A DNA stretch of 64,000 bases from NCBI GenBank assembly GCA_020850325.1, contig JADZEW010000024.1, positions 62,001 to 126,000 of the forward strand. Direction: 5' to 3'. The position numbers and the translations under genes are program-made. The stretch comes from Methanoregulaceae archaeon (GTDB lineage Bacteria; Armatimonadota; Fimbriimonadia; Fimbriimonadales; Fimbriimonadaceae). Under the pieces are notes generated by a model. That model was not told the DNA's origin, searched no databases, and saw only the letters and a program-made list of their open reading frames with translations. Below are positions 1 to 64,000 of the stretch, piece by piece; positions within the stretch are counted from its first letter, which is position 1, and the number at the start of each line of letters is the position of its first letter.

Positions 1-1
1 C

Positions 2-337
2 GAAGTGCGTACCGTCGCGCCCGACGCGAATCCGTACATGGCGTTCTTTGCCCTCCTCAAGACCGGACTCGAGGGTCCGATGACTGAGAAGATCACGAGT
101 GAAACGCGCCGCACCCGCACCCGATTCCTGCCCGATAACGTCTACGACGCGATCCGGCTGATGAAGCAGAGCGAGTTCGCCACGCTGCTCCTTGGCGAGG
201 AGAACAAGGAGAAGTTCGTGGATCGCAAGGTGGCGTCCGCCGAGCGCTGTCCGAAGGCGCTGGGTTCCCGGGTGAAGACGAGCGAGATTCTCTACCACCA
301 CGAGGTCACCAACCAGTACCTCTGGGGCAACTTCTAG
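2..337 (+). CDS. glnA: glutamine synthetase, C-terminal fragment (5' truncated by window edge)
   Basis: The visible 111 residues are the C-terminal end of a glutamine synthetase, which condenses glutamate and ammonia with ATP in the cytoplasm. The fragment opens with VRTVAPDANPYMAFFALLK, a close match to the conserved 'R...APDANPYL' segment near the end of the catalytic barrel. The tail HHEVTNQYLWGNF differs from the classic proteobacterial GlnA-I ending and resembles other GS subtypes, so I do not assign a subtype. The reading frame is open to the window edge, so the GTG at position 5 is not the real start. A tag stop closes it 14 bp before the convergent esterase gene ends. Confidence 0.85.
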   Translation, partial: EVRTVAPDANPYMAFFALLKTGLEGPMTEKITSETRRTRTRFLPDNVYDAIRLMKQSEFATLLLGEENKEKFVDRKVASAERCPKALGSRVKTSEILYHHEVTNQYLWGNF

Positions 338-351
338 ATCCGCGTTGCGAG

Positions 352-1185
352 CTACTTCCCAAACAGGTACTTGAACACCATCGGAAGCCGCCTTGCCCAG
401 GCGGCTTCGTTATGTTCACCTCGCGGCTCTTCGAAGTACAAGACATCGCGGCCCGTGCGCCAACCCTTGGTAAGGAGCGCGTCGCGCAAATCTCGCGTAT
501 CTCGGGCCGCATCCGGACCCTCGGTCGAACCGATATCCAGCCACACCTTAAGCTTGGGACGGGTCGTGAGTTCGGCCACGCGCTTGATCATCACCCGCTC
601 GTCCACCCAAACCGAAGGCGACATCACGCCGATCTTGCCGAAGGTCTTAGGGCGGCTCAGGCCCAGATGCAGACTGAGGATGCCGCCAAAGGACGAACCG
701 ATCACCGCCGTACTCGTGGCATCTTTGCGGGTGCGAAACCGCCGGTCGATTTCCGGTTTGATTTCATCAGCGAGCATCCGGCCGTAGTCGTCGGCCTTGC
801 CGCCGATCGTCGATCCCCTAAAGGTGAACCGGGTCGGCAAGAACTCATCGCCCCGTGCCGCTCCGGCATTCGCCACGGCAACGATGATGATCGGCTCGAT
901 CAGTCCTGCGTTGATCATCGCTTCGGCGGTCTCGTCGGCGCGCCACTCCTGGTTGGGGATGAAGCTGGTCGCCCCGTCGAACACGTTCTGCCCGTCGTGG
1001 AAGTACGCCACCGGGTAGCGCCGCTTCGGCTCGTTCGCGTAGTTCGGCGGAAGATAGACGAGGACATCCCGGGAGTTGCCGAGCGCCTTGGACTCGAAGG
1101 CCGGCAACTTCTCGATGGTGCCCGTAAGCGACGGTCGGCGCGCGGGTTCTTGCCCAATCAGCAACATCAGCAACGGAGACAGCAT
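352..1185 (-). CDS. secreted alpha/beta-hydrolase esterase (esterase D / Fes-like)
   Basis: A 277-residue putative esterase of the alpha/beta-hydrolase superfamily. The nucleophile elbow is GSSFGG, and YLPPNYANEPKRRYPVAYF followed by HDGQNVFD is typical of the 'putative esterase' family. RGEHNEAAWARR near the C-terminus carries the likely catalytic His. The N-terminus MLSPLLMLLIGQEPA looks like a short signal peptide. I chose ATG 1185 over the upstream in-frame ATG because a TACACT hexamer ends 7 nt before it, the spacing seen at many starts here. It is divergent from crcB, with 46 bp between the starts. The natural substrate is unknown. Confidence 0.8.
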   Translation of the reverse strand: MLSPLLMLLIGQEPARRPSLTGTIEKLPAFESKALGNSRDVLVYLPPNYANEPKRRYPVAYFHDGQNVFDGATSFIPNQEWRADETAEAMINAGLIEPIIIVAVANAGAARGDEFLPTRFTFRGSTIGGKADDYGRMLADEIKPEIDRRFRTRKDATSTAVIGSSFGGILSLHLGLSRPKTFGKIGVMSPSVWVDERVMIKRVAELTTRPKLKVWLDIGSTEGPDAARDTRDLRDALLTKGWRTGRDVLYFEEPRGEHNEAAWARRLPMVFKYLFGK

Positions 1186-1231
1186 GTGCGCGAGTGTATC
1201 CGCAGGGCCTCTATTCAAGCAAAATGAGCCT

Positions 1232-1606
1232 ATGGACGCTTGGCAGCGGTTCGGACTCGTGTTCCTGGGTTCAGGGTTGGGCGGAGTCGCCCGTTACGCA
1301 GTTCAAACGTGGGCGCTGGAGCGCCGCCCCGATTACCCCTTCGGCACACTCGCGGTCAACATCATCGGCGGCTTGCTAATCGGGCTGTATGCCTCGTACG
1401 CCGCCCGCCACGGCTGGGGCGAGGAATGGCGGCTCTTGCTGCCGGTGGGGCTGCTGGGTGGATTCACGACCTTTAGCGCATTCACCGCGGAGAGTGCTCG
1501 CATGTGGTCGGATGGACGCATTGATCGCGCCCTAGGCTACGTCCTCGTGAGTGTGGTCGCCGCGTTCCTTGCATGCGCGGCGGGGAGTTGGCTGGGTTCG
1601 CGGTGA
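1232..1606 (+). CDS. crcB: CrcB/Fluc-family fluoride ion channel
   Basis: A 124-residue inner-membrane protein of the CrcB (Fluc) family, which exports fluoride as a dual-topology dimer. Diagnostic motifs are GGVARYAVQ near the N-terminus, GTLAVNIIGGLLIG in helix 2 and GFTTFSAF in helix 3. Four hydrophobic helices account for most of the length, which is normal for the family. ATG 1232 is chosen because CAAAAT ends 6 nt upstream and the protein then starts right before helix 1. The last bases overlap the GTG start of the yggS-like gene (GTGA). The 46-bp upstream spacer shows no fluoride-riboswitch consensus. Confidence 0.92.
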   Translation: MDAWQRFGLVFLGSGLGGVARYAVQTWALERRPDYPFGTLAVNIIGGLLIGLYASYAARHGWGEEWRLLLPVGLLGGFTTFSAFTAESARMWSDGRIDRALGYVLVSVVAAFLACAAGSWLGSR

Positions 1607-2256
1607 AATCGCTCATTGCCGTCCGAGACCGGATCGCCCGCGCCGCCGAATCGGCGGGCCGCGATCCTGACTGGATCACCCTTATCGCGGTATCCAAGAC
1701 CCACCCGGTGTCGGCGATCCAGCAAGCGTACGACGCGGGCCACCGCGACTTCGGCGAAAGTCGCCTTCAAGAGCTGCTGCCCAAATGGGAGGCGCTACCG
1801 AAGGACATCCGCTGGCATTTCATCGGCACGCTGCAATCGAACAAGGCCAAGCGTGCCGCCCAACTGGGGGTTGTGATCCACACGATCGAGGGCGCCCATC
1901 AACTGCGCGAGATCGGCAAAGGCGCTCCGCCAGAGGGCTTGGACGGCCTGATCGAGGTGAATACTACGGGAGAACACCAGAAATCGGGGATTTCTCCCAT
2001 AGCCCTTGACGAATTGGTCTCGGAAGTCCTAAACTATCCGAACGTTCGCTTGCGAGGGCTGATGACGCTCGGGCACGCGCATCGAAATGCTGAGGAGCAG
2101 CGTCCGTTCTTTCGGATGTTGCGTGAACTCAACGAAGCGATGGGCGGGACTTGGCTCAGCATGGGCATGAGCAACGACTTTGAGGTGGCGATCCAGGAAG
2201 GATCAACCCACGTCCGAGTTGGCACGGCAATCTTCGGAGAGCGAACGCAAGCATAG
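1603..2256 (+). CDS. yggS: YggS-family pyridoxal-phosphate homeostasis protein
   Basis: A PLP-binding protein of the YggS/PLPBP family (about 217 residues), a cytoplasmic PLP-homeostasis factor with an alanine-racemase-like barrel and no known catalytic activity. The PLP lysine is in LIAVSKTHP (K32 with the chosen start). HFIGTLQSNKAK and the C-terminal MGMSNDFEVAIQEGSTHVR with GTAIFG are family hallmarks. GTG 1603 overlaps the crcB stop; an in-frame ATG at 1573 would add ten residues inside crcB and has no ribosome site. It precedes sepF, the neighbourhood found in Gram-positives and cyanobacteria. Confidence 0.9.
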   Translation: MKSLIAVRDRIARAAESAGRDPDWITLIAVSKTHPVSAIQQAYDAGHRDFGESRLQELLPKWEALPKDIRWHFIGTLQSNKAKRAAQLGVVIHTIEGAHQLREIGKGAPPEGLDGLIEVNTTGEHQKSGISPIALDELVSEVLNYPNVRLRGLMTLGHAHRNAEEQRPFFRMLRELNEAMGGTWLSMGMSNDFEVAIQEGSTHVRVGTAIFGERTQA

Positions 2257-2265
2257 GAGAGACTC

Positions 2266-2682
2266 ATGGAAGAGATGGAACTCCAGGATAAGCCTGGTCT
2301 ATTCGGCAAGTTGGCAGGGATCTTCACCCGAGAGGATGAAGAGGACGAAGTGGAAGACACGCGCGACTCGCGCCGCCACGCTCGGGCCCCCGAGAACCGA
2401 GCCATTTACAAGTATCAGGTCACGGTCCGACGTCAAATTGTGTCGTTCGAGGATGCCCTCGCCGCCGCGCAAGGGTTAAAGCGAGGCGAGCAGCAGCTGC
2501 TCAACCTCACGCTCACCGAGCCGAGCCTGCGTGAGAAGATCAAGGACTTCATGTGCGGAGTCAACTTCTCGCAGGAAGGCACGTGGGAAGAGGTGGGTGA
2601 GAACATCTACCTCGTGGTTCCGGCAAACGTGTTCGTCGAGGTCGCCCCGGCTTCGCCGCGCCAAATCGCCAACCGAAACTAA
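2266..2682 (+). CDS. sepF: SepF-family cell division protein
   Basis: A 138-residue SepF homologue that links FtsZ filaments to the membrane and aligns the division ring. The N-terminus (MEEMELQDKPGLFGKLAGIF) is an amphipathic-type anchor, followed by an acidic linker. The SepF core runs from about residue 48 to 130, with the conserved stretch FMCGVNFSQEGTWEEVGENI and YLVVPANV. It starts 9 bp after yggS behind an aggaga ribosome site, so the two are probably co-transcribed. A strong stem-loop follows the stop codon. Length and order of domains are normal for the family. Confidence 0.92.
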   Translation: MEEMELQDKPGLFGKLAGIFTREDEEDEVEDTRDSRRHARAPENRAIYKYQVTVRRQIVSFEDALAAAQGLKRGEQQLLNLTLTEPSLREKIKDFMCGVNFSQEGTWEEVGENIYLVVPANVFVEVAPASPRQIANRN

Positions 2683-2693
2683 GCCATCATTTC

Positions 2694-2722
2694 GATGCCT
2701 CGGCCGGATGGGTCGGGGCATC
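2694..2722. terminator. stem-loop between convergent sepF and rdgB
   Basis: A 12-bp stem (two G-T wobbles) with a 5-nt loop lies 11 bp after the sepF stop and 9 bp before the rdgB stop. The arms begin gatgcctcggcc and end gggtcggggcatc. Its position suggests a bidirectional terminator. There is no good T-tract on either strand, so intrinsic termination is not certain. Confidence 0.5.
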
Positions 2723-2731
2723 GTTGCGTTA

Positions 2732-3331
2732 CTAGATCATGGTTGCCAGATGGTCGGCGACTTCCGCAAGCACTTTTCCTCGGTGGCTGATCGCGTGCTT
2801 CTGCTCGGCGGTGAGGTCAGCCATGGTGCATCCGAGTTCAGGCAACCAGAAGATCGGATCGTAGCCAAATCCCCCCGCGCCGCTCGGCTCTTCGGCGATC
2901 CGCCCTTCACAGGTTGCAGAAAACACGCTAGTTTCGGTCTCCGGGTGGGCGAGCGCGACGAAGCATCTAAACCTCGCTCCGCGCTGAGCTTCGGGAACGC
3001 CTTCAAGATTTGCTAGAATGCGCACCATTTTCTCGGCGAACGAGGTGTCCTCGCCGGCGAAGCGCTTCGAGTACACCCCCAACTCCCCCGGCAGTGCATC
3101 GATTTCGAGTCCGGCGTCGTCGGCCAACGCCCACTCGCCAGTGAACTGCGCCGCGGATTCCGCCTTGATGATCGCGTTGGCCTCGTAGGTGTCGCCGGTC
3201 TCTTCGGGTTCGGGTGCGCCGGGGTAGTCGGCGAGAGTCAGAAGTTCGAGTCCCGGAAAGCGCGTGCCGAGAATCTGGTGCATCTCCCGCGCCTTCTTGG
3301 AGTTGTGGGTCGCGATGACAAGTCGCCGCAT
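2732..3331 (-). CDS. rdgB: RdgB/HAM1-family XTP/dITP pyrophosphatase
   Basis: A 199-residue house-cleaning nucleotide pyrophosphatase that hydrolyses XTP, ITP and dITP to monophosphates, keeping non-canonical purines out of nucleic acids. Diagnostic segments are IATHNSKKAREMHQIL, TYEANAIIKAE, ALADDAGLEIDALPG, GFGYDPIFWLPE and the C-terminal SHRGKVL. The full family length is present. The start ATG is 7 nt after a TAAAAT hexamer, predicting a leaderless message. It is convergent with sepF and is separated from the upstream E2 gene by a 209-bp spacer holding three repeat hairpins. Confidence 0.93.
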   Translation of the reverse strand: MRRLVIATHNSKKAREMHQILGTRFPGLELLTLADYPGAPEPEETGDTYEANAIIKAESAAQFTGEWALADDAGLEIDALPGELGVYSKRFAGEDTSFAEKMVRILANLEGVPEAQRGARFRCFVALAHPETETSVFSATCEGRIAEEPSGAGGFGYDPIFWLPELGCTMADLTAEQKHAISHRGKVLAEVADHLATMI

Positions 3332-3540
3332 GTTGTGGATTTTACGGTGTCGTGGCGATGCGTTTGTTGTGGGGTTGTAGGACCTTGAGGCCGAGGGGTT
3401 GACTCGTCCCCTCGGTAAAACCTGCGGCGGGACAACGCAACCGCCGCTTTCGGGGCAGAGGAGCCCAAGGCAAGTCTCCCTGAGGCCGAGGGTTGAATCG
3501 TCCCCTCGGTGTACTGGACGCTGGCCCAGAAAACCGAGCG
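3332..3540. other. 209-bp spacer between E2 and rdgB; holds three repeat hairpins
   Basis: No coding potential is evident. The spacer holds the rdgB -10 hexamer next to that gene and three units of the conserved-loop hairpin family described separately at 3391-3509. Confidence 0.6.
3391..3509. repeat. conserved-loop hairpin repeats, locus A (three units)
   Basis: Unit A1 (3391-3415, +) has stem CCGAGGGG/CCCCTCGG. Unit A2 (3424-3447, inverted) read on the minus strand is GCGGCGG, loop TTGCGTTGTC, CCGCCGC. Unit A3 (3486-3509, +) is CCGAGGG, loop TTGAATCGTC, CCCTCGG. Stems change by compensating bases while the loop keeps the pattern TTGMRTNGTC. A2 and A3 form the inverted/direct pair with 38 nt between them that recurs at loci B and C. 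Confidence 0.75.
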
Positions 3541-4806
3541 CTAGCGGAAGAAGTCGAACGCCTGCAGTTTGTCTCGCACGCCCGCCAAGAACTTCCCGGC
3601 GATCATTCCGTCGATGATCCGGTGGTCGTACGTCAGCACGAGGTGCATGATCGAGCGAATCGCGATCATATCGTCCACGATCACCGGCATCTTCTGAATG
3701 CCGTAGGTGCCCAGGATGCCCGCCTGCGGCGCGTTGATCATCGGCGTACCGAACAACGCCCCGTAGGTGCCCGGGTTCGTCAGCGTGAACGTGCCGCCCT
3801 GAACATCCGCCACGCTCAGCTGGTTGGCACGGGCCTTCTTGGCGATCGCATCCAAGTCGCGGGCGATGTCGACGAGGCCCTTCTGGTGGCAGTCGCGGAT
3901 GACCGGTACGATCAGCCCCTCGTCGCCCTTGGCACCCAGCGCAACCGCGATACCAAGGTGCACGCCCTTGTTCATCGCGATCTGGTTATCCGGCATGAGC
4001 GCCGCGTTCATGAGCGGCAGCTCGACCAGCATCTCCGTGATCGCCTTGATGAAGAACGGCGTGTAGGTGAGCTTCACGCCGTATTGCTCGGTGAAGCTAT
4101 CCTTGTTCCGCTCGCGGAACTGGACCATCGAAGTCACATCGACTTGGGTGACGGTGCTAACCGTGGGCACTTGCGAAGAACGGATCATCGCGTCGGCGAT
4201 CATCTTTCGCATGCCGACCAGCGGTACAAGCTGTTGCTCAGGGCCAGCGACGGATGGCGTAACCACCGGCTTCTCTTCGAGCTTGGCAGCGGGTTTCGGC
4301 GCTACGGCGGCCGGTGCGGCGGCGGGTTTGGCTCCACCGAGGAATGCTTCCAAATCGCGCTTCGTGACGCGGCCTTGCTCGCCGGTTCCGACGATCGAGC
4401 GCAACTGATCCTCGGTCACACCGTGGGACTTGGCCATCGACCGAACCACCGGGCTGTACCAGCGTCGCTCGCCCTCGCTCAGCGGGGCGGCGGCAGCCGG
4501 GGCGGGTGCCTCGGCAGCTGCAGCGGCAGGAGCGGCCGCGGGGGCGGCATCAGAGGCGTCATCGCCTGATCCGTCGTCGATGATGCCCATCGCGTGGAAC
4601 ACCTCGACAAGCTCGCCTTCCGGAATGAGAATCTTCTTGAGAATGCCGGTCGCCGGGGACGGCAACTCGGTGTTGACCTTGTCGGTCATGATCTCGACGA
4701 TGGGTTCGTCTTCCTTGACGTGATCGCCTTCCTTCTTCAGCCAGCGGCTGACGGTGCCTTCATGCACGGACTCGCCCAACTCGGGCATCAGAATCTCGAC
4801 GGCCAT
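3541..4806 (-). CDS. 2-oxoacid dehydrogenase dihydrolipoamide acyltransferase (E2)
   Basis: A 421-residue E2 core subunit of a 2-oxoacid dehydrogenase complex. Order of domains: lipoyl domain at about 2-77 with the lipoyl lysine in MTDKVNTE (K43); an Ala/Pro linker; a peripheral-subunit-binding domain at about 114-150 (SPVVRSMAKSHGV); a second Ala/Pro linker; and the acyltransferase domain from about 190 with catalytic YDHRIIDG (H395). I cannot tell 2-oxoglutarate, pyruvate and branched-chain E2 apart from sequence alone, and no E1 or E3 gene is nearby. The ATG lies 8 nt after TAAACT, suggesting its own leaderless promoter. Confidence 0.9.
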   Translation of the reverse strand: MAVEILMPELGESVHEGTVSRWLKKEGDHVKEDEPIVEIMTDKVNTELPSPATGILKKILIPEGELVEVFHAMGIIDDGSGDDASDAAPAAAPAAAAAEAPAPAAAAPLSEGERRWYSPVVRSMAKSHGVTEDQLRSIVGTGEQGRVTKRDLEAFLGGAKPAAAPAAVAPKPAAKLEEKPVVTPSVAGPEQQLVPLVGMRKMIADAMIRSSQVPTVSTVTQVDVTSMVQFRERNKDSFTEQYGVKLTYTPFFIKAITEMLVELPLMNAALMPDNQIAMNKGVHLGIAVALGAKGDEGLIVPVIRDCHQKGLVDIARDLDAIAKKARANQLSVADVQGGTFTLTNPGTYGALFGTPMINAPQAGILGTYGIQKMPVIVDDMIAIRSIMHLVLTYDHRIIDGMIAGKFLAGVRDKLQAFDFFR

Positions 4807-4826
4807 AAGCGTCTAGTTTACCGACC

Positions 4827-5516
4827 TCATTCGGTCCGGCGGTCTTTCAAGAACTTAGCGTGGCCATCAAGGTAGAGGATGTTGTGGCCACCGACGTGGG
4901 TGGCCTTGCCGCGATAGGCTTCGGGCGTCGAGGGGATGGTCCTCGGGAAGTAAGGATCCCACACCATGCCGATGTCGGCGGTGCCTTCCGGATAGCCGAC
5001 CGTGGGATTGCCCGCGGCCTGCAGATCGCGGATCGCCTGGTCTTCGGTCTTGCCCCAAAGGTTGTCGAGATCCACCGGGTCGCTGATCCGGTCGAAGCGC
5101 CACATCCAGTACAGCGTGTGGGCGGCGCGAGGATCGGTCGAGACGGCTTGGCGAACCTGCGGCGCCATATCGAAGATGCCCTTGGCGCTCGGGCATACCC
5201 CGATCTCGGCGGATTTGAGATAGTCCTTCAGGACCACCAGCGCCCAGCCCGCGCGGGGATCGCTGGGTGGCCACGTGGTCCACGGCTTGTATCCTCCCGG
5301 CAATGAGGATTTGAGGTCGCGGCGATCGGGCAGGTGGTCGTCCCAGTCGTGCATATAGAGGGTCATGCCCAGTCCGAGTTGCCTCTGGTGCGTAAGGCAG
5401 GTCGCGCGCTTGGCGGCTTCCTTCGCCCGCTGAAAGACCGGGAAGAGAATAGCGGCGAGAATCGCGATGATCGCGATCACCACCAAGAGTTCGATCAGGG
5501 TGAAGGCTCGGCGCAC
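4827..5516 (-). CDS. DUF1559-type pseudopilin with H-X9-DG motif
   Basis: A 229-residue secreted pseudopilin. The N-terminus [19 protein letters not shown] is a prepilin-peptidase site followed by the hydrophobic pilin helix, continuing [17 protein letters not shown]. The C-terminus carries the H-X9-DG signature ([12 protein letters not shown]) found in the DUF1559 group of Planctomycetes and Armatimonadota. The start is GTG, 5 nt after a TAGACT hexamer. Function is unknown; such proteins are often numerous paralogues exported by a type-II-like pathway. It is divergent from secDF, with 75 bp between the starts. Confidence 0.88.
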
Positions 5517-5591
5517 GGTTCAGTCTACGCCGTCCTTGGGTTGGAGCGCACCAGGTATCATCCCACGGACGCCAGGGAGGCGAACTTCACC

Positions 5592-8150
5592 TTGCAATCG
5601 CGTAGTTATCTCTTTCTGTTGTTTGTGGTCGCGCTCAGCGCCCTATCCGGATTCCTCTTTACGCTTCGGCCGTACAACTACGGTCTGGACGTAAGCGGCG
5701 GTGTCCGATTTACGTTCGAAATGGACACCTCGAAGCTGCCGAAGGGCGAAGAGCTTTCGAGCGTCCAGAACCGAATCGAGGGCATCCTCCTCAATCGCGC
5801 GACGGGCGGCTTGGGTGTCGTCGAACCGACGATCCAGAAGAAGGGAACGACTGGATTCATCGTCGAACTGCCCGGCGTGACGGACGCCGAAGAAGCGCGC
5901 AAGCTGATGTCCACCACGGCGCGCATCGAGTGGTACCACGCGACCAATGTCTCGACGGTGAAGCTGCCAAACCGCATGTACAACGAGACCGATGCGGACG
6001 GAGACAAGCCCGAAGTCTGGTTCATGAAGCGCGGTTCGGATGAGGTGATCAAGCCGACGATTCCCGATCCGGAGAACCCGGAGCGGACCATCCGCAACCC
6101 GGAGTACCAGCGGATCATTGAAGGCTGGACCCTGATTCTCTCGGGAGACGAACTCGCCGACGCCCAGCCGATCCCAATGGGTGATAAGTACATCCCCAGC
6201 ATGCGCTTCAGCTCCGAAGGCGCCCGCAAGATGGAGCGCTGGAGCCGAGCCAACACCTACCGCGGCGAGAAGCTGGCTGCGGTGCTTGATGGCGTGGTCA
6301 TGAATGTCGCCCCCCTGAAAGAGGGTGCGATCATCAGCTCCGAGGGGATTATCGACGGCAACTTCAGCGTCGAGTACGTCAAGTCGCTCACCAGTTTGCT
6401 CAAGTCCGGCTCGCTGCCCGTGTCGCTCGTCGAGACCAGTTCGACGGTTGTCGATCCTACGGTTGGCCAGTTCGCCCTTGAGCGTATCGTCTTCACCGGC
6501 TTGATCTCGTTCGGCATTATTGCCGCCTTCTTGATCGTTTACTACGTTTTCCCCGGCATCGTCGCGCTCATCGCGCTGGCCCTGTACGTGCTCATCACAC
6601 TCACGGTGTTGAAGTGGATCGGAGCAACCTTCTCGCTCGCGGCTATCGCCGGTTTCATCTTGTCCGTTGGTATGGCGGTCGATGCCAACATCCTCGTTTT
6701 CGAGCGGGTGAAGGAGGAGATGCGCGCCGATCGGCCGCTGATGCGGGCCATCGAACTTGGCTTTAGCCGCGCGCTCCCTGCGATCATCGACTCGAATGCC
6801 TGTACGATCCTCACGTCGATGGTGCTGGCCAACCTGGGAACCGGTCCGGTCAAGGGCTTTGCGACGACCCTCATCATCGGCGTCGCGCTTTCGCTCTTCA
6901 CTGCGATCACCGTGACTCGCTCGTTGCTGGTTTTCCTGGTCGGCTCTGGTCTTGGCGCGAACCCCAAGTGGTACGGCCTCAACCGACAGTGGTTCGGTGA
7001 AGGGCTCGAGCAGAGTGCCGATACGAAGCAGTTGAAGATCGTCGAGCGGTCGAAGCTCTTCTTCACGATTTCGATTGTCACGATCATCCCGGGCATCATC
7101 GCCATGGTCATGCTCGGCGGCTTCAAGACCAACGTCGAGTTCTCCGGTGGCTACGAAGGAACATACCTCTCGGGCAACATCACCGCGGACCAAGTTCGTT
7201 CGAGCCTCGAGCGGGCCGGACTGAAGGGGGCCAACGTCAAGTTCATGTCCACGGACACGGACAAGTACGTGATCATCACCGCGCCTCCGAGCGACGTTCT
7301 GCCGGCGAGCCCGGATGAGGCAAAGCCGAAGCTTGCCGAACTCGCGGGGATCACCAACCTGGAAAAGAGTACGTTCCAATCGGTTGGCCCTTCGGTTCGC
7401 GATGAGACCATCCGAAATGCGGTCCTGGGCATTGTGTTCAGCACGGGCCTGATTATCGTTTGGTTGGCGGTTAGGTTCGGATTCGCCCTCGGCGGATTCG
7501 TCGTTGGTCTGCGGTTTGCGATGTCGGTCATTGTCGCGCTCATTCACGACGTCATGATCGTGCTTGGTCTGGCGGCCATCATGGGCGCGGTGGCTGGGTG
7601 GGAAATCTCCGCCCTGTTCATCTCGGCGATGCTGACGGTCATCGGCTTCTCGACGCACGACACGATCGTCATCTTCGACCGTATCCGGGAGAACCTGCGC
7701 AAGCCGTTGCCGAACGAGGACATGGCCATGCTGGTGAACCGATCGATTACCCAGTCGATCGCACGGTCGATCAATACGTCGGGCACCGTCGTCATCACGC
7801 TGATTCTCTTGATCTTCGTTGGTTCGGCAACACCTGAACTCAAGCTGTTCAATGCGGCCATGCTCGCGGGCATCCTTTCGGGCACGTACTCGTCGATCTT
7901 CAACGCGGCTCCGATCCTGTACCTATGGGATCGGGCGATCGGGCGCAAGAAGGGTGAGCACAACACGATGATCGCGATCTCGCGCAACCTCGCCAATCAA
8001 GTGCGCATCACGCAGCCGGTAACGGCTCCTGGGGCAGGAGCGGCTCCCGATGCGCCAAGCACGGGAACACCGCAAGGCGGAGCGTACGGACAGACGAAAC
8101 GACGGCGCGCCAGCGATGCCGAGAAGGGGATTCAGAACCTCGACGACTGA
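5592..8150 (+). CDS. secDF: fused protein translocase subunit SecDF
   Basis: An 852-residue SecD-SecF fusion that uses the proton gradient to pull exported proteins across the membrane after SecA. The first membrane helix begins at LFLLFVVALSALSGFLF, followed by the SecD periplasmic domain (YGLDVSGGVRFTFEMD, LPGVTDAEEARKL). The SecD membrane block holds SVGMAVDANILVFERVKEE. The SecF half starts near residue 495 and carries STHDTIVIFDRIRENL. The open frame reaches far into the divergent pseudopilin gene, but there is no ATG near the first helix. TTG 5592, 11 nt after AGGGAGG, is the best start. The tail is charged (KRRRASDAEK). Confidence 0.92.
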   Translation: MQSRSYLFLLFVVALSALSGFLFTLRPYNYGLDVSGGVRFTFEMDTSKLPKGEELSSVQNRIEGILLNRATGGLGVVEPTIQKKGTTGFIVELPGVTDAEEARKLMSTTARIEWYHATNVSTVKLPNRMYNETDADGDKPEVWFMKRGSDEVIKPTIPDPENPERTIRNPEYQRIIEGWTLILSGDELADAQPIPMGDKYIPSMRFSSEGARKMERWSRANTYRGEKLAAVLDGVVMNVAPLKEGAIISSEGIIDGNFSVEYVKSLTSLLKSGSLPVSLVETSSTVVDPTVGQFALERIVFTGLISFGIIAAFLIVYYVFPGIVALIALALYVLITLTVLKWIGATFSLAAIAGFILSVGMAVDANILVFERVKEEMRADRPLMRAIELGFSRALPAIIDSNACTILTSMVLANLGTGPVKGFATTLIIGVALSLFTAITVTRSLLVFLVGSGLGANPKWYGLNRQWFGEGLEQSADTKQLKIVERSKLFFTISIVTIIPGIIAMVMLGGFKTNVEFSGGYEGTYLSGNITADQVRSSLERAGLKGANVKFMSTDTDKYVIITAPPSDVLPASPDEAKPKLAELAGITNLEKSTFQSVGPSVRDETIRNAVLGIVFSTGLIIVWLAVRFGFALGGFVVGLRFAMSVIVALIHDVMIVLGLAAIMGAVAGWEISALFISAMLTVIGFSTHDTIVIFDRIRENLRKPLPNEDMAMLVNRSITQSIARSINTSGTVVITLILLIFVGSATPELKLFNAAMLAGILSGTYSSIFNAAPILYLWDRAIGRKKGEHNTMIAISRNLANQVRITQPVTAPGAGAAPDAPSTGTPQGGAYGQTKRRRASDAEKGIQNLDD

Positions 8151-8557
8151 TGCGTTGTAATTTCTTGGTGCTTTGTGAGTACGCGGCCCGCCTGGATACC
8201 GGCGGGCCGGTGCTTATGGGGCTCATCCGAGAGCTGCGCCCGCCGTTCCTGCCGATCCAGCTCAAGCCGTTCTACATGGCTTGCGAACTCGAGGTCGATC
8301 CCTACGAGGCCGAGCAGACCTACGTTCTTCAGATCCGCATGATCGACCAAGACGGGCGGCTTTACTACGAGCAGGAGATCGAGGTCGAGTTCCACCGACG
8401 GCCCCAGATGCGCGCCAGCTACGCCTACTTCGCCGGGTTGGTGCGCGTCGAGCAGCTGATCGAGATCCCCGGCGATTACCGCTTTGACGTCGTGCTGGGC
8501 GACCAAGTGCTCAAGTCAACCGTGTTCATCGTCCACGACCTCGGCGCAGAGGAGTGA
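8150..8557 (+). CDS. DUF6941-like protein
   Basis: A 135-residue soluble protein whose start overlaps the secDF stop (TGATG), so it is translationally coupled. MRCNFLVLCEYAARLDTGG followed by GLIRELRPPFLP and a C-terminal IPGDYRFDVVLGDQVL look like the DUF6941 family, a compact beta-rich fold of unknown function. There is no signal peptide or membrane segment. Coupling to secDF is notable, but nothing in the sequence points to a role in export, and the family name is recalled from pattern rather than searched. Confidence 0.6.
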   Translation: MRCNFLVLCEYAARLDTGGPVLMGLIRELRPPFLPIQLKPFYMACELEVDPYEAEQTYVLQIRMIDQDGRLYYEQEIEVEFHRRPQMRASYAYFAGLVRVEQLIEIPGDYRFDVVLGDQVLKSTVFIVHDLGAEE

Positions 8558-8597
8558 GGGCCCGATGGTGCCCCCACCCACAAAGGACGTGCTGGGA

Positions 8598-9872
8598 CTA
8601 CCCCTGAACGAGAATCCAGACCGTTTGCGTGATCGTTTCTGCGCCGACCTCAGCCGTCAGCCGTAGCGGGAACGCTCCGCGGAATCCACCGGGGACCACG
8701 ACTTCGAATACTTGCCGCTTCGAACCACGGGCGTTGTAAATCACGAACGTCTTGTTGTCGCCGCTGTCGATCGCCCAGCCTTCAGGCGGTGCTACCCGAA
8801 AAACGCCGGTCACGCGCTTGCCCGTGTTGGAGTAGATGATCGTGCTTAACCGCACCTTCTGCGGCTCACTCGAAGTCATAATCGGGCGTGGCTTCTCGAG
8901 GCCAAAGTGCACGGTCGAGGCGACTTCATAGCTGGTCTGCATGATCGTGGTCGCGCCGCTGCCATCGGTGATCGTTCCTCGCAGAACGCGCCAACCCGGC
9001 TCGGCATTGGCCTGAACCTTCGTTGAGTAGTCCACGAAACTGCGGTTCTTCCGGTCAAAGGCCGGGAACGGCATGCCCGATGAACTGGTCACGTCCTTGG
9101 CCAGGCCCTCGGTCCGCAGGTCGATCCGCGTAAAACCGAGTGCTTCGGTGCCGTTGAAGGTCAGGCGGATGCGGGTGTCCTCGCCGGGAACAACGGAGCG
9201 GCCCTTGAATTGCGGTTCCCACTTGAAGCCTGCCGGCAGGTTGTTGCCCCGGTCCATCATCAGCGAGAGCATGCCCACAACCCGAGGTTGGAACGGCTCG
9301 GCAAGGGGCTCGGCAGTGGGGATGGCGTCGAGTCGAACACCGACCGTCGTGCCAGCCTTCTGAGGCACCATTGCCCAGCCGGGATCGCTCAGCGTCGCCT
9401 CGACGTGCCACTCCTCGCCCTCGGCGCGAGCAGCAACCTTGGTCGAACCGGTCAAGGCATCGGCATCCACCCACTGAGGTCCCTCGGGGCGTGTTGCATC
9501 GAGTCGCCGTGCGAACACCTCTGGTTGGCTCCCCGACCACTTGATGCGTACTTCGATGTTATCGGCTCCGATCAGCCAGCCGTTACCGCCGAGATCGAGC
9601 GTCGCGACCAGGTCCTGCCCGACGCGTAGCTTGCCCGCGAAGTGGAGCTTGCCGGGCTGCCATTGGAAGTAGGTGGTCGCACTTCCGGTACCGAGCGGGT
9701 CCCACTCTTCCTCGGCCAATGTGCCGTCGACGCGCGGCGTGATCGCCAGGCGGACCGTCTCGGTGAAATCGGGAGCTACGCTGAACGGCGACGGCCCTTG
9801 GGGCATGGTGGGCGTCGAGCCGGTCGGCACGGTCAAATCTTGGGCGGAGGCCAATAGGAGGAGGGACAGCAT
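8598..9872 (-). CDS. secreted protein with CBM9-like N-terminal domain
   Basis: A 424-residue exported protein of unknown function. MLSLLLLASAQ is a short signal-peptide-like N-terminus. RLAITPRVDGTLAEEEWDP is the typical opening of carbohydrate-binding family-9-like domains, and DNIEVRIKWSG fits their later strands. The second half (from about residue 220) is beta-rich with several Ig-like stretches ending IVYNARGSKRQVFEVVVPGG-type sequence. A TAAACT hexamer ends only 3 nt before the ATG. It probably binds glycans or works in the envelope. No catalytic motif is recognised. Confidence 0.6.
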   Translation of the reverse strand: MLSLLLLASAQDLTVPTGSTPTMPQGPSPFSVAPDFTETVRLAITPRVDGTLAEEEWDPLGTGSATTYFQWQPGKLHFAGKLRVGQDLVATLDLGGNGWLIGADNIEVRIKWSGSQPEVFARRLDATRPEGPQWVDADALTGSTKVAARAEGEEWHVEATLSDPGWAMVPQKAGTTVGVRLDAIPTAEPLAEPFQPRVVGMLSLMMDRGNNLPAGFKWEPQFKGRSVVPGEDTRIRLTFNGTEALGFTRIDLRTEGLAKDVTSSSGMPFPAFDRKNRSFVDYSTKVQANAEPGWRVLRGTITDGSGATTIMQTSYEVASTVHFGLEKPRPIMTSSEPQKVRLSTIIYSNTGKRVTGVFRVAPPEGWAIDSGDNKTFVIYNARGSKRQVFEVVVPGGFRGAFPLRLTAEVGAETITQTVWILVQG

Positions 9873-9913
9873 CTCAGTTTACGGACGTACGACCAGCCCC
9901 TCGCGATTCGCGA

Positions 9914-10852
9914 TCAGTTCGGGTCGGTCAAGTCCAGCCGCATCGGTGTGAACCGTCGCTCGACCTCGAAGCCGAGCTTCTCGTACCACTCGATGAGATG
10001 GGTCCAGTCCACTCTCGCGGCCCGAATGCCGTTAGCCTTGGCGTGGGCGAGGGTTGCGGTCATCAGCGCCGTTCCCAATCCCTTTCCACGCTGATCAGCG
10101 GCGACCCCGATGGGGCCGATCGCCAGCCAAGGAGAGGGAAGCGAACCCACAATCGTCGCCCCGGCCAAGTGGAGCCGATGCGAGGGTTCTTGGGTCATCG
10201 CGAACGCCACAATACCGCCGTCTTCGAGGATGGAGATGAACCCGGGATCCGGCTCATGGGCGAGTTTGTCGCGCACGTCGAATGCCCACCGCCCGGGGAA
10301 CTCGCGATCGAGAAACTCGAGCAAGGCCGGAACATCATCGGGCGTGCACTGCCGGACTCGCGGGTCGTCTACTGGGGATGCAGACGCCAGATCGATCTTC
10401 AGGTCGACGCACTGCCGGTCAGGAGCGGCGGGCACGAACCCTTCGACCATCAGGAAGTCGGCGAGGCCGGGCCAGTTTTCGGGTACGCCCGGGAAGAGGT
10501 GGCGGGCATCTTGGCCGAAGACCAGCCCCGCTTGGCCGCGCTGCCGAAGCAGGTGTTTGATGTCGGCGAGCAGATCCGCCGCCGCCGGGGCATCGCGAAA
10601 GGCAATGGCCGAGAGGTGCGAAGCATCGGGATCAGGACCGCGATAGGCGCGGGCCGCGGACTTCTTCACCCAAGCCAAGGCCTGAATCTCGCCATCCACC
10701 ACCCAGGCCGCGGATGCGCCCCAGTCAAAGCAGGGACAACCGACGACACAACTGGTTAGGGCGGCAAGGTCGATGTGCCACGGTTCAGGCGCCGTCGAGT
10801 TCCAAAACTGGACGGCGTCGCCGAGCTGGAGCTGTCGAAAGCCTACTCGCAT
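9914..10852 (-). CDS. GNAT-family N-acetyltransferase
   Basis: A 312-residue protein whose C-terminal third is a GNAT acetyltransferase domain, transferring an acyl group from acyl-CoA. The acetyl-CoA loop is VAADQRGKGLGTALM (R-G-x-G-L-G), followed by WYEKLGFEVERRF. The N-terminal half (about 1-150) is not recognisable as a known domain but also looks GNAT-like in layout, so this may be a tandem GNAT. The start overlaps the end of the upstream gene by 10 bp, placing it last in a three-gene operon. The substrate is unknown. Confidence 0.75.
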   Translation of the reverse strand: MRVGFRQLQLGDAVQFWNSTAPEPWHIDLAALTSCVVGCPCFDWGASAAWVVDGEIQALAWVKKSAARAYRGPDPDASHLSAIAFRDAPAAADLLADIKHLLRQRGQAGLVFGQDARHLFPGVPENWPGLADFLMVEGFVPAAPDRQCVDLKIDLASASPVDDPRVRQCTPDDVPALLEFLDREFPGRWAFDVRDKLAHEPDPGFISILEDGGIVAFAMTQEPSHRLHLAGATIVGSLPSPWLAIGPIGVAADQRGKGLGTALMTATLAHAKANGIRAARVDWTHLIEWYEKLGFEVERRFTPMRLDLTDPN

Positions 10853-11373
10853 GATGCATCGCGGGCAAGAAGTTGGCGCAAGTGCTCGCCGTATAGGTTC
10901 AACGCCTCGCGGGTGCGCAGGATGCGGGAGATCATGTGGCCGTCGTCCATCGTCATAAAACAGTCCACCGACGGGGCGGCGAACAGCGCCTCAAAGGCAT
11001 CGCCGAAGCTGCCGTCGAGCGTGCTGCAATGCTCGGCATCGAGCGCATCAAATCGAAGATAAGCGACCACATACTTGCGCACCTTGGGATAGTTCGCTTG
11101 CATCCACTGCCGTTCTTGGGCGTAGCGCCGCTCGAGCTGATCGACCGCCCCGTACTGGCCGGCGTCGCAAAGCGCTTCAACCAGATTCTCGAAGTGGCCA
11201 TAGAACTGGATCAGATCGGCCTGGCGCTCTCGAACCGAGGGCCCCTGGACGGTCCGCTCGCGAACCGTAACTTCTTCCCATGTCTCGTTGGCGAGCCGCA
11301 CTCGTTGCGGGATCGCCCAAACCCATCGAAAAACCCCGGTAGCACTCCGGGTTACGCGCGTGAATCCATTCAT
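10843..11373 (-). CDS. conserved-looking hypothetical protein
   Basis: A 176-residue soluble protein that I do not recognise. The N-terminus is basic (MNGFTRVTRSATGVFRWVW) and the middle is helical and rich in charged residues (ERRYAQERQWMQANYPKVRKYV). There is no signal peptide or membrane helix. The start overlaps the DUF1844 gene stop by 4 bp, and its 3' end overlaps the GNAT gene start, so the three are probably translated from one message. Codon use matches the neighbours. Confidence 0.6.
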   Translation of the reverse strand: MNGFTRVTRSATGVFRWVWAIPQRVRLANETWEEVTVRERTVQGPSVRERQADLIQFYGHFENLVEALCDAGQYGAVDQLERRYAQERQWMQANYPKVRKYVVAYLRFDALDAEHCSTLDGSFGDAFEALFAAPSVDCFMTMDDGHMISRILRTREALNLYGEHLRQLLARDASCE

Positions 11374-11651
11374 GCGTCGTCCTCCTTGGACTTCTCTACA
11401 AAGTTCAGACGTAGATTTCGCACGAGATTGTGCATCTCACGCCGATCGTTTTCGTCGAGTTTGTGCTCGACCAGCGGCATCAGGGCGGCGACGGCATCGA
11501 TGGCCAGTTTCGCGCCTTCGATGTTCCGGTCGATCTGGCCGGTGAGCATGTCGGGCTGCAGACCCATCTTCTGCCAGGCAACAGCGGCCAACTGGTCGAT
11601 CATCATGACGACCAACTCATCGACGACGAGGGGTTGTGGCGTCTCGGCCAT
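11370..11651 (-). CDS. DUF1844 domain protein
   Basis: A 93-residue soluble helical protein of the DUF1844 family. Typical features are GLQPDMLTGQIDRNIEGAKL and IDAVAALMPLVEHKLDENDR near the middle, with an acidic tail KSKEDDA. The family has no established function. It is the first gene of the cluster 11651-9914 and overlaps the next gene by ATGA. No Shine-Dalgarno site or -10-like hexamer is evident right upstream. Confidence 0.8.
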   Translation of the reverse strand: MAETPQPLVVDELVVMMIDQLAAVAWQKMGLQPDMLTGQIDRNIEGAKLAIDAVAALMPLVEHKLDENDRREMHNLVRNLRLNFVEKSKEDDA

Positions 11652-11891
11652 TTGCCGTCACAGACGAGCGAAGTGCGCGAGAAGTCGCTGCACATTTTCG
11701 TGCCGCCGGTGCAGTGATCATTCCTCCACTTGCAGGTGAGAAAGTTCCCGCTTGCGCGAACAGGCGGGGTGGACTCTCTTGGGTGACCTCGGATCACCCC
11801 ATCTCTGTTCGCTCCGCTTACAGGTCTTCAAGGGGAAGAAAGGAAGCTCTCGGCTTTGCCGCTTCGCCCAGCCGCGTCATAATCAAACTCT
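11652..11891. other. 240-bp divergent intergenic region with hairpins
   Basis: No convincing ORF. Two short inverted repeats are visible: CCCGC (11747-11751) with GCGGG (11764-11768), and GGGTGA (11781-11786) with TCACCC (11794-11799). The right end holds the acyl-CoA dehydrogenase promoter. The hairpins may be operator or leader structures; no known riboswitch core is recognised. Confidence 0.4.
11856..11883 (+). promoter_or_regulatory. predicted sigma-70-type promoter for the acyl-CoA dehydrogenase
   Basis: -35 TTGCCG (11856-11861), 16-nt spacer, -10 CATAAT (11878-11883). The ATG at 11892 is 8 nt after the -10 box, so transcription would start at or next to the start codon, giving a leaderless mRNA. 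Confidence 0.55.
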
Positions 11892-13475
11892 ATGTCGACG
11901 GCGACACACCAGAGCGTGGCGGGGGGCGAGTTTTTTGCCGCAACCCCAACTTCCATCTTCACCCCCGAATCGTTCTCCAGCGACGAACGGTTGATGATCC
12001 AGGCCGCGGAGCAGTTCAGCCGCGGGGAAGTGCTGCCCGTCGTCGAAGAGCTGGATCAGCAAGCCGATGGCCTCACGCCCCGCCTCATCCGCATGGCCGG
12101 AGAACTCGGTTTCTGCGGCGTGGATACGCCCGAAGCCTACGGCGGGCTCGGACTCGGCAAGAACGTCGCCGCTCGGATCCTCGAGTTTCTCAGTCTGAAC
12201 GGTTCGTTCAGCGTCACCGTCGGTATCACGAGCGGCATCAGCCAGTTCGGATTGGTCGCCTTTGGCAACGAAGCGCAGAAGCAGAAATACCTACCTCACC
12301 TGACCAGCGGCGAGTGGATCGGCGCCTACGCGCTTAGCGAGCCCAACAGCGGCAGTGACGCGCTCTCCGCCACGACGCGGGCCGAACTGCGAGGCGATAA
12401 GTGGATCCTCAACGGCACCAAGATGTGGATCTCAAACGCCAAGTGGGCCAACTTCTTCCTCGTGATGGCGAAGATCGACGGCGAGAAGTTCTCCGCATTC
12501 CTGGTCGAGCGCGATTTCCCGGGCGTCAGCATCTCTCGCGAGGAGCACAAGATGGGCCTCAAGGGCTCCTCGACCGCGCGACTCGAACTCGTCGATGCCG
12601 AGATTCCGGTCGAGAATCTGCTCTATGAGCCCGGCTACGGCCACCACGTCGCGTTCAATGCGCTGAACGTGGGCCGCTTTAAGCTCGCCGCGATGAGCAT
12701 CGGCCCGGCGCGACACGCGATGGAGTTGGCCGCGGTCTACGCTAAGGATCGTCGCCAGTTCGGGCGCCCGATCAGCGACTTCGGCCTGATTCGCAAAAAA
12801 TTCGCCGAGATGGCGGCTCGGTTCTATGTCGCCGAGAGCATGATCTACCGGACGGGCGCGATGATCGACGACGCCTTTGCCACCAGCGGAGGGGACATCA
12901 CCGGCAACCGCCAAGCCGCCGAGGAGTTTGCGATCGAGTGCTCGGCCTGCAAGGTGTTCGCAACCGAAGCCGAGTCGGCGATCGTGGACGAAGCGTTGCA
13001 GTGCTTCGGCGGATACGGGTTCACCGAGGAGTTTCCGATCGCTCGGCACTACCGGGACGCTCGGGTGAGCCGCATCTACGAAGGCACGAACGAGATCAAC
13101 CGCATCTTCCTTGCCGATCGGCTGCGCCGCCGCGCCCAAGAGGGCCGGGTGTCTCTGGCAGCGGTGGGAGATAGCTTCATCAGCGAACTCGCGGGGCGCG
13201 CCATGGCCGCCGAGCCCAAGGATCAGATCCGGGTTGGGGCGCTGTCTGACCTCGTGATGCTCGCCTACGCCGAGCAGTCGGCGCGTCTGCGTGCAGGGCA
13301 GTCGGGAGGACCGTACGGCGACCTCTACCGCGTGTTCGTCAACATGGCGAATGCCGAGGCGGCGCGTGCGTATGCGACCGTCACCGGCGATAGCGCGGGC
13401 TCACTTCCTGCGCCGCTCGCGGTGGACATGGAGGCGCTGGCCGGCCTGGTTCTCGACAAGCAGGGGCCGCTTTGA
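11892..13475 (+). CDS. acyl-CoA dehydrogenase family protein
   Basis: A 527-residue FAD-dependent acyl-CoA dehydrogenase, catalysing alpha,beta-desaturation of acyl-CoA, probably in beta-oxidation. The core carries ALSEPNSGSDALSATT, KMWISNAKWANFFLVMAK, RRQFGRPISDFGLIRKKFAE and the catalytic-base region YEGTNEINRIFLADRLRR. About 110 residues follow the core, as in the longer VLCAD-like members. The GTG/TTG-type overlap with the next gene (TTGA) implies coupled translation with the Gfo/Idh/MocA gene. Chain-length specificity cannot be read from sequence. Confidence 0.9.
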   Translation: MSTATHQSVAGGEFFAATPTSIFTPESFSSDERLMIQAAEQFSRGEVLPVVEELDQQADGLTPRLIRMAGELGFCGVDTPEAYGGLGLGKNVAARILEFLSLNGSFSVTVGITSGISQFGLVAFGNEAQKQKYLPHLTSGEWIGAYALSEPNSGSDALSATTRAELRGDKWILNGTKMWISNAKWANFFLVMAKIDGEKFSAFLVERDFPGVSISREEHKMGLKGSSTARLELVDAEIPVENLLYEPGYGHHVAFNALNVGRFKLAAMSIGPARHAMELAAVYAKDRRQFGRPISDFGLIRKKFAEMAARFYVAESMIYRTGAMIDDAFATSGGDITGNRQAAEEFAIECSACKVFATEAESAIVDEALQCFGGYGFTEEFPIARHYRDARVSRIYEGTNEINRIFLADRLRRRAQEGRVSLAAVGDSFISELAGRAMAAEPKDQIRVGALSDLVMLAYAEQSARLRAGQSGGPYGDLYRVFVNMANAEAARAYATVTGDSAGSLPAPLAVDMEALAGLVLDKQGPL

Positions 13476-14440
13476 CGCGGATCGCGATCTTCGGCGCGGG
13501 CGGAATGGGGGGCACCCACGCTCGTCACTACGCTCGGATCGACGGCGTGGAACTGGCGATCGTCGACACGGTTTCGGATCGTGCCCAGGCGCTCGCGGAG
13601 CGGCATTGTTCGAAGGTGATGGATTCCGCCTCGGCGGCCATCGAGTGGGCCGATCTCGTCGATATCTGCACGCCGACCGATTGCCATGCCGAACTCGCCC
13701 ACCAAGCCATCGCGGCCGGTCGGGCGGTCCTCGTCGAGAAGCCGATTGCTGGCGAACTCGCCGAAGCTGCGGAGATCGTGCGTCATGCCGACACCGCCGG
13801 GGTGCCCCTGATGGTGGGCCAAGTGGTGCGTTACTTTCCCGAGTTTCGTCGGGGGCATGAACTCGTTGTAGAAGGGAAAGTGGGCAAGCCTGCGGCGGCG
13901 CGGATGCGGCGTGGCGGCGGTCCGCCGAAGGCCCCTTGGTTCCTCGATCACAAGCGCTCGGGTGGGGTGCTGATCGACCTCGCGGTCCATGACTTCGACT
14001 GGCTGAGGTGGACGCTAGGCGAGGTGGATCACCTGTACGCCCGCTCGGTCGGCGCCGGGACCGGCCAGGGAGCGGACTATGCGTTAACGACCTTGACCTT
14101 TGAGAGCGGCTGCGTGGCGCACGTAGAGAGCACGTGGATGGATCCGAGCGGGTTTCGCGTCAGCTTCGAAGTGGCGGGCAGCGACGGGATGATCGAATAC
14201 GATTCGCGACAGACGTCTGTCGTCAAGACGCACGTTTCGGGTTCGAGTCGCGGGGAAGCGCCACTCGATGGCGGCGACGATCCGTATTACCGGCAGCTGC
14301 TCGATGTGGTCGCTACCGTTAGGGGAGAAAAGCCGGTCGCAGTGAGCGGAGCCGATGGCTTTGCTGCGCTGGCGATCGCGATTGCCGCGCGCGAGAGCGC
14401 GCAAACGGGAAAGGTTGTCCAGCCGGTTCGGGAGCCCTAA
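13472..14440 (+). CDS. Gfo/Idh/MocA-family oxidoreductase
   Basis: A 322-residue NAD(P)-dependent oxidoreductase with an N-terminal Rossmann fold (IAIFGAGGMGGTHARHYA) and the conserved EKPIAGELAEA motif holding the catalytic lysine region. GGVLIDLAVHDFDWLRW in the second domain is the usual H-D-[IFL]-D signature. Members act on sugars and cyclitols. The start is TTG 13472, overlapping the acyl-CoA dehydrogenase stop. The 3' end overlaps the convergent gene by 4 bp. The substrate is not assignable. Confidence 0.88.
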   Translation: MTRIAIFGAGGMGGTHARHYARIDGVELAIVDTVSDRAQALAERHCSKVMDSASAAIEWADLVDICTPTDCHAELAHQAIAAGRAVLVEKPIAGELAEAAEIVRHADTAGVPLMVGQVVRYFPEFRRGHELVVEGKVGKPAAARMRRGGGPPKAPWFLDHKRSGGVLIDLAVHDFDWLRWTLGEVDHLYARSVGAGTGQGADYALTTLTFESGCVAHVESTWMDPSGFRVSFEVAGSDGMIEYDSRQTSVVKTHVSGSSRGEAPLDGGDDPYYRQLLDVVATVRGEKPVAVSGADGFAALAIAIAARESAQTGKVVQPVREP

Positions 14441-14871
14441 GCTTCCTTCTTCTTAGCGGTGCCTCGCGACTTCCAGAGCTTCATGATGGTCACCGCGATG
14501 CCCAGATAGGGTGCGATCCCGGCTAGCTTCGTGGTTGCGGCCCCAGTCAGCGATTCTACGGCGTGGGAGACCATGTTCGCGCGGCTACTCAGTGCGAGAA
14601 CCGTGCCCTTAGCGCTGTCGGAGACCACCCGGGCGTTGTCGGCCACGAGCGTGACCTTCTCGGTCAGCGTATCGACCTTCACGACGAGCGTCTTCACCTG
14701 GGGCAGCAGTTCATCGTTGACCTTGCCCATCAGGCTCTGCACTTGTGGCTGAACCTGCTGGACGGTTCGAATCAACTGGAGGACCAAGATGCACAGGGCC
14801 CCGAAGGTCAAGGCGATGATCAGCAAAGTTATCGCCGAAAGCACGAAGTACCAAGTCGGAATCGTGATCAT
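14437..14871 (-). CDS. DUF948-like membrane-anchored protein
   Basis: A 144-residue protein with one N-terminal membrane helix (VLSAITLLIIALTFGALCIL), then a long amphipathic coiled-coil-like region with heptad spacing (QVQPQVQSLMGKVNDELL ... LVVKVDTLTEKVTLVADNA). A weak second hydrophobic stretch (LAGIAPYLGIAVTIMKLW) lies near the basic tail RGTAKKKEA. The layout resembles DUF948 proteins, whose function is unknown. It overlaps the upstream 856-residue gene by 4 bp (ATGA). Confidence 0.6.
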   Translation of the reverse strand: MITIPTWYFVLSAITLLIIALTFGALCILVLQLIRTVQQVQPQVQSLMGKVNDELLPQVKTLVVKVDTLTEKVTLVADNARVVSDSAKGTVLALSSRANMVSHAVESLTGAATTKLAGIAPYLGIAVTIMKLWKSRGTAKKKEA

Positions 14872-17438
14872 CCTTTCACCTTAATCTCAACGCGCGCAAC
14901 GGAACGAGCCGTCAGAGGTAAGGATACTGCCAACTCGCCGTCGGTTGCCTCTACCGTCTCGCCGAGTACGTCGAACACCTGGCCCCACAGCCCTCGGGCG
15001 CGGAGTTCCGCACGAAGGTCGAGATCGGTCGGGTTCTCCAGGACGAGGGTGCACCAGCGCTTCCGAGTGTCGAGTCTCACCTCGCGCATCTTGCCGACCG
15101 ATAGGTGGAATTCGGCGCTCATCTGACGCAATACGACCTTGCGTCCGATACCGTCCCACGGCCGCACGATGTAATGGTCATCTTGAACTTCAAAGTGGCA
15201 CCCGAAGGTGAATACGCCGTAGTTGCGATTCGGTAGCACGTACGCTCCCGCCGACCGCAAATAGTGGAACAGCGCGAGACCCACGTCGCCGGTCGTTGGC
15301 ACGAAGTTGCGGAGTCGAGAGGCCAAGTCAGGGCCGTACCCCATCGAGGCTTCGCCCTCGGGACCGACAAGTGCCCACACGCCGAGCATGCCCCCGAACG
15401 CCAATCGCATATACGCTTCTGATAGCCCGGCGTAGTCCCGGTCGAGGGTCTCGAAGAACATCATCGAGTTCTCGGGGCCGGTGTGGCCGAGGCAGAGCTC
15501 GCCCCGATCGAACGTGAAGGGCAGAGGGCCATGCTCGAAATCGTCCCACTGGCGGCTGTCGCTGCCGTACCACCACCAGTTCGGCGAAAGGCTGCGGGCA
15601 GCGTAGGCGCAGCGCATGGCCCGCTCTTGGTGCGCCTCGTCGTTCAGGTAGCGCGCCGCGGTGAACGCCTCTTCGAAGACCGACGTGTCGAGGACGTTGT
15701 CGTCGCCGTAAGGGAACTGCTTGCGCAGGAGGTCCTCGGCCCGCACGGAAACGAACGGCATGAGTCGGTCGACCTCGTCGTTCATCCCCTCGATGCTCAA
15801 ATCGCGCAGCAGTTCGAACACCCGGGAGTAGCCGGGATAGCCCGTCCCACGTCCTTGCCGGGGAATGCCGTGACGGACCATCGCCAGCGCGGTGCGGTAG
15901 GCGTAATGGAGGTACTGCCGGGAGGGCTGGCGGGTCTCAGTGATCTGTCCCACGCGGTACATCGCGTGGTAGAGGTTGAACACCAACGGGTACACGTGCG
16001 GCCGCCCGTAGTTGAGGGCGACGGATCTCATGTCGGCGAACGCCGAGCCCACCGTGTCGTCGCCGGGGTTCTGAAGGTCGTCGCGTAGGAACTCGGCGAT
16101 GAACTCATCGAGCACACGAATCTGCTCCTGCTCGGGATAGATTGCGTTCTTTTCGGCGAGGAAAAGGGCGTCACTGAGGCCGCCCTCGACCACGAACGGC
16201 CCGGTGAACTCTGCCGCGGCAACCAGGCGCTCGCCGGTCTGCGGATTCGCGACGAGAATCGCCTTGTGCAACGCTGACTCGGGATCGTCGTGGACTTGAT
16301 GTTTCACGATCCACTCAGCCCGCTTGCGGATGAGCGTATCGATCGGCTCCGTGAAGTTCAGGTGAACGTGACTAAGCCGTCCCTGGGTGTCCTCGAAGGA
16401 AAGGCGCACCGGGCCCGGTTCCTTGGGCTTGATGAAGCAGAAGCCGCCCTCTTCGTCGGAGTCGGTTTCGAGGCTTGCATCCCGGTTGGTATAGAACTGG
16501 GTTGGGGTCGCGCCAGAGATCTCGACGGCGATGCCCACATCTGCGGGCGACACCGCCGCCGGCAACAGTTTGATCGCCGGATGGCCACAAAGCGCCAGCG
16601 TTTGGTTCACGCCATCGAATCGATCTCGATCCGCGGGCACAAAGCGGGTCTGGAACACGCGCGAGTCGCCCGGCTCGAGGATCAGCGATGAGTGGCCGTT
16701 CATCCAAGAGTCCCAGCCCTCTCGTTCTTGGGCGGCCTTGCTGTAGATGTAGACCACCGGGATGCCCTCCCACACCATCGGCGTGTTCAGCGACGACGGT
16801 ACGTGGGTGAAGAACTCCCACGAGGTCTCGGGGCCGGGGAAGATGAGCAGTCCCGGCGGCTCGGCGATCAGCCGCTGGGCAAAGAGGTAGCTGGCCGCTC
16901 CGCCAAGATACTTGTGAAGCACCAGGCGATCACTCCATAGAGTCTTGCCGCCCGCCCGGTCGGCTCGGCCCAGGCCCTCGTAGAGGTTGTTCAGCGCGAA
17001 GGGGAAGGCGAGTTCGCCGATCTCGACGTTTTGGCGGCCCCGGTTCGCCACTCGGATGTCCCACGCGACCTGCGGAATCGGGCCGGGAATCTCGTAGAAC
17101 TTGCCCGTCACTCGCAGCTCGGGCAGGAGACTGAACTCATACTCAAACTGGACGACGTGAACATCTTCGACGTCGAGGACCTCGGCGTCGGTGTTCCGGC
17201 TGACGATCCAGGGGTCGTCGGGGCCGAGCCGGGCTCCCAGCAGAATGGTCCCGGGATAGTAGTCGTCCGCGAACTCCTCGCCAAGCGTGATCGGCGGCAG
17301 CACGAACTGGAACTCATCACCCTCTTCGGGGAGGGTGGGATCGCTCGCCCAAAGCTGCTGGATTCTGCCCCCGGGGCCGAACTCCAGCGTCATCAGCGCG
17401 CCGTTTAACTCTGGTCGTTCGATGCCGAACTCGTCCAT
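14868..17438 (-). CDS. large carbohydrate-active-like protein (possible DUF5695 / alpha-alpha toroid)
   Basis: An 856-residue protein without signal peptide or membrane helix. The N-terminal half is beta-rich (VTGKFYEIPGPIPQVAWDI, GELAFPFALNNLYEG). The middle to C-terminal half (about 430-770) is helical with many Trp, Tyr and Asp residues (SLSPNWWWYGSDSRQWDDF, CLGHTGPENSMMFFETLDRD), as in (alpha/alpha)6 glycoside hydrolase and lyase toroids. The end is a beta domain. I think it acts on carbohydrates and may belong to DUF5695, but no catalytic pair can be assigned. It shares a message with the DUF948-like gene. Confidence 0.5.
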   Translation of the reverse strand: MDEFGIERPELNGALMTLEFGPGGRIQQLWASDPTLPEEGDEFQFVLPPITLGEEFADDYYPGTILLGARLGPDDPWIVSRNTDAEVLDVEDVHVVQFEYEFSLLPELRVTGKFYEIPGPIPQVAWDIRVANRGRQNVEIGELAFPFALNNLYEGLGRADRAGGKTLWSDRLVLHKYLGGAASYLFAQRLIAEPPGLLIFPGPETSWEFFTHVPSSLNTPMVWEGIPVVYIYSKAAQEREGWDSWMNGHSSLILEPGDSRVFQTRFVPADRDRFDGVNQTLALCGHPAIKLLPAAVSPADVGIAVEISGATPTQFYTNRDASLETDSDEEGGFCFIKPKEPGPVRLSFEDTQGRLSHVHLNFTEPIDTLIRKRAEWIVKHQVHDDPESALHKAILVANPQTGERLVAAAEFTGPFVVEGGLSDALFLAEKNAIYPEQEQIRVLDEFIAEFLRDDLQNPGDDTVGSAFADMRSVALNYGRPHVYPLVFNLYHAMYRVGQITETRQPSRQYLHYAYRTALAMVRHGIPRQGRGTGYPGYSRVFELLRDLSIEGMNDEVDRLMPFVSVRAEDLLRKQFPYGDDNVLDTSVFEEAFTAARYLNDEAHQERAMRCAYAARSLSPNWWWYGSDSRQWDDFEHGPLPFTFDRGELCLGHTGPENSMMFFETLDRDYAGLSEAYMRLAFGGMLGVWALVGPEGEASMGYGPDLASRLRNFVPTTGDVGLALFHYLRSAGAYVLPNRNYGVFTFGCHFEVQDDHYIVRPWDGIGRKVVLRQMSAEFHLSVGKMREVRLDTRKRWCTLVLENPTDLDLRAELRARGLWGQVFDVLGETVEATDGELAVSLPLTARSVARVEIKVKG

Positions 17439-17473
17439 CTAGTCCGTGCATCTTACCGAAGCCGGCGCGCACC

Positions 17474-17812
17474 TTAGCGGACGAAGTGAACGTCGGCAAT
17501 CGCGCCGTCGATGAAGAGGAAAACGCAGTCGAGCACCGGCTTCGAGATCGCGATCTGCCGGGCCTCGTCGAACGACTTGCGCACTGGGTCGCCATCGAGT
17601 CCTGCGAGGAGGTTCGAGTACACGGTGAGATCGTCCAAGGTGGGGAAGGCGGCGAGCCCGTTGTGGGTGGTGTCGGCCATGGTCACGTTGTTGGCGGCGT
17701 ACTTGCCATCGCCGACGCTGATCAGATAGAGCGTGTTGGGAAAGTCGCCGTAACTGCCGAGCATCGACTCGTCGAGGGTGAACATGCTGGGCGTCGTTTC
17801 GGTGTGGCTCAT
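17474..17812 (-). CDS. hypothetical protein
   Basis: A 112-residue soluble protein (MSHTETTPSMFTLDESMLG...) of unknown family. It contains LDDLTVYSNLLAGLDGDPV and ends FLFIDGAIADVHFVR; an acidic, mixed alpha/beta composition. ATG 17812 is chosen because a CATAAT hexamer ends 7 nt before it; the next in-frame ATG (17818) would sit inside that spacer. The longer frame would overlap the divergent peptidase start. No functional clue comes from neighbours. Confidence 0.55.
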   Translation of the reverse strand: MSHTETTPSMFTLDESMLGSYGDFPNTLYLISVGDGKYAANNVTMADTTHNGLAAFPTLDDLTVYSNLLAGLDGDPVRKSFDEARQIAISKPVLDCVFLFIDGAIADVHFVR

Positions 17813-17848
17813 GCCCATGATTATGTTTCGCGGCGGTAACCTCACGCC

Positions 17849-18970
17849 ATGATTCAAGAGGAACGCCTCGTCGATCTCTTCCTACGCCTTTGCCAAATCA
17901 ACGCCCCTTCGCTCGGCGAGCGTGAGTCGGTCGCGTTTACGAAGCAGTACCTGCGGGATCAAGGATTGCAGGTTGAAGAGGATCAAGCCGGGGCCAAGAT
18001 TGGTGGCAACGCTAACAACCTGATCGTGACCCTTCAGGCAAACGCTCCCAACCTGCCGAGGGTGTTCCTCTCCGCCCACTTCGACACCGTGGAGCCCACC
18101 GACGGACTGATCATCGAGGAGCGGGATGGCATCTTCTTCAGCGCCAGCGACACGATCCTCGGTGCGGACGACAAGGGAGGGATGGCCCCCGCGATTGAAG
18201 CGGTCCTCGCGCTCCGGGAATCGGGCATCCCTCACGGCGATGTGGTGCTGCTTCTTTCGGTTGCCGAAGAAATCGGGCTCAAGGGAGCCGATGCGCTGAA
18301 GATCGAGTCTCTGAATCTTGACTACGGCTTCGTGCTGGATACCGGGCCCCCGGTTGGAACGTTCGTGACCCGAACTGCCTTTCATGACAAGCTTGACATC
18401 GAGGTGATCGGTAAGCCTGCCCATGCGGGTAAGGACCCCGAGAAGGGAATCAACGCCATCGTTGTGGCAGCGGAGGCGATCGCGGGGATGAAAATGGGCC
18501 GCATCGGCCCCGAAACGACCGCGAACCTCGGCGTCATCGAAGGCGGCACTGGCACCAACGTAGTTTGTGCAAGCGTGAGGATCAAGGCGGAGGCCCGCTC
18601 GACTTCGCTGGAAGAACTGGAGGCGCAAATCGACCACATGGTCAAGCGGTTCGAGGAAGCCGCTTCGAAGCACGGCACCGAGGTTCGCATCGAGCATGTT
18701 CGCCACTACCACGCGTACAGCCTCGATCCCGGCTCGGAAGTGGTGCGGGTTGCCCAAGAGGCCAGTCGTCGCCTTGGATTTGAGCCGACCCTGCGTACAA
18801 CGCTCGGCGGCAGCGACGCCAACGTCTATAACAAGAAGGGCGTTCCGAGCATTGTAGTCGCGACGGGCATGGATAAGATCCACACCCACGACGAGTTCAT
18901 TTCGCGCAAGGACCTGATCGACACCGCGAGGTTGACGCTGGAAATCCTCCGCGTCGCGTACGGTGCCTAG
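17849..18970 (+). CDS. M20-family peptidase (PepT-like)
   Basis: A 373-residue zinc metallopeptidase of the M20/M25/M40 group, closest in layout to PepT-like aminotripeptidases such as YqjE. Metal-ligand segments are SAHFDTVEP (His and Asp), GADDKGGMAPAIEA (bridging Asp), LLSVAEEIGLKGA (catalytic Glu-Glu), VLDTG and the C-terminal THDEFI (His). A dimerisation lid lies at about 180-290. The ATG is 6 nt after TAACCT, predicting a leaderless mRNA. It is convergent with the following minus-strand gene (4-bp overlap). Confidence 0.88.
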   Translation: MIQEERLVDLFLRLCQINAPSLGERESVAFTKQYLRDQGLQVEEDQAGAKIGGNANNLIVTLQANAPNLPRVFLSAHFDTVEPTDGLIIEERDGIFFSASDTILGADDKGGMAPAIEAVLALRESGIPHGDVVLLLSVAEEIGLKGADALKIESLNLDYGFVLDTGPPVGTFVTRTAFHDKLDIEVIGKPAHAGKDPEKGINAIVVAAEAIAGMKMGRIGPETTANLGVIEGGTGTNVVCASVRIKAEARSTSLEELEAQIDHMVKRFEEAASKHGTEVRIEHVRHYHAYSLDPGSEVVRVAQEASRRLGFEPTLRTTLGGSDANVYNKKGVPSIVVATGMDKIHTHDEFISRKDLIDTARLTLEILRVAYGA

Positions 18971-19803
18971 TAGGGAAGATCGACCGGCGGTTTGGGGCTC
19001 GACCCCGTCCCAATCCGCTTGGAGAGGGTCTTCGAATGCGCGTTGATCGTCGTGAGGGCGATCAACCACGTCACCACCCCGCCCAGGATCGGCAAGAGGA
19101 TGAGCGCGTTGAAGGGTGGGTTGGTGTTTCCCGTCATCGCGCTCACCAGTCCGCGGATGCCATCGGGGATCGCGATCGTCCAAATCACGCAACCGAGCCA
19201 AACCACCAAGTACCCCACTCCGCTGGCGATTTGGCCGGTGACGATGTGGCCCAGTCCAGGGAGGATCACCGAGAAGATGGCGGCACTTCGCGAGCTGGCT
19301 ACCGCCTCGAACTCGCTCGCCGCCACCGTGGCTGATCGGGCCTGGGTGTTAAACACGAGTTCGGCATGCTTACGCTCTGCTGAGACGTTCTTGGGATCCG
19401 CCAGTTTGGCTCGCTTGTAGAACTCGAGGGCTTCTTGCGGTCGGCGGCGGGCTTGGGCGTCATCCCCCATGACCTCGAGCACGATCGAAGACCCCGGCGC
19501 AACTTCGGCGGCTTCCTTGAGAATCTGACTGGCGATGTCCTGATTTCCCCGGGTGAACTCAAGGTGATACCGCTGGAGCAGCTTCTCGGCTTTCTCGATC
19601 TGTTCGCGGGTCAATTCAACCGGCGCAATCTCCACCTCAGCCGGTGGTTCGTCGCCGGGAGACGGCTCGGAAACAGCCTCGGCTGGTGGCGTGGGGGTCA
19701 ATGCCTCACGCAACCGCGCTGCCTCTTCTTCGAGGGCACGGAGTCGCTCAGCCGCCTCTTCTGGCGTCAGCGGACGTCCGGGTTCGGTTGCATCGTTCTC
19801 CAT
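18967..19803 (-). CDS. membrane protein with acidic coiled coil and TPR-like region
   Basis: A 278-residue protein. Residues 10-45 form an acidic coiled coil (TPEEAAERLRALEEEAARL). Residues 75-165 look like TPR helices (QIEKAEKLLQRYHLEFTRG, RRPQEALEFYKRAKLADPKN). The C-terminal third has about three hydrophobic segments (SAAIFSVILPGLGHIVTGQ, GVGYLVVWLGCVIWTIAI, NALILLPILGGVVTWLIAL). GHIVTGQIASGVGYL resembles the TM2/DUF5683-type repeat. ATG 19803 has GGAG 7 nt upstream but lies inside the 3' end of rsfS, giving a 37-bp overlap. Confidence 0.65.
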   Translation of the reverse strand: MENDATEPGRPLTPEEAAERLRALEEEAARLREALTPTPPAEAVSEPSPGDEPPAEVEIAPVELTREQIEKAEKLLQRYHLEFTRGNQDIASQILKEAAEVAPGSSIVLEVMGDDAQARRRPQEALEFYKRAKLADPKNVSAERKHAELVFNTQARSATVAASEFEAVASSRSAAIFSVILPGLGHIVTGQIASGVGYLVVWLGCVIWTIAIPDGIRGLVSAMTGNTNPPFNALILLPILGGVVTWLIALTTINAHSKTLSKRIGTGSSPKPPVDLPY

Positions 19804-20108
19804 AGCGTCTCCAGGTCGTAGAACTGGCGTTGCTCGTCGCGCATGACATGCAGCACGATATCGCCGTAATCGTGGAGGATCCAACCGTTCGTGCCGCCTT
19901 CGCGGCGGAGCGGTCGCTCCTTTAGCTCACGCATCTTTTCCTCCACTCGCTCCGCGATCGCGGAAAGCAAACGGTCGTTGGAAGCGGAGCAAACAACAAA
20001 GTAGTCGGCAATCGAGGTCTTTTCGCGAACGTCGAGGATTTGAACATCCTCGCCCTTCATGTCGTCGATCGTCGCGGTAATCAGGTCGAGTTTTTCTTGT
20101 ACGGTCAT
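19767..20108 (-). CDS. rsfS: ribosomal silencing factor RsfS
   Basis: A 113-residue RsfS (Iojap-like) protein, which binds L14 on the large subunit and blocks subunit joining under starvation. Family features are LDVREKTSIADYFVVCSA near the N-terminus and GWILHDYGDIVLHVM followed by RQFYDLETLW. Length is normal. It starts right after the nadD stop, the common nadD-rsfS arrangement, and its last 37 bp overlap the start of the downstream membrane-protein gene. Confidence 0.93.
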   Translation of the reverse strand: MTVQEKLDLITATIDDMKGEDVQILDVREKTSIADYFVVCSASNDRLLSAIAERVEEKMRELKERPLRREGGTNGWILHDYGDIVLHVMRDEQRQFYDLETLWRTMQPNPDVR

Positions 20109-20696
20109 TCAGTTTCGATAGAGTTTTCGCTCTTGGATATAGTCTAGGACGGTCGAAGGCATCAGGTTGGCTACGGGTTTGTTGGCTTGAATCCGGAGCC
20201 TGATGTCGGTCGAGGAAGCCTCGCTGGGCGGCAAGACGAGCCAATCGATTCGCGGTTTTAGCCAATCGGACGTGCGATCCTGCACATCTCGAAGCGTTGT
20301 CGGCGGTCTCACGGCAACCGCTAGGCGGCACAGCCGCGAGAGCTTGTCCGGCTGTCTCCACTGTTCAAAAGTCTTCAGTGAATCCGAACCGAGAATCCAC
20401 CAATACTCTGCCGGCCGGATGTACACCAGTTCGGAAACCGTGTCGTAGGCATAGCTGGGGCCGCCCCGCGCAATCTCGATATCGCTGACCGCGAAGTGCT
20501 GATGCCCCGAAATCGCCCGGCGCACCATTTCGAGGCGATCCTTGGCCGAGGCACTCTTGGTCGCCTTCAACGGATTGCGATTTGAAGGAACAAAGAGCAC
20601 CTCATCAAGCTCTAATTGCTGACGAGCGGCATCGGCGATTGCCAAGTGACCCATGTGCGGAGGGTCGAAGGTTCCACCAAAAATGCCAACTCTCAT
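20109..20696 (-). CDS. nadD: nicotinate-nucleotide adenylyltransferase
   Basis: A 195-residue NadD, which adenylylates nicotinate mononucleotide to deamido-NAD in NAD biosynthesis. The nucleotidyltransferase signature is GTFDPPHMGHLAIAD, and SSTDIRLRIQ is the family's C-terminal ISSTxIR motif. WWILGSDSL lies in the middle. It ends directly at the rsfS start, so the pair is coupled. nadA (de novo NAD pathway) is also in this window, 22 kb away. A CATAAT hexamer lies about 14 nt before the ATG. Confidence 0.95.
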   Translation of the reverse strand: MRVGIFGGTFDPPHMGHLAIADAARQQLELDEVLFVPSNRNPLKATKSASAKDRLEMVRRAISGHQHFAVSDIEIARGGPSYAYDTVSELVYIRPAEYWWILGSDSLKTFEQWRQPDKLSRLCRLAVAVRPPTTLRDVQDRTSDWLKPRIDWLVLPPSEASSTDIRLRIQANKPVANLMPSTVLDYIQERKLYRN

Positions 20697-20804
20697 GCGG
20701 GATTGAGTTCATTATGACGCCCCGTAAGAGCCCTGGGTCTCCAGGGGTGTGGAAAACTTGGGGATAATTGCCCTGACGCGTACGTCTAACAATTTAACTG
20801 CACT
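20697..20804. promoter_or_regulatory. divergent nadD / vanW-family spacer with perfect hairpin
   Basis: 108-bp divergent spacer. It contains a perfect CCCTGG-GTCT-CCAGGG hairpin at 20731-20746 that could be an operator for either gene. No known riboswitch is seen. Confidence 0.35.
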
Positions 20805-22175
20805 ATGAAACGGGTACTGGTTTGGTTCGGGGTTCTTTCAGGAACGGTCGTCATCGGCTTTGCGCTGATGGCGTCTCAATACGAGCCCAAAGCTGCGCCA
20901 GGCACCCGCGTCGGCGAGATCGACATCGAAGGATTGACCGCTGAGCAGGCCGCTTTTCGGATCCGGCAGTGGTGGGAGCAAGAGAAAGGTCGCACCCTCC
21001 AACTCAGATTGCCCGGCGGCGAGATTTATGAAGATCGTGCAAGCCGGCTGGGGCTCTCCATCGACGATTCCGCGACCGTCGCACAGGTTGATTTCGAGTC
21101 CCTCCTAGACTCGATTAAGCGCGCGGTGAAGGGAAGCGCGGAGCGGCCGAAGTACGATCTCGTGTTCAAGCCAGCGACGGTGGATACCAAGCCTCTGAGC
21201 CAGTTTGTCGAGAAGCATGTCCCGGAGCGCAAACCCGCTCGGGTCGTGTTTCGCAACGGCGCCATCGAGCGAACCCCGGAAGTTGCGGGATTCCGGCTCG
21301 ATGCTTCACGCGTGTTCGATGCGACGTTGATCGCTTTCCGAGATCAGGCCCCGGTCGAGCTTCCGCTTAAGCTTGACGAGAAGAAGGTGCCTGATGAGGT
21401 GCTTTCCAAGATCACTGATGTGGTTAGTGAGTTTTCCACACGATTTTCGGAGGGTAAGGCGTCTCGATCGACGAACATTCGGCTTGCTGCACGCAAGATC
21501 GACGGTTTGGTCCTCGCTCCCGGCGAGTCATTCAGTTTCAATGGCGTCGTCGGAAAGCGGACTCGGGAGGCGGGATTCAAAGAAGCGGGCGTCTATAAGG
21601 ATGGCAAGCACGATATCGACATTGGGGGTGGCATCTGCCAAGTCAGCACCACGCTCTACAATGCCGTCCTGTTCGCGAACCTGAAGGTGACGAAGCGCCA
21701 GAACCACTCGATGCCCGTGCCATACGTGCCGATTGGGCGTGACGCCGCCGTCGACTACAACCGGATCGATCTCGGCTTTACGAACACGCTCGATATCCCG
21801 GTTGCGATCAATTCCCAAGTCGAGACTGGCAAGATCACCTTCCGCGTTCTCGGCCAGAAGGATCCTAGCTTGTCGGTCAAGATCGAATCCTCGGACCGTC
21901 GATCATGGGCGGTTGGAGAGAAGGTCCAGCGCGACCCTTCGCTTCCCGAAGGTAAGCGGCGAGTCATCGAAAAAGGCAGTGGTGGCCATTCGATCAACAC
22001 CTTCCGAGTGGTGTACCGCGACGGAAAAGAACTGAAGCGCGAACCTCTTGGACGCAGCCATTATCGTGGCGGCGTGAGAATCGTTGCCGTTGGTACCGCC
22101 GCGCCAGTTGCCGACGTCACGCCGGAGCCAGCTGGTGAAATCAACCCAAGCGAAGGCGACATTTCGGGACACTAA
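20805..22175 (+). CDS. VanW-family protein with peptidoglycan-binding-like N-terminal domain
   Basis: A 456-residue envelope protein with an N-terminal membrane anchor (VLVWFGVLSGTVVIGFALMA). Residues 38-190 hold a PF12229-type domain (VGEIDIEGLTAEQAAFRIRQ; a second copy around GFRLDASRVFDA). The VanW domain spans about 200-340 (LAPGESFSFNGVVGKRTREA, IGGGICQVSTTLYNAVL). VanW proteins occur in cell-wall and vancomycin-resistance contexts but their activity is not established. The C-terminus resembles a G5-type strand region. It is monocistronic, divergent from nadD. Confidence 0.85.
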   Translation: MKRVLVWFGVLSGTVVIGFALMASQYEPKAAPGTRVGEIDIEGLTAEQAAFRIRQWWEQEKGRTLQLRLPGGEIYEDRASRLGLSIDDSATVAQVDFESLLDSIKRAVKGSAERPKYDLVFKPATVDTKPLSQFVEKHVPERKPARVVFRNGAIERTPEVAGFRLDASRVFDATLIAFRDQAPVELPLKLDEKKVPDEVLSKITDVVSEFSTRFSEGKASRSTNIRLAARKIDGLVLAPGESFSFNGVVGKRTREAGFKEAGVYKDGKHDIDIGGGICQVSTTLYNAVLFANLKVTKRQNHSMPVPYVPIGRDAAVDYNRIDLGFTNTLDIPVAINSQVETGKITFRVLGQKDPSLSVKIESSDRRSWAVGEKVQRDPSLPEGKRRVIEKGSGGHSINTFRVVYRDGKELKREPLGRSHYRGGVRIVAVGTAAPVADVTPEPAGEINPSEGDISGH

Positions 22176-22224
22176 TACGAACGCTTGGGTTCTCTTCTCA
22201 GGATTTCCCGCATCATGCGGATTA

Positions 22225-22890
22225 TCAGGCCGCGATGGCGGTGCGACGGTTCAGGTCGGCCAGGAACCGATTCCACTTTCGCTTGCCCACGCGATCGTTG
22301 TGATTGATGAGGAGGCCGGCGCGATGCGCCTTGCCCTCCTTGCGAACGTATCGTACTTCGCACTCGAACTCGAAGCGATCGGGCCCCTGGTCGATGCAGA
22401 CCTTGACGGTGGATCCCATAGTCAGTTCTGGTGCCGTGCTCAGGCCGATCCCATCCATGCTGATGTCGAGGACGGAACAGTCCGGCGCGATGCACCTAGC
22501 CCCAACGTGGACGGACGCCTTCATCCCCTGCACACGGAAGCGCTCACGGCCCGTTCCGTGCTGCGCGTTGAGGTTCGTTGCCTCCATCACGACGACCGTG
22601 CTAACGACCTCACCGTGTCGAACCACGACCTGTTGGATACGTGCGCGCAGCTTCAGCGTCCACTCGTGGAGGGAAACCTCGCCGAATAGCTCTTGGCCCT
22701 CGGCAAGCTGGTGCTCGCCATCGAACTGGATGACAAATCGGAGGTTGCGCTCACCAACGACCCAACCGAGAAACTCAGCAAGGTCCGAGGCGCGGATGAA
22801 GCGCGCTCTGGTGTGTTCTATCTTTGGCAGTTGTCCGAGATCCAAGTTGCCCTTCTCCCGAGGCGCATTTACCTTGGTAACTATCGGCAA
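22225..22890 (-). CDS. PilZ-domain protein
   Basis: A 221-residue cytoplasmic protein with a C-terminal PilZ domain, the cyclic-di-GMP receptor fold. The binding motifs are RERFR (about residue 115) and DISMDGIG (about 142). Residues 25-110 form a YcgR-like N-terminal beta region (HQLAEGQELFGEVSLHEWT). It may therefore couple c-di-GMP to motility or surface functions. The start is uncertain: TTG 22890 is the longest. It follows the DUF1287 gene by 9 bp and is the last gene of the minus-strand run. Confidence 0.8.
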   Translation of the reverse strand: MPIVTKVNAPREKGNLDLGQLPKIEHTRARFIRASDLAEFLGWVVGERNLRFVIQFDGEHQLAEGQELFGEVSLHEWTLKLRARIQQVVVRHGEVVSTVVVMEATNLNAQHGTGRERFRVQGMKASVHVGARCIAPDCSVLDISMDGIGLSTAPELTMGSTVKVCIDQGPDRFEFECEVRYVRKEGKAHRAGLLINHNDRVGKRKWNRFLADLNRRTAIAA

Positions 22891-22899
22891 CTTGCCGGG

Positions 22900-23466
22900 C
22901 TATCTTGAGGGGTAGCGGTAGTGGCCGGTGATGCGCCATCGGGTGAGAACATCTTCTTCGAGCGTCGTCGAGAGGTTGTGGTTGACCATGGGCCACCCTG
23001 ATTCTCCCCTCCGGTCCGAGAGGACGCCGATGTGATCGAGGCCGTTGTCTAGCTTCCAGGTCACGAAGTCGCCTGGCTTCCACTGAGCGACTTCGGCCCG
23101 AGTTGTTCTTGTCGTCAACGATCGTCCTTTGCGGGTGAAGAAGACCCGCTGGTTGGGCACGCGGCGGTGGTCGATGTTGCGATCCGGCTTCGCGAGGCCG
23201 CTGTATCGCGGATATGCGGACCAGGCCGCTTTCATATCCTCGTGGATCAGCTTCTGCAAGTCGTGCCCGGCATGGCGCAGCGCCCGCACCACGACATCCG
23301 TGCACACCCCTCGATCTTTGGGCAGGTCGCCGCCAGGATAGCTCAGCTTCACGTAGCGATTGTCGTACACCGTGCCCCAGTCGAGCTGCATGCGAGCGCC
23401 CTCGACGATCTTCGTCGGCGAAGACCCAATCAGTAGAAGCGCAACCGAGCCTAGTAAGACGCCCAT
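22900..23466 (-). CDS. DUF1287 secreted protein
   Basis: A 188-residue exported DUF1287 protein. [16 protein letters not shown] is a signal-peptide-like N-terminus. The family core contains [45 protein letters not shown] and DHIGVLSD. The conserved Cys (GVCTD), His (DHIGV) and following Asp suggest an NlpC/P60-like cysteine hydrolase arrangement, but no activity is established. I chose ATG 23466 rather than the 35-codon upstream extension, because it gives the signal peptide; it overlaps the glycosylase gene's 3' end by 16 bp. Confidence 0.82.
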
Positions 23467-24089
23467 CGTTGGACCACCTCGTCGAGCATTACTTCCGTCA
23501 GACGCCCAGTAAACGTGTTCTGTTGCGACGGGTGGTAGGAGCCGAACACCCGGGATGGTCCGATTTCGCACTCAACTCCATGTCCGAACTTCGGGATTGG
23601 ACGTGCACCGAGCTGAGCGAGGGTGTTTGTCCACGCGATGCTGCCCAGGCACAGCACCGCTCGCCAGGGCCGTCTCTCCAGCAACTCAATGAGGAAGGGG
23701 CTACACGCCTCCACTTCAGCCGGAGTCGGCTTGTTGTCGGGAGGAGCACAGTGGCAGACGGCGGTGATCATCGCGCCAGTAAGGACAAGCCCATCGTCGA
23801 CAGAATCGCTGTTGGGTTGGCTGGCGACGTTCGCCCGGTGAAGGACTCGGTACAGCCAGTCTCCGCTTCGGTCCCCGGTAAACATGCGCCCGGTCCGATT
23901 TGCGCCGTGGGCGGCAGGGGCTAACCCGACGATCAGCCGCGTCGCCGCAGGATCCCCGAAGTTGGGAACCGGGCGGCCCCAGTAAGTCCACTCTGAGAAC
24001 GACTTGCGCTTGGTTCGGGCTACCTCTTCGCGCCACTCGACGAGGCGCGGGCACAGGCGGCAGTTGACGATACGGTCATCAAGCGACAC
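23451..24089 (-). CDS. family-5 uracil-DNA glycosylase (UDGb)
   Basis: A 212-residue DNA-repair enzyme that removes uracil and other deaminated bases. [11 protein letters not shown] near residue 10 is the start of the Fe-S cysteine set. [20 protein letters not shown] is the family-5 active-site stretch, in which the usual polar catalytic residue of other families is absent. [16 protein letters not shown] near the C-terminus is the HPSxxN leucine-loop motif. It overlaps the ArgC-like gene by 11 bp. Confidence 0.88.
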
Positions 24090-24795
24090 CCAGAGTCTCC
24101 TCGAAGCCGGCCATCACGTTTAGGGTGTGGATGATCTGTCCCGTTCCCAGTTTGCCATGGATGTCGGCAAGGGTCTGGATCGTCAGCAGCGAGACTTCCT
24201 CGCCGGGCGTGACTCTCAGCCGGAACAGTGCGTGGGGCTTGCCTTCGGCGATCGGAGGAAACCACTCCGAATCCTCGTCGCGGCGGACGAAGAACGAGCG
24301 ACCATACGCTTCCTCGTAAATGTCGTCCAGGTCGGAGAGCTTGGCGGGAGTGTGGATCGAGGCGATGGCGTTCAGCCCTCTGACAGAGCCGAGATCGACG
24401 TCGCCCGAAGTGATCGCCGCCCCTAGATCCCACCCCAATGTGCCTAACGCTTCGTTAACCTCAGCATCCGCGACCGGAAAGCTCGCGATGAGCGCTGGCG
24501 ACTCCCGAACAATCCCCGCCCGCAGGATCGGACCGAGGGCAACAAGCGCTAATGTAGCCGAAGGCTTCGGAACCCGAACCCTATCCGCGCAGACGAGCGG
24601 ATTGTTGTCCATCAGTTCGATCAGACCAAACGGGGCATCATCGGCAGACTGATCGACGATCTGCCGATGCCAGTCGCCCTGCCAGAACTCGAGCACCGCG
24701 CTTGAGACGCCGTCGATCAATTCAACTCCCGGATGCTCCGTCAACTGTTGGCGCAACACGTCGTCAGGCCCGCAACGAACAGAAATCCGCGTCAC
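24079..24795 (-). CDS. ArgC-like protein lacking catalytic cysteine and most of the NADP domain
   Basis: A 238-residue protein aligning by eye with the C-terminal two thirds of N-acetyl-gamma-glutamyl-phosphate reductase. [16 protein letters not shown] corresponds to 'DLSADFR..YGLPEL'. [20 protein letters not shown] corresponds to 'ANPGCYPTAALLALAPLL', with Gly-Cys-Tyr replaced by Lys-Pro-Ser. [13 protein letters not shown] and [20 protein letters not shown] match the family C-terminus. Family members are about 345 residues; here the N-terminal dinucleotide domain is mostly gone. It is probably not a reductase. It overlaps both operon neighbours (4 and 11 bp). Confidence 0.6.
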
Positions 24796-25469
24796 TTGCG
24801 GTTGACCTTGACATTGGAGATGATCGTTTGGGGCGCCTGCCCTTCGCTCATCGAGATCTTCATGGTGAGTTGGACGGTTGATGAGTGGAGCGAACCGTCG
24901 GCGAGAACGATGTACGACGTGCCTCGGCCGGTAATCGGCCCCATCATGTTCCCCGACATCGTGGTGCGAATCTCGGCAACCTGCTTGCCGCCGAGGGTCT
25001 TGATGCCCACGAAGGTGTAGTTGGCATCCATTTTTAGTTGGCCCATGGCGGTTCCCATGTCAACCTTCTGGCTCCACTTGGCCCCGATCGCGACGGGCTT
25101 CTCGGGATACGCAAAGGACCCAAAGCCCTCAAAGTTCGACTGTCCGCCGACCGGTCGGTTGCGGCTGTCCATCTTAACGGTCTGCTTGTCGACCTTGCCC
25201 TGCGATTGGCCATTCATCTTCGCGGGACCAGTTGAGACTTCAATGGTCGCGACCCCCTTGGTCACGCTCTTCGTCGCCATGACGAGCGGGGTTTCCATGT
25301 TCAGCACGGTTTGTCCGCCGCTCGTACTAGAGAGCAACATGCTGTATCGGACCGTCTGGCCCGCCTTGTACTTTGATCGGAAAAGGTAGCCCCCGCCTTG
25401 CTTGGCGATTTGCGGAGTGACTAGGGAAGTGAGACCCGCGAGGGCCAAGAGCAGCATCGTAGGCTTCAT
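24792..25469 (-). CDS. secreted beta-rich protein (DUF6263-like layout)
   Basis: A 225-residue exported protein. MKPTMLLLALAGLTSLVTPQ is a signal peptide. The mature part is beta-rich with repeated VATIEVSTGPAKMNGQ-like strands, YPEKPVAIGAKWSQKVDMG, and AEIRTTMSGNMMG. The layout resembles DUF6263 and lipoprotein-localisation-like beta sandwiches, but I do not assign a function. It starts 8 bp after folC behind a weak TAGACT hexamer and overlaps the ArgC-like gene by 4 bp. Confidence 0.6.
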   Translation of the reverse strand: MKPTMLLLALAGLTSLVTPQIAKQGGGYLFRSKYKAGQTVRYSMLLSSTSGGQTVLNMETPLVMATKSVTKGVATIEVSTGPAKMNGQSQGKVDKQTVKMDSRNRPVGGQSNFEGFGSFAYPEKPVAIGAKWSQKVDMGTAMGQLKMDANYTFVGIKTLGGKQVAEIRTTMSGNMMGPITGRGTSYIVLADGSLHSSTVQLTMKISMSEGQAPQTIISNVKVNRK

Positions 25470-25477
25470 GACTGCAA

Positions 25478-26749
25478 TTAGTCTACGCCCCGGCGCGCTT
25501 CCAGGGTTCTGAGCACGTCACCGACCAGATAGAAGCTTCCGGTCACCAGAATAGGGTTCGTATGGGTGACCGCCCCATCGAGCGCTTCTCCTACGGTTGC
25601 GCACGGGACTGGAGCAACGCAGTAGGGGGCGAGCTTCTCGGGAGGGAGGGCGCGATAGAAGTCGATCGGGGCGACGTAGGTGCGCTCGATGACGTCTCTT
25701 AGCGGAGCCATGACCCCTTCGGGCTCGTGGCCGTCGACCATGCCGGTTATCAGGGTGAACCGCTCGCCAGGGTAATGCTGCTCAAGAGAGGTGCGCAGCT
25801 GCAGGGCGGATTCGGCGTTATGGGCCCCGTCGAGAATGAACGTGTGGCCGGCAAGACTGAGCCGTTGAAACCGGCCAGGCAGGGAAGCGAGTACTACGCC
25901 GCGGCGGATGGCTTCTGGATTCGTCACAGCCCCCGAAACCACGGCCATCGCGATGGCTACGGCCATGTTGTGAGGCTGGGGCGCTCCGACGAGTCCCGGC
26001 GTCAACCCCTCGAAGGTCCCTCCTGGGGTTTCGACGGTAAAGGGCCCGGAGCCCGTGAGCTTAACCTCCCGCCCCCATCGCCACCAAGGAGCCTGCGAAT
26101 CATCGACTCTGCGCCCCACGGCATCCAGCGCCTCAGACGGCAGGTCGCCGCTCACTACCGGGCGCCCCGGCTTGATGATCCCTGCCTTCTCGGTTGCGAT
26201 CTCGCTCAACGTGCCTCCCAAGATGGCCGTGTGGTCGTAGCCGATACTCACAATTCCCGAGCCGGCCGGAGTGACGACATTGGTCGCATCCAGGCGCCCG
26301 CCAAGGCCCACTTCCAGCGCTACCCATGCGCATTGACGCTCCGTCCAGTACCGGACTCCGACCGCAGTCTTCATCTCGAACTCCGTCACGCAGCCGTACT
26401 CGGCCTCAAGCTCCGCCGCGATCGGGGCTAGCTCTGACACGTGGCGCGCAAAGTCGTCGCGGCCGATGAACTCCCGTCCGAACTGCACCCGCTCTCGTAG
26501 ATCGACAACGTACGGGCTGAAGAATGCGCCCGTAGCGTATCCCGCTTCGACGAGGATGCTCTGGAGATAGGCGGTCACCGACCCCTTGCCGTTGGTGCCC
26601 GCGACATGCAGGTACTGGGTCATCCCCGAACCCAAGTTGTTGTCGAGATTTGCGGCGCGCAGAAACGCCTCCATCCGGTCGAGCCCAAGCCGCCAGCCCC
26701 GCTGTTGAAGCGTGGAAAGATAAGCGACCGCTTCTTCGTAACTCATCAT
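25478..26749 (-). CDS. folC: bifunctional folylpolyglutamate / dihydrofolate synthase
   Basis: A 423-residue Mur-ligase-fold enzyme that adds glutamate to folates (and possibly dihydropteroate). The P-loop is VAGTNGKGSVTAYLQSIL. FFSPYVVDLRERVQFG, LEVGLGGRLDATNVV and SIGYDHTAILG are FolC signatures, and LDGAHNAESALQL lies in the C-terminal domain. The length matches single-chain FolC. The N-terminus overlaps the upstream HTH/membrane protein gene by 4 bp, so both are one transcript with the three genes downstream. Confidence 0.94.
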   Translation of the reverse strand: MMSYEEAVAYLSTLQQRGWRLGLDRMEAFLRAANLDNNLGSGMTQYLHVAGTNGKGSVTAYLQSILVEAGYATGAFFSPYVVDLRERVQFGREFIGRDDFARHVSELAPIAAELEAEYGCVTEFEMKTAVGVRYWTERQCAWVALEVGLGGRLDATNVVTPAGSGIVSIGYDHTAILGGTLSEIATEKAGIIKPGRPVVSGDLPSEALDAVGRRVDDSQAPWWRWGREVKLTGSGPFTVETPGGTFEGLTPGLVGAPQPHNMAVAIAMAVVSGAVTNPEAIRRGVVLASLPGRFQRLSLAGHTFILDGAHNAESALQLRTSLEQHYPGERFTLITGMVDGHEPEGVMAPLRDVIERTYVAPIDFYRALPPEKLAPYCVAPVPCATVGEALDGAVTHTNPILVTGSFYLVGDVLRTLEARRGVD

Positions 26750-27231
26750 TGGCCCAACCGCGTCAGCATCAGCACGAGCAAGATGATGAACGATATGGCC
26801 ACGAGCACGGCGATGAAGGTCGCCAGATGGTCGGTAACGTGCTCGTGGACCGACTTCGGGGTGGCAGTCTTCGCCTTTTTCGTCCGCGCGCGGTGGTTAT
26901 CGAGCAAGGTGGGGAACTCATCTCGGTTGAATCGCTGGGCGAACATCGGATCGGGCGGAGCTTGGCCCGGACGCTCAACGCGATACGTTGGCTCCTCGAG
27001 TTCGCGAAGCACCTCGGCCATCCTTGCGCGGCGAACGCGCCGCACCGCTTCCTCGACCTCCGTCGCCGAGGCCCCGGTCGCTTCGGCAATCTCCTCGAGA
27101 GTTACGTGCCCGTGGTCCTCCTGCAACTCGGGCATAAGGTCGCGATGCAGCTCGTCGAGGACCGCGCGTAGCTCGGCGGTTTCGATCGTGTCGAACTCTG
27201 ACTCCTCTCCCGATGAGAACTGCCCGCGCAT
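26746..27231 (-). CDS. single-pass membrane protein with HTH-like N-terminal region
   Basis: A 161-residue protein of unknown family. Residues 45-75 (VTLEEIAEATGASATEVEE) look like a helix-turn-helix, followed by RRVRRARMAEVLRELEEP. A C-terminal membrane helix (FIAVLVAISFIILLVLML) ends just before the C-terminus, giving a tail-anchored topology. The start is 7 nt after TACTAT, whose bases overlap the -10 box of the divergent nitrilase gene. First gene of the folC operon. DNA binding is a guess from pattern only. Confidence 0.6.
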   Translation of the reverse strand: MRGQFSSGEESEFDTIETAELRAVLDELHRDLMPELQEDHGHVTLEEIAEATGASATEVEEAVRRVRRARMAEVLRELEEPTYRVERPGQAPPDPMFAQRFNRDEFPTLLDNHRARTKKAKTATPKSVHEHVTDHLATFIAVLVAISFIILLVLMLTRLGQ

Positions 27232-27238
27232 CGCACCG

Positions 27239-27248
27239 ATAGTACACT
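27239..27248. promoter_or_regulatory. overlapping divergent -10 boxes
   Basis: TACTAT on the minus strand (27244-27239) ends 7 nt before the ATG at 27231. TACACT on the plus strand (27243-27248) ends 6 nt before the ATG at 27255. The two boxes share two base pairs, so RNA polymerase could probably occupy only one direction at a time. Confidence 0.5.
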
Positions 27249-27254
27249 TTCGCC

Positions 27255-28070
27255 ATGCGTCTGGCAGCCTGTCAGCTCGATGTCGTCTTCAATGATCCGC
27301 AAGCGAACCTCGCGGTCTTGTGCCGGGAGCTAAGGGATCTGGCGCCTCTCGGGGTCGATCTTGCCGTCTTTCCCGAGGCGTTCCTCAACGGCTACGTCGT
27401 GAGCTCGGCTGAGGAGGCGAGAGAGATCGCCCTCGCCCATGCCGATGAAGTCCTTAGGCGGGTCGCCGAGGTCGTCGACGAGACCAAGGTCTCGGCGATT
27501 TTCGGTTATCTCTGGCGGGATGGGGAGATCCTGCACAACTCGGCGGCAATGATCTTGCCGGGCGGTCGGATCGAGCGGTACGACAAGGCGCACCTGCCCT
27601 TCCTGGGCTACGACCGCTTTGCCAAACCGGGTCATGATCTGCCCGTCTTTGAAACCCCTTGGGGCCGAATCGGAATGCTCATTTGCTACGACCTGCGGAT
27701 TCCCGAGGCCACCCGTGTGCTGGCGCTACGCGGGGCCGATCTACTCGTCCTACCCACCAACTGGCCCGAAGGAGCCGAACTGTCGGCAAAGCACTACACC
27801 GTCGTGAGGGCGAGCGAGAACCGAATCTTTGTCGCCGCCGTGAACCGGGTCGGCACCGAGAACGGCACGCGCTTCTTTGGCCACAGCACCGTGTCCAGCC
27901 CCGAGGGGGAAGTGCTCGGTGCCTTGGGTGAAGATGCAGGAAGGCTGATTGTCGACCTCGACCTCTCGCTGGCTCGCCAGAAGAACCGTATCGTCATCCC
28001 CGGTGAGTATGAGACCCACGCGTTTGCCGTTCGCCAGCCTGAGGCTTACAAGCCACTGAACGAATCGTAG
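27255..28070 (+). CDS. nitrilase-superfamily carbon-nitrogen hydrolase
   Basis: A 271-residue C-N hydrolase, probably an amidase. The Glu-Lys-Cys triad is visible: E41 in VFPEAFLNG, the Lys in YDKAHLPFLG and the Cys in LICYDLRIPEATR. FVAAVNRVGTENG and GHSTVSSPEGEVL are normal for the family. The specificity branch (omega-amidase, beta-ureidopropionase or deaminated-glutathione amidase) cannot be told from sequence. The start is 6 nt after a TACACT hexamer. Confidence 0.88.
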   Translation: MRLAACQLDVVFNDPQANLAVLCRELRDLAPLGVDLAVFPEAFLNGYVVSSAEEAREIALAHADEVLRRVAEVVDETKVSAIFGYLWRDGEILHNSAAMILPGGRIERYDKAHLPFLGYDRFAKPGHDLPVFETPWGRIGMLICYDLRIPEATRVLALRGADLLVLPTNWPEGAELSAKHYTVVRASENRIFVAAVNRVGTENGTRFFGHSTVSSPEGEVLGALGEDAGRLIVDLDLSLARQKNRIVIPGEYETHAFAVRQPEAYKPLNES

Positions 28071-28152
28071 GCCATAGCGCCTACCGGAGTCCTAGGCGAA
28101 GGTCCCGGGCCCTTGGCATGCCCAAATGGGGGCCTGTACCATGCACCCCGTT

Positions 28153-30246
28153 ATGAAACACCAAGCAGGATGGATGATTGGGGTGGCGTTGATCGCTGCT
28201 GGTTGCGGTGGCGGTGGAGTCTCCTTGCCCGTTGGCAATGGCAACTCTGGCGGCGGTGGTGCGGGAACGGTCGATGTGCTGACCGGCCCCGGCCCGACGA
28301 CCGGCGCACCCGTGCCGAGCGCGACGCGTTACGCCGCGATGGACAAGGTGAAGACCAAGTACGACCAGTTGGTAGCCGCGGGGGTGGCACCCCTGGCTCG
28401 TGAAGCGCAACTGGCGACGTACATGGGCACGCTGCCCGAGTTCGCGAAAACAGGAGTCTCGCCCGACGGCACGCTGTGGAGGCAGTACGCCGATCGGTCG
28501 TTCTACATGTTCAGCGACCGCAGCGTCCCCGACGACTTCGTCGCCAAGCGTGAGGGTGGCCGTGCGCCGAGCCTTGGCTTCACATCGCCGATGGCCCCGG
28601 CCCCGCGTCCGCTTGCGGGCAATGGCCTGGAAGTGGTCAACGGCGGCCAAGCCTACGTTTTCGAGACCTTCGATGGTTCGATGGGTACTCCCAACGAGGA
28701 GATCACGGAGATGCTGCAAAAGCGTGGTTACAACGTCGCCAGCGGTCCCGCGACGGTCGAAGCGCTACGGAACGTGAAGAACGCGGGCGTGTTCTACATC
28801 AGCACCCACGGCGGCCAGGCGGGCCATCCGTCGAATCCGGGCAAGCGGTTCTGGTCCATGTGGACGGCGACGGAAGCCACGCCGGAGAATGACGTGAAGT
28901 ACCAAGACGACATCCGTGCCGGACGACTCGTTGTCTTCGAGGCTGAGTACGGCAAGTCCCTCAGGCCCTTCACGTATTCTGAGCGAAGATACGCGATCAC
29001 CGCCGACTGGGTGAAGCACTACTTCTGGAGCTTCACTGACCGCTCGGTGGCGTTCATCAACTGCTGTTGGAGCGATCAGGGTGGCTTCACGGCCGCACTG
29101 CGCGGCCTCGCTCGACCAGCCTCGACGACCTTCGGTTGGGACAATGCCGCGCATCCTGAGAAGGCGTGGCGTGTGGCGCGCTACTTCTTCGATCGGGGAC
29201 TGGGCACGAACCTCGCCGAACCGAAGATGCCCGGCGGAATGCGTCCGTTCACAACGGACGAGGTGTTCGCTAAGGAGCAGCTGCTCGGCTTCACGGACGG
29301 TTCGACGACCATTTACGGCCCTTGCGTGCTCGTCAAGCAAGGGGTGAATACGTTGCTTGCGCCGAGCATCATGACGATGGAAGTGTACGAGCGTGGCATC
29401 GAGCCCACGCAGGTTAAGCCACAGATGATCCTCCGTGGACTGCTTGGCAAGACCCTGCCCAAGGCGCTGACGATCGGCGGCACGCCGGCGACGAGCGTTG
29501 TAGCGACCAGCGAGACCGAGTGGCAAGTGACCCTGGCATCTTCGCCGGGCCCGGGCTACGCAGGCCAGGTGCAGATCGAGACGGCGGCTGGGATCAAGAG
29601 CAACGCGCCTTTGCTGACCAGCTGGTCGGGGAACTTCGTCTACGACGGCGCGCCCGTGACGACGGAAGGCAACAACGTGCGAGGCAAGATCACCATCAAC
29701 GGCCACTTCCGCGCCGACCTCCACAAGTATCGTGAGGTCGTAGACGGTCCGTTGGTGACTCCGCCCGCCCGCTACGCGAGAGCAAGCGCTGGATCGACCG
29801 CGAACTGGGCGATCACCGGAGCGATGCCGGGCTGGTCGTACGTCTCCGCAACCTCGGGTCAGCTGCCCTATGGTCTTCGTCAGACGGGTTCGGCCCACGG
29901 TGATGGTTACATCCTGGACCTGCGGCTCGATCGCGGTGCAAGCACGGTGGGCTTTGCATTCTCCTATCTGAGCACCAACGTGGACTACACGGTGCCCCCT
30001 GCGCCGCAAGTCTTCACCATCGTGATCCCACGGGACAATCTGCTCGTTTCGATGCCGTTGCAGACCCCTGATCGCTTTGGCGCGACTCTGTTCACGCCGA
30101 AGGCGGTAGGAAACCTGCTTCCCGATCTATCCGTAGCATCGCAAGTCTTCAACGGCACTTTGCCACAGTTGGGGACGAAGCTAACGGTGTCGTCCCTTTC
30201 GGTGGCGCATGCTCCGTCGGCCAACAAGGAAGAAGACGCTTCCTAG
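28153..30246 (+). CDS. lipoprotein with caspase-fold-like His and Cys motifs
   Basis: A 697-residue exported protein. MKHQAGWMIGVALIAAGC is a lipoprotein-type signal with a weak lipobox (IAAGC), then a Gly-rich linker. Residues 170-340 contain AGVFYISTHGGQ (H219) and SVAFINCCWSDQGGF (C304/C305), an arrangement like the His-Gly and Cys motifs of clan CD caspase-fold peptidases. The rest is beta-rich. The start is uncertain; ATGs at 28126 and 28141 are in frame. The H-to-C distance (85) is longer than in gingipains, so the peptidase idea is tentative. A perfect hairpin follows the gene. Confidence 0.55.
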   Translation: MKHQAGWMIGVALIAAGCGGGGVSLPVGNGNSGGGGAGTVDVLTGPGPTTGAPVPSATRYAAMDKVKTKYDQLVAAGVAPLAREAQLATYMGTLPEFAKTGVSPDGTLWRQYADRSFYMFSDRSVPDDFVAKREGGRAPSLGFTSPMAPAPRPLAGNGLEVVNGGQAYVFETFDGSMGTPNEEITEMLQKRGYNVASGPATVEALRNVKNAGVFYISTHGGQAGHPSNPGKRFWSMWTATEATPENDVKYQDDIRAGRLVVFEAEYGKSLRPFTYSERRYAITADWVKHYFWSFTDRSVAFINCCWSDQGGFTAALRGLARPASTTFGWDNAAHPEKAWRVARYFFDRGLGTNLAEPKMPGGMRPFTTDEVFAKEQLLGFTDGSTTIYGPCVLVKQGVNTLLAPSIMTMEVYERGIEPTQVKPQMILRGLLGKTLPKALTIGGTPATSVVATSETEWQVTLASSPGPGYAGQVQIETAAGIKSNAPLLTSWSGNFVYDGAPVTTEGNNVRGKITINGHFRADLHKYREVVDGPLVTPPARYARASAGSTANWAITGAMPGWSYVSATSGQLPYGLRQTGSAHGDGYILDLRLDRGASTVGFAFSYLSTNVDYTVPPAPQVFTIVIPRDNLLVSMPLQTPDRFGATLFTPKAVGNLLPDLSVASQVFNGTLPQLGTKLTVSSLSVAHAPSANKEEDAS

Positions 30247-30258
30247 GATCGTCCCTCG

Positions 30259-30286
30259 GTGTTCCACCTCAGTCGAGGTGGAACAC
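30259..30286. terminator. perfect 12-bp stem-loop between convergent genes
   Basis: GTGTTCCACCTC, loop AGTC, GAGGTGGAACAC. It starts 12 bp after the lipoprotein stop and covers the last codons and stop of rhaM. There is no T-tract on either side, so any termination would be non-classical or bidirectional attenuation. Confidence 0.5.
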
Positions 30287-30589
30287 CTCTTCCAGCGGGA
30301 GGAAACTCTGGTCGGCCTGCTCGCCGCATAGGTTCTCAAAGAACGGGGCCATTTCTTCCTGCCACCGCCGGTTGACGTCCTTCTCCGCCATACCTGCGAG
30401 CGCCGCCTTGAAGTCCGGAGTCTCGACATAGAACAAGAGGGTTCCGTCGGGCTGAAGAAAAATGGAGTAGTTCTTCCACCCCGTTTCGCGGAGTGCGTCC
30501 AGCATCTCGGGCCAGACATCGGCGTGACGACGCCGGTATTCGTCGATGAGGTCCGGTTTGACCTTGAGGGTGAAAGCAACGCGCCGCAT
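30269..30589 (-). CDS. rhaM: L-rhamnose mutarotase
   Basis: A 106-residue L-rhamnose mutarotase that interconverts alpha and beta anomers. RRVAFTLKVKPDLIDEYRRR, HADVWPEMLDALRETGW, NYSIFLQPDGTLLFYVE and the C-terminal PLEEVFHLD match the family, including the conserved His and WPE. ATG 30589 is chosen over an upstream extension that would run into obg. It starts 10 bp after obg and is the last gene of the ffh-rpsP operon; no other rhamnose gene is here. Confidence 0.9.
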   Translation of the reverse strand: MRRVAFTLKVKPDLIDEYRRRHADVWPEMLDALRETGWKNYSIFLQPDGTLLFYVETPDFKAALAGMAEKDVNRRWQEEMAPFFENLCGEQADQSFLPLEEVFHLD

Positions 30590-30599
30590 GGACGCGAGG

Positions 30600-31895
30600 C
30601 TACCAGTCGTCGACGAAATCGAACGCAAAGTCCCCGATCTGGACGGTGTCGCCTTCTTGGATGCCGCTCTCTCGCAGTTTGTCGATCACGCCGATCTTGA
30701 CGAGCTGGCGGTGCAGGTAGCGAAGCGACTCCTCATTCTTCAGGTTGGTCATCGCGACCAAGCGCTCGAGCCGCGAGCCCACCACGAAGTAGGTGCCGTC
30801 CTCGACTTCCACGTCCCAGTTGCTGTCTTCGGCTCGCGGCAAGGCGGGAATGACGAGCGGGATCACCGGGTCGGATTGGGCGATCTGAAGGCGATTCCAC
30901 ATCTCCGCAACTAGTGGCTCAAGGTTTTCGCCGCTAGCGCCGGAAACGGCGAGTATCGGTGGGATGTCAGCATAGGTCTCCGCGAGCTTAGCTTCGAGCC
31001 GGGTGCGCAACACGGCAATCTCAGGTGCGCCGCTTCCGCCGTAGATGTCCACCTTGTTGATCGCCACAATGCGGGGCCGCTTCCAGATCGCTTCGGAGTA
31101 TTGCTTCAGCTCTTCCTCGATCAAGACGAAGTTGTCGACCGGGTCGGTCTCATCCAGCGGGTAGCTGTCCACAATGTGGACAAGCACCGCGCACCGTTCG
31201 ATGTGCTTCAAGAACTGGTGTCCGAGTCCGCGCCCCTCGGCAGCGCCTTCGATGAGCCCCGGCATATCGGCGACGACGAACGAGCCGTCCGCATACGAAA
31301 CGACCCCAAGATTGGGCACGATTGTTGTGAACGGGTAGTCGGCGATCTTGGGTTTTGCGGCACTGATGCCGGCAATGATCGTGCTCTTGCCGGCGTTGGG
31401 CAGACCGATCAAGCCGACGTCTGCGAGGAGCTTGAGTTCCAATCGCGCCTGGATGGTCTGCGGGGGAGCGCCGCGCTGGGCGATCGTTGGCGCTTGGCGG
31501 ACGCTGGACGTGTAGTGCAAGTTGCCGAATCCGCCGCGCCCGCCCTTGCAGATGACATAGCGCATGCCGTCGGTCGCAAGATCGATCAGCGGTTCGCCCG
31601 TCTCGTCGTTGAAGACGATGGTGCCGACGGGCACGTGGATTTCGATGTCTCCTCCGTCTCGGCCGGTCTTGTTGCCGCTAGCGTCGCCGCCGTTCGGGGC
31701 GTTGAATTCCCGATGAAACCGAAAGTCGTAGAGGGTGCGCTTGCTGCGATCCGCCACCAAGATGACGTCACCGCCGCGTCCGCCGTCCGCGCCGTTCGGC
31801 CCGCCTCTAGGAACGTGTTTCTCGCGGTGGAAGGTAGCTGCTCCCGCGCCCCCCTTACCGGAGGTGAACGATACGACCGCCTCGTCAAGAAACAT
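30600..31895 (-). CDS. obg: Obg/CgtA GTPase
   Basis: A 431-residue ribosome-associated GTPase acting in large-subunit assembly. The Gly-rich Obg domain (1-158) begins MFLDEAVVSFTSGKGGAG. The GTPase domain carries GLPNAGKST (G1), DMPGLIEGA (G3) and NKVD (G4). The C-terminal OCT domain (about 345-428) includes RYLHRQLVKIGVIDKLRESG and VQIGDFAFDF. It overlaps the rimM 3' end by 11 bp, placing Obg in the ffh-rpsP-khpA-rimM operon in the slot that trmD usually fills. Confidence 0.95.
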   Translation of the reverse strand: MFLDEAVVSFTSGKGGAGAATFHREKHVPRGGPNGADGGRGGDVILVADRSKRTLYDFRFHREFNAPNGGDASGNKTGRDGGDIEIHVPVGTIVFNDETGEPLIDLATDGMRYVICKGGRGGFGNLHYTSSVRQAPTIAQRGAPPQTIQARLELKLLADVGLIGLPNAGKSTIIAGISAAKPKIADYPFTTIVPNLGVVSYADGSFVVADMPGLIEGAAEGRGLGHQFLKHIERCAVLVHIVDSYPLDETDPVDNFVLIEEELKQYSEAIWKRPRIVAINKVDIYGGSGAPEIAVLRTRLEAKLAETYADIPPILAVSGASGENLEPLVAEMWNRLQIAQSDPVIPLVIPALPRAEDSNWDVEVEDGTYFVVGSRLERLVAMTNLKNEESLRYLHRQLVKIGVIDKLRESGIQEGDTVQIGDFAFDFVDDW

Positions 31896-32385
31896 CTTCT
31901 TCGTCCTCCATACCGGGAATCAACTGCACGGTGATCCGCTCTTCGTCAAGGTCGATTTCTTGAACGAAGGCTTTGACGGCAGGGATCAGGATCTTGCCGA
32001 CGACCAACACATCATGGGCGGGATAGGCATCGACCCGGTCAACCTTGCCCAAACCACGCCCGTCGGTCGTGACCACGGCAAGCCCCACCAGATCTTCGGT
32101 GAAGTACTCGTCGTCTTCTTCGAGTTCGGGACGCTCGTCAGCGAGGGCTTCAAGATAGTTCCACTGAAGCCGCTCGGCGTCGGTCCGGTCCTTGACCCCT
32201 GAAAGCCGAACGACGAGTTGGTTCTTGTGAACGAGGGCTTCCTCGATCGTCACCCACTCGTCGTTCAAACGCAGCCGACGACCCGACTCGAACCGCTCAG
32301 GAAAGTCAGTCAGGAGTTTGAGCTTGACTTGCCCTTTGATCCCAAAGGGACCAACGATTTGGGCAACGCGGACAGTCTTGCTCAT
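31885..32385 (-). CDS. rimM: ribosome maturation factor RimM
   Basis: A 166-residue RimM, which binds S19 and helps mature the 30S head. RVAQIVGPFGIKGQVKLKLL is the family N-terminus, and DEYFTEDLVGLAVVTTDGRG with HDVLVV marks the PRC-barrel domain. The C-terminus LIPAVKAFVQEIDLDEERI and LIPGM is typical. It lies 23 bp after khpA and overlaps obg. Length is normal. Confidence 0.93.
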   Translation of the reverse strand: MSKTVRVAQIVGPFGIKGQVKLKLLTDFPERFESGRRLRLNDEWVTIEEALVHKNQLVVRLSGVKDRTDAERLQWNYLEALADERPELEEDDEYFTEDLVGLAVVTTDGRGLGKVDRVDAYPAHDVLVVGKILIPAVKAFVQEIDLDEERITVQLIPGMEDEEDVS

Positions 32386-32408
32386 AGGTCACCTCGCCTG
32401 ACGGGTGG

Positions 32409-32651
32409 TCAGGAGTCGGTGACGACCTTGACGTAAGCCTTCTCGCGCTCCTTGGAGGCGATCGCGCTTACCACGGCGCGCAAGGCCGACACGACGCGTC
32501 CGCTCTTGCCGATCACCTTGCCGACATCTTCGGCGGCGACCCGGACAAAGAACGTACGGGTGTTGCCATCCAACTCTTCCTCGATGACAACCGCTTCGGG
32601 CTCATCGACAAGGAGTCGAACGACTTCTTCCACAAATGCTGAATATGCCAT
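32409..32651 (-). CDS. khpA: KhpA-type KH-domain RNA-binding protein
   Basis: An 80-residue single KH-domain protein; the GxxG loop is GKSG in KVIGKSGRVVSALRAVV. KhpA binds RNA with KhpB (Jag) and affects cell elongation and division in Firmicutes; here its partners are unknown. It starts at the rpsP stop (1-bp overlap), the standard position between rpsP and rimM. Confidence 0.92.
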   Translation of the reverse strand: MAYSAFVEEVVRLLVDEPEAVVIEEELDGNTRTFFVRVAAEDVGKVIGKSGRVVSALRAVVSAIASKEREKAYVKVVTDS

Positions 32652-33178
32652 TAGGCTTCTTCCGTCTTCGCGGGCTCTTCGGCCGGTGCCGCTTCGGCAA
32701 CGACGACGTCCTCGACGACCGGGGCCTCTTCGACGACCGCGGGAGCCTCTTCAACCACTGGAGCTTCTTCGACGACGGGAACTTCTTCTACGACCGGAGC
32801 GGCCTTAGCAACCGGCTCAGCCTTGGGGGCCGGAGCAGCGGCCGGGGTTTCGATTACGGACTCTCGCGACGTCAATCCCGTGCGCTTGTCGAGGAACTTG
32901 TACGAGTTGCGAGCGGAGGGACGAGCAGCGAAGAACTTCTCGAGGATGCCCAGTTTATTGAGCAGAACGGCGGTGGTCTCAGAAGGCTGAGCGCCTTCCA
33001 TGAGCCAATGCAGTGCCCGCGCTTCGTCGATCTTGAGCTGCTTGGGCTTGGACAGCGGATCATAGGTGCCGATCGTCTCGACAAAACGGCCATTACGCCC
33101 CGCCACGCTGGGGGCGACCACTACTCGATAAAACGGCCGGCCCTTGGTGCCGATCCGTCGCAATCTCATCTTTACCAC
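32651..33178 (-). CDS. rpsP: 30S ribosomal protein S16 with long acidic tail
   Basis: S16 core in residues 1-95 (MVKMRLRRIGTKGRPFYRVV, FVETIGTYDPLSKP, EGAQPSETTAVLLNKLGI). A tail of about 75 residues follows that is rich in Ala, Pro, Val and Glu, with repeated APVVEE-type units. Ordinary S16 has about 80-90 residues, so the tail nearly doubles the protein. The tail starts after KRTGLTSRESVIET. It lies 22 bp after ffh and overlaps khpA. The L9 protein in this window has a similar though shorter acidic tail. Confidence 0.95.
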   Translation of the reverse strand: MVKMRLRRIGTKGRPFYRVVVAPSVAGRNGRFVETIGTYDPLSKPKQLKIDEARALHWLMEGAQPSETTAVLLNKLGILEKFFAARPSARNSYKFLDKRTGLTSRESVIETPAAAPAPKAEPVAKAAPVVEEVPVVEEAPVVEEAPAVVEEAPVVEDVVVAEAAPAEEPAKTEEA

Positions 33179-33200
33179 TTCGTACTGTTCTCCTGAATTC

Positions 33201-34532
33201 TTATCGCCGACGGGGTCGCTTGCCGAACCGTTGCTGCATTTTCGCCAGCTGCTTCATGCTGCGCCGCATTTCGTAGAGCTGCCGCACCAGGTTGTTGACT
33301 TCCTCCACCGAGGTGCCGGAACCCAGCGCGATACGTTTGCGTCGCGGGCCATTGATTATATCCGGATTCGACCGCTCTTTGGGCGTCATGCTGAGAATGA
33401 TCGCCTCGATTCGGTTCACCTGCCCCTCGTTCACGTTGTCGAGGGCTTCCTCCGGGATTTGGGCCGCAAGGCCAGGGATCATCTTAAGCACGTTCTTGAT
33501 CGGCCCCATCTTACGCACCGTCTTGAACTGCATCAGCATGTCGTTGAAGTCGAACTGCCCGCCCTTGAGCCGGCTCTCCATGTCCTTGGCTTCACCGATA
33601 TCGATGGCCTGTTCGGCCTTCTCGATGATGCCCATGATGTCGCCGAATCCGAGGATTCGTTGGGCCATCCGGTCGGGGAAGAAAGGCTCGAGCGCATCGA
33701 CTTGTTCACCGACACCGGTGAAGCGAACCGGGACCCCGGTCGCCTCGCGAACGCTGAGCACCGCACCACCGCGTGTATCGCCGTCGAGCTTGGTGAAGAT
33801 CGCGCCGGTGAGCGGAACGAGCTTGTGGAAGGCCTCGGCGACATTGACCGCTTCCTGACCTGTCGTTGAGTCCAGTACCAGGAATACCTCAGTAGGCTTC
33901 ACCGTGTCGTGGATCGCCTTGAGCTCCTTCATCAGGTCCTCGGCGATGGTCAAGCGTCCAGCAGTGTCGACGATGAGCACGTCGAGCATCAGGTGCTTAC
34001 ATCGCTCAAGGGCTTCCTTGGCAATCTGGACCGGCGATGTTCCGTCGGTCTTCGCGAACACCGGCACGTCGACCTGCTCGCCGAGAATCTGAAGCTGCTG
34101 GATGGCGGCGGGGCGCTGGATGTCGCACGCGGCGAGCATGGGTTTCTTGCCCTGCGCGATGAGCCACTTCGCGAGTTTTGCGGTGGTGGTGGTCTTTCCC
34201 GAGCCCTGCAAGCCGCACATCAGCACGACGGTCGGCGGCGCGGACGACCAGTTGAACGGTTTGGCGTCGCTGCCGAGGAGTGCGGTTAGCTCGTCACGGA
34301 CGATCTTGATGATCGTCTGATCGGCGGAGAGGCTTGAGAACACGTCCTCGCCAACGCATTGCTCTTTCACTCGCGCGATGAACTGTTTGGCGACGACGAA
34401 ATTGACGTCGGCCTCGAGCAACGCAACGCGCACTTCGCGCATCACGTCGCTGATGTCGGCTTCGGTGAGTCTCCCCTTCGCCCTCAGGCCACTGAAGATC
34501 CCCGACAAGCGGCGAGTGAGATTATCGAGCAC
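33201..34532 (-). CDS. ffh: signal recognition particle protein Ffh
   Basis: A 443-residue SRP54 GTPase that targets nascent membrane proteins. The N domain starts LDNLTRRLSGIFSGLRAKG. The G domain holds GLQGSGKTTTTAKLA (G1), DTAGR (G3) and TKLDGDTRGG (G4). The M domain, about 300-443, carries MKQLAKMQQRFGKR at the end. GTG 34532 is the start, 5 nt after CAAAAT, predicting a leaderless mRNA for the operon ffh-rpsP-khpA-rimM-obg-rhaM. The 4.5S RNA gene was not found nearby. Confidence 0.96.
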   Translation of the reverse strand: MLDNLTRRLSGIFSGLRAKGRLTEADISDVMREVRVALLEADVNFVVAKQFIARVKEQCVGEDVFSSLSADQTIIKIVRDELTALLGSDAKPFNWSSAPPTVVLMCGLQGSGKTTTTAKLAKWLIAQGKKPMLAACDIQRPAAIQQLQILGEQVDVPVFAKTDGTSPVQIAKEALERCKHLMLDVLIVDTAGRLTIAEDLMKELKAIHDTVKPTEVFLVLDSTTGQEAVNVAEAFHKLVPLTGAIFTKLDGDTRGGAVLSVREATGVPVRFTGVGEQVDALEPFFPDRMAQRILGFGDIMGIIEKAEQAIDIGEAKDMESRLKGGQFDFNDMLMQFKTVRKMGPIKNVLKMIPGLAAQIPEEALDNVNEGQVNRIEAIILSMTPKERSNPDIINGPRRKRIALGSGTSVEEVNNLVRQLYEMRRSMKQLAKMQQRFGKRPRRR

Positions 34533-34575
34533 AAGCTATTTTGGCGTGTCGGCGGGTTCGAGTGTTGGCATGAGA

Positions 34576-34638
34576 ACTCCCCCTCTCCTCAAAGTGCCTC
34601 GTCTTCGAGGGGAGGGGGTCGGGGGGTGGGGAGAGGCA
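34576..34638. repeat. GC-skewed palindromic repeat, locus 34.6 kb
   Basis: Contains CCTCG-TCTT-CGAGG at its centre, flanked by ccccctctcctc and ggagggggtcgg. It resembles the CGCCTCGCTTGCGGGGW units at 43.75 and 44.88 kb. It lies after the stop of the 34658 gene and could help end that transcript. Confidence 0.5.
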
Positions 34639-34657
34639 GCTACTAAGGGGTTTAGCG

Positions 34658-35059
34658 TTAGAGCGGAATCACGGTCTTGGTCTCCGCAAGAATCCAGCCC
34701 CTCATTCCAAGGCTTGAGGAGAGGTACCACGCCGAGATTCGGTTCTCCTCAAAGTAGGCTCGCGCGCTCTCCCTACTCGTGGCCCAAGGTCCTGGCCATC
34801 CGAATGGGAAAGTGTTAGGGAGGTGGGCGGCGAGGCCGTCGTAAACGTCCATTGGCGAGTGCGGTTCGAAGTCGAAGATGATCGAAGGGGTCAGTGAATC
34901 CAGCTTGAACTGGTAGCTAACGACGCCTGAGAAGAGCACATCCGTTCTTTCAGGCGGATCAGCGTCGAACTGGGTCCTGAAGCGGATCGTCTTCTCCGCG
35001 CAGCTCACCTCGTAGCTAAGGATGAGGTTATCGTGGACCGAGCGTTCAGAATCCGACAT
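34658..35059 (-). CDS. hypothetical protein, paralogue of the 37.5-kb gene
   Basis: A 133-residue soluble protein without recognised family. It shares a layout with the protein at 37491-37898: SVHDNLILSYEV versus SVHDNEILSYEV, ERTDVLFSGV versus ERTDVVFSGV, PMDVYDGL versus PMEIFDEL, GWPGPWATSRESARAYFE versus GWPGLWASSRESAQRFFE, and RISAWYLSS versus QLSAWYLVE. There is no signal peptide. Its neighbours (M29 peptidase, hicBA) do not explain it. The start ATG 35059 has no clear ribosome site. Confidence 0.6.
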   Translation of the reverse strand: MSDSERSVHDNLILSYEVSCAEKTIRFRTQFDADPPERTDVLFSGVVSYQFKLDSLTPSIIFDFEPHSPMDVYDGLAAHLPNTFPFGWPGPWATSRESARAYFEENRISAWYLSSSLGMRGWILAETKTVIPL

Positions 35060-35089
35060 CCGTCATCCGCCATCCCCCATTCCGCGGGT

Positions 35090-36322
35090 CTAGACCCATT
35101 CTCCCGCCCGCATTAACGGCACCACCGAGCCGTCTCGGAGCACGCCGTCCACGTCTACCTGGCCCGAGCCGATCATCCAATCCACGTGGACGATGCTGTC
35201 GTTCGCGCCCTTCGCGACTCGCTCCTCCGGCGACATCGTGTCGTAGCCGCTCAGGTTTTCGCCGTAGGATGCGCCGAACGCGATGTGCGACGCCGCGTTC
35301 TCATCGTAGAGCGTATTCAGGAACAAGACGCCGGACTGTCCGACCTTACTCGAATGCGGGACCAGTGCCACCTCGCCCAGTCGATTCGCGCTCTCATCGG
35401 TCGCGATCAGCTTCGCGAACGCTTCCTCGCCTTGCTTGGCCCTCACATTGACCGCCGCTCCGTTCACGAACTCCACCTGGATGCCGTCGATGATCTGGCC
35501 GCGCAGGCTGAGCGGCATGGTGCTCGAAACCACACCGTCCACCCGATCCCGATGGGGCATGCAGAACACTTCTTCGGTGGGGATGTTCGGCGAACAGAGG
35601 ATGCCGTTCCGCGCGCGCCCACGGCCGCCTGCCCACACGTGGCCGTCGGCAAGTCCAACCCGCAGATCGGTGCCCGGGCCACGGAAGTGCAGGGCGTCGA
35701 GCTTCATCTCGTCGAGCATCGTGACTCGTGCTTCCAAGTTCTCAGAGTGCGTCCGCCAGGCCGCGACCGGGTCCGCTTCGTGAATCCGGGAGGTTAGGAA
35801 AATCGCGTCCCAAAGCCGTCGCTCCGCCTCATCGGTGGGCAGGTTAGGGAAGACCCGAGATGCCCACGCCGGAGAAGCCGCCCCGATCAACGACCAGTTG
35901 ATCTCGAAGCCGGTGATGATTTCGCTGATAATCCGACGAGCCGCCCCTTGGGCTTTGCTCTGGGTGGCGACCCTTTCGGGCACGACGCTGGAGAGCAGCG
36001 CAGGATCGGAACTAAGGATCCCCAGGCGGGCGGCGTTTTCTCGGTGGGCGTTAGCGACGCCATCGATGAGCCATTGCGGCGCGTACTCGACGGCCTCATC
36101 CGAGCCATCCTCGTAGCGCGCGAGGGTCAGATCGGGGTCCGTGTAGAGGACTTCAACGTTCTTCGCCCCCTGCCGATACGCCTCGCGGGCGATGAGCCGA
36201 GCGAGCGGCGCCGAGGTCAACTCGGCGAAGACGAGCAGTTCCTGGCCGGGAGCAAGAGCGACGCCTTCGGTGACGGCGAGCTTGGCGTAGAGGGCGAGAT
36301 TCTCTTCGAACGTGCGGGACAT
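35090..36322 (-). CDS. M29-family aminopeptidase
   Basis: A 410-residue thermophilic-type (M29) metallo-aminopeptidase that removes N-terminal residues from peptides. Metal-binding and family segments include FRGPGTDLRVGLADGHVW, NIPTEEVFCMPHRDRVDG, LGEVALVPHSSKV, FLNTLYDENAASHIAFGAS and VHVDWMIGSG. ATG 36322 is chosen over an ORF start 24 codons upstream because TAGAAT ends 7 nt before it and family proteins start with this helix. It follows the hicBA module with 34 bp between. Confidence 0.88.
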   Translation of the reverse strand: MSRTFEENLALYAKLAVTEGVALAPGQELLVFAELTSAPLARLIAREAYRQGAKNVEVLYTDPDLTLARYEDGSDEAVEYAPQWLIDGVANAHRENAARLGILSSDPALLSSVVPERVATQSKAQGAARRIISEIITGFEINWSLIGAASPAWASRVFPNLPTDEAERRLWDAIFLTSRIHEADPVAAWRTHSENLEARVTMLDEMKLDALHFRGPGTDLRVGLADGHVWAGGRGRARNGILCSPNIPTEEVFCMPHRDRVDGVVSSTMPLSLRGQIIDGIQVEFVNGAAVNVRAKQGEEAFAKLIATDESANRLGEVALVPHSSKVGQSGVLFLNTLYDENAASHIAFGASYGENLSGYDTMSPEERVAKGANDSIVHVDWMIGSGQVDVDGVLRDGSVVPLMRAGEWV

Positions 36323-36356
36323 GGATGAGATTCTAGCCCGTTCGTGATCCGCGCAC

Positions 36357-36586
36357 CTAGGACCCTCGAAGCGCGGTACGAAACTCATCGACACTGAGCC
36401 CTGCTAAGCGAATGAGGGACCGAAGCGTGCCGCGGTCCAGCGCTCGGTGGTTAGGGACCGAGAGGACGACGCTTGACCCTTGACGCTTGAGGACGATGTG
36501 GCTTCCCGTTTGTCGTGCGAACTGCCAGCCCAGTGTCTCAAAGCGCGGACCGCGTCGGCTCCGCTACAGACGGGTAGTTCGCCCAT
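36357..36586 (-). pseudogene. hicA: HicA-family toxin gene with single-base frameshift
   Basis: The ATG at 36586 overlaps the hicB stop (TGATG) and reads MGELPVCSGADAVRAL. At about 36539-36541 the frame must shift by one missing base to continue ETLGWQFARQTGSHIVLKR, then SVPNHRALDRGTLRSLIRL and AGLSVDEFRTALRGS before a tag at 36357-36359. GSHIVL (catalytic His region) and the GTLRSIL-type helix are HicA hallmarks. Without the shift the protein ends at 60 residues with no HicA fold. A sequencing error remains possible. Confidence 0.8.
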
Positions 36587-36798
36587 CAGGCTGCAACTTC
36601 GACGGTGCGTCGGATCACGGACTCGGGCAAACCGAGCTCGCGCCGAACCTCAAGGCAGGCTTGAATGGCTTCCTTAATGTTCTCCAAGGCCTCTTCTTCG
36701 GTGCGACCCTGACTGACGCAACCCGGAAGCGATGGACACTCAACGACCCACCACCCATCCTCACCAATGGTCAGCTCGACGTCAAACTTCCTGCTCAT
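36586..36798 (-). CDS. hicB: HicB-family antitoxin
   Basis: A 70-residue HicB antitoxin with the partial RNase-H-like fold: MSRKFDVELTIGEDGWWVVE, CPSLPGCVSQGRTEEEALEN and IKEAIQACLEVRREL. It normally binds and silences HicA, an RNase. ATG 36798 is 6 nt after a TATAAT hexamer, so an autoregulated leaderless promoter is likely. A C-terminal DNA-binding helix domain, seen in longer HicB proteins, is absent. The downstream toxin gene is frameshifted. Confidence 0.9.
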   Translation of the reverse strand: MSRKFDVELTIGEDGWWVVECPSLPGCVSQGRTEEEALENIKEAIQACLEVRRELGLPESVIRRTVEVAA

Positions 36799-36832
36799 GG
36801 GTTCATTATACGAACACTCCATAGCGAGGGAT

Positions 36833-37420
36833 TTAAAAGTTAGGCGCCTGGACGCGCGCTAGCAGGTCGTCTGCCCGACCTCGCATCTCGTCCGCTCCGT
36901 CAGTTCCTGAAGGAACCGACTTCAGAATGGCCCTCATGTGTTCAAGAACACGGAACCCAAACAGTCCTTCATCGACGAGGGTGAGGCCGGCACCAACCAG
37001 CTCTAGCGTCTCCTCTGCTGTGCGGCTGGTCATCGCGAGGAGTTCCTCGTACCGTTGTCGCAACCAGGCGATCCCACGCTCTGCCTTGCGGCAGCCCACA
37101 CAGCGAACTGCATCCGCGTGTAGTGGCAGTTGGAGATCCTCATACCAGTGCTTCTGCTCTTCCGCAAAGAAGATGAACTTCCTACCGCAATCGCGACAGA
37201 CTCTCCGGAGATCGAAGTAATACTCGACGGCATAGTGAAACGTGTTCACGTGACGCTCTGGGTCAGCTCGAACACCGGTGTGGGGTATGCGTTCTGGCCC
37301 CGATGCAAGGTATTGCCATCCCCAGTTGTCCAGAGGTTCTAGATCGGTCAGTCGAGGGCCACGACCAAACCGCGGGTGCTCTAGATAATCCGCAAACTCA
37401 TCTGCTTGATCCATGTCCAT
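36833..37420 (-). CDS. zinc-ribbon protein
   Basis: A 195-residue soluble protein. Residues 75-110 hold a probable zinc ribbon with ligands CRDCGRKFIFFAEEQKHWYE and VRCVGCRKAER (two CxxC pairs). The C-terminal 80 residues are helical (RTAEETLELVGAGLTLVDEG). The N-terminus (MDMDQADEFADYLEHPRFG) and the RGPRLTDLEPLDNWGW stretch do not match a family I know. It belongs to the small accessory patch around hicBA. Two neighbouring ATGs (37420, 37414) are possible starts. Confidence 0.65.
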   Translation of the reverse strand: MDMDQADEFADYLEHPRFGRGPRLTDLEPLDNWGWQYLASGPERIPHTGVRADPERHVNTFHYAVEYYFDLRRVCRDCGRKFIFFAEEQKHWYEDLQLPLHADAVRCVGCRKAERGIAWLRQRYEELLAMTSRTAEETLELVGAGLTLVDEGLFGFRVLEHMRAILKSVPSGTDGADEMRGRADDLLARVQAPNF

Positions 37421-37490
37421 ATCGTCTGCCTTTGAAGGTCCGGCGCGGTTTTCACGTCACGAAGTGACGGGCCCGTGCTTGGCCACAGTC

Positions 37491-37898
37491 TCATTCATCA
37501 ACCGCAACGAACTCCATCGCTTGAGCAATCACCCACCCGGTCATTCCGACGCATTCCACCAGATACCACGCCGAGAGTTGGTTGGCCTCGAAGAACCGCT
37601 GTGCGCTCTCGCGAGAGCTGGCCCAGAGACCAGGCCAACCGTACGGAACCGTTTTTGCCAGCTCAGGCTCCAACTCGTCAAAGATCTCCATGGGCGATGC
37701 GGGCTCGAAGTGATGGATGATCGATTGGAGCGCGGAATCATGTTCGAAGCGATAACACTCGACGCCTGAGAAGACAACGTCTGTCCGCTCCCTGTTCTCG
37801 GGAGTGTCGCACAGCGTCCGGAAACGAATCGTCCGCTCTACGCGGTCGACTTCATAGCTGAGAATCTCGTTATCGTGAACTGAGGTCGGCGATTCCAC
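37491..37898 (-). CDS. hypothetical protein, paralogue of the 34.7-kb gene
   Basis: A 135-residue soluble protein, related along its whole length to the one at 34658-35059 (shared VHDN..LSYEV, ERTDV.FSGV, GWPG.WA.SRESA and ISAWYL/LSAWYL blocks). I chose GTG 37898 because TATCCT ends 7 nt upstream and the N-terminus then matches the paralogue; an ORF start at 37967 would add 23 unrelated residues. It is followed by the zinc-ribbon gene after 70 bp. Function unknown. Confidence 0.6.
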   Translation of the reverse strand: MESPTSVHDNEILSYEVDRVERTIRFRTLCDTPENRERTDVVFSGVECYRFEHDSALQSIIHHFEPASPMEIFDELEPELAKTVPYGWPGLWASSRESAQRFFEANQLSAWYLVECVGMTGWVIAQAMEFVAVDE

Positions 37899-37974
37899 TT
37901 TGTTTAGGATACGACGAGCTTGGCGATCCGTTGAACTGTGAGGCGCCGATACCTGGGCAACGCGCAACCTGGGC

Positions 37975-38718
37975 TCAGTTCAACTGCCCCAAGTACAGCT
38001 CAGTAACGTAGTCGAAGCGCACCAACCCATTGTGGGAACAGGACTCAAACAGCTCTTGGAGCCTCGCCATGGAATCTTCGAATGCAGCTCCAGCACGCGG
38101 CCAATAGCTCGATGACAGCGCTCGCCCTTTGAGCCCATCGAGGTCGAGGTCTTGATGATTGGCGAACTCGAACTTGCTGTGACTGAAGAACGACGTCAGT
38201 TGGGCAACGGGGTCGACAAGGCGCGGCGTCGCTCTCCCAGACTGTTCGACGAAGGCATGCGCCAAGGCTCGGTAACCGAGCGAGAACTCGCTGGTGTCTT
38301 GCCGTTCGTTCCACATCAACGCCACCCAGCCACCGGGTCGGAGCACGCGCGTCCACTCCTTACGAACTGCTGTCGCATCGAACCAGTGAAAGGCCTGAGC
38401 GGCGGTGATCAAGTCGACGCTTCTCTCGGGCAGTCCTGTCTCCTCGGCGGTTGTTGCAAAGGATTGAAATCCTGACCGTGTGCCGAGTCGTCGAACAGAC
38501 TCCTCGCGCATCGGTCCATTGGGCTCAACGGCAAAAACGGTGGCGCCGCGATCGAGGAGCAACTCGCTCAGAATCCCCGTGCCGCTACCCGCATCCATAA
38601 CGACCGCGCCAGGCTGCAGCCCGTAATGCGCGAGGTGGTCAAGCGTCGCGGCGGGATACGACGGGCGATAACGGGTGTAGTCTTGGACTCGGTCGGAGAA
38701 TCGCTGGACGTACGCCAT
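37975..38718 (-). CDS. class I SAM-dependent methyltransferase
   Basis: A 247-residue methyltransferase. Motif I is VVMDAGSGTGILSELLLD; FAVEPNGPM follows as the acidic loop, and DLITAAQAFHWFD is motif IV of the UbiE/Coq5-like Methyltransf_11 group. RVLRPGGWVALMW is the post-motif region. The substrate is unknown (small molecule or lipid). The ATG lies 6 nt after TAAACT. Confidence 0.85.
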   Translation of the reverse strand: MAYVQRFSDRVQDYTRYRPSYPAATLDHLAHYGLQPGAVVMDAGSGTGILSELLLDRGATVFAVEPNGPMREESVRRLGTRSGFQSFATTAEETGLPERSVDLITAAQAFHWFDATAVRKEWTRVLRPGGWVALMWNERQDTSEFSLGYRALAHAFVEQSGRATPRLVDPVAQLTSFFSHSKFEFANHQDLDLDGLKGRALSSSYWPRAGAAFEDSMARLQELFESCSHNGLVRFDYVTELYLGQLN

Positions 38719-38746
38719 CGCGAGAGTTTACATTTGTCCGATCTGC

Positions 38747-39613
38747 TTAGCCGTCGCTGCGCCAGATGCGCTTGCGGAACTGCAGCCCACCCTGATACCG
38801 TGCCAGCCTGATCACCACGTAAGGGCTCGTCGCCGTAACCTGAGTGCGCTGTCCTTCGGAGGGCGCCTTTTCCAAGTAGTGCACCACCAATCCGCCGGGC
38901 ACCACTTCGAGCCGATCCACCAGCACATCATAACCGGTGGTACCTCGGGTTCCCAGGTGCATCACGAGGAGCATTTCCGCGCTCCAATCCATATCGTTCG
39001 GGGCACGGCCGGGTTGGCCGATCTGCGACCAGTAAGCCTCGAACTCCTGAGCCGAAGTAATCGCCCGGGTGAACTCACGCGGCCCCCCGCCGATCGTGTC
39101 GGCCAAGTAAGTTCGCCACGAGAACTCGTTGCCCGGCAGGGGAACCTCGCCAGCGCCGGTGCGCTTGCGCCCCTCGAACACAAAGCTCCCCACAGCGTTC
39201 GCACGCTCGACACGCACGATCTCGAACGGTGACGTCATGGCCGTTGTGTTAAACCCACCCGGGGCGGGCGCATTCTCGACGAACGACACCTTGATCTCGC
39301 CCGGCTTCGTGCGCTGCACGGACTGGATGATCACGCGGTAACCGCCGCTGGTCCGCTGGCCCAGATGCACCGCGATCAGGAGTTCCTTGTTGAAGTCGAC
39401 GTCCCGCGGACCGCGTTGCTCCCCGGTGTGTTGCTTCCAGTAGTTGTCGAAAGCCCCCTGGTTCTGAATCACCAAGTTCTGGGCTTGGGTGATCTGCGAC
39501 TGGGTGCCCTGGCGATAGGACCGCCAGACGATGCCGTCGTTGAGGCCCCGCTGGGCATAGCCCAGAGACATCGTGACGATCAGCAACACAACGAAAGCGA
39601 TACGCGAGCGCAT
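38747..39613 (-). CDS. secreted protein with two PrcB-like domains
   Basis: A 288-residue exported protein. MRSRIAFVVLLIVTMSLGYA is a signal peptide. Two copies of the PrcB C-terminal domain follow: residues 30-135 (FDNYWKQHTGEQRGPRDVDF, LLIAVHLGQRTSGGYRVII) and 170-275 (FEAYWSQIGQPGRAPNDMDW, LLVMHLGTRGTTGYDVLVD). PrcB assists the dentilisin protease complex of Treponema, but here no protease gene is adjacent. The domains are usually single; duplication is unusual. Confidence 0.75.
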   Translation of the reverse strand: MRSRIAFVVLLIVTMSLGYAQRGLNDGIVWRSYRQGTQSQITQAQNLVIQNQGAFDNYWKQHTGEQRGPRDVDFNKELLIAVHLGQRTSGGYRVIIQSVQRTKPGEIKVSFVENAPAPGGFNTTAMTSPFEIVRVERANAVGSFVFEGRKRTGAGEVPLPGNEFSWRTYLADTIGGGPREFTRAITSAQEFEAYWSQIGQPGRAPNDMDWSAEMLLVMHLGTRGTTGYDVLVDRLEVVPGGLVVHYLEKAPSEGQRTQVTATSPYVVIRLARYQGGLQFRKRIWRSDG

Positions 39614-39667
39614 ACTCGTTGGACGTCAGGCCGGGCCCAAGGTTACGACTCCAGCTACAATTCGGCG

Positions 39668-40276
39668 ATGGATGTGCTGACCTTGCCGTGGCCGGTGGTC
39701 TTGGGCAGCGCTTCGCCCCGCCGGAGGGAGATTCTCTCGCGCATCGTAGGCGAGTTCGCGGTCGATTCACCGGACATCGACGAGGACGCGCTAACCCGTC
39801 CCGATCCCGTTCGGACGGCTCTAGACCTCGCCTACATGAAGGCCAAAGTGGTCGCCGAAAGACACCCGGAGGCTCTTGTGATCGGGGGCGACACGGTTGT
39901 CGCGGTACCGGACGGCGAAGGATTTATCCAGCTCGCCAAACCCAATGATCGAGACGATGCGATCCGCATGCTGACGATGCTCTCGGGCGGTGAGCACCTG
40001 GTGATCACCGGCGTCTGCCTCATCTGGCCCCAAGGTCTCACGCGCTTCCACGTCACTTCCGGAGTCACCTTCAAGTCGCTGACCCGCGCAGAAATCGAGG
40101 CGTATGTGGATGCTGGCGAGTCGATGGATAAGGCCGGCGCCTATGCCGCGCAGGGCAAGGCTGCGGAGATCATCGCTGGGGTCGACGGGTCGATGACCAA
40201 CGTGATCGGCCTCCCTGAAGATGAGCTTCGCGCCCAGCTTTGGGAGATCGGATACGTTGCATCAGGCAAGCCATGA
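39668..40276 (+). CDS. maf: Maf-family nucleoside triphosphate pyrophosphatase
   Basis: A 202-residue Maf/YhdE-family enzyme that hydrolyses dTTP, UTP or modified nucleotides to monophosphates. VLGSASPRRREIL is the N-terminal signature; PDIDEDALT, VIGGDTVVAVPDGE and the KAGAYAAQGKAA stretch follow. ATG 39668 sits 6 nt after TACAAT, whereas an upstream ORF extension runs through the divergent PrcB gene. The last bases overlap the next gene (ATGA). Confidence 0.92.
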   Translation: MDVLTLPWPVVLGSASPRRREILSRIVGEFAVDSPDIDEDALTRPDPVRTALDLAYMKAKVVAERHPEALVIGGDTVVAVPDGEGFIQLAKPNDRDDAIRMLTMLSGGEHLVITGVCLIWPQGLTRFHVTSGVTFKSLTRAEIEAYVDAGESMDKAGAYAAQGKAAEIIAGVDGSMTNVIGLPEDELRAQLWEIGYVASGKP

Positions 40277-40959
40277 ACGTCCCTCCTTACATCCCACCCC
40301 AGATCGAGATCTCCGGCAACGTGGCCGAGGAGCGCTACGCCGTCCGGGTGGGGTTCGTCAAGAGAGTCACGGTGCTTCACGCTGCCTCGGTGGGTCTCAT
40401 CCTCGCCTTGTCGATGTCGCCCGTGCCCGAGATCTCGTTCCGGTGGGGGCTGGCCGGGGCTGCCTTTTCGCTGCTCGGCCTGAGCTTTGTTCGTGGCATC
40501 GCCAAGCGTTGGCGACACGAGCAGCGCCTCTCGAGCTTCTTCGTGCCGATCATGGTCTTCAGCCTTGCCGTGCTGGTGCGATCGGTGACCATGGATGCCG
40601 GGTGGCCGCTGTGGGCGATTGGCCTGCCCGCGCTGGGCAACCTCATCTACGTCGCGCTTTGCGGTAGGGACTTGAGCTTCACCGGCATGTTCGTGCTGGT
40701 CTCGACGGGCATCTCGGGCTTTGTCCTCTTGATGAGTTGGCTCGAGCCCGGCCAGCAGCCGTACACGCTGCTGTGGCTGGCGATGGTGTCGTACACCGCT
40801 TTCTACACCTACGACTTGGCCGCGCTACAAACCCGCCGTCGACTTGGGCAGGAAGTCGGTGCCGTGCTCGACCTCTACCGTGACACGCTGAACTTCATCA
40901 CGTATCCGATCAGGGTGATCAACCACTGGAGGGCGCACCGCATCTGGTCGCTCCGCTAG
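40273..40959 (+). CDS. Bax-inhibitor-1-like membrane protein
   Basis: A 228-residue membrane protein with about six hydrophobic helices (TVLHAASVGLILALSM, WGLAGAAFSLLGLSFV, LSSFFVPIMVFSLAVLV, GMFVLVSTGISGFVLLM, LLWLAMVSYTAFYTYD). The C-terminal YTAFYTYDLAALQTRR and AVLDLYRDTLNFITYPIRV resemble the BI-1 (TMBIM) 'YD...LY.D..NLF' signature. I therefore suggest the Bax inhibitor-1 superfamily, but the N-terminal half does not match clearly. Translation is coupled to maf. Confidence 0.55.
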   Translation: MNVPPYIPPQIEISGNVAEERYAVRVGFVKRVTVLHAASVGLILALSMSPVPEISFRWGLAGAAFSLLGLSFVRGIAKRWRHEQRLSSFFVPIMVFSLAVLVRSVTMDAGWPLWAIGLPALGNLIYVALCGRDLSFTGMFVLVSTGISGFVLLMSWLEPGQQPYTLLWLAMVSYTAFYTYDLAALQTRRRLGQEVGAVLDLYRDTLNFITYPIRVINHWRAHRIWSLR

Positions 40960-41456
40960 GCGCGGAGCCGCCGCAGCATTTGCTCGAAGACGGGAGTCCA
41001 CTCCTCGCGATACTGGTGACCGTGGGGGAAGGGAATCTCGATCTCCCCGGGCAGCAGCCCCGCGGCCAGCAAGAACGGCTCGAATCGGCCGAGGTCTCCG
41101 GCCAGCCAGATCAGGTCGTGCTCGTCAAACCTTGCTTTGTCGCCGTCGCCGTCAGCGAGCGTCACCGAGAGGCGAGCATCGCCTTCGAGCCACGTTCCGT
41201 TCGACTCCAGCCATTCGCGCAAGATGCTCGGCGGGGCCGTCCAACTCACCGGTTCGGACTGCGAAAGCCCCATCGGCTCGAGCACCTCCAAGGTCAGGGT
41301 GACTGGTGGAGTCAGCGCATCGAGCAAAGCTGCGAGAAGCCTTACCGGATGTTCATCGATGGCAGCGGCGACGGCACCACCATCCACGGGACCGTAGATG
41401 ACGGGGTAGCGATGGGGGTGCCAACCGCCCTCATCGAACACCGACAGCCGATACAT
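40956..41456 (-). CDS. hypothetical protein
   Basis: A 166-residue acidic soluble protein, with no signal peptide. The N-terminus MYRLSVFDEGGWHPHRYPV and the Trp-rich core (EPVSWTAPPSILREWLESNG, DLIWLAGDLGRFEPFLL) are not recognised. ATG 41456 is 7 nt after TATACA. It is convergent with the BI-1-like gene (4-bp 3' overlap) and divergent from the ROK kinase. Confidence 0.55.
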   Translation of the reverse strand: MYRLSVFDEGGWHPHRYPVIYGPVDGGAVAAAIDEHPVRLLAALLDALTPPVTLTLEVLEPMGLSQSEPVSWTAPPSILREWLESNGTWLEGDARLSVTLADGDGDKARFDEHDLIWLAGDLGRFEPFLLAAGLLPGEIEIPFPHGHQYREEWTPVFEQMLRRLRA

Positions 41457-41496
41457 GCCCCGCTGTATACCCGCGCTAGCGGATAAACTCCCGCCA

Positions 41497-42528
41497 ATGG
41501 GTAATCGATACGTGGTCGGAGTCGACCTTGGCGGAACAAATGTCCGCGCATCCGTCTTCGACGAAACCGGGGTTCCGGTCTTGGAGACGCCGGTCGAGCA
41601 ACCCAGCCACGCTCAGGCCGGCACCGCCGGGATCATCGAAGCGATCGCGCGAACGGTTCAGCAGGCGATCAGCCGGGCTTCGGTAACTCCCGAGGCCGTC
41701 GGCATGGCGGTTCCGGGCCACATCGACAACGAGAGCGGAGTGGTCCGATGGTCGCCCAACTTCGGGGAAAGCGTGAACGGCGTGTTCGTTTGCTGGAGGG
41801 ATCAGCCGTTGCGAGAGCCGCTGAGCCGCTATCTGAGCCTGCCCATTGTGATGGGCAATGATGCGAACCTCGCCGCGCTCGGCGAATACCGGTTTGGCTC
41901 CGGCGGCGGGTCGGCGAACTGCCTCGTGATGTTCACCATCGGCACCGGCATCGGCGGCGGCGTCATCATGAGCCCGCGCTCCGTCTTCGGCAAGGCGGAA
42001 GGCCCCTTGATGCTCCTCGGTGGGAATGGCGGCGGCGGTGAACTTGGGCACACCATGGTGATCGCGGGCGGGCTCGACTGCAATGCGGGTAGCTACGGAG
42101 CGCTCGAGGCCTACTGCCAGCGCGACTCTATCGTGAAACGGGCGATCAACCGCCTTCAACGCGGCCGGCCGTCGATCATGCCCGATCTCGTCGAAGGCGA
42201 CCTTAGCAAGATTACGCCCCGCATCATCTCCTTAGCCGCCGAGCAGGGCGATGCGCTCGCCCGCCAGATCTGGCACGAGGTCGGAACCTACCTCGGCGTG
42301 GGAATCGGCAGCATGATCAATGTTTTTGCACCCGACGTCGTCGCGATCGGCGGTCAGATTGCAAAGGCAGGGCCCTGGCTTATGGATGCGGCGCGAGTGT
42401 CGGCGGCCGACAACGCGATCCCCTCGTTGTTCCAGGACGCGAAGATCGTGACCGCCGAGCTGATTGAGCACGCGGGAATGTACGGCGGCGCGGCGATGGC
42501 GCTGGAGGCTCTACGATGGAATCGCTAA
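41497..42528 (+). CDS. ROK-family sugar kinase with degenerate zinc motif
   Basis: A 343-residue ROK-family kinase, probably a glucokinase. The phosphate-1 loop is GVDLGGTNVRASVFD, and catalytic Asp is in GNDANLAALGE. FTIGTGIGGGVI is the phosphate-2 region and ELGHTMV holds the conserved His. The usual CxCGxxGCxE zinc motif is reduced to CNAGSYGALEAYC, so only one of the three cysteines stands at its usual place. ATG 41497 follows TAAACT by 7 nt. An ORF extension upstream would overlap the divergent gene. It overlaps the small gene downstream by 13 bp. Confidence 0.85.
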   Translation: MGNRYVVGVDLGGTNVRASVFDETGVPVLETPVEQPSHAQAGTAGIIEAIARTVQQAISRASVTPEAVGMAVPGHIDNESGVVRWSPNFGESVNGVFVCWRDQPLREPLSRYLSLPIVMGNDANLAALGEYRFGSGGGSANCLVMFTIGTGIGGGVIMSPRSVFGKAEGPLMLLGGNGGGGELGHTMVIAGGLDCNAGSYGALEAYCQRDSIVKRAINRLQRGRPSIMPDLVEGDLSKITPRIISLAAEQGDALARQIWHEVGTYLGVGIGSMINVFAPDVVAIGGQIAKAGPWLMDAARVSAADNAIPSLFQDAKIVTAELIEHAGMYGGAAMALEALRWNR

Positions 42529-42641
42529 CCTTCACTTGCGAGGTCGTCGAGATCGACGGCGGGCGGAAGGCCTACATTTACACCTTCGAGGGCACGCCGG
42601 ATGAGCAAGAGGTGTTGAAGAGTACGGAGGACGAATCTTGA
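42516..42641 (+). CDS. 41-residue small protein between ROK kinase and nadA
   Basis: ATG 42516 has a GGAGG site at 42504-42508 (7-nt spacing) within the ROK kinase gene, and the frame reads MESLTFTCEVVEIDGGRKAY, IYTFEGTPDEQEVL then KSTEDES before a tga at 42639-42641. It overlaps the ROK 3' end (13 bp) and the nadA TTG start (4 bp), a tight coupling at both sides. The composition is acidic, with two beta-like strands. I do not recognise it. It is a plausible real small protein, or a coupling ORF for nadA. Confidence 0.55.
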   Translation: MESLTFTCEVVEIDGGRKAYIYTFEGTPDEQEVLKSTEDES

Positions 42642-43747
42642 AGCAAGTTCCGCTCCCCGCGGAGTACATCGATCTCGGCACCGACGAGACCCGTGCCCGG
42701 ATTCAAGCGGCTAAAGCGGCCCTCGGTAATCGGGTCGTCATCCTCGGCCACCATTACCAGCGCGACGAGATCATCGAGCACGCCGACTTCCGAGGCGACT
42801 CCTACAAGCTGTGCCTCGATGCCAGCCGCCGTCCGGAGGCGGAGTTCATCGTGTTCTGTGGCGTTCACTTCATGGCGGAAAGCGCCGACATCCTCACCGA
42901 CAAGCGGGTGATTTTGCCCAACATGGCGGCCGGTTGTTCGATGGCCGATATGGCGAACATCTTCCAGGTCCGCGCGGCGTGGAAGGCGATCACCGAAGCT
43001 GATCCGGGCGTGAAGTACATCCCGGTCACCTACATCAACTCGGCGGCGAACCTCAAGGCGTTCGTCGGCCAGTACGGCGGCACGGTGTGTACGTCGACCA
43101 ACGCGCCGGTCGCGGTGCAGTGGGCGCTGGACCAGGGCGAGAAGGTGCTGTTCTTCCCAGACCAGCATCTCGGGCGCAACACGGCGGTCAAGCTGGGCTA
43201 CAACCCCGAGACGGACATGATCGTGTGGGACCCGTTCAAGCCGCTCGGCGGAAACACGGCCGAAGACATCCGCCGCGCGAAGTTCATCCTCTGGAAGGGC
43301 CACTGCTCGGTGCACAAGCGCTTTACGGTCGAGCAGATCGCGGCGGCGCGGGTGTCGCACTCCGGCGTTAAGGTGCTCGTGCATCCGGAGTGTGAGCTCG
43401 AAGTGGTTCAAGCGAGCGACTACAACGGCTCGACGGAGTTCATCATCAAGACCGTCGAGGCGGCTCCCGCGGGGACGACCTGGGCGATCGGTACTGAGAT
43501 CAACTTGGTGAACCGGCTGGCCAGCGAGCATCCCGAGCAGACCATCTTCTGCCTCGACCCGCAAATCTGCCCATGCTCTACGATGTATCGCATCCACCCT
43601 TCGTTTCTGCTGTGGACGCTGGAGCGCCTCGTCGACGGCGAGGTGGTAAACGAGGTCATCGTGCCGGATGACGTGAAGGGGCTGGCGCTGAAGGCGCTGG
43701 ATCAGATGCTCGCGTTGCCTCCGGTGGTCAAGGCGCTCACGGACTAG
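42638..43747 (+). CDS. nadA: quinolinate synthase A
   Basis: A 369-residue 4Fe-4S quinolinate synthase that condenses iminoaspartate with dihydroxyacetone phosphate in de novo NAD synthesis. The cluster cysteines are in NMAAGCSMADM, WKGHCSVHKRF and QICPCSTMYRIHP, as in the longer Bacillus-type NadA. ILGHHYQRDEIIEHADFRGD is the first substrate region. The start is TTG 42638 behind ggagga, overlapping the small-protein stop. nadB and nadC are not in this window. Confidence 0.95.
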   Translation: MKQVPLPAEYIDLGTDETRARIQAAKAALGNRVVILGHHYQRDEIIEHADFRGDSYKLCLDASRRPEAEFIVFCGVHFMAESADILTDKRVILPNMAAGCSMADMANIFQVRAAWKAITEADPGVKYIPVTYINSAANLKAFVGQYGGTVCTSTNAPVAVQWALDQGEKVLFFPDQHLGRNTAVKLGYNPETDMIVWDPFKPLGGNTAEDIRRAKFILWKGHCSVHKRFTVEQIAAARVSHSGVKVLVHPECELEVVQASDYNGSTEFIIKTVEAAPAGTTWAIGTEINLVNRLASEHPEQTIFCLDPQICPCSTMYRIHPSFLLWTLERLVDGEVVNEVIVPDDVKGLALKALDQMLALPPVVKALTD

Positions 43748-43753
43748 CTGTGG

Positions 43754-43812
43754 TTACCCCCGCCTCGCTTGCGGGGAGAGGGTCGGTGAGCTAAGCGAAC
43801 CGGGGTGAGGGG
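43754..43812. repeat. GC-skewed repeat, locus 43.75 kb
   Basis: Contains CGCCTCGCTTGCGGGG, followed by agagggtcggtgagc and an inverted continuation gaaccggggtgagggg. The same core occurs, inverted, at 44877-44909. Confidence 0.55.
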
Positions 43813-43824
43813 AACTGACGCCGC

Positions 43825-43909
43825 CTGAGGGGACAATGCAACCCTCAGCCTCATGGTGAGGTTGAGCTTCTGGAAACACCCTGAGGTCACCGGTTGCGTA
43901 GTCCCTCCG
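43825..43909. repeat. conserved-loop hairpin repeats, locus B (two units)
   Basis: Unit B1 (43825-43848, inverted): read on the minus strand, CTGAGGG, loop TTGCATTGTC, CCCTCAG. Unit B2 (about 43888-43909, +): loop TTGCGTAGTC with a decayed stem. The two are in inverted/direct order with about 40 nt between, as at loci A and C. Confidence 0.7.
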
Positions 43910-43963
43910 CTTCTCTTACGGAGTCGCTGGCAAGGCACAAACCCGCTATGATAGGGCTTACCG

Positions 43964-44440
43964 ATGTCGAACCCGGCGGCAAGACCGAGACCGATTGCGG
44001 GGATGTTGATCGGAACCGTCGTTGCGGTCCTGATTCTGTTGCCGTGTCTGGGGTTGCTTCAACGAGATGACTCTTCGGTCGAGGTGACCGTGGTCATCCA
44101 CTCCAAGTTTCGCGGGACGATCGGCCTGCCTTTTGACCAGGGGATCGCCGCCGAGAAGGTGACGGTTACATTCGACTCGAAGGGTGGCACCAGCGACCGC
44201 CTACCGAGTGGGCGGTGGTACCACATTGTGCGCGTGGTCGATGAACAAGGCCGGGAATACCCCTCCGGTTCTCCCCAACAGCAAGGTGATAAGCTGGGCT
44301 TCTGGTCTTCAGAGACGGGTGTTAGAGACCTGGTCTGGTACTACGTCGGCCCGGCTTCGGATGCGCTCAGATTCGACGCGGCGCTGCCGGACTCGGCGAT
44401 AACCGGATGGCGTCCGCCGAAGGAAAAAGCAATCCCATGA
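43964..44440 (+). CDS. membrane-anchored hypothetical protein
   Basis: A 158-residue protein with one N-terminal membrane helix (GMLIGTVVAVLILLPCLGLL) and an exported domain of beta strands (SVEVTVVIHSKFRGTIGLPF, AEKVTVTFDSKG, WYHIVRVVDEQG). There is no known family. The end overlaps the next gene (ATGA). An 11-nt gap separates a TATGAT hexamer from the ATG. Confidence 0.55.
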   Translation: MSNPAARPRPIAGMLIGTVVAVLILLPCLGLLQRDDSSVEVTVVIHSKFRGTIGLPFDQGIAAEKVTVTFDSKGGTSDRLPSGRWYHIVRVVDEQGREYPSGSPQQQGDKLGFWSSETGVRDLVWYYVGPASDALRFDAALPDSAITGWRPPKEKAIP

Positions 44441-44868
44441 GATACCTACTTGCTCTGCCGGTCACGTTGTTCTGCCTGGTCGGCTGTGGCGATTCCAGCC
44501 AGCCGTCGCTTGAGGGCAAGTGGGCGCTCGATGTGGAGGCCAGCGGAGTACCGAACTTGGGGCAGGATATGAAGACGGTCCCCTACCTTCGATTCGAAGG
44601 ACCATCGAGGGTGTTCTTCACGGTGAACGGTTCGGCCTCTGACGAGATGGCCGCGAACTACGAGCTGAAGGGCAAGTTGATCCGGGTTTTTCCTGAGGAG
44701 TATGTTCGCCCAATCTTCTTTGGGATTGACGGAACGCTCTATAAGGAGGGCATCGCGATCGAATGGGAGCTGCGCAGTAGCCAGATCATCTGGGCTCAAA
44801 GGGGCCGCCCGGGACGCAAGATGGTGTTTAACCGGCTGCCCATGCCTGCTCCCGCGCGACCCAACTGA
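44437..44868 (+). CDS. small lipoprotein
   Basis: A 143-residue lipoprotein. MRYLLALPVTLFCLVGCGDS is a lipoprotein signal with lipobox LVGC. The mature part (SLEGKWALDVEASGVPNLG, FEGPSRVFFTVNG, YEGIAIEWELR-type strands) looks like a small lipocalin- or META-like beta barrel, as in many 'lipoprotein with L-x-G-x-W' proteins. ATG 44437 is chosen by the 4-bp overlap with the upstream gene and the signal peptide; a frame start at 44407 would hide the signal. Confidence 0.7.
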   Translation: MRYLLALPVTLFCLVGCGDSSQPSLEGKWALDVEASGVPNLGQDMKTVPYLRFEGPSRVFFTVNGSASDEMAANYELKGKLIRVFPEEYVRPIFFGIDGTLYKEGIAIEWELRSSQIIWAQRGRPGRKMVFNRLPMPAPARPN

Positions 44869-44876
44869 TCACCGGC

Positions 44877-44909
44877 GACCCCCTCACCCCGCAAGCGAGG
44901 CGAGGGTAC
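44877..44909. repeat. GC-skewed repeat, locus 44.88 kb
   Basis: Inverted copy of the CGCCTCGCTTGCGGGGW core seen at 43754. It lies between the lipoprotein stop and the convergent pseudopilin stop. Confidence 0.55.
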
Positions 44910-44963
44910 GTCGGAATCCTGGGACGAAGCAGCCCCCAGGCTGGTTTTCTTGCTGGTCGACAC

Positions 44964-45740
44964 TCAGTCGCAGAGCGAGTACCATGTGCCCGACCAGGCG
45001 TTAGGGTCGCTTGTCGGCTCGCCGCTCCGGTTCCCCTCGGCATTGATCACCGTATTGTCAAACTGGCCCGCGTTCGTGATGTGTTTTGCGTGGCCATCGA
45101 CGAAGATCATCGCACCGCCCGTCGTTCCCCATTGGCGATAGTAGTTGTAGGGAACATCGCAGTCGTAGCCATAGCGACCGCAATCCGTATCGACCTTCCG
45201 CGAGAAGAACGGGAACATCTCGAGCCTGAGGGCGCGTGTGTTGGCCGGATCAGCGAACATGGTCTCATTCATGTTGCGCGTGTAGGTCCGCAGGGTGTTG
45301 TTTTGCGAGGACTCGCCTTCGACCACGGTGTAAACGCACTCCGTGAAGCGATACGAACTGCCATAGGCCTTCCAATAGGAATCGGCACCGGGAACATCGA
45401 TTCCCGTATAGGGTCCTCCGACGTCAAAGGGACTCTTGAAGATCTCCTTGTTCTTTGAATAGGGAAGTAGCAGGACCTCGGTGCCTTTGTGGCCTGGCTG
45501 GCCAGCGGGGGGAACGCTATTGTATGCGTAGAAGATCGGCATGACGTCGTCGTGATCCGCCAGATACAACTTCACCGTCAGGCCGATCTGACGGGCGTTG
45601 CTAAGGCACACGGTTTTCTTGGCCGCCTCTTTTGCCTGTGCGAACACGGGAAACAGGATGGCCGCCAAGATCGCGATGATCGCGATCACGACGAGCAACT
45701 CGATGAGAGTGAATCCCTGCCGAGAACGATCGTTTGTCAT
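44964..45740 (-). CDS. DUF1559-type pseudopilin downstream of a TPP riboswitch
   Basis: A 258-residue pseudopilin. [20 protein letters not shown] then [20 protein letters not shown] is the processed N-terminus. The C-terminal region has [14 protein letters not shown], where the His of the H-X9-DG motif is replaced by Gly, so the motif is degenerate. The mature domain contains paired cysteines ([17 protein letters not shown]). GGAGG lies 7 nt before ATG 45740. No thiamine gene is adjacent, yet the 5' leader contains a canonical TPP aptamer. Function unknown. Confidence 0.85.
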
Positions 45741-45802
45741 TTCAGAACCTCCGTTATGCGACGGTCTGCCCTCGCATCAATCGAAGGCAGGTGGGTCCTG
45801 TC

Positions 45803-45893
45803 TCCGCAATCCCTCCGCCGGTACAAGCCGGATCAGGTTCAAGGGGTCTTCCTTTCGGAACTCTCAGCCGCCAAAGCGGCTCCCCCTGCGGGC
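45803..45893 (-). ncRNA. TPP riboswitch aptamer (THI element)
   Basis: Read on the minus strand: a GGGGGAGC 5' strand, GGCTGAGAGTTCCG, ACCCCTTGAACCTGATC and CGGCGGAGGGA in order, with spacing as in the THI-box consensus. P1 can close by CCGCA with TGCGG, and P4 by CCGG with CCGG around a CTTGTA loop. These match all the invariant TPP positions I know. The leader ends about 62 nt before the pseudopilin ATG. No T-tract terminator lies between, so control by translation initiation is likely. Confidence 0.92.
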
Positions 45894-45908
45894 ATCAATC
45901 GCTCTTCT

Positions 45909-45914
45909 ATTCTA
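45909..45914 (-). promoter_or_regulatory. possible -10 box for the riboswitch transcript
   Basis: TAGAAT on the minus strand, about 16 bp before the aptamer. It lies just downstream of the lipoprotein terminator, so the riboswitch transcript would have its own promoter. No good -35 hexamer is seen at 17 bp. Confidence 0.35.
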
Positions 45915-45918
45915 CGAC

Positions 45919-45955
45919 AAAAAAGCCGCGAATCGGCACAAGTGCCGACCGCGGC
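45919..45955 (-). terminator. Rho-independent terminator of the small lipoprotein gene
   Basis: On the minus strand: GCCGCGGTCGGCAC, loop TTG, TGCCGATTCGCGGC, then TTTTTTG. Strong GC stem with T6; it separates the lipoprotein transcript from the riboswitch. Confidence 0.85.
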
Positions 45956-45977
45956 CCATTTTCCCTCTCCGGAAAGC

Positions 45978-46145
45978 TTAGTTGCGCAGGCCCTTGTCGT
46001 TCTCGGCCGCACCTTTCTTACCGGCGGCAGCCGAATCGACGTTGACCGGCTTCGAGGAGTCGACAGCCTCGGTCTTCTCGCCACAACCCGCGAGGAACGG
46101 GACGACAAGTGTTGCGATGAGGGAAAGAGCGATGATTTTCTTCAT
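45978..46145 (-). CDS. 55-residue lipoprotein
   Basis: MKKIIALSLIATLVVPFLAG precedes a Cys (lipobox FLAGC). The mature 35 residues (GEKTEAVDSSKPVNVDSAAA then GKKGAAENDKGLRN) are hydrophilic and probably disordered. ATG 46145 has a GGAGATT-type site. It is followed by an intrinsic terminator and starts 77 bp after the upstream pseudopilin stop. Its function is unknown, but short lipoproteins beside pseudopilin genes are common in this kind of genome. Confidence 0.75.
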   Translation of the reverse strand: MKKIIALSLIATLVVPFLAGCGEKTEAVDSSKPVNVDSAAAGKKGAAENDKGLRN

Positions 46146-46221
46146 GAGTCCACAATCTCCGAGATTGGTGGCTCGCCGGCACGAATGCCGACAAGCCACC
46201 TTTCATTCGCTGGATAGTACC

Positions 46222-47199
46222 TTAGAGGTCCGAGTCGCTCAGCGAGCACTCGCTGTCATCCCAGTTGAAGTCGCTGTCGGGGCGGAAGAAGCCCGGATAG
46301 TAGACTTCGGAACCCTGAGCCTTACCCGGCGAAACGCAGTCGGTCATCCAATAAGGAGCACCGGGAGCGCCCGCGGGGTCGAACTGCGACCACGGGTTGT
46401 CGTTGGTGTTCATCGCAGCGGCTGGGTAAAGCGGCGCGTTCATGGTCTTGAACTTAGCCGACGAGTCAGCAGCTGTGAAGTGGAGACCGCGACCATACAC
46501 CCACGTCGTGAAGTATGCGGTCGGAGTTGCCCAACCCCACCAAACGTAACCGTAAGCACCACCGAGAGAGCCCGGCTGGGGCAACTGGCCCGGCGAGAAG
46601 ATGCAAGGTCCAGGAGTCGGAGCGTCGCACTCGAGCGTGGGGCTCGAACGAGCAACGCCGTCGCGATTCTGCTTGAAGAGACCGGCCCAAACGAGCGGAA
46701 GCTTCGAAGGCTCCGTGACCGCCGTGCCAGACCACTGGTGGAGCATGCCGTTGAACGTCATGCCCATGTTTGCACGTGCTCGAACCGCATTCGCGAAGCT
46801 GACGTTAACCGTCTTCGGAATACCATTCTGAGCGAACATTTCAAGGTTCTTCACGTACGGTTGAATCGAGTTCGCCCAGAACTGGCCGTCCTCTTCCTGT
46901 CGGGTCGCCGTGTTGAACGGAGCGGTGTTGTCCCAGTTCTGCGGAACGCGATGGTAGAAGTCCCATCGCGGCAGGCCGGACACGCCGTCGGTGCCGAAGG
47001 AGAGCGGGAATCGATCGTCGGTATCACCGATGTAGATCTGAATCGCCGTACCCATCTGCTTAAAGTTGCTCAGCGTCGAAGTCTTCTTCGCGGCCTCCTT
47101 AGCCTGGGCAAACACGGGGAAGAGGATCGCCGCCAGAATCGCGATGATCGCGATGACGACGAGCAGTTCAATGAGCGTAAAGGCTCTCTTGCTGTTCAT
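46222..47199 (-). CDS. DUF1559-type pseudopilin
   Basis: A 325-residue pseudopilin; the N-terminus is [20 protein letters not shown], then [19 protein letters not shown]. The C-terminus ([20 protein letters not shown]) lacks a H-X9-DG motif. The central region ([38 protein letters not shown]) is aromatic. ATG 47199 is preceded by ggaggt (10-nt spacing) and a clear promoter at 47242-47270. Probably exported by the type II-like system; adhesive or cell-surface role is a guess. Confidence 0.85.
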
Positions 47200-47241
47200 A
47201 TGAGTTCTTGACCTCCAATCAAGGGATGCAATGCAATTCGC

Positions 47242-47270
47242 ATTATATGTGAAGCCCCGCCAAATTCCAA
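47242..47270 (-). promoter_or_regulatory. predicted sigma-70-type promoter for the 47.2-kb pseudopilin
   Basis: On the minus strand: -35 TTGGAA (47270-47265), 17-nt spacer, -10 TATAAT (47247-47242). The transcript would start near 47235 and have a leader of about 35 nt with ribosome site ggaggt. This is one of the few long-leader promoters here. Confidence 0.7.
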
Positions 47271-47363
47271 GCCCGCGGCTCAAAAAGTCGGGTTCTTTTC
47301 TAAAAGTTCCCGTGAGGGGCCCTTAGACTCACCCGCACGAGCTTCATTTGTTACAATGCGAGT

Positions 47364-47969
47364 GTGCAAACGCCACCACCCTTTTCGCCTCCGGGCTCCC
47401 CTCCGCGCAAGTCCAACACGGCCTTATGGATCGTGCTTATTGTCGTACTGTGCGTAGTGATCCCTTGCGGCGGCCTCGTCGCCCTCGGATTCTTCGGGAT
47501 GAACTGGTTCGGGAAGACCTTGGGGCCGATGGCTCGCTGCGCCATTCTCTTCGAGGGCGTGCGCAACAGCGTCGAGATGTACAGTAAGGACCACAACGGG
47601 GTTCTGCCAAAGGCCGAAACCTGGCAGGACGACGTCAAACCCTACTACGCGAAGTGGCGTGAGGGCGAGGGTAAAGACATGGGACCGTTCACGCCGCCTC
47701 CTGCTGACGGCGAATGGGCTTGCGAGATTGAGGGCCGAAAGACCGGTATGGCGTTCAACTCGAAACTCTCAGGCAAGAAGTGGGAGGAAATCGATCAGCG
47801 CCGAACGACCATCCTCATCTACGAAGTCGAAACGGCGATGAGAAACGCAAGCGGCCCCTACAAGGAGCGTCCCAAGTCGGGCAGCCCGAAGCTGATGGGC
47901 AACCCTCGGGGCTGGATCGAGGTTCCTGTCGAGGGCTCGATGAACGACATCAAGATCGGCGACAATTGA
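47364..47969 (+). CDS. single-pass membrane protein with pilin-like region
   Basis: A 201-residue protein. The first 15 residues are Pro/Ser rich, followed by a membrane helix (TALWIVLIVVLCVVIPCGGL). The exported part has ILFEGVRNSVEMYSKDHNGV and LPKAETWQDDVKPYYAK, similar to the post-helix segment of pseudopilins, but without a prepilin signal. The start is GTG 47364, 4 nt after TACAAT; GTG 47362 is not in frame. No known family; it starts the + strand run 47.4-49.1 kb. Confidence 0.55.
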   Translation: MQTPPPFSPPGSPPRKSNTALWIVLIVVLCVVIPCGGLVALGFFGMNWFGKTLGPMARCAILFEGVRNSVEMYSKDHNGVLPKAETWQDDVKPYYAKWREGEGKDMGPFTPPPADGEWACEIEGRKTGMAFNSKLSGKKWEEIDQRRTTILIYEVETAMRNASGPYKERPKSGSPKLMGNPRGWIEVPVEGSMNDIKIGDN

Positions 47970-48024
47970 ACCCGGCAGTCTGACGAGGACGCTTCAAACT
48001 TCCGATACTTCCTCAAGAGGAACC

Positions 48025-48579
48025 ATGTCGGACGCGCCAAAGGAAGAAGGCAAGAAGAAAAAGGGCAAGTTGCCCGTGCTCATTGTTGTGGTCGCCATTC
48101 TCTTCGGAGGTGGCTTCTTCGGCATGAAGATGAAGGGGGGCGAGAAGAAAGAGCCCGAGATCAAACTTGGCAAGATCGTCGAGTTCGACGAGAAGCTCTT
48201 CAACCTCAGCGACATGCAGACTTACCTGCGCACGACCGTCGCCCTCCATTTGAAAGATGGCTACGACGAGGCCAAGTTCAAAGAGGTCCTCCCCGCGGTT
48301 GAGGACACGATGAACCTCGTCATCCGGGCGAAATCCCCTGCCCAGGTTCAAACGGTTTCTGGCATCCAGAAGCTGAAGAAGGAACTCGCCGAAAGAATCA
48401 ATACCGTTCTCGCCAACTTGGAGAGCGGCTCGGCCGGTCACAAAGACGAGAAGAAGGACACTGCCAAGGATAAGGGCGACGGCTCCCCAGAGTCGAAGAA
48501 GGATGTGCCCGGGAACGACTGGGACTCTCAGTCAGGTCCCGTCCTCAAGGTCTACTTCAAGGCGTTCGCCGTTCAGTAA
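48025..48579 (+). CDS. FliL-family protein
   Basis: A 184-residue membrane protein with a cytoplasmic Lys-rich N-terminus (APKEEGKKKKGKLPVLIVVV, helix AILFGGGFFGM). The exported domain (LFNLSDMQTYLRTTVALHL, FKEVLPAVEDTMNLVIR) is FliL-like, related to stomatin/SPFH folds that surround flagellar stators. A Lys/Asp-rich insert (HKDEKKDTAKDKGDGSPES) splits the end. gagg lies before ATG 48025. No other flagellar gene is nearby. Placement in FliL is by pattern. Confidence 0.75.
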   Translation: MSDAPKEEGKKKKGKLPVLIVVVAILFGGGFFGMKMKGGEKKEPEIKLGKIVEFDEKLFNLSDMQTYLRTTVALHLKDGYDEAKFKEVLPAVEDTMNLVIRAKSPAQVQTVSGIQKLKKELAERINTVLANLESGSAGHKDEKKDTAKDKGDGSPESKKDVPGNDWDSQSGPVLKVYFKAFAVQ

Positions 48580-48616
48580 GGCACTTCCAAACCTGGCCTT
48601 TGCGTAAACTCCTCCG

Positions 48617-49141
48617 ATGTATCATCGGTTTCGCTCGTTGCACCGCTGGTTTGGCGTCCTCGCTGCACTGGCTCTGCTCCTCATCTCCGGGACGGGCTTT
48701 CTGCTTGCCACCAAGAAGTCGGTCGATTGGATTCGCCCTTTAGAGCGCAAAGGCACCCCAGTAGACACTCTTGCCGTGGTCGTCTCCGTCCACGATGCAG
48801 CCGAGGCCGCGTTCGCTTTGGGTCTGCCGATGCTCAAGGACGTCAAGGACATCGACCGCATCGATTATCGGCCGAAGAGCAACGTGTTCAAGGTTGTCAG
48901 CAAGACCGGCTACAAGGAAGTGCAGGTGGATGGCGCAACGGGCAAGGTTTTGAACGTTGCCGACCGCAATGACCAGTTCATCGAGCAGCTTCACGACTTT
49001 AGCTGGTTCCACGATTATGCGCATCAGTACGGCCTACCGGTCGCAGCGCTGGCGCTACTGTTCCTCGCCGGTAGCGGTATCGGAATCTTCTTCGTGCCGA
49101 TCATCCGACGTCGCAAGTTCCAGAAGACCAGAAAGCCATAG
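48617..49141 (+). CDS. PepSY-domain membrane protein
   Basis: A 174-residue membrane protein with two helices (FGVLAALALLLISGTGFLLA near the N-terminus; GLPVAALALLFLAGSGIGIF near the C-terminus). Between them lies a PepSY-like domain (VHDAAEAAFALGLPMLKDV, YKEVQVDGATGKVLNVADR). HDFSWFHDYAH precedes helix 2. Such PepSY-TM proteins resemble parts of iron-uptake-linked or peptidase-inhibitor proteins. ATG 48617 is 6 nt after TAAACT. Confidence 0.75.
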   Translation: MYHRFRSLHRWFGVLAALALLLISGTGFLLATKKSVDWIRPLERKGTPVDTLAVVVSVHDAAEAAFALGLPMLKDVKDIDRIDYRPKSNVFKVVSKTGYKEVQVDGATGKVLNVADRNDQFIEQLHDFSWFHDYAHQYGLPVAALALLFLAGSGIGIFFVPIIRRRKFQKTRKP

Positions 49142-49168
49142 CGTGCGGATGGCGTGCCCTTAACTTCG

Positions 49169-49250
49169 CTGAGGGGACCATGCAACCCTCAGCCTCAGGT
49201 GGGGAGGGGAGGCTGAGATACCCTTAGTCGGCGGTTGCGTTGTCCCGCCG
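49169..49250. repeat. conserved-loop hairpin repeats, locus C (two units)
   Basis: Unit C1 (49169-49192, inverted): read on the minus strand CTGAGGG, loop TTGCATGGTC, CCCTCAG. Unit C2 (49229-49250, +): CGGCGG, loop TTGCGTTGTC, CCGCCG. Spacer 36 nt. It lies between convergent genes (PepSY and BFN). Confidence 0.75.
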
Positions 49251-49268
49251 AATCCTAAGAGCTAGAAG

Positions 49269-49760
49269 CTAGCCATCGACCGCGTCGAGGATGCCATCCG
49301 AGGCGAAGATCGAAGCGTCGTAGCGAATCGCAATCGCCACCGCATCGCTCGGGCGAGCGTCGATCGCGACTTCCTCACCCTTGTGCACAAGAAACACCTT
49401 CGCGTAGTACGTCGAGTTCCAGAGGTCGTCGATAACGACCCTCGTGACCGACCCTTCGAGGCGGTCGATAATCGCCTTCAGCAAGTCATGAGTAAGCGGC
49501 CGGTCGTAACGCTCGTTTGCCAGGGCGCAGCTGATGGAGTGCGCCTCGACCGGACCGATGCTGATCGCCAGGCGGCGCGCTCCGTCGGTCAAGAGCACGT
49601 AGTGCTGGATGTGCCCGTTCTGCTCAACGGCGTACACGCCTTCGACGTTGACTTCGACGGGCTCGCCCAAGTCGGCGGGAATCCGCTCCTCGTCTTCCTC
49701 ACGGGGAAAGAACGCGGGCGGCTCGCTGAAACTGTCGTCTCCGGGGAGTTCCTCGGGCAT
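49269..49760 (-). CDS. bifunctional nuclease family protein (DUF151)
   Basis: A 163-residue BFN/DUF151 protein. After an acidic N-terminal region the domain runs from about 35 (VEVNVEGVYAVEQNGHIQHY) through LAISIGPVEAHSISCALANE, RPLTHDLLKAIIDRL and YYAKVFLVHKGEEVAIDARP to SDAVAIAIRYDASIFAS. Plant homologues have nuclease activity; bacterial function is not established. ATG 49760 is chosen because TAACCT ends 7 nt upstream; GTG 49781 is an alternative. It is convergent with the PepSY gene. Confidence 0.88.
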   Translation of the reverse strand: MPEELPGDDSFSEPPAFFPREEDEERIPADLGEPVEVNVEGVYAVEQNGHIQHYVLLTDGARRLAISIGPVEAHSISCALANERYDRPLTHDLLKAIIDRLEGSVTRVVIDDLWNSTYYAKVFLVHKGEEVAIDARPSDAVAIAIRYDASIFASDGILDAVDG

Positions 49761-49798
49761 CCTTATCAGGTTACCTGTCACCTGCGCTCAAGTGAGCG

Positions 49799-50185
49799 TC
49801 AGGAAGGCTCGCGCACCTGGCCAAAGGTGATATCGTGCTCGTCCAAATCCTGGATGCCGAACTCACGGGTCCCCCAGGGTGTGTCGTACAGGGTGTAGTC
49901 GATCGACACGCCTCGGTCCTGCAACTCTTGGTACAGCCCGTCCACGTCCTCGACCCAGATGTAGACGTTGTTCGTCGATGGAGCCACGCGCCAGTTCGGC
50001 AGGGGCGGCTGGGTACCGTGGGGCGTCTGCGCAAGCATGATCGTGACGCCGTCGCGCGTCGGCATGGCGAAGGTCGGCGGATCGTTGTAGAGCCTTGGAA
50101 CCTCGAATCCGACTCGCTCGCGCCAGTACTCGGCGGACGCCAGAAGATCACGGACGAGGAGGACGGGGGCGGACTTGATCAGCAT
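49799..50185 (-). CDS. VOC-family (glyoxalase-like) protein
   Basis: A 128-residue VOC-fold protein: APVLLVRDLLASAEYWRERV, FGIQDLDEHDITFGQ and YIWVEDVDGLYQELQDRGV. Metal positions H/Q/E are not clear: FAMPTRDGVTIMLAQ holds a Gln and FGIQDLDEHDI contains a Glu, but the first His is missing. Substrate unknown (fosfomycin/bleomycin-like or dioxygenase types share the fold). ATG 50185 follows TAGGAT by 6 nt. Confidence 0.8.
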   Translation of the reverse strand: MLIKSAPVLLVRDLLASAEYWRERVGFEVPRLYNDPPTFAMPTRDGVTIMLAQTPHGTQPPLPNWRVAPSTNNVYIWVEDVDGLYQELQDRGVSIDYTLYDTPWGTREFGIQDLDEHDITFGQVREPS

Positions 50186-50259
50186 TCCGGAATCCTACCG
50201 TACTTGGAAAATGCGCATTGCGGGTGCATTGGGCGCAGGGGATTGCGTAGAGATACTTT

Positions 50260-51075
50260 ATGGGAGGCATCGCGCTGTTGAGCGTCATGAGTTCGCTGTT
50301 GAGCGTTCAATCACAAGAGCCTAAGGTCGATGTCTCGCTCCTGCCCGAAGCCCAAGCACTCGCTTCCGGTCGGCCCTTCGACGTGGTGGTTCGGATCGAC
50401 CTCGAGCGCCCGTGGCACATCTACTGGAAGAACCCTGGCGATACGGGGATTCCAACGCATGTCGAGTGGCATCTGCCTGCCGGTTGGAAGGCCGAGCCCG
50501 TCCAGTTTCCGGCACCCAAGCGGTTTGAGTCAGGCGGCACGGTTTCGTACGGCCACGAAGGGGAAGTATTGCTGATCTCTCGACTGACGCCTGCACCGAG
50601 TGCAAAGGGCAAGTTCACCCTGAAGGCATCCGTCGACTGGCTGGCCTGCATCGAGGCGTGCGTCATGGGTCGGGCCGAGGTTGAGACCACGGTGACGATC
50701 GGCGGCGATTCCAGCGTTGCGGGCATCAAGTCCAAGGTGCTCGAGCAGGCTCGATCCGGGCTGCCGAAGTCGAGCGAGGGGCTGCAAGTGATTACAGAGG
50801 CCACCGCCGATGGCTTTCGGTTGAGCGTGGGCGGGCTTCCTCGGGTTGGCACCGCATACTTCTTCGCCGATAGTGCGGAGGCCGTGGCCGCCAATGCCCA
50901 GCAGCCCTTGCGGGTCGATGGGACGTCCGTTGAACTCACGCTCAAGCGATCCCCTTACGCCAAAGAGCCACTGGCCAAGCTATCGGGCGTCCTGCTGGTC
51001 ACCGACCCAGAAGGGAAGTCTCACGCATATCAGATTGAATCGAACATCTTGAGAACGACGAACGGAGGAACCTAA
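50260..51075 (+). CDS. DsbD alpha-domain-like secreted protein
   Basis: A 271-residue exported protein. The N-terminus MGGIALLSVMSSLLSVQSQE is a poor signal peptide, so the real start may be the inner ATG 27 bp downstream. The core resembles the N-terminal immunoglobulin-like domain of DsbD (PWHIYWKNPGDTGIPTHVEW, FPAPKRFESGGTVSYGHEGE, VDWLACIEACVMGRAEVETT, where the CxxxC-type pair could be redox active). The membrane and thioredoxin parts of DsbD are absent. It lies 3 bp before the redoxin gene. Confidence 0.75.
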   Translation: MGGIALLSVMSSLLSVQSQEPKVDVSLLPEAQALASGRPFDVVVRIDLERPWHIYWKNPGDTGIPTHVEWHLPAGWKAEPVQFPAPKRFESGGTVSYGHEGEVLLISRLTPAPSAKGKFTLKASVDWLACIEACVMGRAEVETTVTIGGDSSVAGIKSKVLEQARSGLPKSSEGLQVITEATADGFRLSVGGLPRVGTAYFFADSAEAVAANAQQPLRVDGTSVELTLKRSPYAKEPLAKLSGVLLVTDPEGKSHAYQIESNILRTTNGGT

Positions 51076-51078
51076 CCC

Positions 51079-51702
51079 ATGAAGAACATCATCATTACCG
51101 GACTCGCTTGTGTGGCGGCGGTGGGCTTGACCACCGCCTGGGCCGCTCAGGGCGCGACGGGCACCCCCGGATCGGCGGCACCCGCGTTCACGCTAGCCGA
51201 CTCGAACGGCAAGAACGTGTCCCTGGCCGACTACAAGGGCAAGTACGTGGTCCTTGAGTGGTGGAACCACGAGTGCCCCTATGTCGTGCGTCACTACGGC
51301 GTCGGCAACATCCAGGGCCTGCAGAAGCAGATGGCCAGCGAGGGTGTGGTTTGGCTGACGATCTGCAGCTCAGCGCCGGGCAAGCAGGGCTACGTGGATG
51401 CGGCTCAAGCCAACGAGGTGATGAAGAAGAATGCAGGGTCGCCCGCGCATGTTCTTCTCGATCCGGAAGGCAAGGTCGGCAAGATGTTCGACGCCAAGAC
51501 CACGCCGCAGATGGTGCTGATCTCGCCGAAGGGTGAGGTGGTGTACAACGGCGGCATCGACAACGCGCCCCGCGCACGCACCAAGGAAGAGACCGCGAAG
51601 GCCGAGAACTGGCTGGTAAAGGCCTACGGCCAGCACAAGGCCGGCCAGCCGATCACCAACCCGGCCGAGCGCCCATACGGCTGCGGCGTCAAGTATCCGT
51701 AA
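51079..51702 (+). CDS. exported redoxin (AhpC/TSA-like) protein
   Basis: A 207-residue periplasmic thioredoxin-fold protein. MKNIIITGLACVAAVGLTTA is a signal peptide with cleavage after AWAAQ. The redoxin domain (APAFTLADSNGKNVSLADYK, YVVLEWWNHECPYVVRHY) has Cys-Pro-Tyr with one Cys, like peroxiredoxin-type PRX rather than CxxC thioredoxin. VLLDPEGKVGKMFDAKTTPQ includes the cis-Pro. ggagg lies before ATG 51079. It ends with a strong terminator and probably works with the DsbD-alpha-like partner. Confidence 0.82.
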   Translation: MKNIIITGLACVAAVGLTTAWAAQGATGTPGSAAPAFTLADSNGKNVSLADYKGKYVVLEWWNHECPYVVRHYGVGNIQGLQKQMASEGVVWLTICSSAPGKQGYVDAAQANEVMKKNAGSPAHVLLDPEGKVGKMFDAKTTPQMVLISPKGEVVYNGGIDNAPRARTKEETAKAENWLVKAYGQHKAGQPITNPAERPYGCGVKYP

Positions 51703-51724
51703 GTAGAGCCACAGAAGACCATTG

Positions 51725-51760
51725 ACGGCCCCAGGTGGCTTAGCCTGGGGCCGTTTTGTT
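51725..51760 (+). terminator. Rho-independent terminator of the redoxin operon
   Basis: ACGGCCCCAGG, loop TGGCTTAG, CCTGGGGCCGT, then TTTTGTT. Long GC stem with T-tract, 23 bp after the redoxin stop. Confidence 0.92.
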
Positions 51761-51763
51761 GGG

Positions 51764-52267
51764 TCAGCGTGCTCTGCGCCGCCGCAAAAACGCAGCGGCC
51801 CCGAGTCCTAGCGCAGCCAGGGTACCGGGTTCCGGCACCGCGGTGATCTGGCCGCGGATTTCTCCGCCGGGGAACGTCGACGTGTGGATATTGACGTAGT
51901 TTAGGCCAGACAATAGGTTGGCCACTTGGGCCGGCGTGAAGACGCCGTTACCCGTAACCGTTCCCGAAGTCGCGTTGCTCACCGTCAAGGGCAGAATCAC
52001 CGGTCCGTTGACTCCGGGAAGAGCCGGTCCGTGGATGTGCGCGGCGACGGCTGGTGCAAGCAATCCGCTGAACGAACCCGTCAATGTGATCGCTCCTGTT
52101 ACGTCATCGAGCGTACCGGTGAAGCTGCCAAATCCCGGCGATGCATTGGGCGGAACCTCCTGCGACCCATCCATCAATCCAGAGAGCGTCCAGGTGAAGG
52201 CCGAAGCCATCGAAACGGTTACCAGGGCGCCAACGGCGCAAGCGATTCGTAGTGCGTAGTGTCTCAT
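51764..52267 (-). CDS. CHRD-domain protein with PEP-CTERM sorting signal
   Basis: A 167-residue exported protein. The signal peptide is MRHYALRIACAVGALVTVSM. A CHRD domain spans about 25-140 (LDGSQEVPPNASPGFGSFTG-like start; HIHGPALPGVNGPVIL; YVNIHTSTFPGGEIRGQI). The C-terminus is VPEPGTLAALGLGAAAFLRR, a PEP-CTERM sorting motif, helix and Arg cluster for the exosortase pathway. This implies an exosortase elsewhere in the genome. gaggg lies before ATG 52267. Confidence 0.9.
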   Translation of the reverse strand: MRHYALRIACAVGALVTVSMASAFTWTLSGLMDGSQEVPPNASPGFGSFTGTLDDVTGAITLTGSFSGLLAPAVAAHIHGPALPGVNGPVILPLTVSNATSGTVTGNGVFTPAQVANLLSGLNYVNIHTSTFPGGEIRGQITAVPEPGTLAALGLGAAAFLRRRRAR

Positions 52268-52322
52268 TCAACCCTCCAACATCCCAAGAGGATGCCCTAT
52301 GCTGGGTAAGGCACCTAAATGC

Positions 52323-52355
52323 CGAATGGTTCCGAGAACTTCCCGGAACCATTCG
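52323..52355 (-). terminator. stem-loop after the outer-membrane-protein gene
   Basis: Perfect 12-bp stem CGAATGGTTCCG / CGGAACCATTCG with a 9-nt loop, about 20 bp after the outer-membrane protein stop. There is no long T-run, but its position supports a terminator for the three-gene envelope operon. The CHRD gene starts just beyond it. Confidence 0.6.
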
Positions 52356-52375
52356 ACTTGTTACCGGCCAGACAC

Positions 52376-54043
52376 TCAGAACTCGGTTCGGAAGCCGATC
52401 GAGAAGCTCGTCTCCGAGAAATTGCGTCCCGACGTCGTGTACCGGAAATCGTTCCAGCCAAAGCGCACGAACAACTGGCCGCCAAAGCTTTGCCAGTGAG
52501 CGGGCCGATAGCTGAAGGTCGCGTTGCCGAAGAGGCGCGAGTTATCGTCGCCGAGGTCGATGATGGCTCGGCGGAGACCTGCGCGCAGGTCGAGACGCAT
52601 GTTGCTCGTCGGCCACTCGATTCCCATGCCGAGCGATGTCTCGATGTTGCGATCCGTCGCGCGGGCCACCGTGTCGTTACCGCTCCAATAGCCCAGAGTG
52701 AACGATGGCCGGTAAACCATGCTTCCGCGGGAGAACCGGCTGTACCAAGAGGTATTTGCCGTGAACTCTCGGCTGTCCCGGCTACCACGGGAGTAGTAGC
52801 GCGCCAGTCCAAGGTTCCATTCGGTGTCCCAACCCGCGAGGACATCGCGGTAGGTCGCCATGAAGTCGAGGTCGTCGTTTCGGTTCGTGCCGCCGTAGCG
52901 GGAATCGCTGGTAAGCGTGAGATCGAGCGAGCCATCGGGTCGTCCGGCAAACTCGCTGATGTTCAGCGCGATGTCCGGGCGAATCGCCGTCGTTCGGAAC
53001 GACCGCTGGCCGTCCAGATTGTTGCGGAACCAGATGAGCCCGTACGATGCCGAGACATTGCGGCTTAGTCGCTCGCGGACTCGCAACCGAATCCGCTCGC
53101 GGTCGGTTTGAGCCGAGCCGAGAGACGTGAAGAAGTTGGGCGTGACGTTCTCGTAGCTGATCTGCAACTTCTTGCGTCCGGCGTTTCCGGCGAGTTCAAG
53201 TCGGAGCGCCCGGCCCTTGTAATCGCGATCCGGCGTGACATTGTCCGGCGACTCTCGCGTATCGCTCCACGCGAACTCCGCGCCGAGCTTCCACCCCGCC
53301 GCAATGCCGTGCTCAGCGGTGATCGCCCAAAGGTCATTGCGATACAGTGGCTCGAACGCGCTGATTCGACCGGTATCGGTCGATCGAAGGTAGGACAGAC
53401 CCACCGCGCTTTGCTCCGAGAGCCTCCACTGCAACTTGGCACCCGCGGTGCCACGGCGTGCCGAGTCGATGGCGTCTCCGCGAGCGAAGACCCGCCAGCG
53501 GCTGTCGGCTACACCAACGACCGCTTGGAAGGAGAGTCCGGGGTTGTCCTCATCACCGAACCGGTAGGCCGCGCCTTTGACCGGGGTATTGAGCGAATAC
53601 TGGCTGAAGTTCTCGAACGTATCGCCAAGCGTAAGCTTGGAGCGACCCATTCGTAGGTCGAGGCGAGCGTTGTTGAGCGCCGCGGGCTGGGCGAGTTGTC
53701 GCCGATCGCTCGAACTCGCAAATCCGAAAGAGGTCGACCACTCAAAGGCCTCACTTTGGCCAGCTCCATAGAGAGAGATGTTCGACAGATAGCGCGATCC
53801 GCGGGTCAGGCCGGACTGGCTGCGGCCCGCACCGCGTGCACTGACGAACGGGAAATCAGATTCGGTCGTAACTCGCCATCGCGTGGGTTCCTTTTCGGGT
53901 TCTTGAGCCTTGAGGTTGACCACGGGGCCCGAGTCATCGGCGGCGCGTACTGAATCGTCGGATGTTAAGGACGACGCCGGTAGAGCGAAGACGAGACCGA
54001 GGGCGAGCAGTTTCAGACTATGTTCGTGTCGTATGACTTTCAT
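52376..54043 (-). CDS. predicted outer-membrane beta-barrel protein
   Basis: A 555-residue exported protein. The signal peptide is MKVIRHEHSLKLLALGLVFA followed by LPASS. From about residue 80 alternating amphipathic strands with aromatic belts dominate (GWNDFRYTTSGRNFSETSF at the end) and the C-terminus is IGFRTEF, ending in Phe as barrels do. Loop regions are Asp/Arg rich. ATG 54043 overlaps the upstream gene (ATGA), so the barrel is made with the 1072-residue protein. Likely 16 or more strands; ligand unknown. Confidence 0.72.
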   Translation of the reverse strand: MKVIRHEHSLKLLALGLVFALPASSLTSDDSVRAADDSGPVVNLKAQEPEKEPTRWRVTTESDFPFVSARGAGRSQSGLTRGSRYLSNISLYGAGQSEAFEWSTSFGFASSSDRRQLAQPAALNNARLDLRMGRSKLTLGDTFENFSQYSLNTPVKGAAYRFGDEDNPGLSFQAVVGVADSRWRVFARGDAIDSARRGTAGAKLQWRLSEQSAVGLSYLRSTDTGRISAFEPLYRNDLWAITAEHGIAAGWKLGAEFAWSDTRESPDNVTPDRDYKGRALRLELAGNAGRKKLQISYENVTPNFFTSLGSAQTDRERIRLRVRERLSRNVSASYGLIWFRNNLDGQRSFRTTAIRPDIALNISEFAGRPDGSLDLTLTSDSRYGGTNRNDDLDFMATYRDVLAGWDTEWNLGLARYYSRGSRDSREFTANTSWYSRFSRGSMVYRPSFTLGYWSGNDTVARATDRNIETSLGMGIEWPTSNMRLDLRAGLRRAIIDLGDDNSRLFGNATFSYRPAHWQSFGGQLFVRFGWNDFRYTTSGRNFSETSFSIGFRTEF

Positions 54044-57000
54044 TGGGATCGTCCATCTCCGGGCCAAGTGCGGCCCTCCAAGGTTTGCTTGATCAAGGCT
54101 CTGCCGTCCTTGACGGCCACGAGTTCGACCACTTGGGATTTCTCTTCGTGGCGGATGTTGCGGGCGAAGTTCCGCCCGCGGATCGTGAGCGCGTACGAGA
54201 CGCGATAGAAGTCGATTCTCGTCTGCCCATCAAAGCTGTAGTGGCTGTAGGCCAGCTTGAGGTCAGACACCTCATAGCGGACCTCGTCGAAGAAGCGGAA
54301 CGAACGCCGTAGCGTCTCCTGCATCTGGCTGACTTTGGTTCCGTCAGGGGCGGTCCAGTCCTTATCGAGCAAGGCGGCCACGCCGCTGTCATTGCGCGCT
54401 TCGTAAGCCTTACGGAACGCATCGTAGAGACTGCGCACCATAGGCGTCTGCTCCTCAAGCCGAGCCTTATCCTCTTGCTCTTGCTTCTTGCGTTCTTCGT
54501 CTTGCTTCTGTTGACCCTCGCGCGTGGCCTTCTGGTAGGCGTCGATCGCGGCGGTGTTCCGGGCGATTAGCGCCTTGAACTCCTCTTCGAACATCTTGAT
54601 CTTCTGAGGCAAAAAAGAGTCGGCCATCACTTGGGTCAGGGCCTGCATGGGATCCGAGCGGTCGTAGTATCCGTACCGCTTGATCTTGGAACCCAACGCG
54701 ACGAGTTCTGGGACCTGGCCCGAAATCTCCTGCCACCGGGTTCGCATCGGTTCGAGGAAGTGCTTTTCTATCCGCTGTATGATCTCTGGATTCAGCGTCG
54801 TAACGAGCTTCCCGTCGACCATGCCTGACTTGTTGATGAACTCACTCGGTTCAGGAAAGTCGAACCGGACGCCGGCGATGTTGTAGTAGTTCGCCTTCTT
54901 GGTCTGGTCGTAGCCGACCGAAGCCGCCCCGATCGCGCTGATCAGGCGCTTGGCCTCCTCTTGATGCTGCTCGAGGTTAGGAATGAACTTCCACTCGGAG
55001 GAGTCCCAGCGGCCGCTGACGGTCAAGCTGATCCACGAGTTGGTCTTCGCCTTGCCTTCGGGGGCGTTCGGACCGTAGAGCCGGGCCGCCGCCGCATTGA
55101 ACGGGATGATCGGCCGAGCGAGATCGGCGCGTGTCTCAATCGGCTCCAAAGATCGCTCCCAGTTGGCCAAGCTCTCTCTGGCTTGCTGCACCATCATCTT
55201 GAGCGACGGATTGAGCGACTTGACTTCGACGGATCGAGCGCTGACCTCAGGTCGAACATCAGAGAACCAATAGCTGACATCGGGCCCACTGAGACCGGAG
55301 TTGCCTCGCTGCGTCGCCGCGTACCACGTCGTCTCGGTCGTCTCGGCTCCGGGCACCGTCTTCCGATAGAGTTCTCGCTGCAGGAAGATCTCGTTGTTGT
55401 ACTTCTCGATCACGCGGTTTTCTTGGGTCTCCAAGGAGGCAAGGTCGTTTACGTAGCGCTTTACCTTGGCCAAGAACTCCACGTAGAGATCGTAGCGATC
55501 GATAGAATCCTGGGGCGATGTTGGACCTGATCCAGACGCAAACGGGTGGGTCGGACCAAAGAGCTTGGCGGTCTCATCTTGGATTTTCTGGAGCTCTTTG
55601 AGGGCCAACTCGTAGCTGAGATTGACATTCTCGATGATTCGATCGACTTCTTTGTCGACGATCGGGTCGGCGACTACCGATACTTCGGCGGTCACCTCGG
55701 CGAACGTCGCCAAGACCTCCGCGTTAACAATCGCCTGCTGGGCTCCGAGCTGCTTATACGCGTCTTGCTGTAGCTTCTTGAGCTTGGCTTCCTGCTCCTT
55801 GAACTCGGTATAGGTGATCTCGCCCTTATCTTGCTTGCGCTTGGCCTCACCGATCTTCTCGCCGATCTTCTGATACGCGCGAGAGTATGCGGAGCTGTTT
55901 TTGTTGCTCACCTCGTTGAGCTTCGCGCCGAACTGCTTTTGGACGTCCCACCTGGTCTCCCGAGGGATATCCGTCAGCTTCTGCCACCCGGCCTTGAGTT
56001 GGCCGCCGAATTGTCGGATGAAGTCGGTGATCGCGGTGTGGGATTCAAACTGTTCGCCCTGCATCGCTCCGCCGTCGGTATTGTTCTTGTCTTGCTCGGC
56101 CTTTTGCTTTAGCTCAGTAGCTCGGTTCTTGACGGCCTTAGGGTAGTCGACGCGCAAGAACTGGTCGATCCGGGCCAACGCTTGCTTGGCTGGCTCCATG
56201 CCGTTCTTGACGGCATCCTTCATCTCCTTCATCTTGCGCTCAGCGTCGAGGCGAGCCGTTAGCGCGCGCTGCTCAAGTTCCTTGCGCTGTTGCTCGGCGA
56301 GTGCCTTATCTTTCTGAACCTCGTTCCAAACCCCGAGGACCTGCATCCAAGCTTCTGCTTCGTACTCTGCGATCTTCTCCTCGGTGACCGGCACCTTGTA
56401 GCCACTTGAAGTCGACTCGTGGAAACGTCGGCGCCAGACGTCTCGCAGTTGATCTTTGCTTTGGTAGGTCCGCAACGTCGTGGCCAGCCGCATTCGGAAT
56501 CCGGCCTCCAGGGTATTGACTTCGAACACTCGACCGATCCAGAGATTGATCGTTTCGTTCCGGCAATAGGACTCGAGCGCGGCAATCAACGCCATCTCGA
56601 CTTCGACGATCTTCTTGAAGGCTCCATAGAATGGGATGTAAGAGTCGCCGAGCTTGTCGTAGACTCCCGCCAGCACGTCGAGCGCACCTTCGGACCAGCT
56701 GTACTGGTTGGTGACGATCTTGTCGAACTTGTCCCAGATAACGCCGCCGACGATCTCCGTTCCCGTTCCCAGCAGCTTCAAGCTTCCGAAAATCTGCTCG
56801 AACGCCTCGTCGGACTGGTTCTTCAACTGCTCCCAGACCTTACTGTTCAGGGCGCCGTTGATGAGAATCTCATGGGTGACTCGGTGTCGGATTCGATCGT
56901 ACGCCGCCGCCTTGATGGCCGACTCCGCGTACTCCTGCATCTTGCCCTTGGCGAACTCATAGGCCTGCTTGTATCCCTTGTCCTTGACGCGCTCCTTGAA

Positions 57001-57258
57001 CTTGTCTGTGATGTATGCGATCTTCTGCGCATCCGTCATGTTCTGCATGGCGGAGACATCGCCGATGAAGTCCTTCAGGGCTCCATGGAGCTCGTCGATC
57101 GCCTTGCCCACCGGATCGTCGTCGACCCGGTCCAAGTGGATCACGAAGAGTGGTACGAATCCCGAGTTGGGCGCAACGTTGGCCTGCGCTGATGTCGCCG
57201 TCCCTAGAGCCAGCGCGATTCCACTGACGATGAAGGCGTAGCGCAACATGCGGTTCAT
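54040..57258 (-). CDS. large exported coiled-coil protein with NTF2-like C-terminus
   Basis: A 1072-residue exported protein. MNRMLRYAFIVSGIALALGT and ATSAQA form the signal peptide. Long helical and coiled-coil segments fill about 300-660 (VQKDKALAEQQRKELEQRAL, LDAERKMKEMKDAV, IGEKIGEAKRKQDKGEITY). The last 130 residues (MVRSLYDAFRKAYEARNDSG, VALLDKDW-like, YRVSYALTIRGRNF) look like an NTF2/SnoaL-type fold. ATG 57258 is behind aaggaga (8 nt). It belongs between the 447-residue protein and the barrel. Function unknown. Confidence 0.62.
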   Translation of the reverse strand: MNRMLRYAFIVSGIALALGTATSAQANVAPNSGFVPLFVIHLDRVDDDPVGKAIDELHGALKDFIGDVSAMQNMTDAQKIAYITDKFKERVKDKGYKQAYEFAKGKMQEYAESAIKAAAYDRIRHRVTHEILINGALNSKVWEQLKNQSDEAFEQIFGSLKLLGTGTEIVGGVIWDKFDKIVTNQYSWSEGALDVLAGVYDKLGDSYIPFYGAFKKIVEVEMALIAALESYCRNETINLWIGRVFEVNTLEAGFRMRLATTLRTYQSKDQLRDVWRRRFHESTSSGYKVPVTEEKIAEYEAEAWMQVLGVWNEVQKDKALAEQQRKELEQRALTARLDAERKMKEMKDAVKNGMEPAKQALARIDQFLRVDYPKAVKNRATELKQKAEQDKNNTDGGAMQGEQFESHTAITDFIRQFGGQLKAGWQKLTDIPRETRWDVQKQFGAKLNEVSNKNSSAYSRAYQKIGEKIGEAKRKQDKGEITYTEFKEQEAKLKKLQQDAYKQLGAQQAIVNAEVLATFAEVTAEVSVVADPIVDKEVDRIIENVNLSYELALKELQKIQDETAKLFGPTHPFASGSGPTSPQDSIDRYDLYVEFLAKVKRYVNDLASLETQENRVIEKYNNEIFLQRELYRKTVPGAETTETTWYAATQRGNSGLSGPDVSYWFSDVRPEVSARSVEVKSLNPSLKMMVQQARESLANWERSLEPIETRADLARPIIPFNAAAARLYGPNAPEGKAKTNSWISLTVSGRWDSSEWKFIPNLEQHQEEAKRLISAIGAASVGYDQTKKANYYNIAGVRFDFPEPSEFINKSGMVDGKLVTTLNPEIIQRIEKHFLEPMRTRWQEISGQVPELVALGSKIKRYGYYDRSDPMQALTQVMADSFLPQKIKMFEEEFKALIARNTAAIDAYQKATREGQQKQDEERKKQEQEDKARLEEQTPMVRSLYDAFRKAYEARNDSGVAALLDKDWTAPDGTKVSQMQETLRRSFRFFDEVRYEVSDLKLAYSHYSFDGQTRIDFYRVSYALTIRGRNFARNIRHEEKSQVVELVAVKDGRALIKQTLEGRTWPGDGRSQ

Positions 57259-57274
57259 GAAGTCAATCTCCTTG

Positions 57275-58618
57275 TCAGAAGCGCGGACCGCGAGCCGTGT
57301 ACTTGTACTTGAACACGATCCGGCCGCTCTTGCCTCCGGCGTCGATAACCATGTCGAGAATCTCGAGGGCGGCGTACTTAGTGCCACCGAGCTTGAAAAC
57401 GATGACCCGATACCCTTCGTCGTAGAGCGGGAACAGCGCTTGGCCAAAGTAGCCGCTGTCCGGGGCGACCCGGAGGTCGTCCAGCGACGACACGCCCGGA
57501 GGATCGATCACGTACTGGGTGTTCGCCTTGAGGTTAAAGGTGAACGAACTGCCGACGGCGCAGAAGTTGCCCTGAATAAACGGCGCGATCTGCGTCTCAC
57601 GCTCCTTCATTCGGTCTTCGAAGTTGAAGGACTCGAACCACCAATCGGCAGGGTCGGCTGCTTCTTCAGACCATCGGAGCGTGACACGGCCCGCTTGAGA
57701 GCCCGTATCGCCGCCCGTCCAGATCTGAATGGCGTCGCCGATTGTGATCACGCTGATGTCGCCATCGCTGATCGAGATCACCTCATCGTTACCCCCTTGG
57801 ATCACGTCCGAACCGACATTCACGGCGTCGCTGAGGCCGAAGATGAGCGGGTGGCTCATGCTGTAGCACTGGACACCCTCACCGTGGAGCCGGAAGGCGA
57901 ATCGGGTCTTGCCGCGATCCTTGAAGTTCTGGCCGGACTTGGTGCCGATTAGAGAGCGATTGAAGTTGACGAGAACCGTAGCCTGGCCAAACTTGCCCGG
58001 CGTCACTTGGTCGATCGTGAGCTGCAACTGCAGGTTGTCGAAAGCGGAGAAGTCTTTGCCGATCGCTCGCTCGAGCGTCATCTTATCGGTGAGAAAGTCC
58101 TGGTCGATCCAGACCATGAAGCTCCGTCGGCTCTCGTCCATATAGGCTCGCGCCATGGCTTCCAAGGCACGTCGAATGGCCTCGCGGAGATCCAGTTCCG
58201 ACACGACAATCGTGGTCTTCGTCTTGTCGACCGGGTTCGTGGTACCCGTGGTGTCGGTCGCTTCAATGTAGAGTTCGTAAGTCTGGCCGGGCTCGCCGCG
58301 GAAGGCGAACTCGAAAGCCCCCTTTGCCCCGAGCTTGGCTTCTTTCCAAGTTTCCTTCTCATCCAACGAGAATCGAACGGAGCCGATCTGCCCCTTCTGG
58401 ACGATTGCCTGGCCGCGAACTTGCACCTCGCCGTTCGGCATGAAGTCCCGGTAGACGGTGAGTTTGGGACCAATCTCCTCCATGGAGACCCCGGCCACAT
58501 AGATGTACTTGAAGCTCACCTTGTCTTCGGTCTTGCCGAAGTTCCACCACTGAGCAGAACCAAGACTCGCCATAAGGAACAAGGGGAGGAAAAGAATCGC
58601 GCGCAACAGCCACATCAT
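57275..58618 (-). CDS. exported protein with Ig-like start, first gene of envelope operon
   Basis: A 447-residue exported protein. The signal peptide is MMWLLRAILFLPLFLMASLG. The region 30-130 looks like an Ig-like domain (GPKLTVYRDFMPNGEVQVRG, GQIGSVRFSLDEKETW, GQTYELYIEATDTTGTTNP), followed by a helical stretch (LREAIRRALEAMARAYMDE) and a beta-rich domain. Three Cys-poor blocks and GKTRFAFRLHGEGVQCYSMS do not match a known family. The ATG has aggtga upstream. It is followed by the coiled-coil and barrel genes. Confidence 0.6.
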   Translation of the reverse strand: MMWLLRAILFLPLFLMASLGSAQWWNFGKTEDKVSFKYIYVAGVSMEEIGPKLTVYRDFMPNGEVQVRGQAIVQKGQIGSVRFSLDEKETWKEAKLGAKGAFEFAFRGEPGQTYELYIEATDTTGTTNPVDKTKTTIVVSELDLREAIRRALEAMARAYMDESRRSFMVWIDQDFLTDKMTLERAIGKDFSAFDNLQLQLTIDQVTPGKFGQATVLVNFNRSLIGTKSGQNFKDRGKTRFAFRLHGEGVQCYSMSHPLIFGLSDAVNVGSDVIQGGNDEVISISDGDISVITIGDAIQIWTGGDTGSQAGRVTLRWSEEAADPADWWFESFNFEDRMKERETQIAPFIQGNFCAVGSSFTFNLKANTQYVIDPPGVSSLDDLRVAPDSGYFGQALFPLYDEGYRVIVFKLGGTKYAALEILDMVIDAGGKSGRIVFKYKYTARGPRF

Positions 58619-58741
58619 TTTCGTTTCACCTGAGGTTGGATCAATCCGAACTTGCGCAACCTCTACACACTAGATTACGGTAACGCCTCAAACGATTCAT
58701 ATCCCAGAAACTATGGACACGCCGCAGGCTGAAGGTGGAAA
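58619..58741. other. 123-bp leader region upstream of envelope operon
   Basis: No ORF. It probably carries the promoter of the envelope operon; a TAATCT hexamer and AGGTGA ribosome site are visible on the minus strand, but no convincing -35/-10 pair. Confidence 0.35.
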
Positions 58742-58793
58742 GAGCCCTCGGCACGAGTCGTACCGAGGGCTCCTCTAGCGTCGCTGACGCTAG
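58742..58793 (-). terminator. double stem-loop terminator after arsM
   Basis: On the minus strand: CTAGCGTC-AGC-GACGCTAG (58793-58775), then GAGCCCTCGG, an 11-nt loop and CCGAGGGCTC (58772-58742), then TTTCC. It directly follows the arsM stop. Confidence 0.8.
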
Positions 58794-58795
58794 GA

Positions 58796-59683
58796 CTAAT
58801 CGGGCTTGGTAGCGCGGATGAAGGCGCCCATGATCTTGCCATCCAAGGCAGCTCGCTCTGCTTCGTTCAGCGAAGCGATACCTTCGGTGGACCAAGAGGC
58901 CCCGAGGTCCGAGAAGTGGTAGCGCCGAGTAGGTTCGACGCCTGCGTCCGTGAATCCCACCGCGCCGAGCTTGGTGAGGTAATCATCGACGCTGAGGGCT
59001 CCGGCGACGCACCCGACGTACAGCTCCATGTCGCGACGGACCGCTGCGGGCAAGTCTCCCTCGACCACCACGTCGGACACGGCGAACCGTCCCCCCGGCT
59101 TGAGCACTCGGAACGCCTCGCGCAGGACCTGGTCTTTGTCCGCCGACAGGTTGATCACGCAGTTGCTGATGATCACATCGACGGAGTTGTCGGGGAGGGG
59201 AATCGCTTCGATGTGGCCCTTGAGGAACTTCACGTTCTCAGCCCTAGCTTCTGCGCGGTTCTTCTCCGCGAGAGCCAGCATCTCGTCGGTCATGTCGAGG
59301 CCGTAGGCAAAGCCCGTCGGTCCGACTCGGGTAGCCGACAGCAGCACGTCGATGCCGCCGCCGCTGCCGAGGTCGAGTACGGTCTCGCCGGGATTGAGCT
59401 GGGCCAACGCCGTGGGATTGCCACAACCCAGGGAGGCGAGCAGGGCGGCCTCAGGAATGAGAGCCGCTTCGGTGTCGTTGTACAAGTTCGAGGTGATCGG
59501 GTCGCCGTTGCCGCAGCAGCCATCGGCAGCTTCCGTACGGGGCTCCCCGCAAAACACGGCTTCGGTTCCGCAACAGGAGGCGGCTCCCTGGTTCTCGAGG
59601 ACCCGCAGGGCGGCCTCGCCGTACTTCTGGCGCACGATCTCGCGGACGTCGTCTCTTTCGAGCAGGTTCGGGTTTTCGTTCAT
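58796..59683 (-). CDS. arsM: arsenite S-adenosylmethyltransferase
   Basis: A 295-residue ArsM that methylates As(III) with SAM. Motif I is VLDLGSGGGIDVLLSATRVG; SLGCGNPTALAQL, SNCVINLSADKDQVL and VGCVAGALSVDDYL hold the conserved As-binding cysteines. An N-terminal Cys-rich stretch (ASCCGTEAVFCGEPR and DGCCGNGD) is also typical. ATG 59683 has ggagaaacc upstream. It follows arsR after 8 bp. Volatile or less toxic methylated arsenicals would result; no arsenite pump is in this window. Confidence 0.93.
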   Translation of the reverse strand: MNENPNLLERDDVREIVRQKYGEAALRVLENQGAASCCGTEAVFCGEPRTEAADGCCGNGDPITSNLYNDTEAALIPEAALLASLGCGNPTALAQLNPGETVLDLGSGGGIDVLLSATRVGPTGFAYGLDMTDEMLALAEKNRAEARAENVKFLKGHIEAIPLPDNSVDVIISNCVINLSADKDQVLREAFRVLKPGGRFAVSDVVVEGDLPAAVRRDMELYVGCVAGALSVDDYLTKLGAVGFTDAGVEPTRRYHFSDLGASWSTEGIASLNEAERAALDGKIMGAFIRATKPD

Positions 59684-59691
59684 GGTTTCTC

Positions 59692-60033
59692 CTAGCAGCA
59701 GGTGCTGCGCTTCGAGGCTTCGTTCAGATAGTCCGCGAGCCTGGCCAGGGCCTCGCGGTTGATTCCGCAGATCATGTGCTTGCCTTGCTTTTCCATGGTG
59801 ATCAGTCCGGATTGGCGAAGCTCTTTGAGGTGGAAGCTGATCGTCGAGGTGATTTTGTCGATCCCCGTGACTTGACAGCACACCTCACCGACGGTCGGTC
59901 CGTTCGCCGGCCGCACATCTCCGTCCTCTTCGAGTGCCACGGGACAGCAGCACTCAAGAAGGAACTGGAAGATGCGCACCCGGGTGGGATCGCCGAGGGC
60001 TTTACACACGCTTGCGAGTTCGATGTGGTCCAC
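59692..60033 (-). CDS. arsR: ArsR-family metalloregulator
   Basis: A 113-residue winged-helix repressor: ASVCKALGDPTRVRIFQFLL, STISFHLKELRQSGLITMEK and GKHMICGINREALARLADYL. Metal-binding cysteines are ECCCPVA (helix 3 region), VGEVCCQV and the tail STCC, which could bind As(III). GTG 60033 is chosen over ATG 60054 because the -10 box (TACAGT) ends 7 nt before it and family proteins begin at MDHI-like positions. It controls arsM and itself through the operator at 60054-60071. Confidence 0.9.
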   Translation of the reverse strand: MDHIELASVCKALGDPTRVRIFQFLLECCCPVALEEDGDVRPANGPTVGEVCCQVTGIDKITSTISFHLKELRQSGLITMEKQGKHMICGINREALARLADYLNEASKRSTCC

Positions 60034-60040
60034 GATTGAT

Positions 60041-60071
60041 ACTGTACCACACATTTCGAGAACTGTCGAAA
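60041..60071 (-). promoter_or_regulatory. arsR promoter and inverted-repeat operator
   Basis: On the minus strand: -35 TCGACA (60069-60064), 17-nt spacer, -10 TACAGT (60046-60041). A perfect inverted repeat TTTCGA-N6-TCGAAA (60071-60054) covers the -35 box. A repressor bound there would block RNA polymerase, as expected for ArsR autoregulation. Confidence 0.75.
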
Positions 60072-60105
60072 CGATGGGTCATTTGGCCTGTGCGGGGCTG
60101 CCGCT

Positions 60106-61395
60106 TCACTTTCCGATGCAGAAGCTCGAGAATATCGAAGTCAGCAAGTCTTCGGTGGCCGTATCTCCCGTGATCTCACCTAAATGAGCGTGCGCTTCGT
60201 GAAGGCCCACGCTGAGCAAGTCGTCGGGCAGATCATGCTCTAGAGCGGACTCGACGAGGTTGAGTCCAGTTAAGGCCATGCGAAAGTGGGGGGCATGGCG
60301 AGCGTTGATGAGGCACGCCCGATCAGGCGCAACCTCCGCCTGGGCCGAGACCCAGGCATGGAGCTGATCCAGACCTTGGCCAGTAACTGCGCTGACCGAC
60401 AAACCTGATTCGACACGCGTGTTAGGCGCCGAGAGATCTGCTTTAGTGAGGAGGAGCAGGTCGCAATCGGGTGCCGGAGCTGGTGTCTTGATGGCGTCAT
60501 GCAGATACCACACCGCATCCGCGTTCGCGGCGGCGGCCTGGGCCCGGGCGACGCCCAGCACCTCGATCGGATCCTCGGTCTCTCTAAGTCCTGCCGTATC
60601 GATGAGCACGCAAGGAATCTCACCCAAGATCACGGACTCTTCGATGGTGTCGCGAGTGGTGCCGGCGATGGGCGTGACGATGGCGCGATCGCGCCCAAGC
60701 AGTGCGTTTAACAGGGAGCTTTTGCCCGCGTTGGGCTCGCCGATGAGCGCGATCCGAAGGCCGTGGCGCACAATCTGCCCGGCTCGCTCGGTCGCGAGCC
60801 AGAGTTCGATCTCCTGGGCCACGCGGTCTGCCGCATCCCGAACCATCTCCCGGTCCAGCGGCCCCAGTTCTTCCTCAAAATCAACATGAGCCTCGACGGC
60901 GGCAAGGGCCGCCAGCAGCTGAGCGCGCATCGCCCGCACAGACGTTCGCAGGGCTCCTGAACGCTGGGCGTTGGCGAATCGGAGTTGGAGGTCGGTCTGC
61001 GCCTCGACCGTGTCGCGGACCGCTTCCGCCTGTGAAAGGTCCATCTGCCCGTTGAGAAAGGCGCGCAGGGTGAACTCCCCCGGTTCAGCCATGCGGGCGC
61101 CCGCACCGAGCGCAGCCTCCACCACCAACCGCACCGAGGCCGGCGAGCCGTGAATCATCGCCTCGGCGGAGGGTTCGCCGGTGTACCCATGGCCGTCTTC
61201 GAACACCAGCATGAGGCCCTCGTCACCGTGGGTGAACCCGCCATAGTAGGCGCGATGCGTCATCGGAGACGTGGGTAGCCCGTCAAAGATGGCGCGGGCG
61301 ATGGCGAAGGCGTCCTGGCCCGAGATTCGCACTACCGCGACGGCTCCGATGCCAGGGGCAGTGATGGGAGCGACGATCGTGTCGGCGTGGCGCAT
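60106..61395 (-). CDS. mnmE: tRNA modification GTPase MnmE
   Basis: A 429-residue MnmE (TrmE), which with MnmG makes the 5-carboxymethylaminomethyl group on wobble uridine. The folate-binding N-domain starts DTIVAPITAPGIGAVAVVRI. The G domain has GEPNAGKSSLLNALL (G1), VTPIAGTTRDTIEE (G2) and LIDTAGLRET (G3). The C-terminal FCIGK holds the conserved catalytic Cys. The start overlaps the glycosyltransferase stop by 1 bp (TAATG). mnmG is not in this window. Confidence 0.95.
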   Translation of the reverse strand: MRHADTIVAPITAPGIGAVAVVRISGQDAFAIARAIFDGLPTSPMTHRAYYGGFTHGDEGLMLVFEDGHGYTGEPSAEAMIHGSPASVRLVVEAALGAGARMAEPGEFTLRAFLNGQMDLSQAEAVRDTVEAQTDLQLRFANAQRSGALRTSVRAMRAQLLAALAAVEAHVDFEEELGPLDREMVRDAADRVAQEIELWLATERAGQIVRHGLRIALIGEPNAGKSSLLNALLGRDRAIVTPIAGTTRDTIEESVILGEIPCVLIDTAGLRETEDPIEVLGVARAQAAAANADAVWYLHDAIKTPAPAPDCDLLLLTKADLSAPNTRVESGLSVSAVTGQGLDQLHAWVSAQAEVAPDRACLINARHAPHFRMALTGLNLVESALEHDLPDDLLSVGLHEAHAHLGEITGDTATEDLLTSIFSSFCIGK

Positions 61396-62309
61396 TACTC
61401 ACCTCGGATCGCCGTAACGACGTCGGCGATCGGTACCTCGGCCATGATGCCCTTCGGAGCGACCAGCACCCGGTGCGGTGGGTAGTCGTGGCCCCACTGG
61501 TGAGCGGGCGTTCGCGAGAAGGTCGCTACCGTCCGTACCCCCAGGGCGACGGCGGTATGGACCAAACCCGAATCCGCGGCGGCAAAGACTTTCAGTTGCG
61601 ACAGGGCGGCCATGCTCTCACGCAGCGTGCACTTCCCGACGAGGTCGATCGGCGCATGCTCTAGGTGGGGAAGGAGGGCGTCCGAGAAACTCCGTTCACT
61701 CGCCGCGCCGAATAAGGAGACCGGCTGATCCAGCTGATTAACGATCTCGGCAAGTCGCTCGGGCGGGAAAATGCGATCGGCCCCGGTCGCCCCAGGCTGA
61801 ATGCCGATCGTCGCTCCCTGCAACAGTTCGCGGCCCTTGGCTTTCTCGGCAGGGCTAACGTGGAGGCAGGGAGGGAGTGGTGTGACGTCGAGACCCAGCG
61901 GCTTGCCGAGACCCGCGTAAGCGATCGCCTCGTGCTGGGTGGGATCGTAGGGCACTCGGTCGGTGAGCAGGAAACTCCGGCCCTCGGTCGCGAACCCAAT
62001 CCTACGCGGGATTCCCGCGAGCCGCGCGAGCAACGCGGTGCGGAAGTTACGGTTGATGATCACCGCTTGCGAGAATCGCTGCTGACGCAGCCAACGAAGG
62101 CGATCGAGAAAAGCGCCCATACCGCGGAGCTTAGTGTCTAGGTGCAGCGAGAGTCGAGGTTCTTCGGCCAGCAGCTCCAGATGGTAGGATGCCCCGAGGA
62201 GATCGGCGTGCCCCATCTTTGCCGAAACGGCATGAATGAGCGGAGTGGCAAGGACGGCGTCGCCGATGAAGCGGTACTTCAGCCAGATCAGCGTGCGATC
62301 ACTCGCCAC
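61395..62309 (-). CDS. glycosyltransferase family 9 (heptosyltransferase-like)
   Basis: A 304-residue GT-B fold protein like ADP-heptose:LPS heptosyltransferases. TLIWLKYRFIGDAVLATPLI is the N-terminal signature, AGIPRRIGF and IQPGATGADRIFPPERLAEI the middle, and AADSGLVHTAVALGVRTVA the donor-binding end. GTG 62309 is chosen because it overlaps the upstream gene by 11 bp and gives the family N-terminus; the longer frame runs into the upstream gene. Suggests lipopolysaccharide-like glycan, i.e. a diderm envelope. Confidence 0.85.
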   Translation of the reverse strand: MASDRTLIWLKYRFIGDAVLATPLIHAVSAKMGHADLLGASYHLELLAEEPRLSLHLDTKLRGMGAFLDRLRWLRQQRFSQAVIINRNFRTALLARLAGIPRRIGFATEGRSFLLTDRVPYDPTQHEAIAYAGLGKPLGLDVTPLPPCLHVSPAEKAKGRELLQGATIGIQPGATGADRIFPPERLAEIVNQLDQPVSLFGAASERSFSDALLPHLEHAPIDLVGKCTLRESMAALSQLKVFAAADSGLVHTAVALGVRTVATFSRTPAHQWGHDYPPHRVLVAPKGIMAEVPIADVVTAIRGE

Positions 62310-63303
62310 GGCCCAGGGCCTCCCAGACGTCGTTGGCCGCGATGTCAGCGACCACGCCTCCTTCGCAGGCCACAACCGGGTGAATCTGGCCGAATTGCGG
62401 ACACCACAGTCGATGAATCCCGTACCGGAACAGGCCGACGGTCGGCGTTTCCGTTGACGCGGCCAAATGAAGAATGCCGTTGTCGAGGGTCAGCACCTGG
62501 CGAGCGGCGCTGATCGCACCGACCACCTGAGGCAGGGAGAACGAACCGCGGAAGTCGGTGACCAACCCTTCGGCAACCATGACGCTCTCTGCGTCGCTCC
62601 CTTGCCAGTGGGTGGACTGGGCTTTGGGCGGCGCTCCGAGCAGCCCGACGGCCCTTCCCGCGTCCCGCAAGCGCTTTAACACATCGATCCACCGATCCAG
62701 CGGCCAGAGCTTCTCGGGGAGGCTCGCGGTCGTAGCGATCAGAACGTCGAAAGTGCAGTCGATCGTCGGAGCTTCGGTGGGGAGCAGGTATCGGGGAACG
62801 GGCCCCGGCAGATAGCACGCGCGGGCGTAAATCTCCGCGATGAACCCGGAATCGAGGAAGGGATAGCGCTTAGTGATGTCGGCGGCGATCCACTCTTGGT
62901 CACGCCAGAGATCGCCCCGGGGGTCGTCGGGGAACGGGACGCGCTCGCCGTCGACGATTACCGGGCCAGCCACTAAGGCATCTCCCGCGATACGTCCCAC
63001 AAACGTGGCGGCATGCGCTCCGCTCTCGACGTTCAGGATCAGATCGTAAGCATGCGGCACTCGAGCGATGATCTCCTCCAGATCAGAGCCATGAAGAGGG
63101 AAGTGGGCGTCGAAGAGGTCCGACGCCTGCTGCAGTTCCAAGGTTCGCTTGCCGCCGTAGTAGTGGAGCACCGCCGGATTCAGCTCTCGGTGGACCATTT
63201 GCAGCAGGGGGGTGGCCACGACGAAGTTCCCGATGGCATCGTTAGCGACCACCGCGACGCGGGCATTCGGTGGGAGAGGTTCACCGGTGTAGCGTCGAAT
63301 CAT
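62299..63303 (-). CDS. glycosyltransferase family 9 (heptosyltransferase-like)
   Basis: A 334-residue GT9-like protein with VAVVANDAIGNFVVATPLLQ at the N-terminus and LTLDNGILHLAASTETPTVG at the C-terminus; the middle IATTASLPEKLWPLDRWIDV corresponds to the family's substrate-binding stretch. It is less typical than its neighbour. It follows the rplI terminator and overlaps the second transferase gene, so these two and mnmE are one transcript. The glycan is unknown. Confidence 0.8.
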   Translation of the reverse strand: MIRRYTGEPLPPNARVAVVANDAIGNFVVATPLLQMVHRELNPAVLHYYGGKRTLELQQASDLFDAHFPLHGSDLEEIIARVPHAYDLILNVESGAHAATFVGRIAGDALVAGPVIVDGERVPFPDDPRGDLWRDQEWIAADITKRYPFLDSGFIAEIYARACYLPGPVPRYLLPTEAPTIDCTFDVLIATTASLPEKLWPLDRWIDVLKRLRDAGRAVGLLGAPPKAQSTHWQGSDAESVMVAEGLVTDFRGSFSLPQVVGAISAARQVLTLDNGILHLAASTETPTVGLFRYGIHRLWCPQFGQIHPVVACEGGVVADIAANDVWEALGRGE

Positions 63304-63309
63304 GGCTCT

Positions 63310-63348
63310 TAAACCAAACGAGAGGGCTGCCGCATCGGAGCCCTCTCG
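63310..63348 (-). terminator. Rho-independent terminator of rplI
   Basis: On the minus strand: CGAGAGGGCT, loop of 10 nt, AGCCCTCTCG, then TTTGGTTT. 18 bp after the rplI stop. Confidence 0.85.
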
Positions 63349-63365
63349 TCACATTTTGGGTTAGC

Positions 63366-63890
63366 TCAGGCTTCGACGGTTTCGTCGACTTCCGTCTCTT
63401 CAGTCGATTCTTCGGCGGGCGCGGCCACCTCGACCGGAGCGTTCGGGTCGAACACGACAACCGAGATGTTGGCGTCGACATCGGGGTGCAGGTCGAGCAC
63501 GAGGTCGAAGCTGCCGAGCCGCTTGATCGGGTTGACGAGACCGATGCGCTTGCGCTCGATATCCTCGCCGAGCTGAGCCTTGATGGCGTCAGCGATATCC
63601 TGAGCGGTGATCGCACCGAAGAGCTTGCCGGCATCGCGGCCTACCTTGCCCTCGATTTTCACCGTCTGGCCCTGAAGCTTTTCGCCCAGTGCTTTCGCAG
63701 CGGCTGCCGAATCGGCGACCTTAGCTGCAAGGCGCGCGTTTCGCTTTTCGAGCGCGGCGAGCTGATTGCGGTCGGCAACGATGGCGAGGCCACGCGGGAA
63801 CAAGAAGTTACGCGCGTAACCATTGGCCACGGTCACAACCTGGCCCTCTTTGCCGAGCTTCGGCACGGTTTGACTTAAAATCACCTTCAT
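63366..63890 (-). CDS. rplI: 50S ribosomal protein L9 with acidic tail
   Basis: A 174-residue L9. The N-domain is MKVILSQTVPKLGKEGQVVT with NGYARNFLFPRGLA, then the connecting helix and C-domain (FGAITAQDIADAIKAQLGED, LHPDVDANISVVVFD). The final 25 residues (PVEVAAPAEESTEETEVDET) form an acidic Ala/Glu/Thr tail not present in standard 148-150-residue L9. agagga is before the ATG. It follows a truncated barrel-like gene. Confidence 0.95.
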   Translation of the reverse strand: MKVILSQTVPKLGKEGQVVTVANGYARNFLFPRGLAIVADRNQLAALEKRNARLAAKVADSAAAAKALGEKLQGQTVKIEGKVGRDAGKLFGAITAQDIADAIKAQLGEDIERKRIGLVNPIKRLGSFDLVLDLHPDVDANISVVVFDPNAPVEVAAPAEESTEETEVDETVEA

Positions 63891-63905
63891 GGCGGTTCAA
63901 TCCTC

Positions 63906-64000
63906 TTATCTTCGGAAGCCGACCCCGATCAGAAAGGAGTTGCGCTTAAACAACTGTTGCGCGCCTATCCAACCGTAGAATCCACCGCCGAGTTCGAAGC
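63906..64000 (-). CDS. C-terminal fragment of a probable outer-membrane barrel protein
   Basis: In one minus-strand frame the sequence reads FELGGGFYGWIGAQQLFKRN then SFLIGVGFRR before a taa at 63906-63908. Alternating aromatic/Gly strands and the ending FLIGVGFRR look like the last strand of a beta-barrel. The rest lies beyond the window edge. rplI starts 15 bp after this stop, so they may be co-transcribed. Confidence 0.55.
   Translation of the reverse strand, partial: FELGGGFYGWIGAQQLFKRNSFLIGVGFRR

Follow-up and report, generated by a model that had tools for sequence, protein, structure and literature searches.

Group-3 TnpA-REP enzymes (RAYTs) read bases in the loop of their REP hairpins and for the most part need the stem to be paired (Corneloup 2021, PMC8266576). 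In the group-3 pairs of Stenotrophomonas maltophilia and Marinomonas a perfect stem follows a tetranucleotide, the RAYT is flanked by inverted REPs, specific loop bases are essential and stem sequence is largely tolerated as long as it pairs; the guide role of the tetranucleotide has been demonstrated for Marinomonas (PMC8266576). The hairpins described here, from the phylum Armatimonadota, resemble these pairs in flanking, in stem and in what the loop and stem appear to be kept for, and differ from them in having a loop of 10 nt (rather than 3-4 nt) with the core TGNNTYGT, and, in family A, GAGG as the presumed guide.

A second set of relatives is provided by the GTAG REP families of Di Nocera 2013 (PMC3733652), which are tagged palindromes occurring in doublets, with several families per genome, repeat-specific RAYTs and sub-families that carry alternative complementary stem residues. 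These features recur in the present elements. Most loops of the GTAG families are, however, given there as 2-4 nt (only GTAG-15 is given 9-15), and their tags read GTAG or nearly so; by the text descriptions of that paper, GAGG-headed families fall outside its 24 types. REPs with compensated stems, genomes with several REP families and coevolving RAYTs were already known (PMC2817692, PMC3733652, PMC6006769). (The preliminary description of this DNA had held that ordinary REPs keep the stem and vary elsewhere, which PMC3733652 and PMC8266576 contradict.) Published search rules for short hairpins are set for GTAG or GTGG and for loops of 2-5 nt (PMC6006769), so that the principal family found here, family A, would escape them; its 10-nt loop is longer than in nearly all described short REPs. 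The E. coli TnpA-REP (PDB 4er8, group 2) has the same fold as the enzyme described below, and the HUH motif and the tyrosine of YxxNP are common to both. Its REP has a bulged stem that is read together with GTAG, and a loop whose role is structural only, whereas the stem here is unbulged and the loop conserved. CGTC-tagged REPs (Di Nocera 2013) have the YGTC tetranucleotide in common with family A; the tag is unpaired outside their stem, whereas YGTC lies here in the loop beside the 3' arm and a transposase is associated. Assignment to the CGTC-tagged class was dropped because of this position in the loop.

The units are very probably REP elements, that is, non-autonomous single-stranded DNA hairpins of an IS200/IS605-related system, their cognate enzyme being a RAYT (TnpA-REP) whose gene lies at another place in the genome. 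What is new is the GAGG head, the 10-nt loop and a loop core common to several RAYT lineages; REPs as a kind of element are known. A full-text search confined to a collection of open-access papers returned none naming both Armatimonadetes and RAYTs. The family is a natural-evolution counterpart, in Armatimonadota, to the in vitro group-3 finding that the loop is read and the stem mainly paired.

Hairpin units at three intergenic sites

Inspection of the 64-kb window (the whole stretch of DNA that was analysed) confirms the seven intergenic hairpin units at three sites that had been listed in the preliminary description. Two of its generalizations hold in part. The loop is conserved but is not uniformly of 10 nt, having 11 (GTTGACTCGTC) in unit 1; stems change together on both arms in six of the seven units but not in unit 5 (43879-43910), whose stem is broken, with 3/7 pairs remaining. 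A conserved 5' head, CCCTGAGG, had been overlooked and surfaced when the copies were extracted.

At the first site, unit 1 (family A; 3383..3415, + strand; 31.9 bits with covariance model R1) has the head CCTTGAGG and the stem CCGAGGG/CCCTCGG around its 11-nt loop. It forms a heads-outside doublet, with a gap of 8 bp, with unit 2 (family A; 3424..3455, - strand; 41.5 bits), in which a degenerate head, CCCCGAAA, precedes the stem GCGGCGG/CCGCCGC and the loop TTGCGTTGTC. Unit 3 (family A; 3478..3509, + strand; 50.5 bits) combines the head CCCTGAGG with the stem CCGAGGG/CCCTCGG and the loop TTGAATCGTC, and stands heads-inside to unit 2 across 22 bp.

The second site holds a heads-inside doublet with a 22-bp gap. 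Its unit 4 (family A; 43825..43856, - strand; 48.7 bits) is composed of head CCATGAGG, stem CTGAGGG/CCCTCAG and loop TTGCATTGTC, and the decayed-stem unit 5 (43879..43910, + strand; 37.6 bits) of head CCCTGAGG, arms TCACCGG/CCTCCGC and loop TTGCGTAGTC. At the third site, likewise heads-inside, with 19 bp between the units, unit 6 (family A; 49169..49200, - strand; 46.9 bits) carries head ACCTGAGG, stem CTGAGGG/CCCTCAG and loop TTGCATGGTC; unit 7 (49220..49251, + strand; 36.6 bits) has a degenerate head, ACCCTTAG, the stem TCGGCGG/CCGCCGA and again the loop TTGCGTTGTC. One of the three sites lies between the gene for a 2-oxoacid dehydrogenase acyltransferase (E2) and a Ham1-family gene, another has nadA on one side and a small ORF on the other, and another lies between convergent genes for PepSY_TM and bifunctional-nuclease-domain proteins.

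Adjoining unit 4, at 43755-43815 of the window, is a second palindromic repeat, cccccgcctcgcttgcggggagagggtcggtgagctaagcgaaccggggtgagggg, which matches several contigs of the sister species at 82-93% and is similar to terminal inverted repeats of the GGGGWSAS type that belong to TIRYT transposases.

The 32-nt unit and its probable cognate RAYT

The full unit spans 32 nt. The 8-nt head, CCCTGAGG, stands directly before the stem, which has 7 bp and encloses the loop T[TG]GNNTYGTC. The limits of the unit are sharp, per-base information falling to about zero beyond a block whose first bases are the CCCT of the head and whose last is the final base of the stem. Allowing at most one mismatch, GGTTGMRTNGTCC is matched 10 times in the window where 1.3 matches are expected (none of 100 shuffles reaches 10); over the whole genome it has 27 exact matches against 2 for the reversed pattern, and the wider pattern GGWTGNNTYGTSCC has 107 against 0. 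Within family A the head carries 1.46 bits per position and the loop 1.57, whereas the five stem positions on the outside average about 1.03; variation is also seen at two inner positions of the loop, and the closing inner GG/CC of the stem is nearly fixed. The canonical REP foot is GT[AG]G, as opposed to the GAGG found at the same position within CCCTGAGG in family A and its sub-family A'; in G000 and G057 alike, sister REPs have GTAG or GTGG there.

Stems are far from uniform, with 15 distinct 5' arms among 45 family A copies, and they vary in a compensated manner. In a set of 28 distinct copies, pairing holds in 94.9% of stem cells, against 75.9% in shuffles that ignore the kinship of the copies, and 44 stem cells are double-changed (17.3 in shuffles), with double changes at four pairs. 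The covariation score is equalled in none of 500 shuffles, which again ignore kinship, and in slid structures, used as a control, pairing falls to 42-61%. No mini-helix is predicted within the family A loop.

A covariance model built from the units, as the preliminary description had proposed, was searched across 85 genomes of Fimbriimonadaceae and yields 50 matches in the window's own genome (G000) and 29 in that of the sister species (G057, Fimbriimonadaceae bacterium RX3_metabat.bin.16), which is the one further genome available for the genus; the remaining 83 have 0. The preliminary description named as refuting it a genome without more copies, or a loop as variable as the stem; neither is seen, since copies are found throughout the genome and the loop is the better conserved of the two. 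REPs in general usually exceed 100 copies per genome, compared with about 50 for this family, and this lower number counts against the REP reading, as do the non-canonical GAGG, the long loop, the A' copies of G000 and the lack of significant correlation of REP with RAYT distance described below. By codon use, 53 of 54 copies score as non-coding (their median is -4.3, and that of tiles of the window 9.0). Neighbouring copies form pairs (n=15), 6 of them heads-outside and 5 heads-inside, at tight distances: 7-18 for heads-outside doublets and 19-22 for heads-inside doublets. Tandem gaps are 21-23 at the RAYT locus, with one of 72 elsewhere.

The same 2 of the 85 genomes carry both the copies and the cognate RAYT, a co-occurrence at the level of the genus that has one exception, the A' copies of G000 considered below. 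The RAYT that had been suggested as an object of search is present in both species. In G000 it is a 170-residue protein (contig C22, 136212-136691) whose gene sits between inverted copies of the family A element, with 2 (+) copies at one flank and 3 (-) copies at the opposite flank, one of the five being decayed. In G057 (contig C27) a protein 98% identical is encoded between inverted family A copies arranged in the same way. This REPtron arrangement bears out the suggestion that the units are transposase-recognised hairpins under constraint on structure and loop.

Assignment of the protein as a RAYT is based on several comparisons. It scores 81.4 bits with NF047646 (REP-associated tyrosine transposase; cut-off 80), and the IS200 model has no match to it. 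A profile of this RAYT and three paralogues finds 4er8 by sequence with an E value of 4e-11; HUH is aligned, and so is the tyrosine of YxxNP, with Tyr115 of 4er8. The AF2 model of the sister-species protein (pLDDT 90) has 4er8 as its best Foldseek match (E 3e-9, TM 0.67), and the PDHxH (HUH) and YxxNP motifs are nearly invariant across 44 relatives. Sub-family A' has the stem TCGTCGG/CCGACGC, with its outer pair unpaired, and the loop TGGGYTCGTC. It flanks a sister RAYT (L130) in G057 (clade support 98/96); G000 has 13 A' copies, and no A' RAYT was found there.

A plausible mechanism can be put together from these features. When a locus becomes single-stranded, for example as lagging-strand template, the head-bearing strand would fold. 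The RAYT, an HUH enzyme with the catalytic tyrosine of YxxNP, would bind the hairpin through loop bases G3, T6, G8 and T9 and the closing GG/CC; the GAGG tetranucleotide would serve as the guide that selects where to cut, perhaps inside the conserved CCCT on the 5' side of GAGG, and the enzyme would then copy or move single units or doublets. The stem would be required mainly as a paired duplex of 6-7 bp, and differing stem sequences could therefore persist as sub-lineages.

Another RAYT paralogue (L124, G000:C30:124463-124903; L134 in G057:C60) has an ORF that is open in both species, and its motifs are lost, LPSQFH/LPSQFR standing in place of HUH and EIAHAP in place of YxxNP. Judged by these residues it is possibly a catalytically dead but retained binding protein.

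Stem variation between copies and between species

G000 and G057 are about 89% alike at loci of this kind. At nine sites common to both, all away from the RAYT locus, the stems are nearly frozen, most being identical. The exceptions are one single-sided change of T-A to T.G and one stem (L017 vs L171) that is mismatched in one species and matched in the other. Stem variety thus arises between copy lineages and not by fast compensation in place (what this amounts to is that the covariation is mostly between copies). The ortholog comparison favours sites at which G057 has a copy too, and four sites picked without regard to G057 were therefore examined; the intact family A set is kept at 0/4 of them. 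The first site of the window is represented in G057 by one decayed unit next to foreign sequence, and the other three by a truncated unit, by a family-B doublet replacing the family A doublet, and by no unit. These site differences are turnover, consistent with mobility without proving it.

The constancy of shared stems also bears on a reading that would amend the REP explanation in part: stems may be compensated because one arm of a quasi-palindrome is rewritten from the other by replication strand switching, only head and loop being under constraint by selection or descent. Templated correction of quasi-palindromes is known in bacteria. The stems of different copies do differ in blocks (CTGGCGG vs CTGCGGG), as conversion would produce, and the L017/L171 pair is mismatched in one species and paired in the other. 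At 8/9 shared sites, however, stems are unchanged or altered on one side only, so that active rewriting is not visible, and group-3 enzymes need a paired stem (PMC8266576). The amendment is judged unlikely, although it keeps an appreciable share of the probability.

Compensated stems and a conserved loop are also typical of structured RNA, and the units lie downstream of genes, one site being between convergent genes. The hairpins might on these grounds be transcribed elements (acting as terminators, as signals for processing or stability, or as RNA bound by protein) whose covariation reflects RNA structure, and the preliminary description had entertained an RNA-recognised hairpin. REPs elsewhere may have secondary RNA effects. 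This proposal is very improbable: a terminator scan of 42000-50000, which covers sites 2 and 3, gives no terminator-like match at the units, and a role as terminator was dropped on that account; Rfam has no match at the units; irregular pairs on the head strand, in small numbers, comprise 5 G.T and 5 A.C, when constraint on RNA should favour G.U; and both the occurrence of inverted doublets in two arrangements and the RAYT flanked by family A units argue against it. (The sole Rfam match is a TPP riboswitch at 45792-45896 of the window, on the - strand, with 73 bits.) That the units are independent inactive relics, decayed ends of an IS200/IS605 insertion sequence and not REPs, can be put aside as more improbable still, for although the enzyme is a member of the Y1 transposase superfamily, the units are full-length 32-mers with sharp ends, one flanked RAYT gene of the family A type was found per species against tens of free units, and the protein is above the NF047646 cut-off with the IS200 model unmatched.

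The loop core in other RAYT lineages

Other RAYTs of G000 and G057 have REP hairpins beside them, of the forms CACGTGG-GGCAGGG-ATGYCTYGTG, CACGAGG-TGCGAGG-ATGGTTTGTG, TTGTRG-GTTCCGG-ATGYATCGTG and TTGTAG-GTGAGGG-ATGAGTTGTG, and other genera of Fimbriimonadaceae have such REPs as GTAG-C-CGCCGG-ATGTTTCGTG and GTAGC-CGGAGG-TGGTTCGTG. Across these genomes and genera the heads and stems of RAYT-adjacent REPs differ and the loop core TGNNTYGT is common to them. RAYTs thus sit beside REPs of their own that share a loop core, and for this reason the hairpins have rightly been called transposase-recognised.

The REPs of 13 RAYT lineages from several genera share loop bases G3, T6, G8 and T9 and the closing GG without exception; their guides are fixed at positions 1 and 4 and vary at positions 2-3, and the outer stem is free. 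These lineages were picked as long-loop cases, and the loop types of the wider survey were set by a motif filter, so that the counts are biased toward the loop motif; the same long-loop hairpins are also recovered without the filter. A Mantel-type test of REP distance against RAYT distance in the 13 lineages is not significant (loop rho 0.23; 176/2000 permutations as high), and co-divergence of REP and RAYT beyond sister pairs is accordingly not claimed. The loop motif is enriched over control in genera g30, g11 and g20 (53:1, 37:2, 29:0, 26:1); it often tops longer imperfect palindromes there, and a simple stem of at least 5 bp is consequently found in just 6 of 31 inspected cases. In loci L257, L258 and L259, from other genera, the loop ATGGYTYGTG or ATGGGTTGTG is carried on longer imperfect palindromes with internal mismatches, of which CCCCTTCTCC...GGAGAAGGGG is an example.

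It is possible, and is put forward tentatively, that TGNNTYGT capped by GG/CC serves the RAYTs of Armatimonadota as a family-wide recognition code, one maintained down to less than 45% RAYT identity while guide and stem diversify. Paralogous RAYTs of one genome could in that case partly cross-mobilise one another's elements, and family identity would be set by the guide and not by the hairpin. At one intergenic site (L006, 1488-1561; L202 in G057:C111) the species differ in having a family A doublet and a family-B doublet (loop ATGTCTTGTG), respectively, which would fit cross-mobilisation under a shared code. With several RAYT paralogues per genome, each with its own REPs, and a loop core in common, the genus would allow the code of guide, stem and loop to be dissected by swapping parts.

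A neighbouring RAYT clade (Nitrospirota, Planctomycetota and others) is associated with GTAG REPs that have stems of the CGCAGGC type and TTYA loops, which resemble the TTTA loop of Marinomonas. In a distant RAYT clade (L126, L105, L107, L110) the REPs are GGAG-headed, with variable 7-bp stems, and the loop is a 6-nt CTYYGT, likewise ending in YGT.
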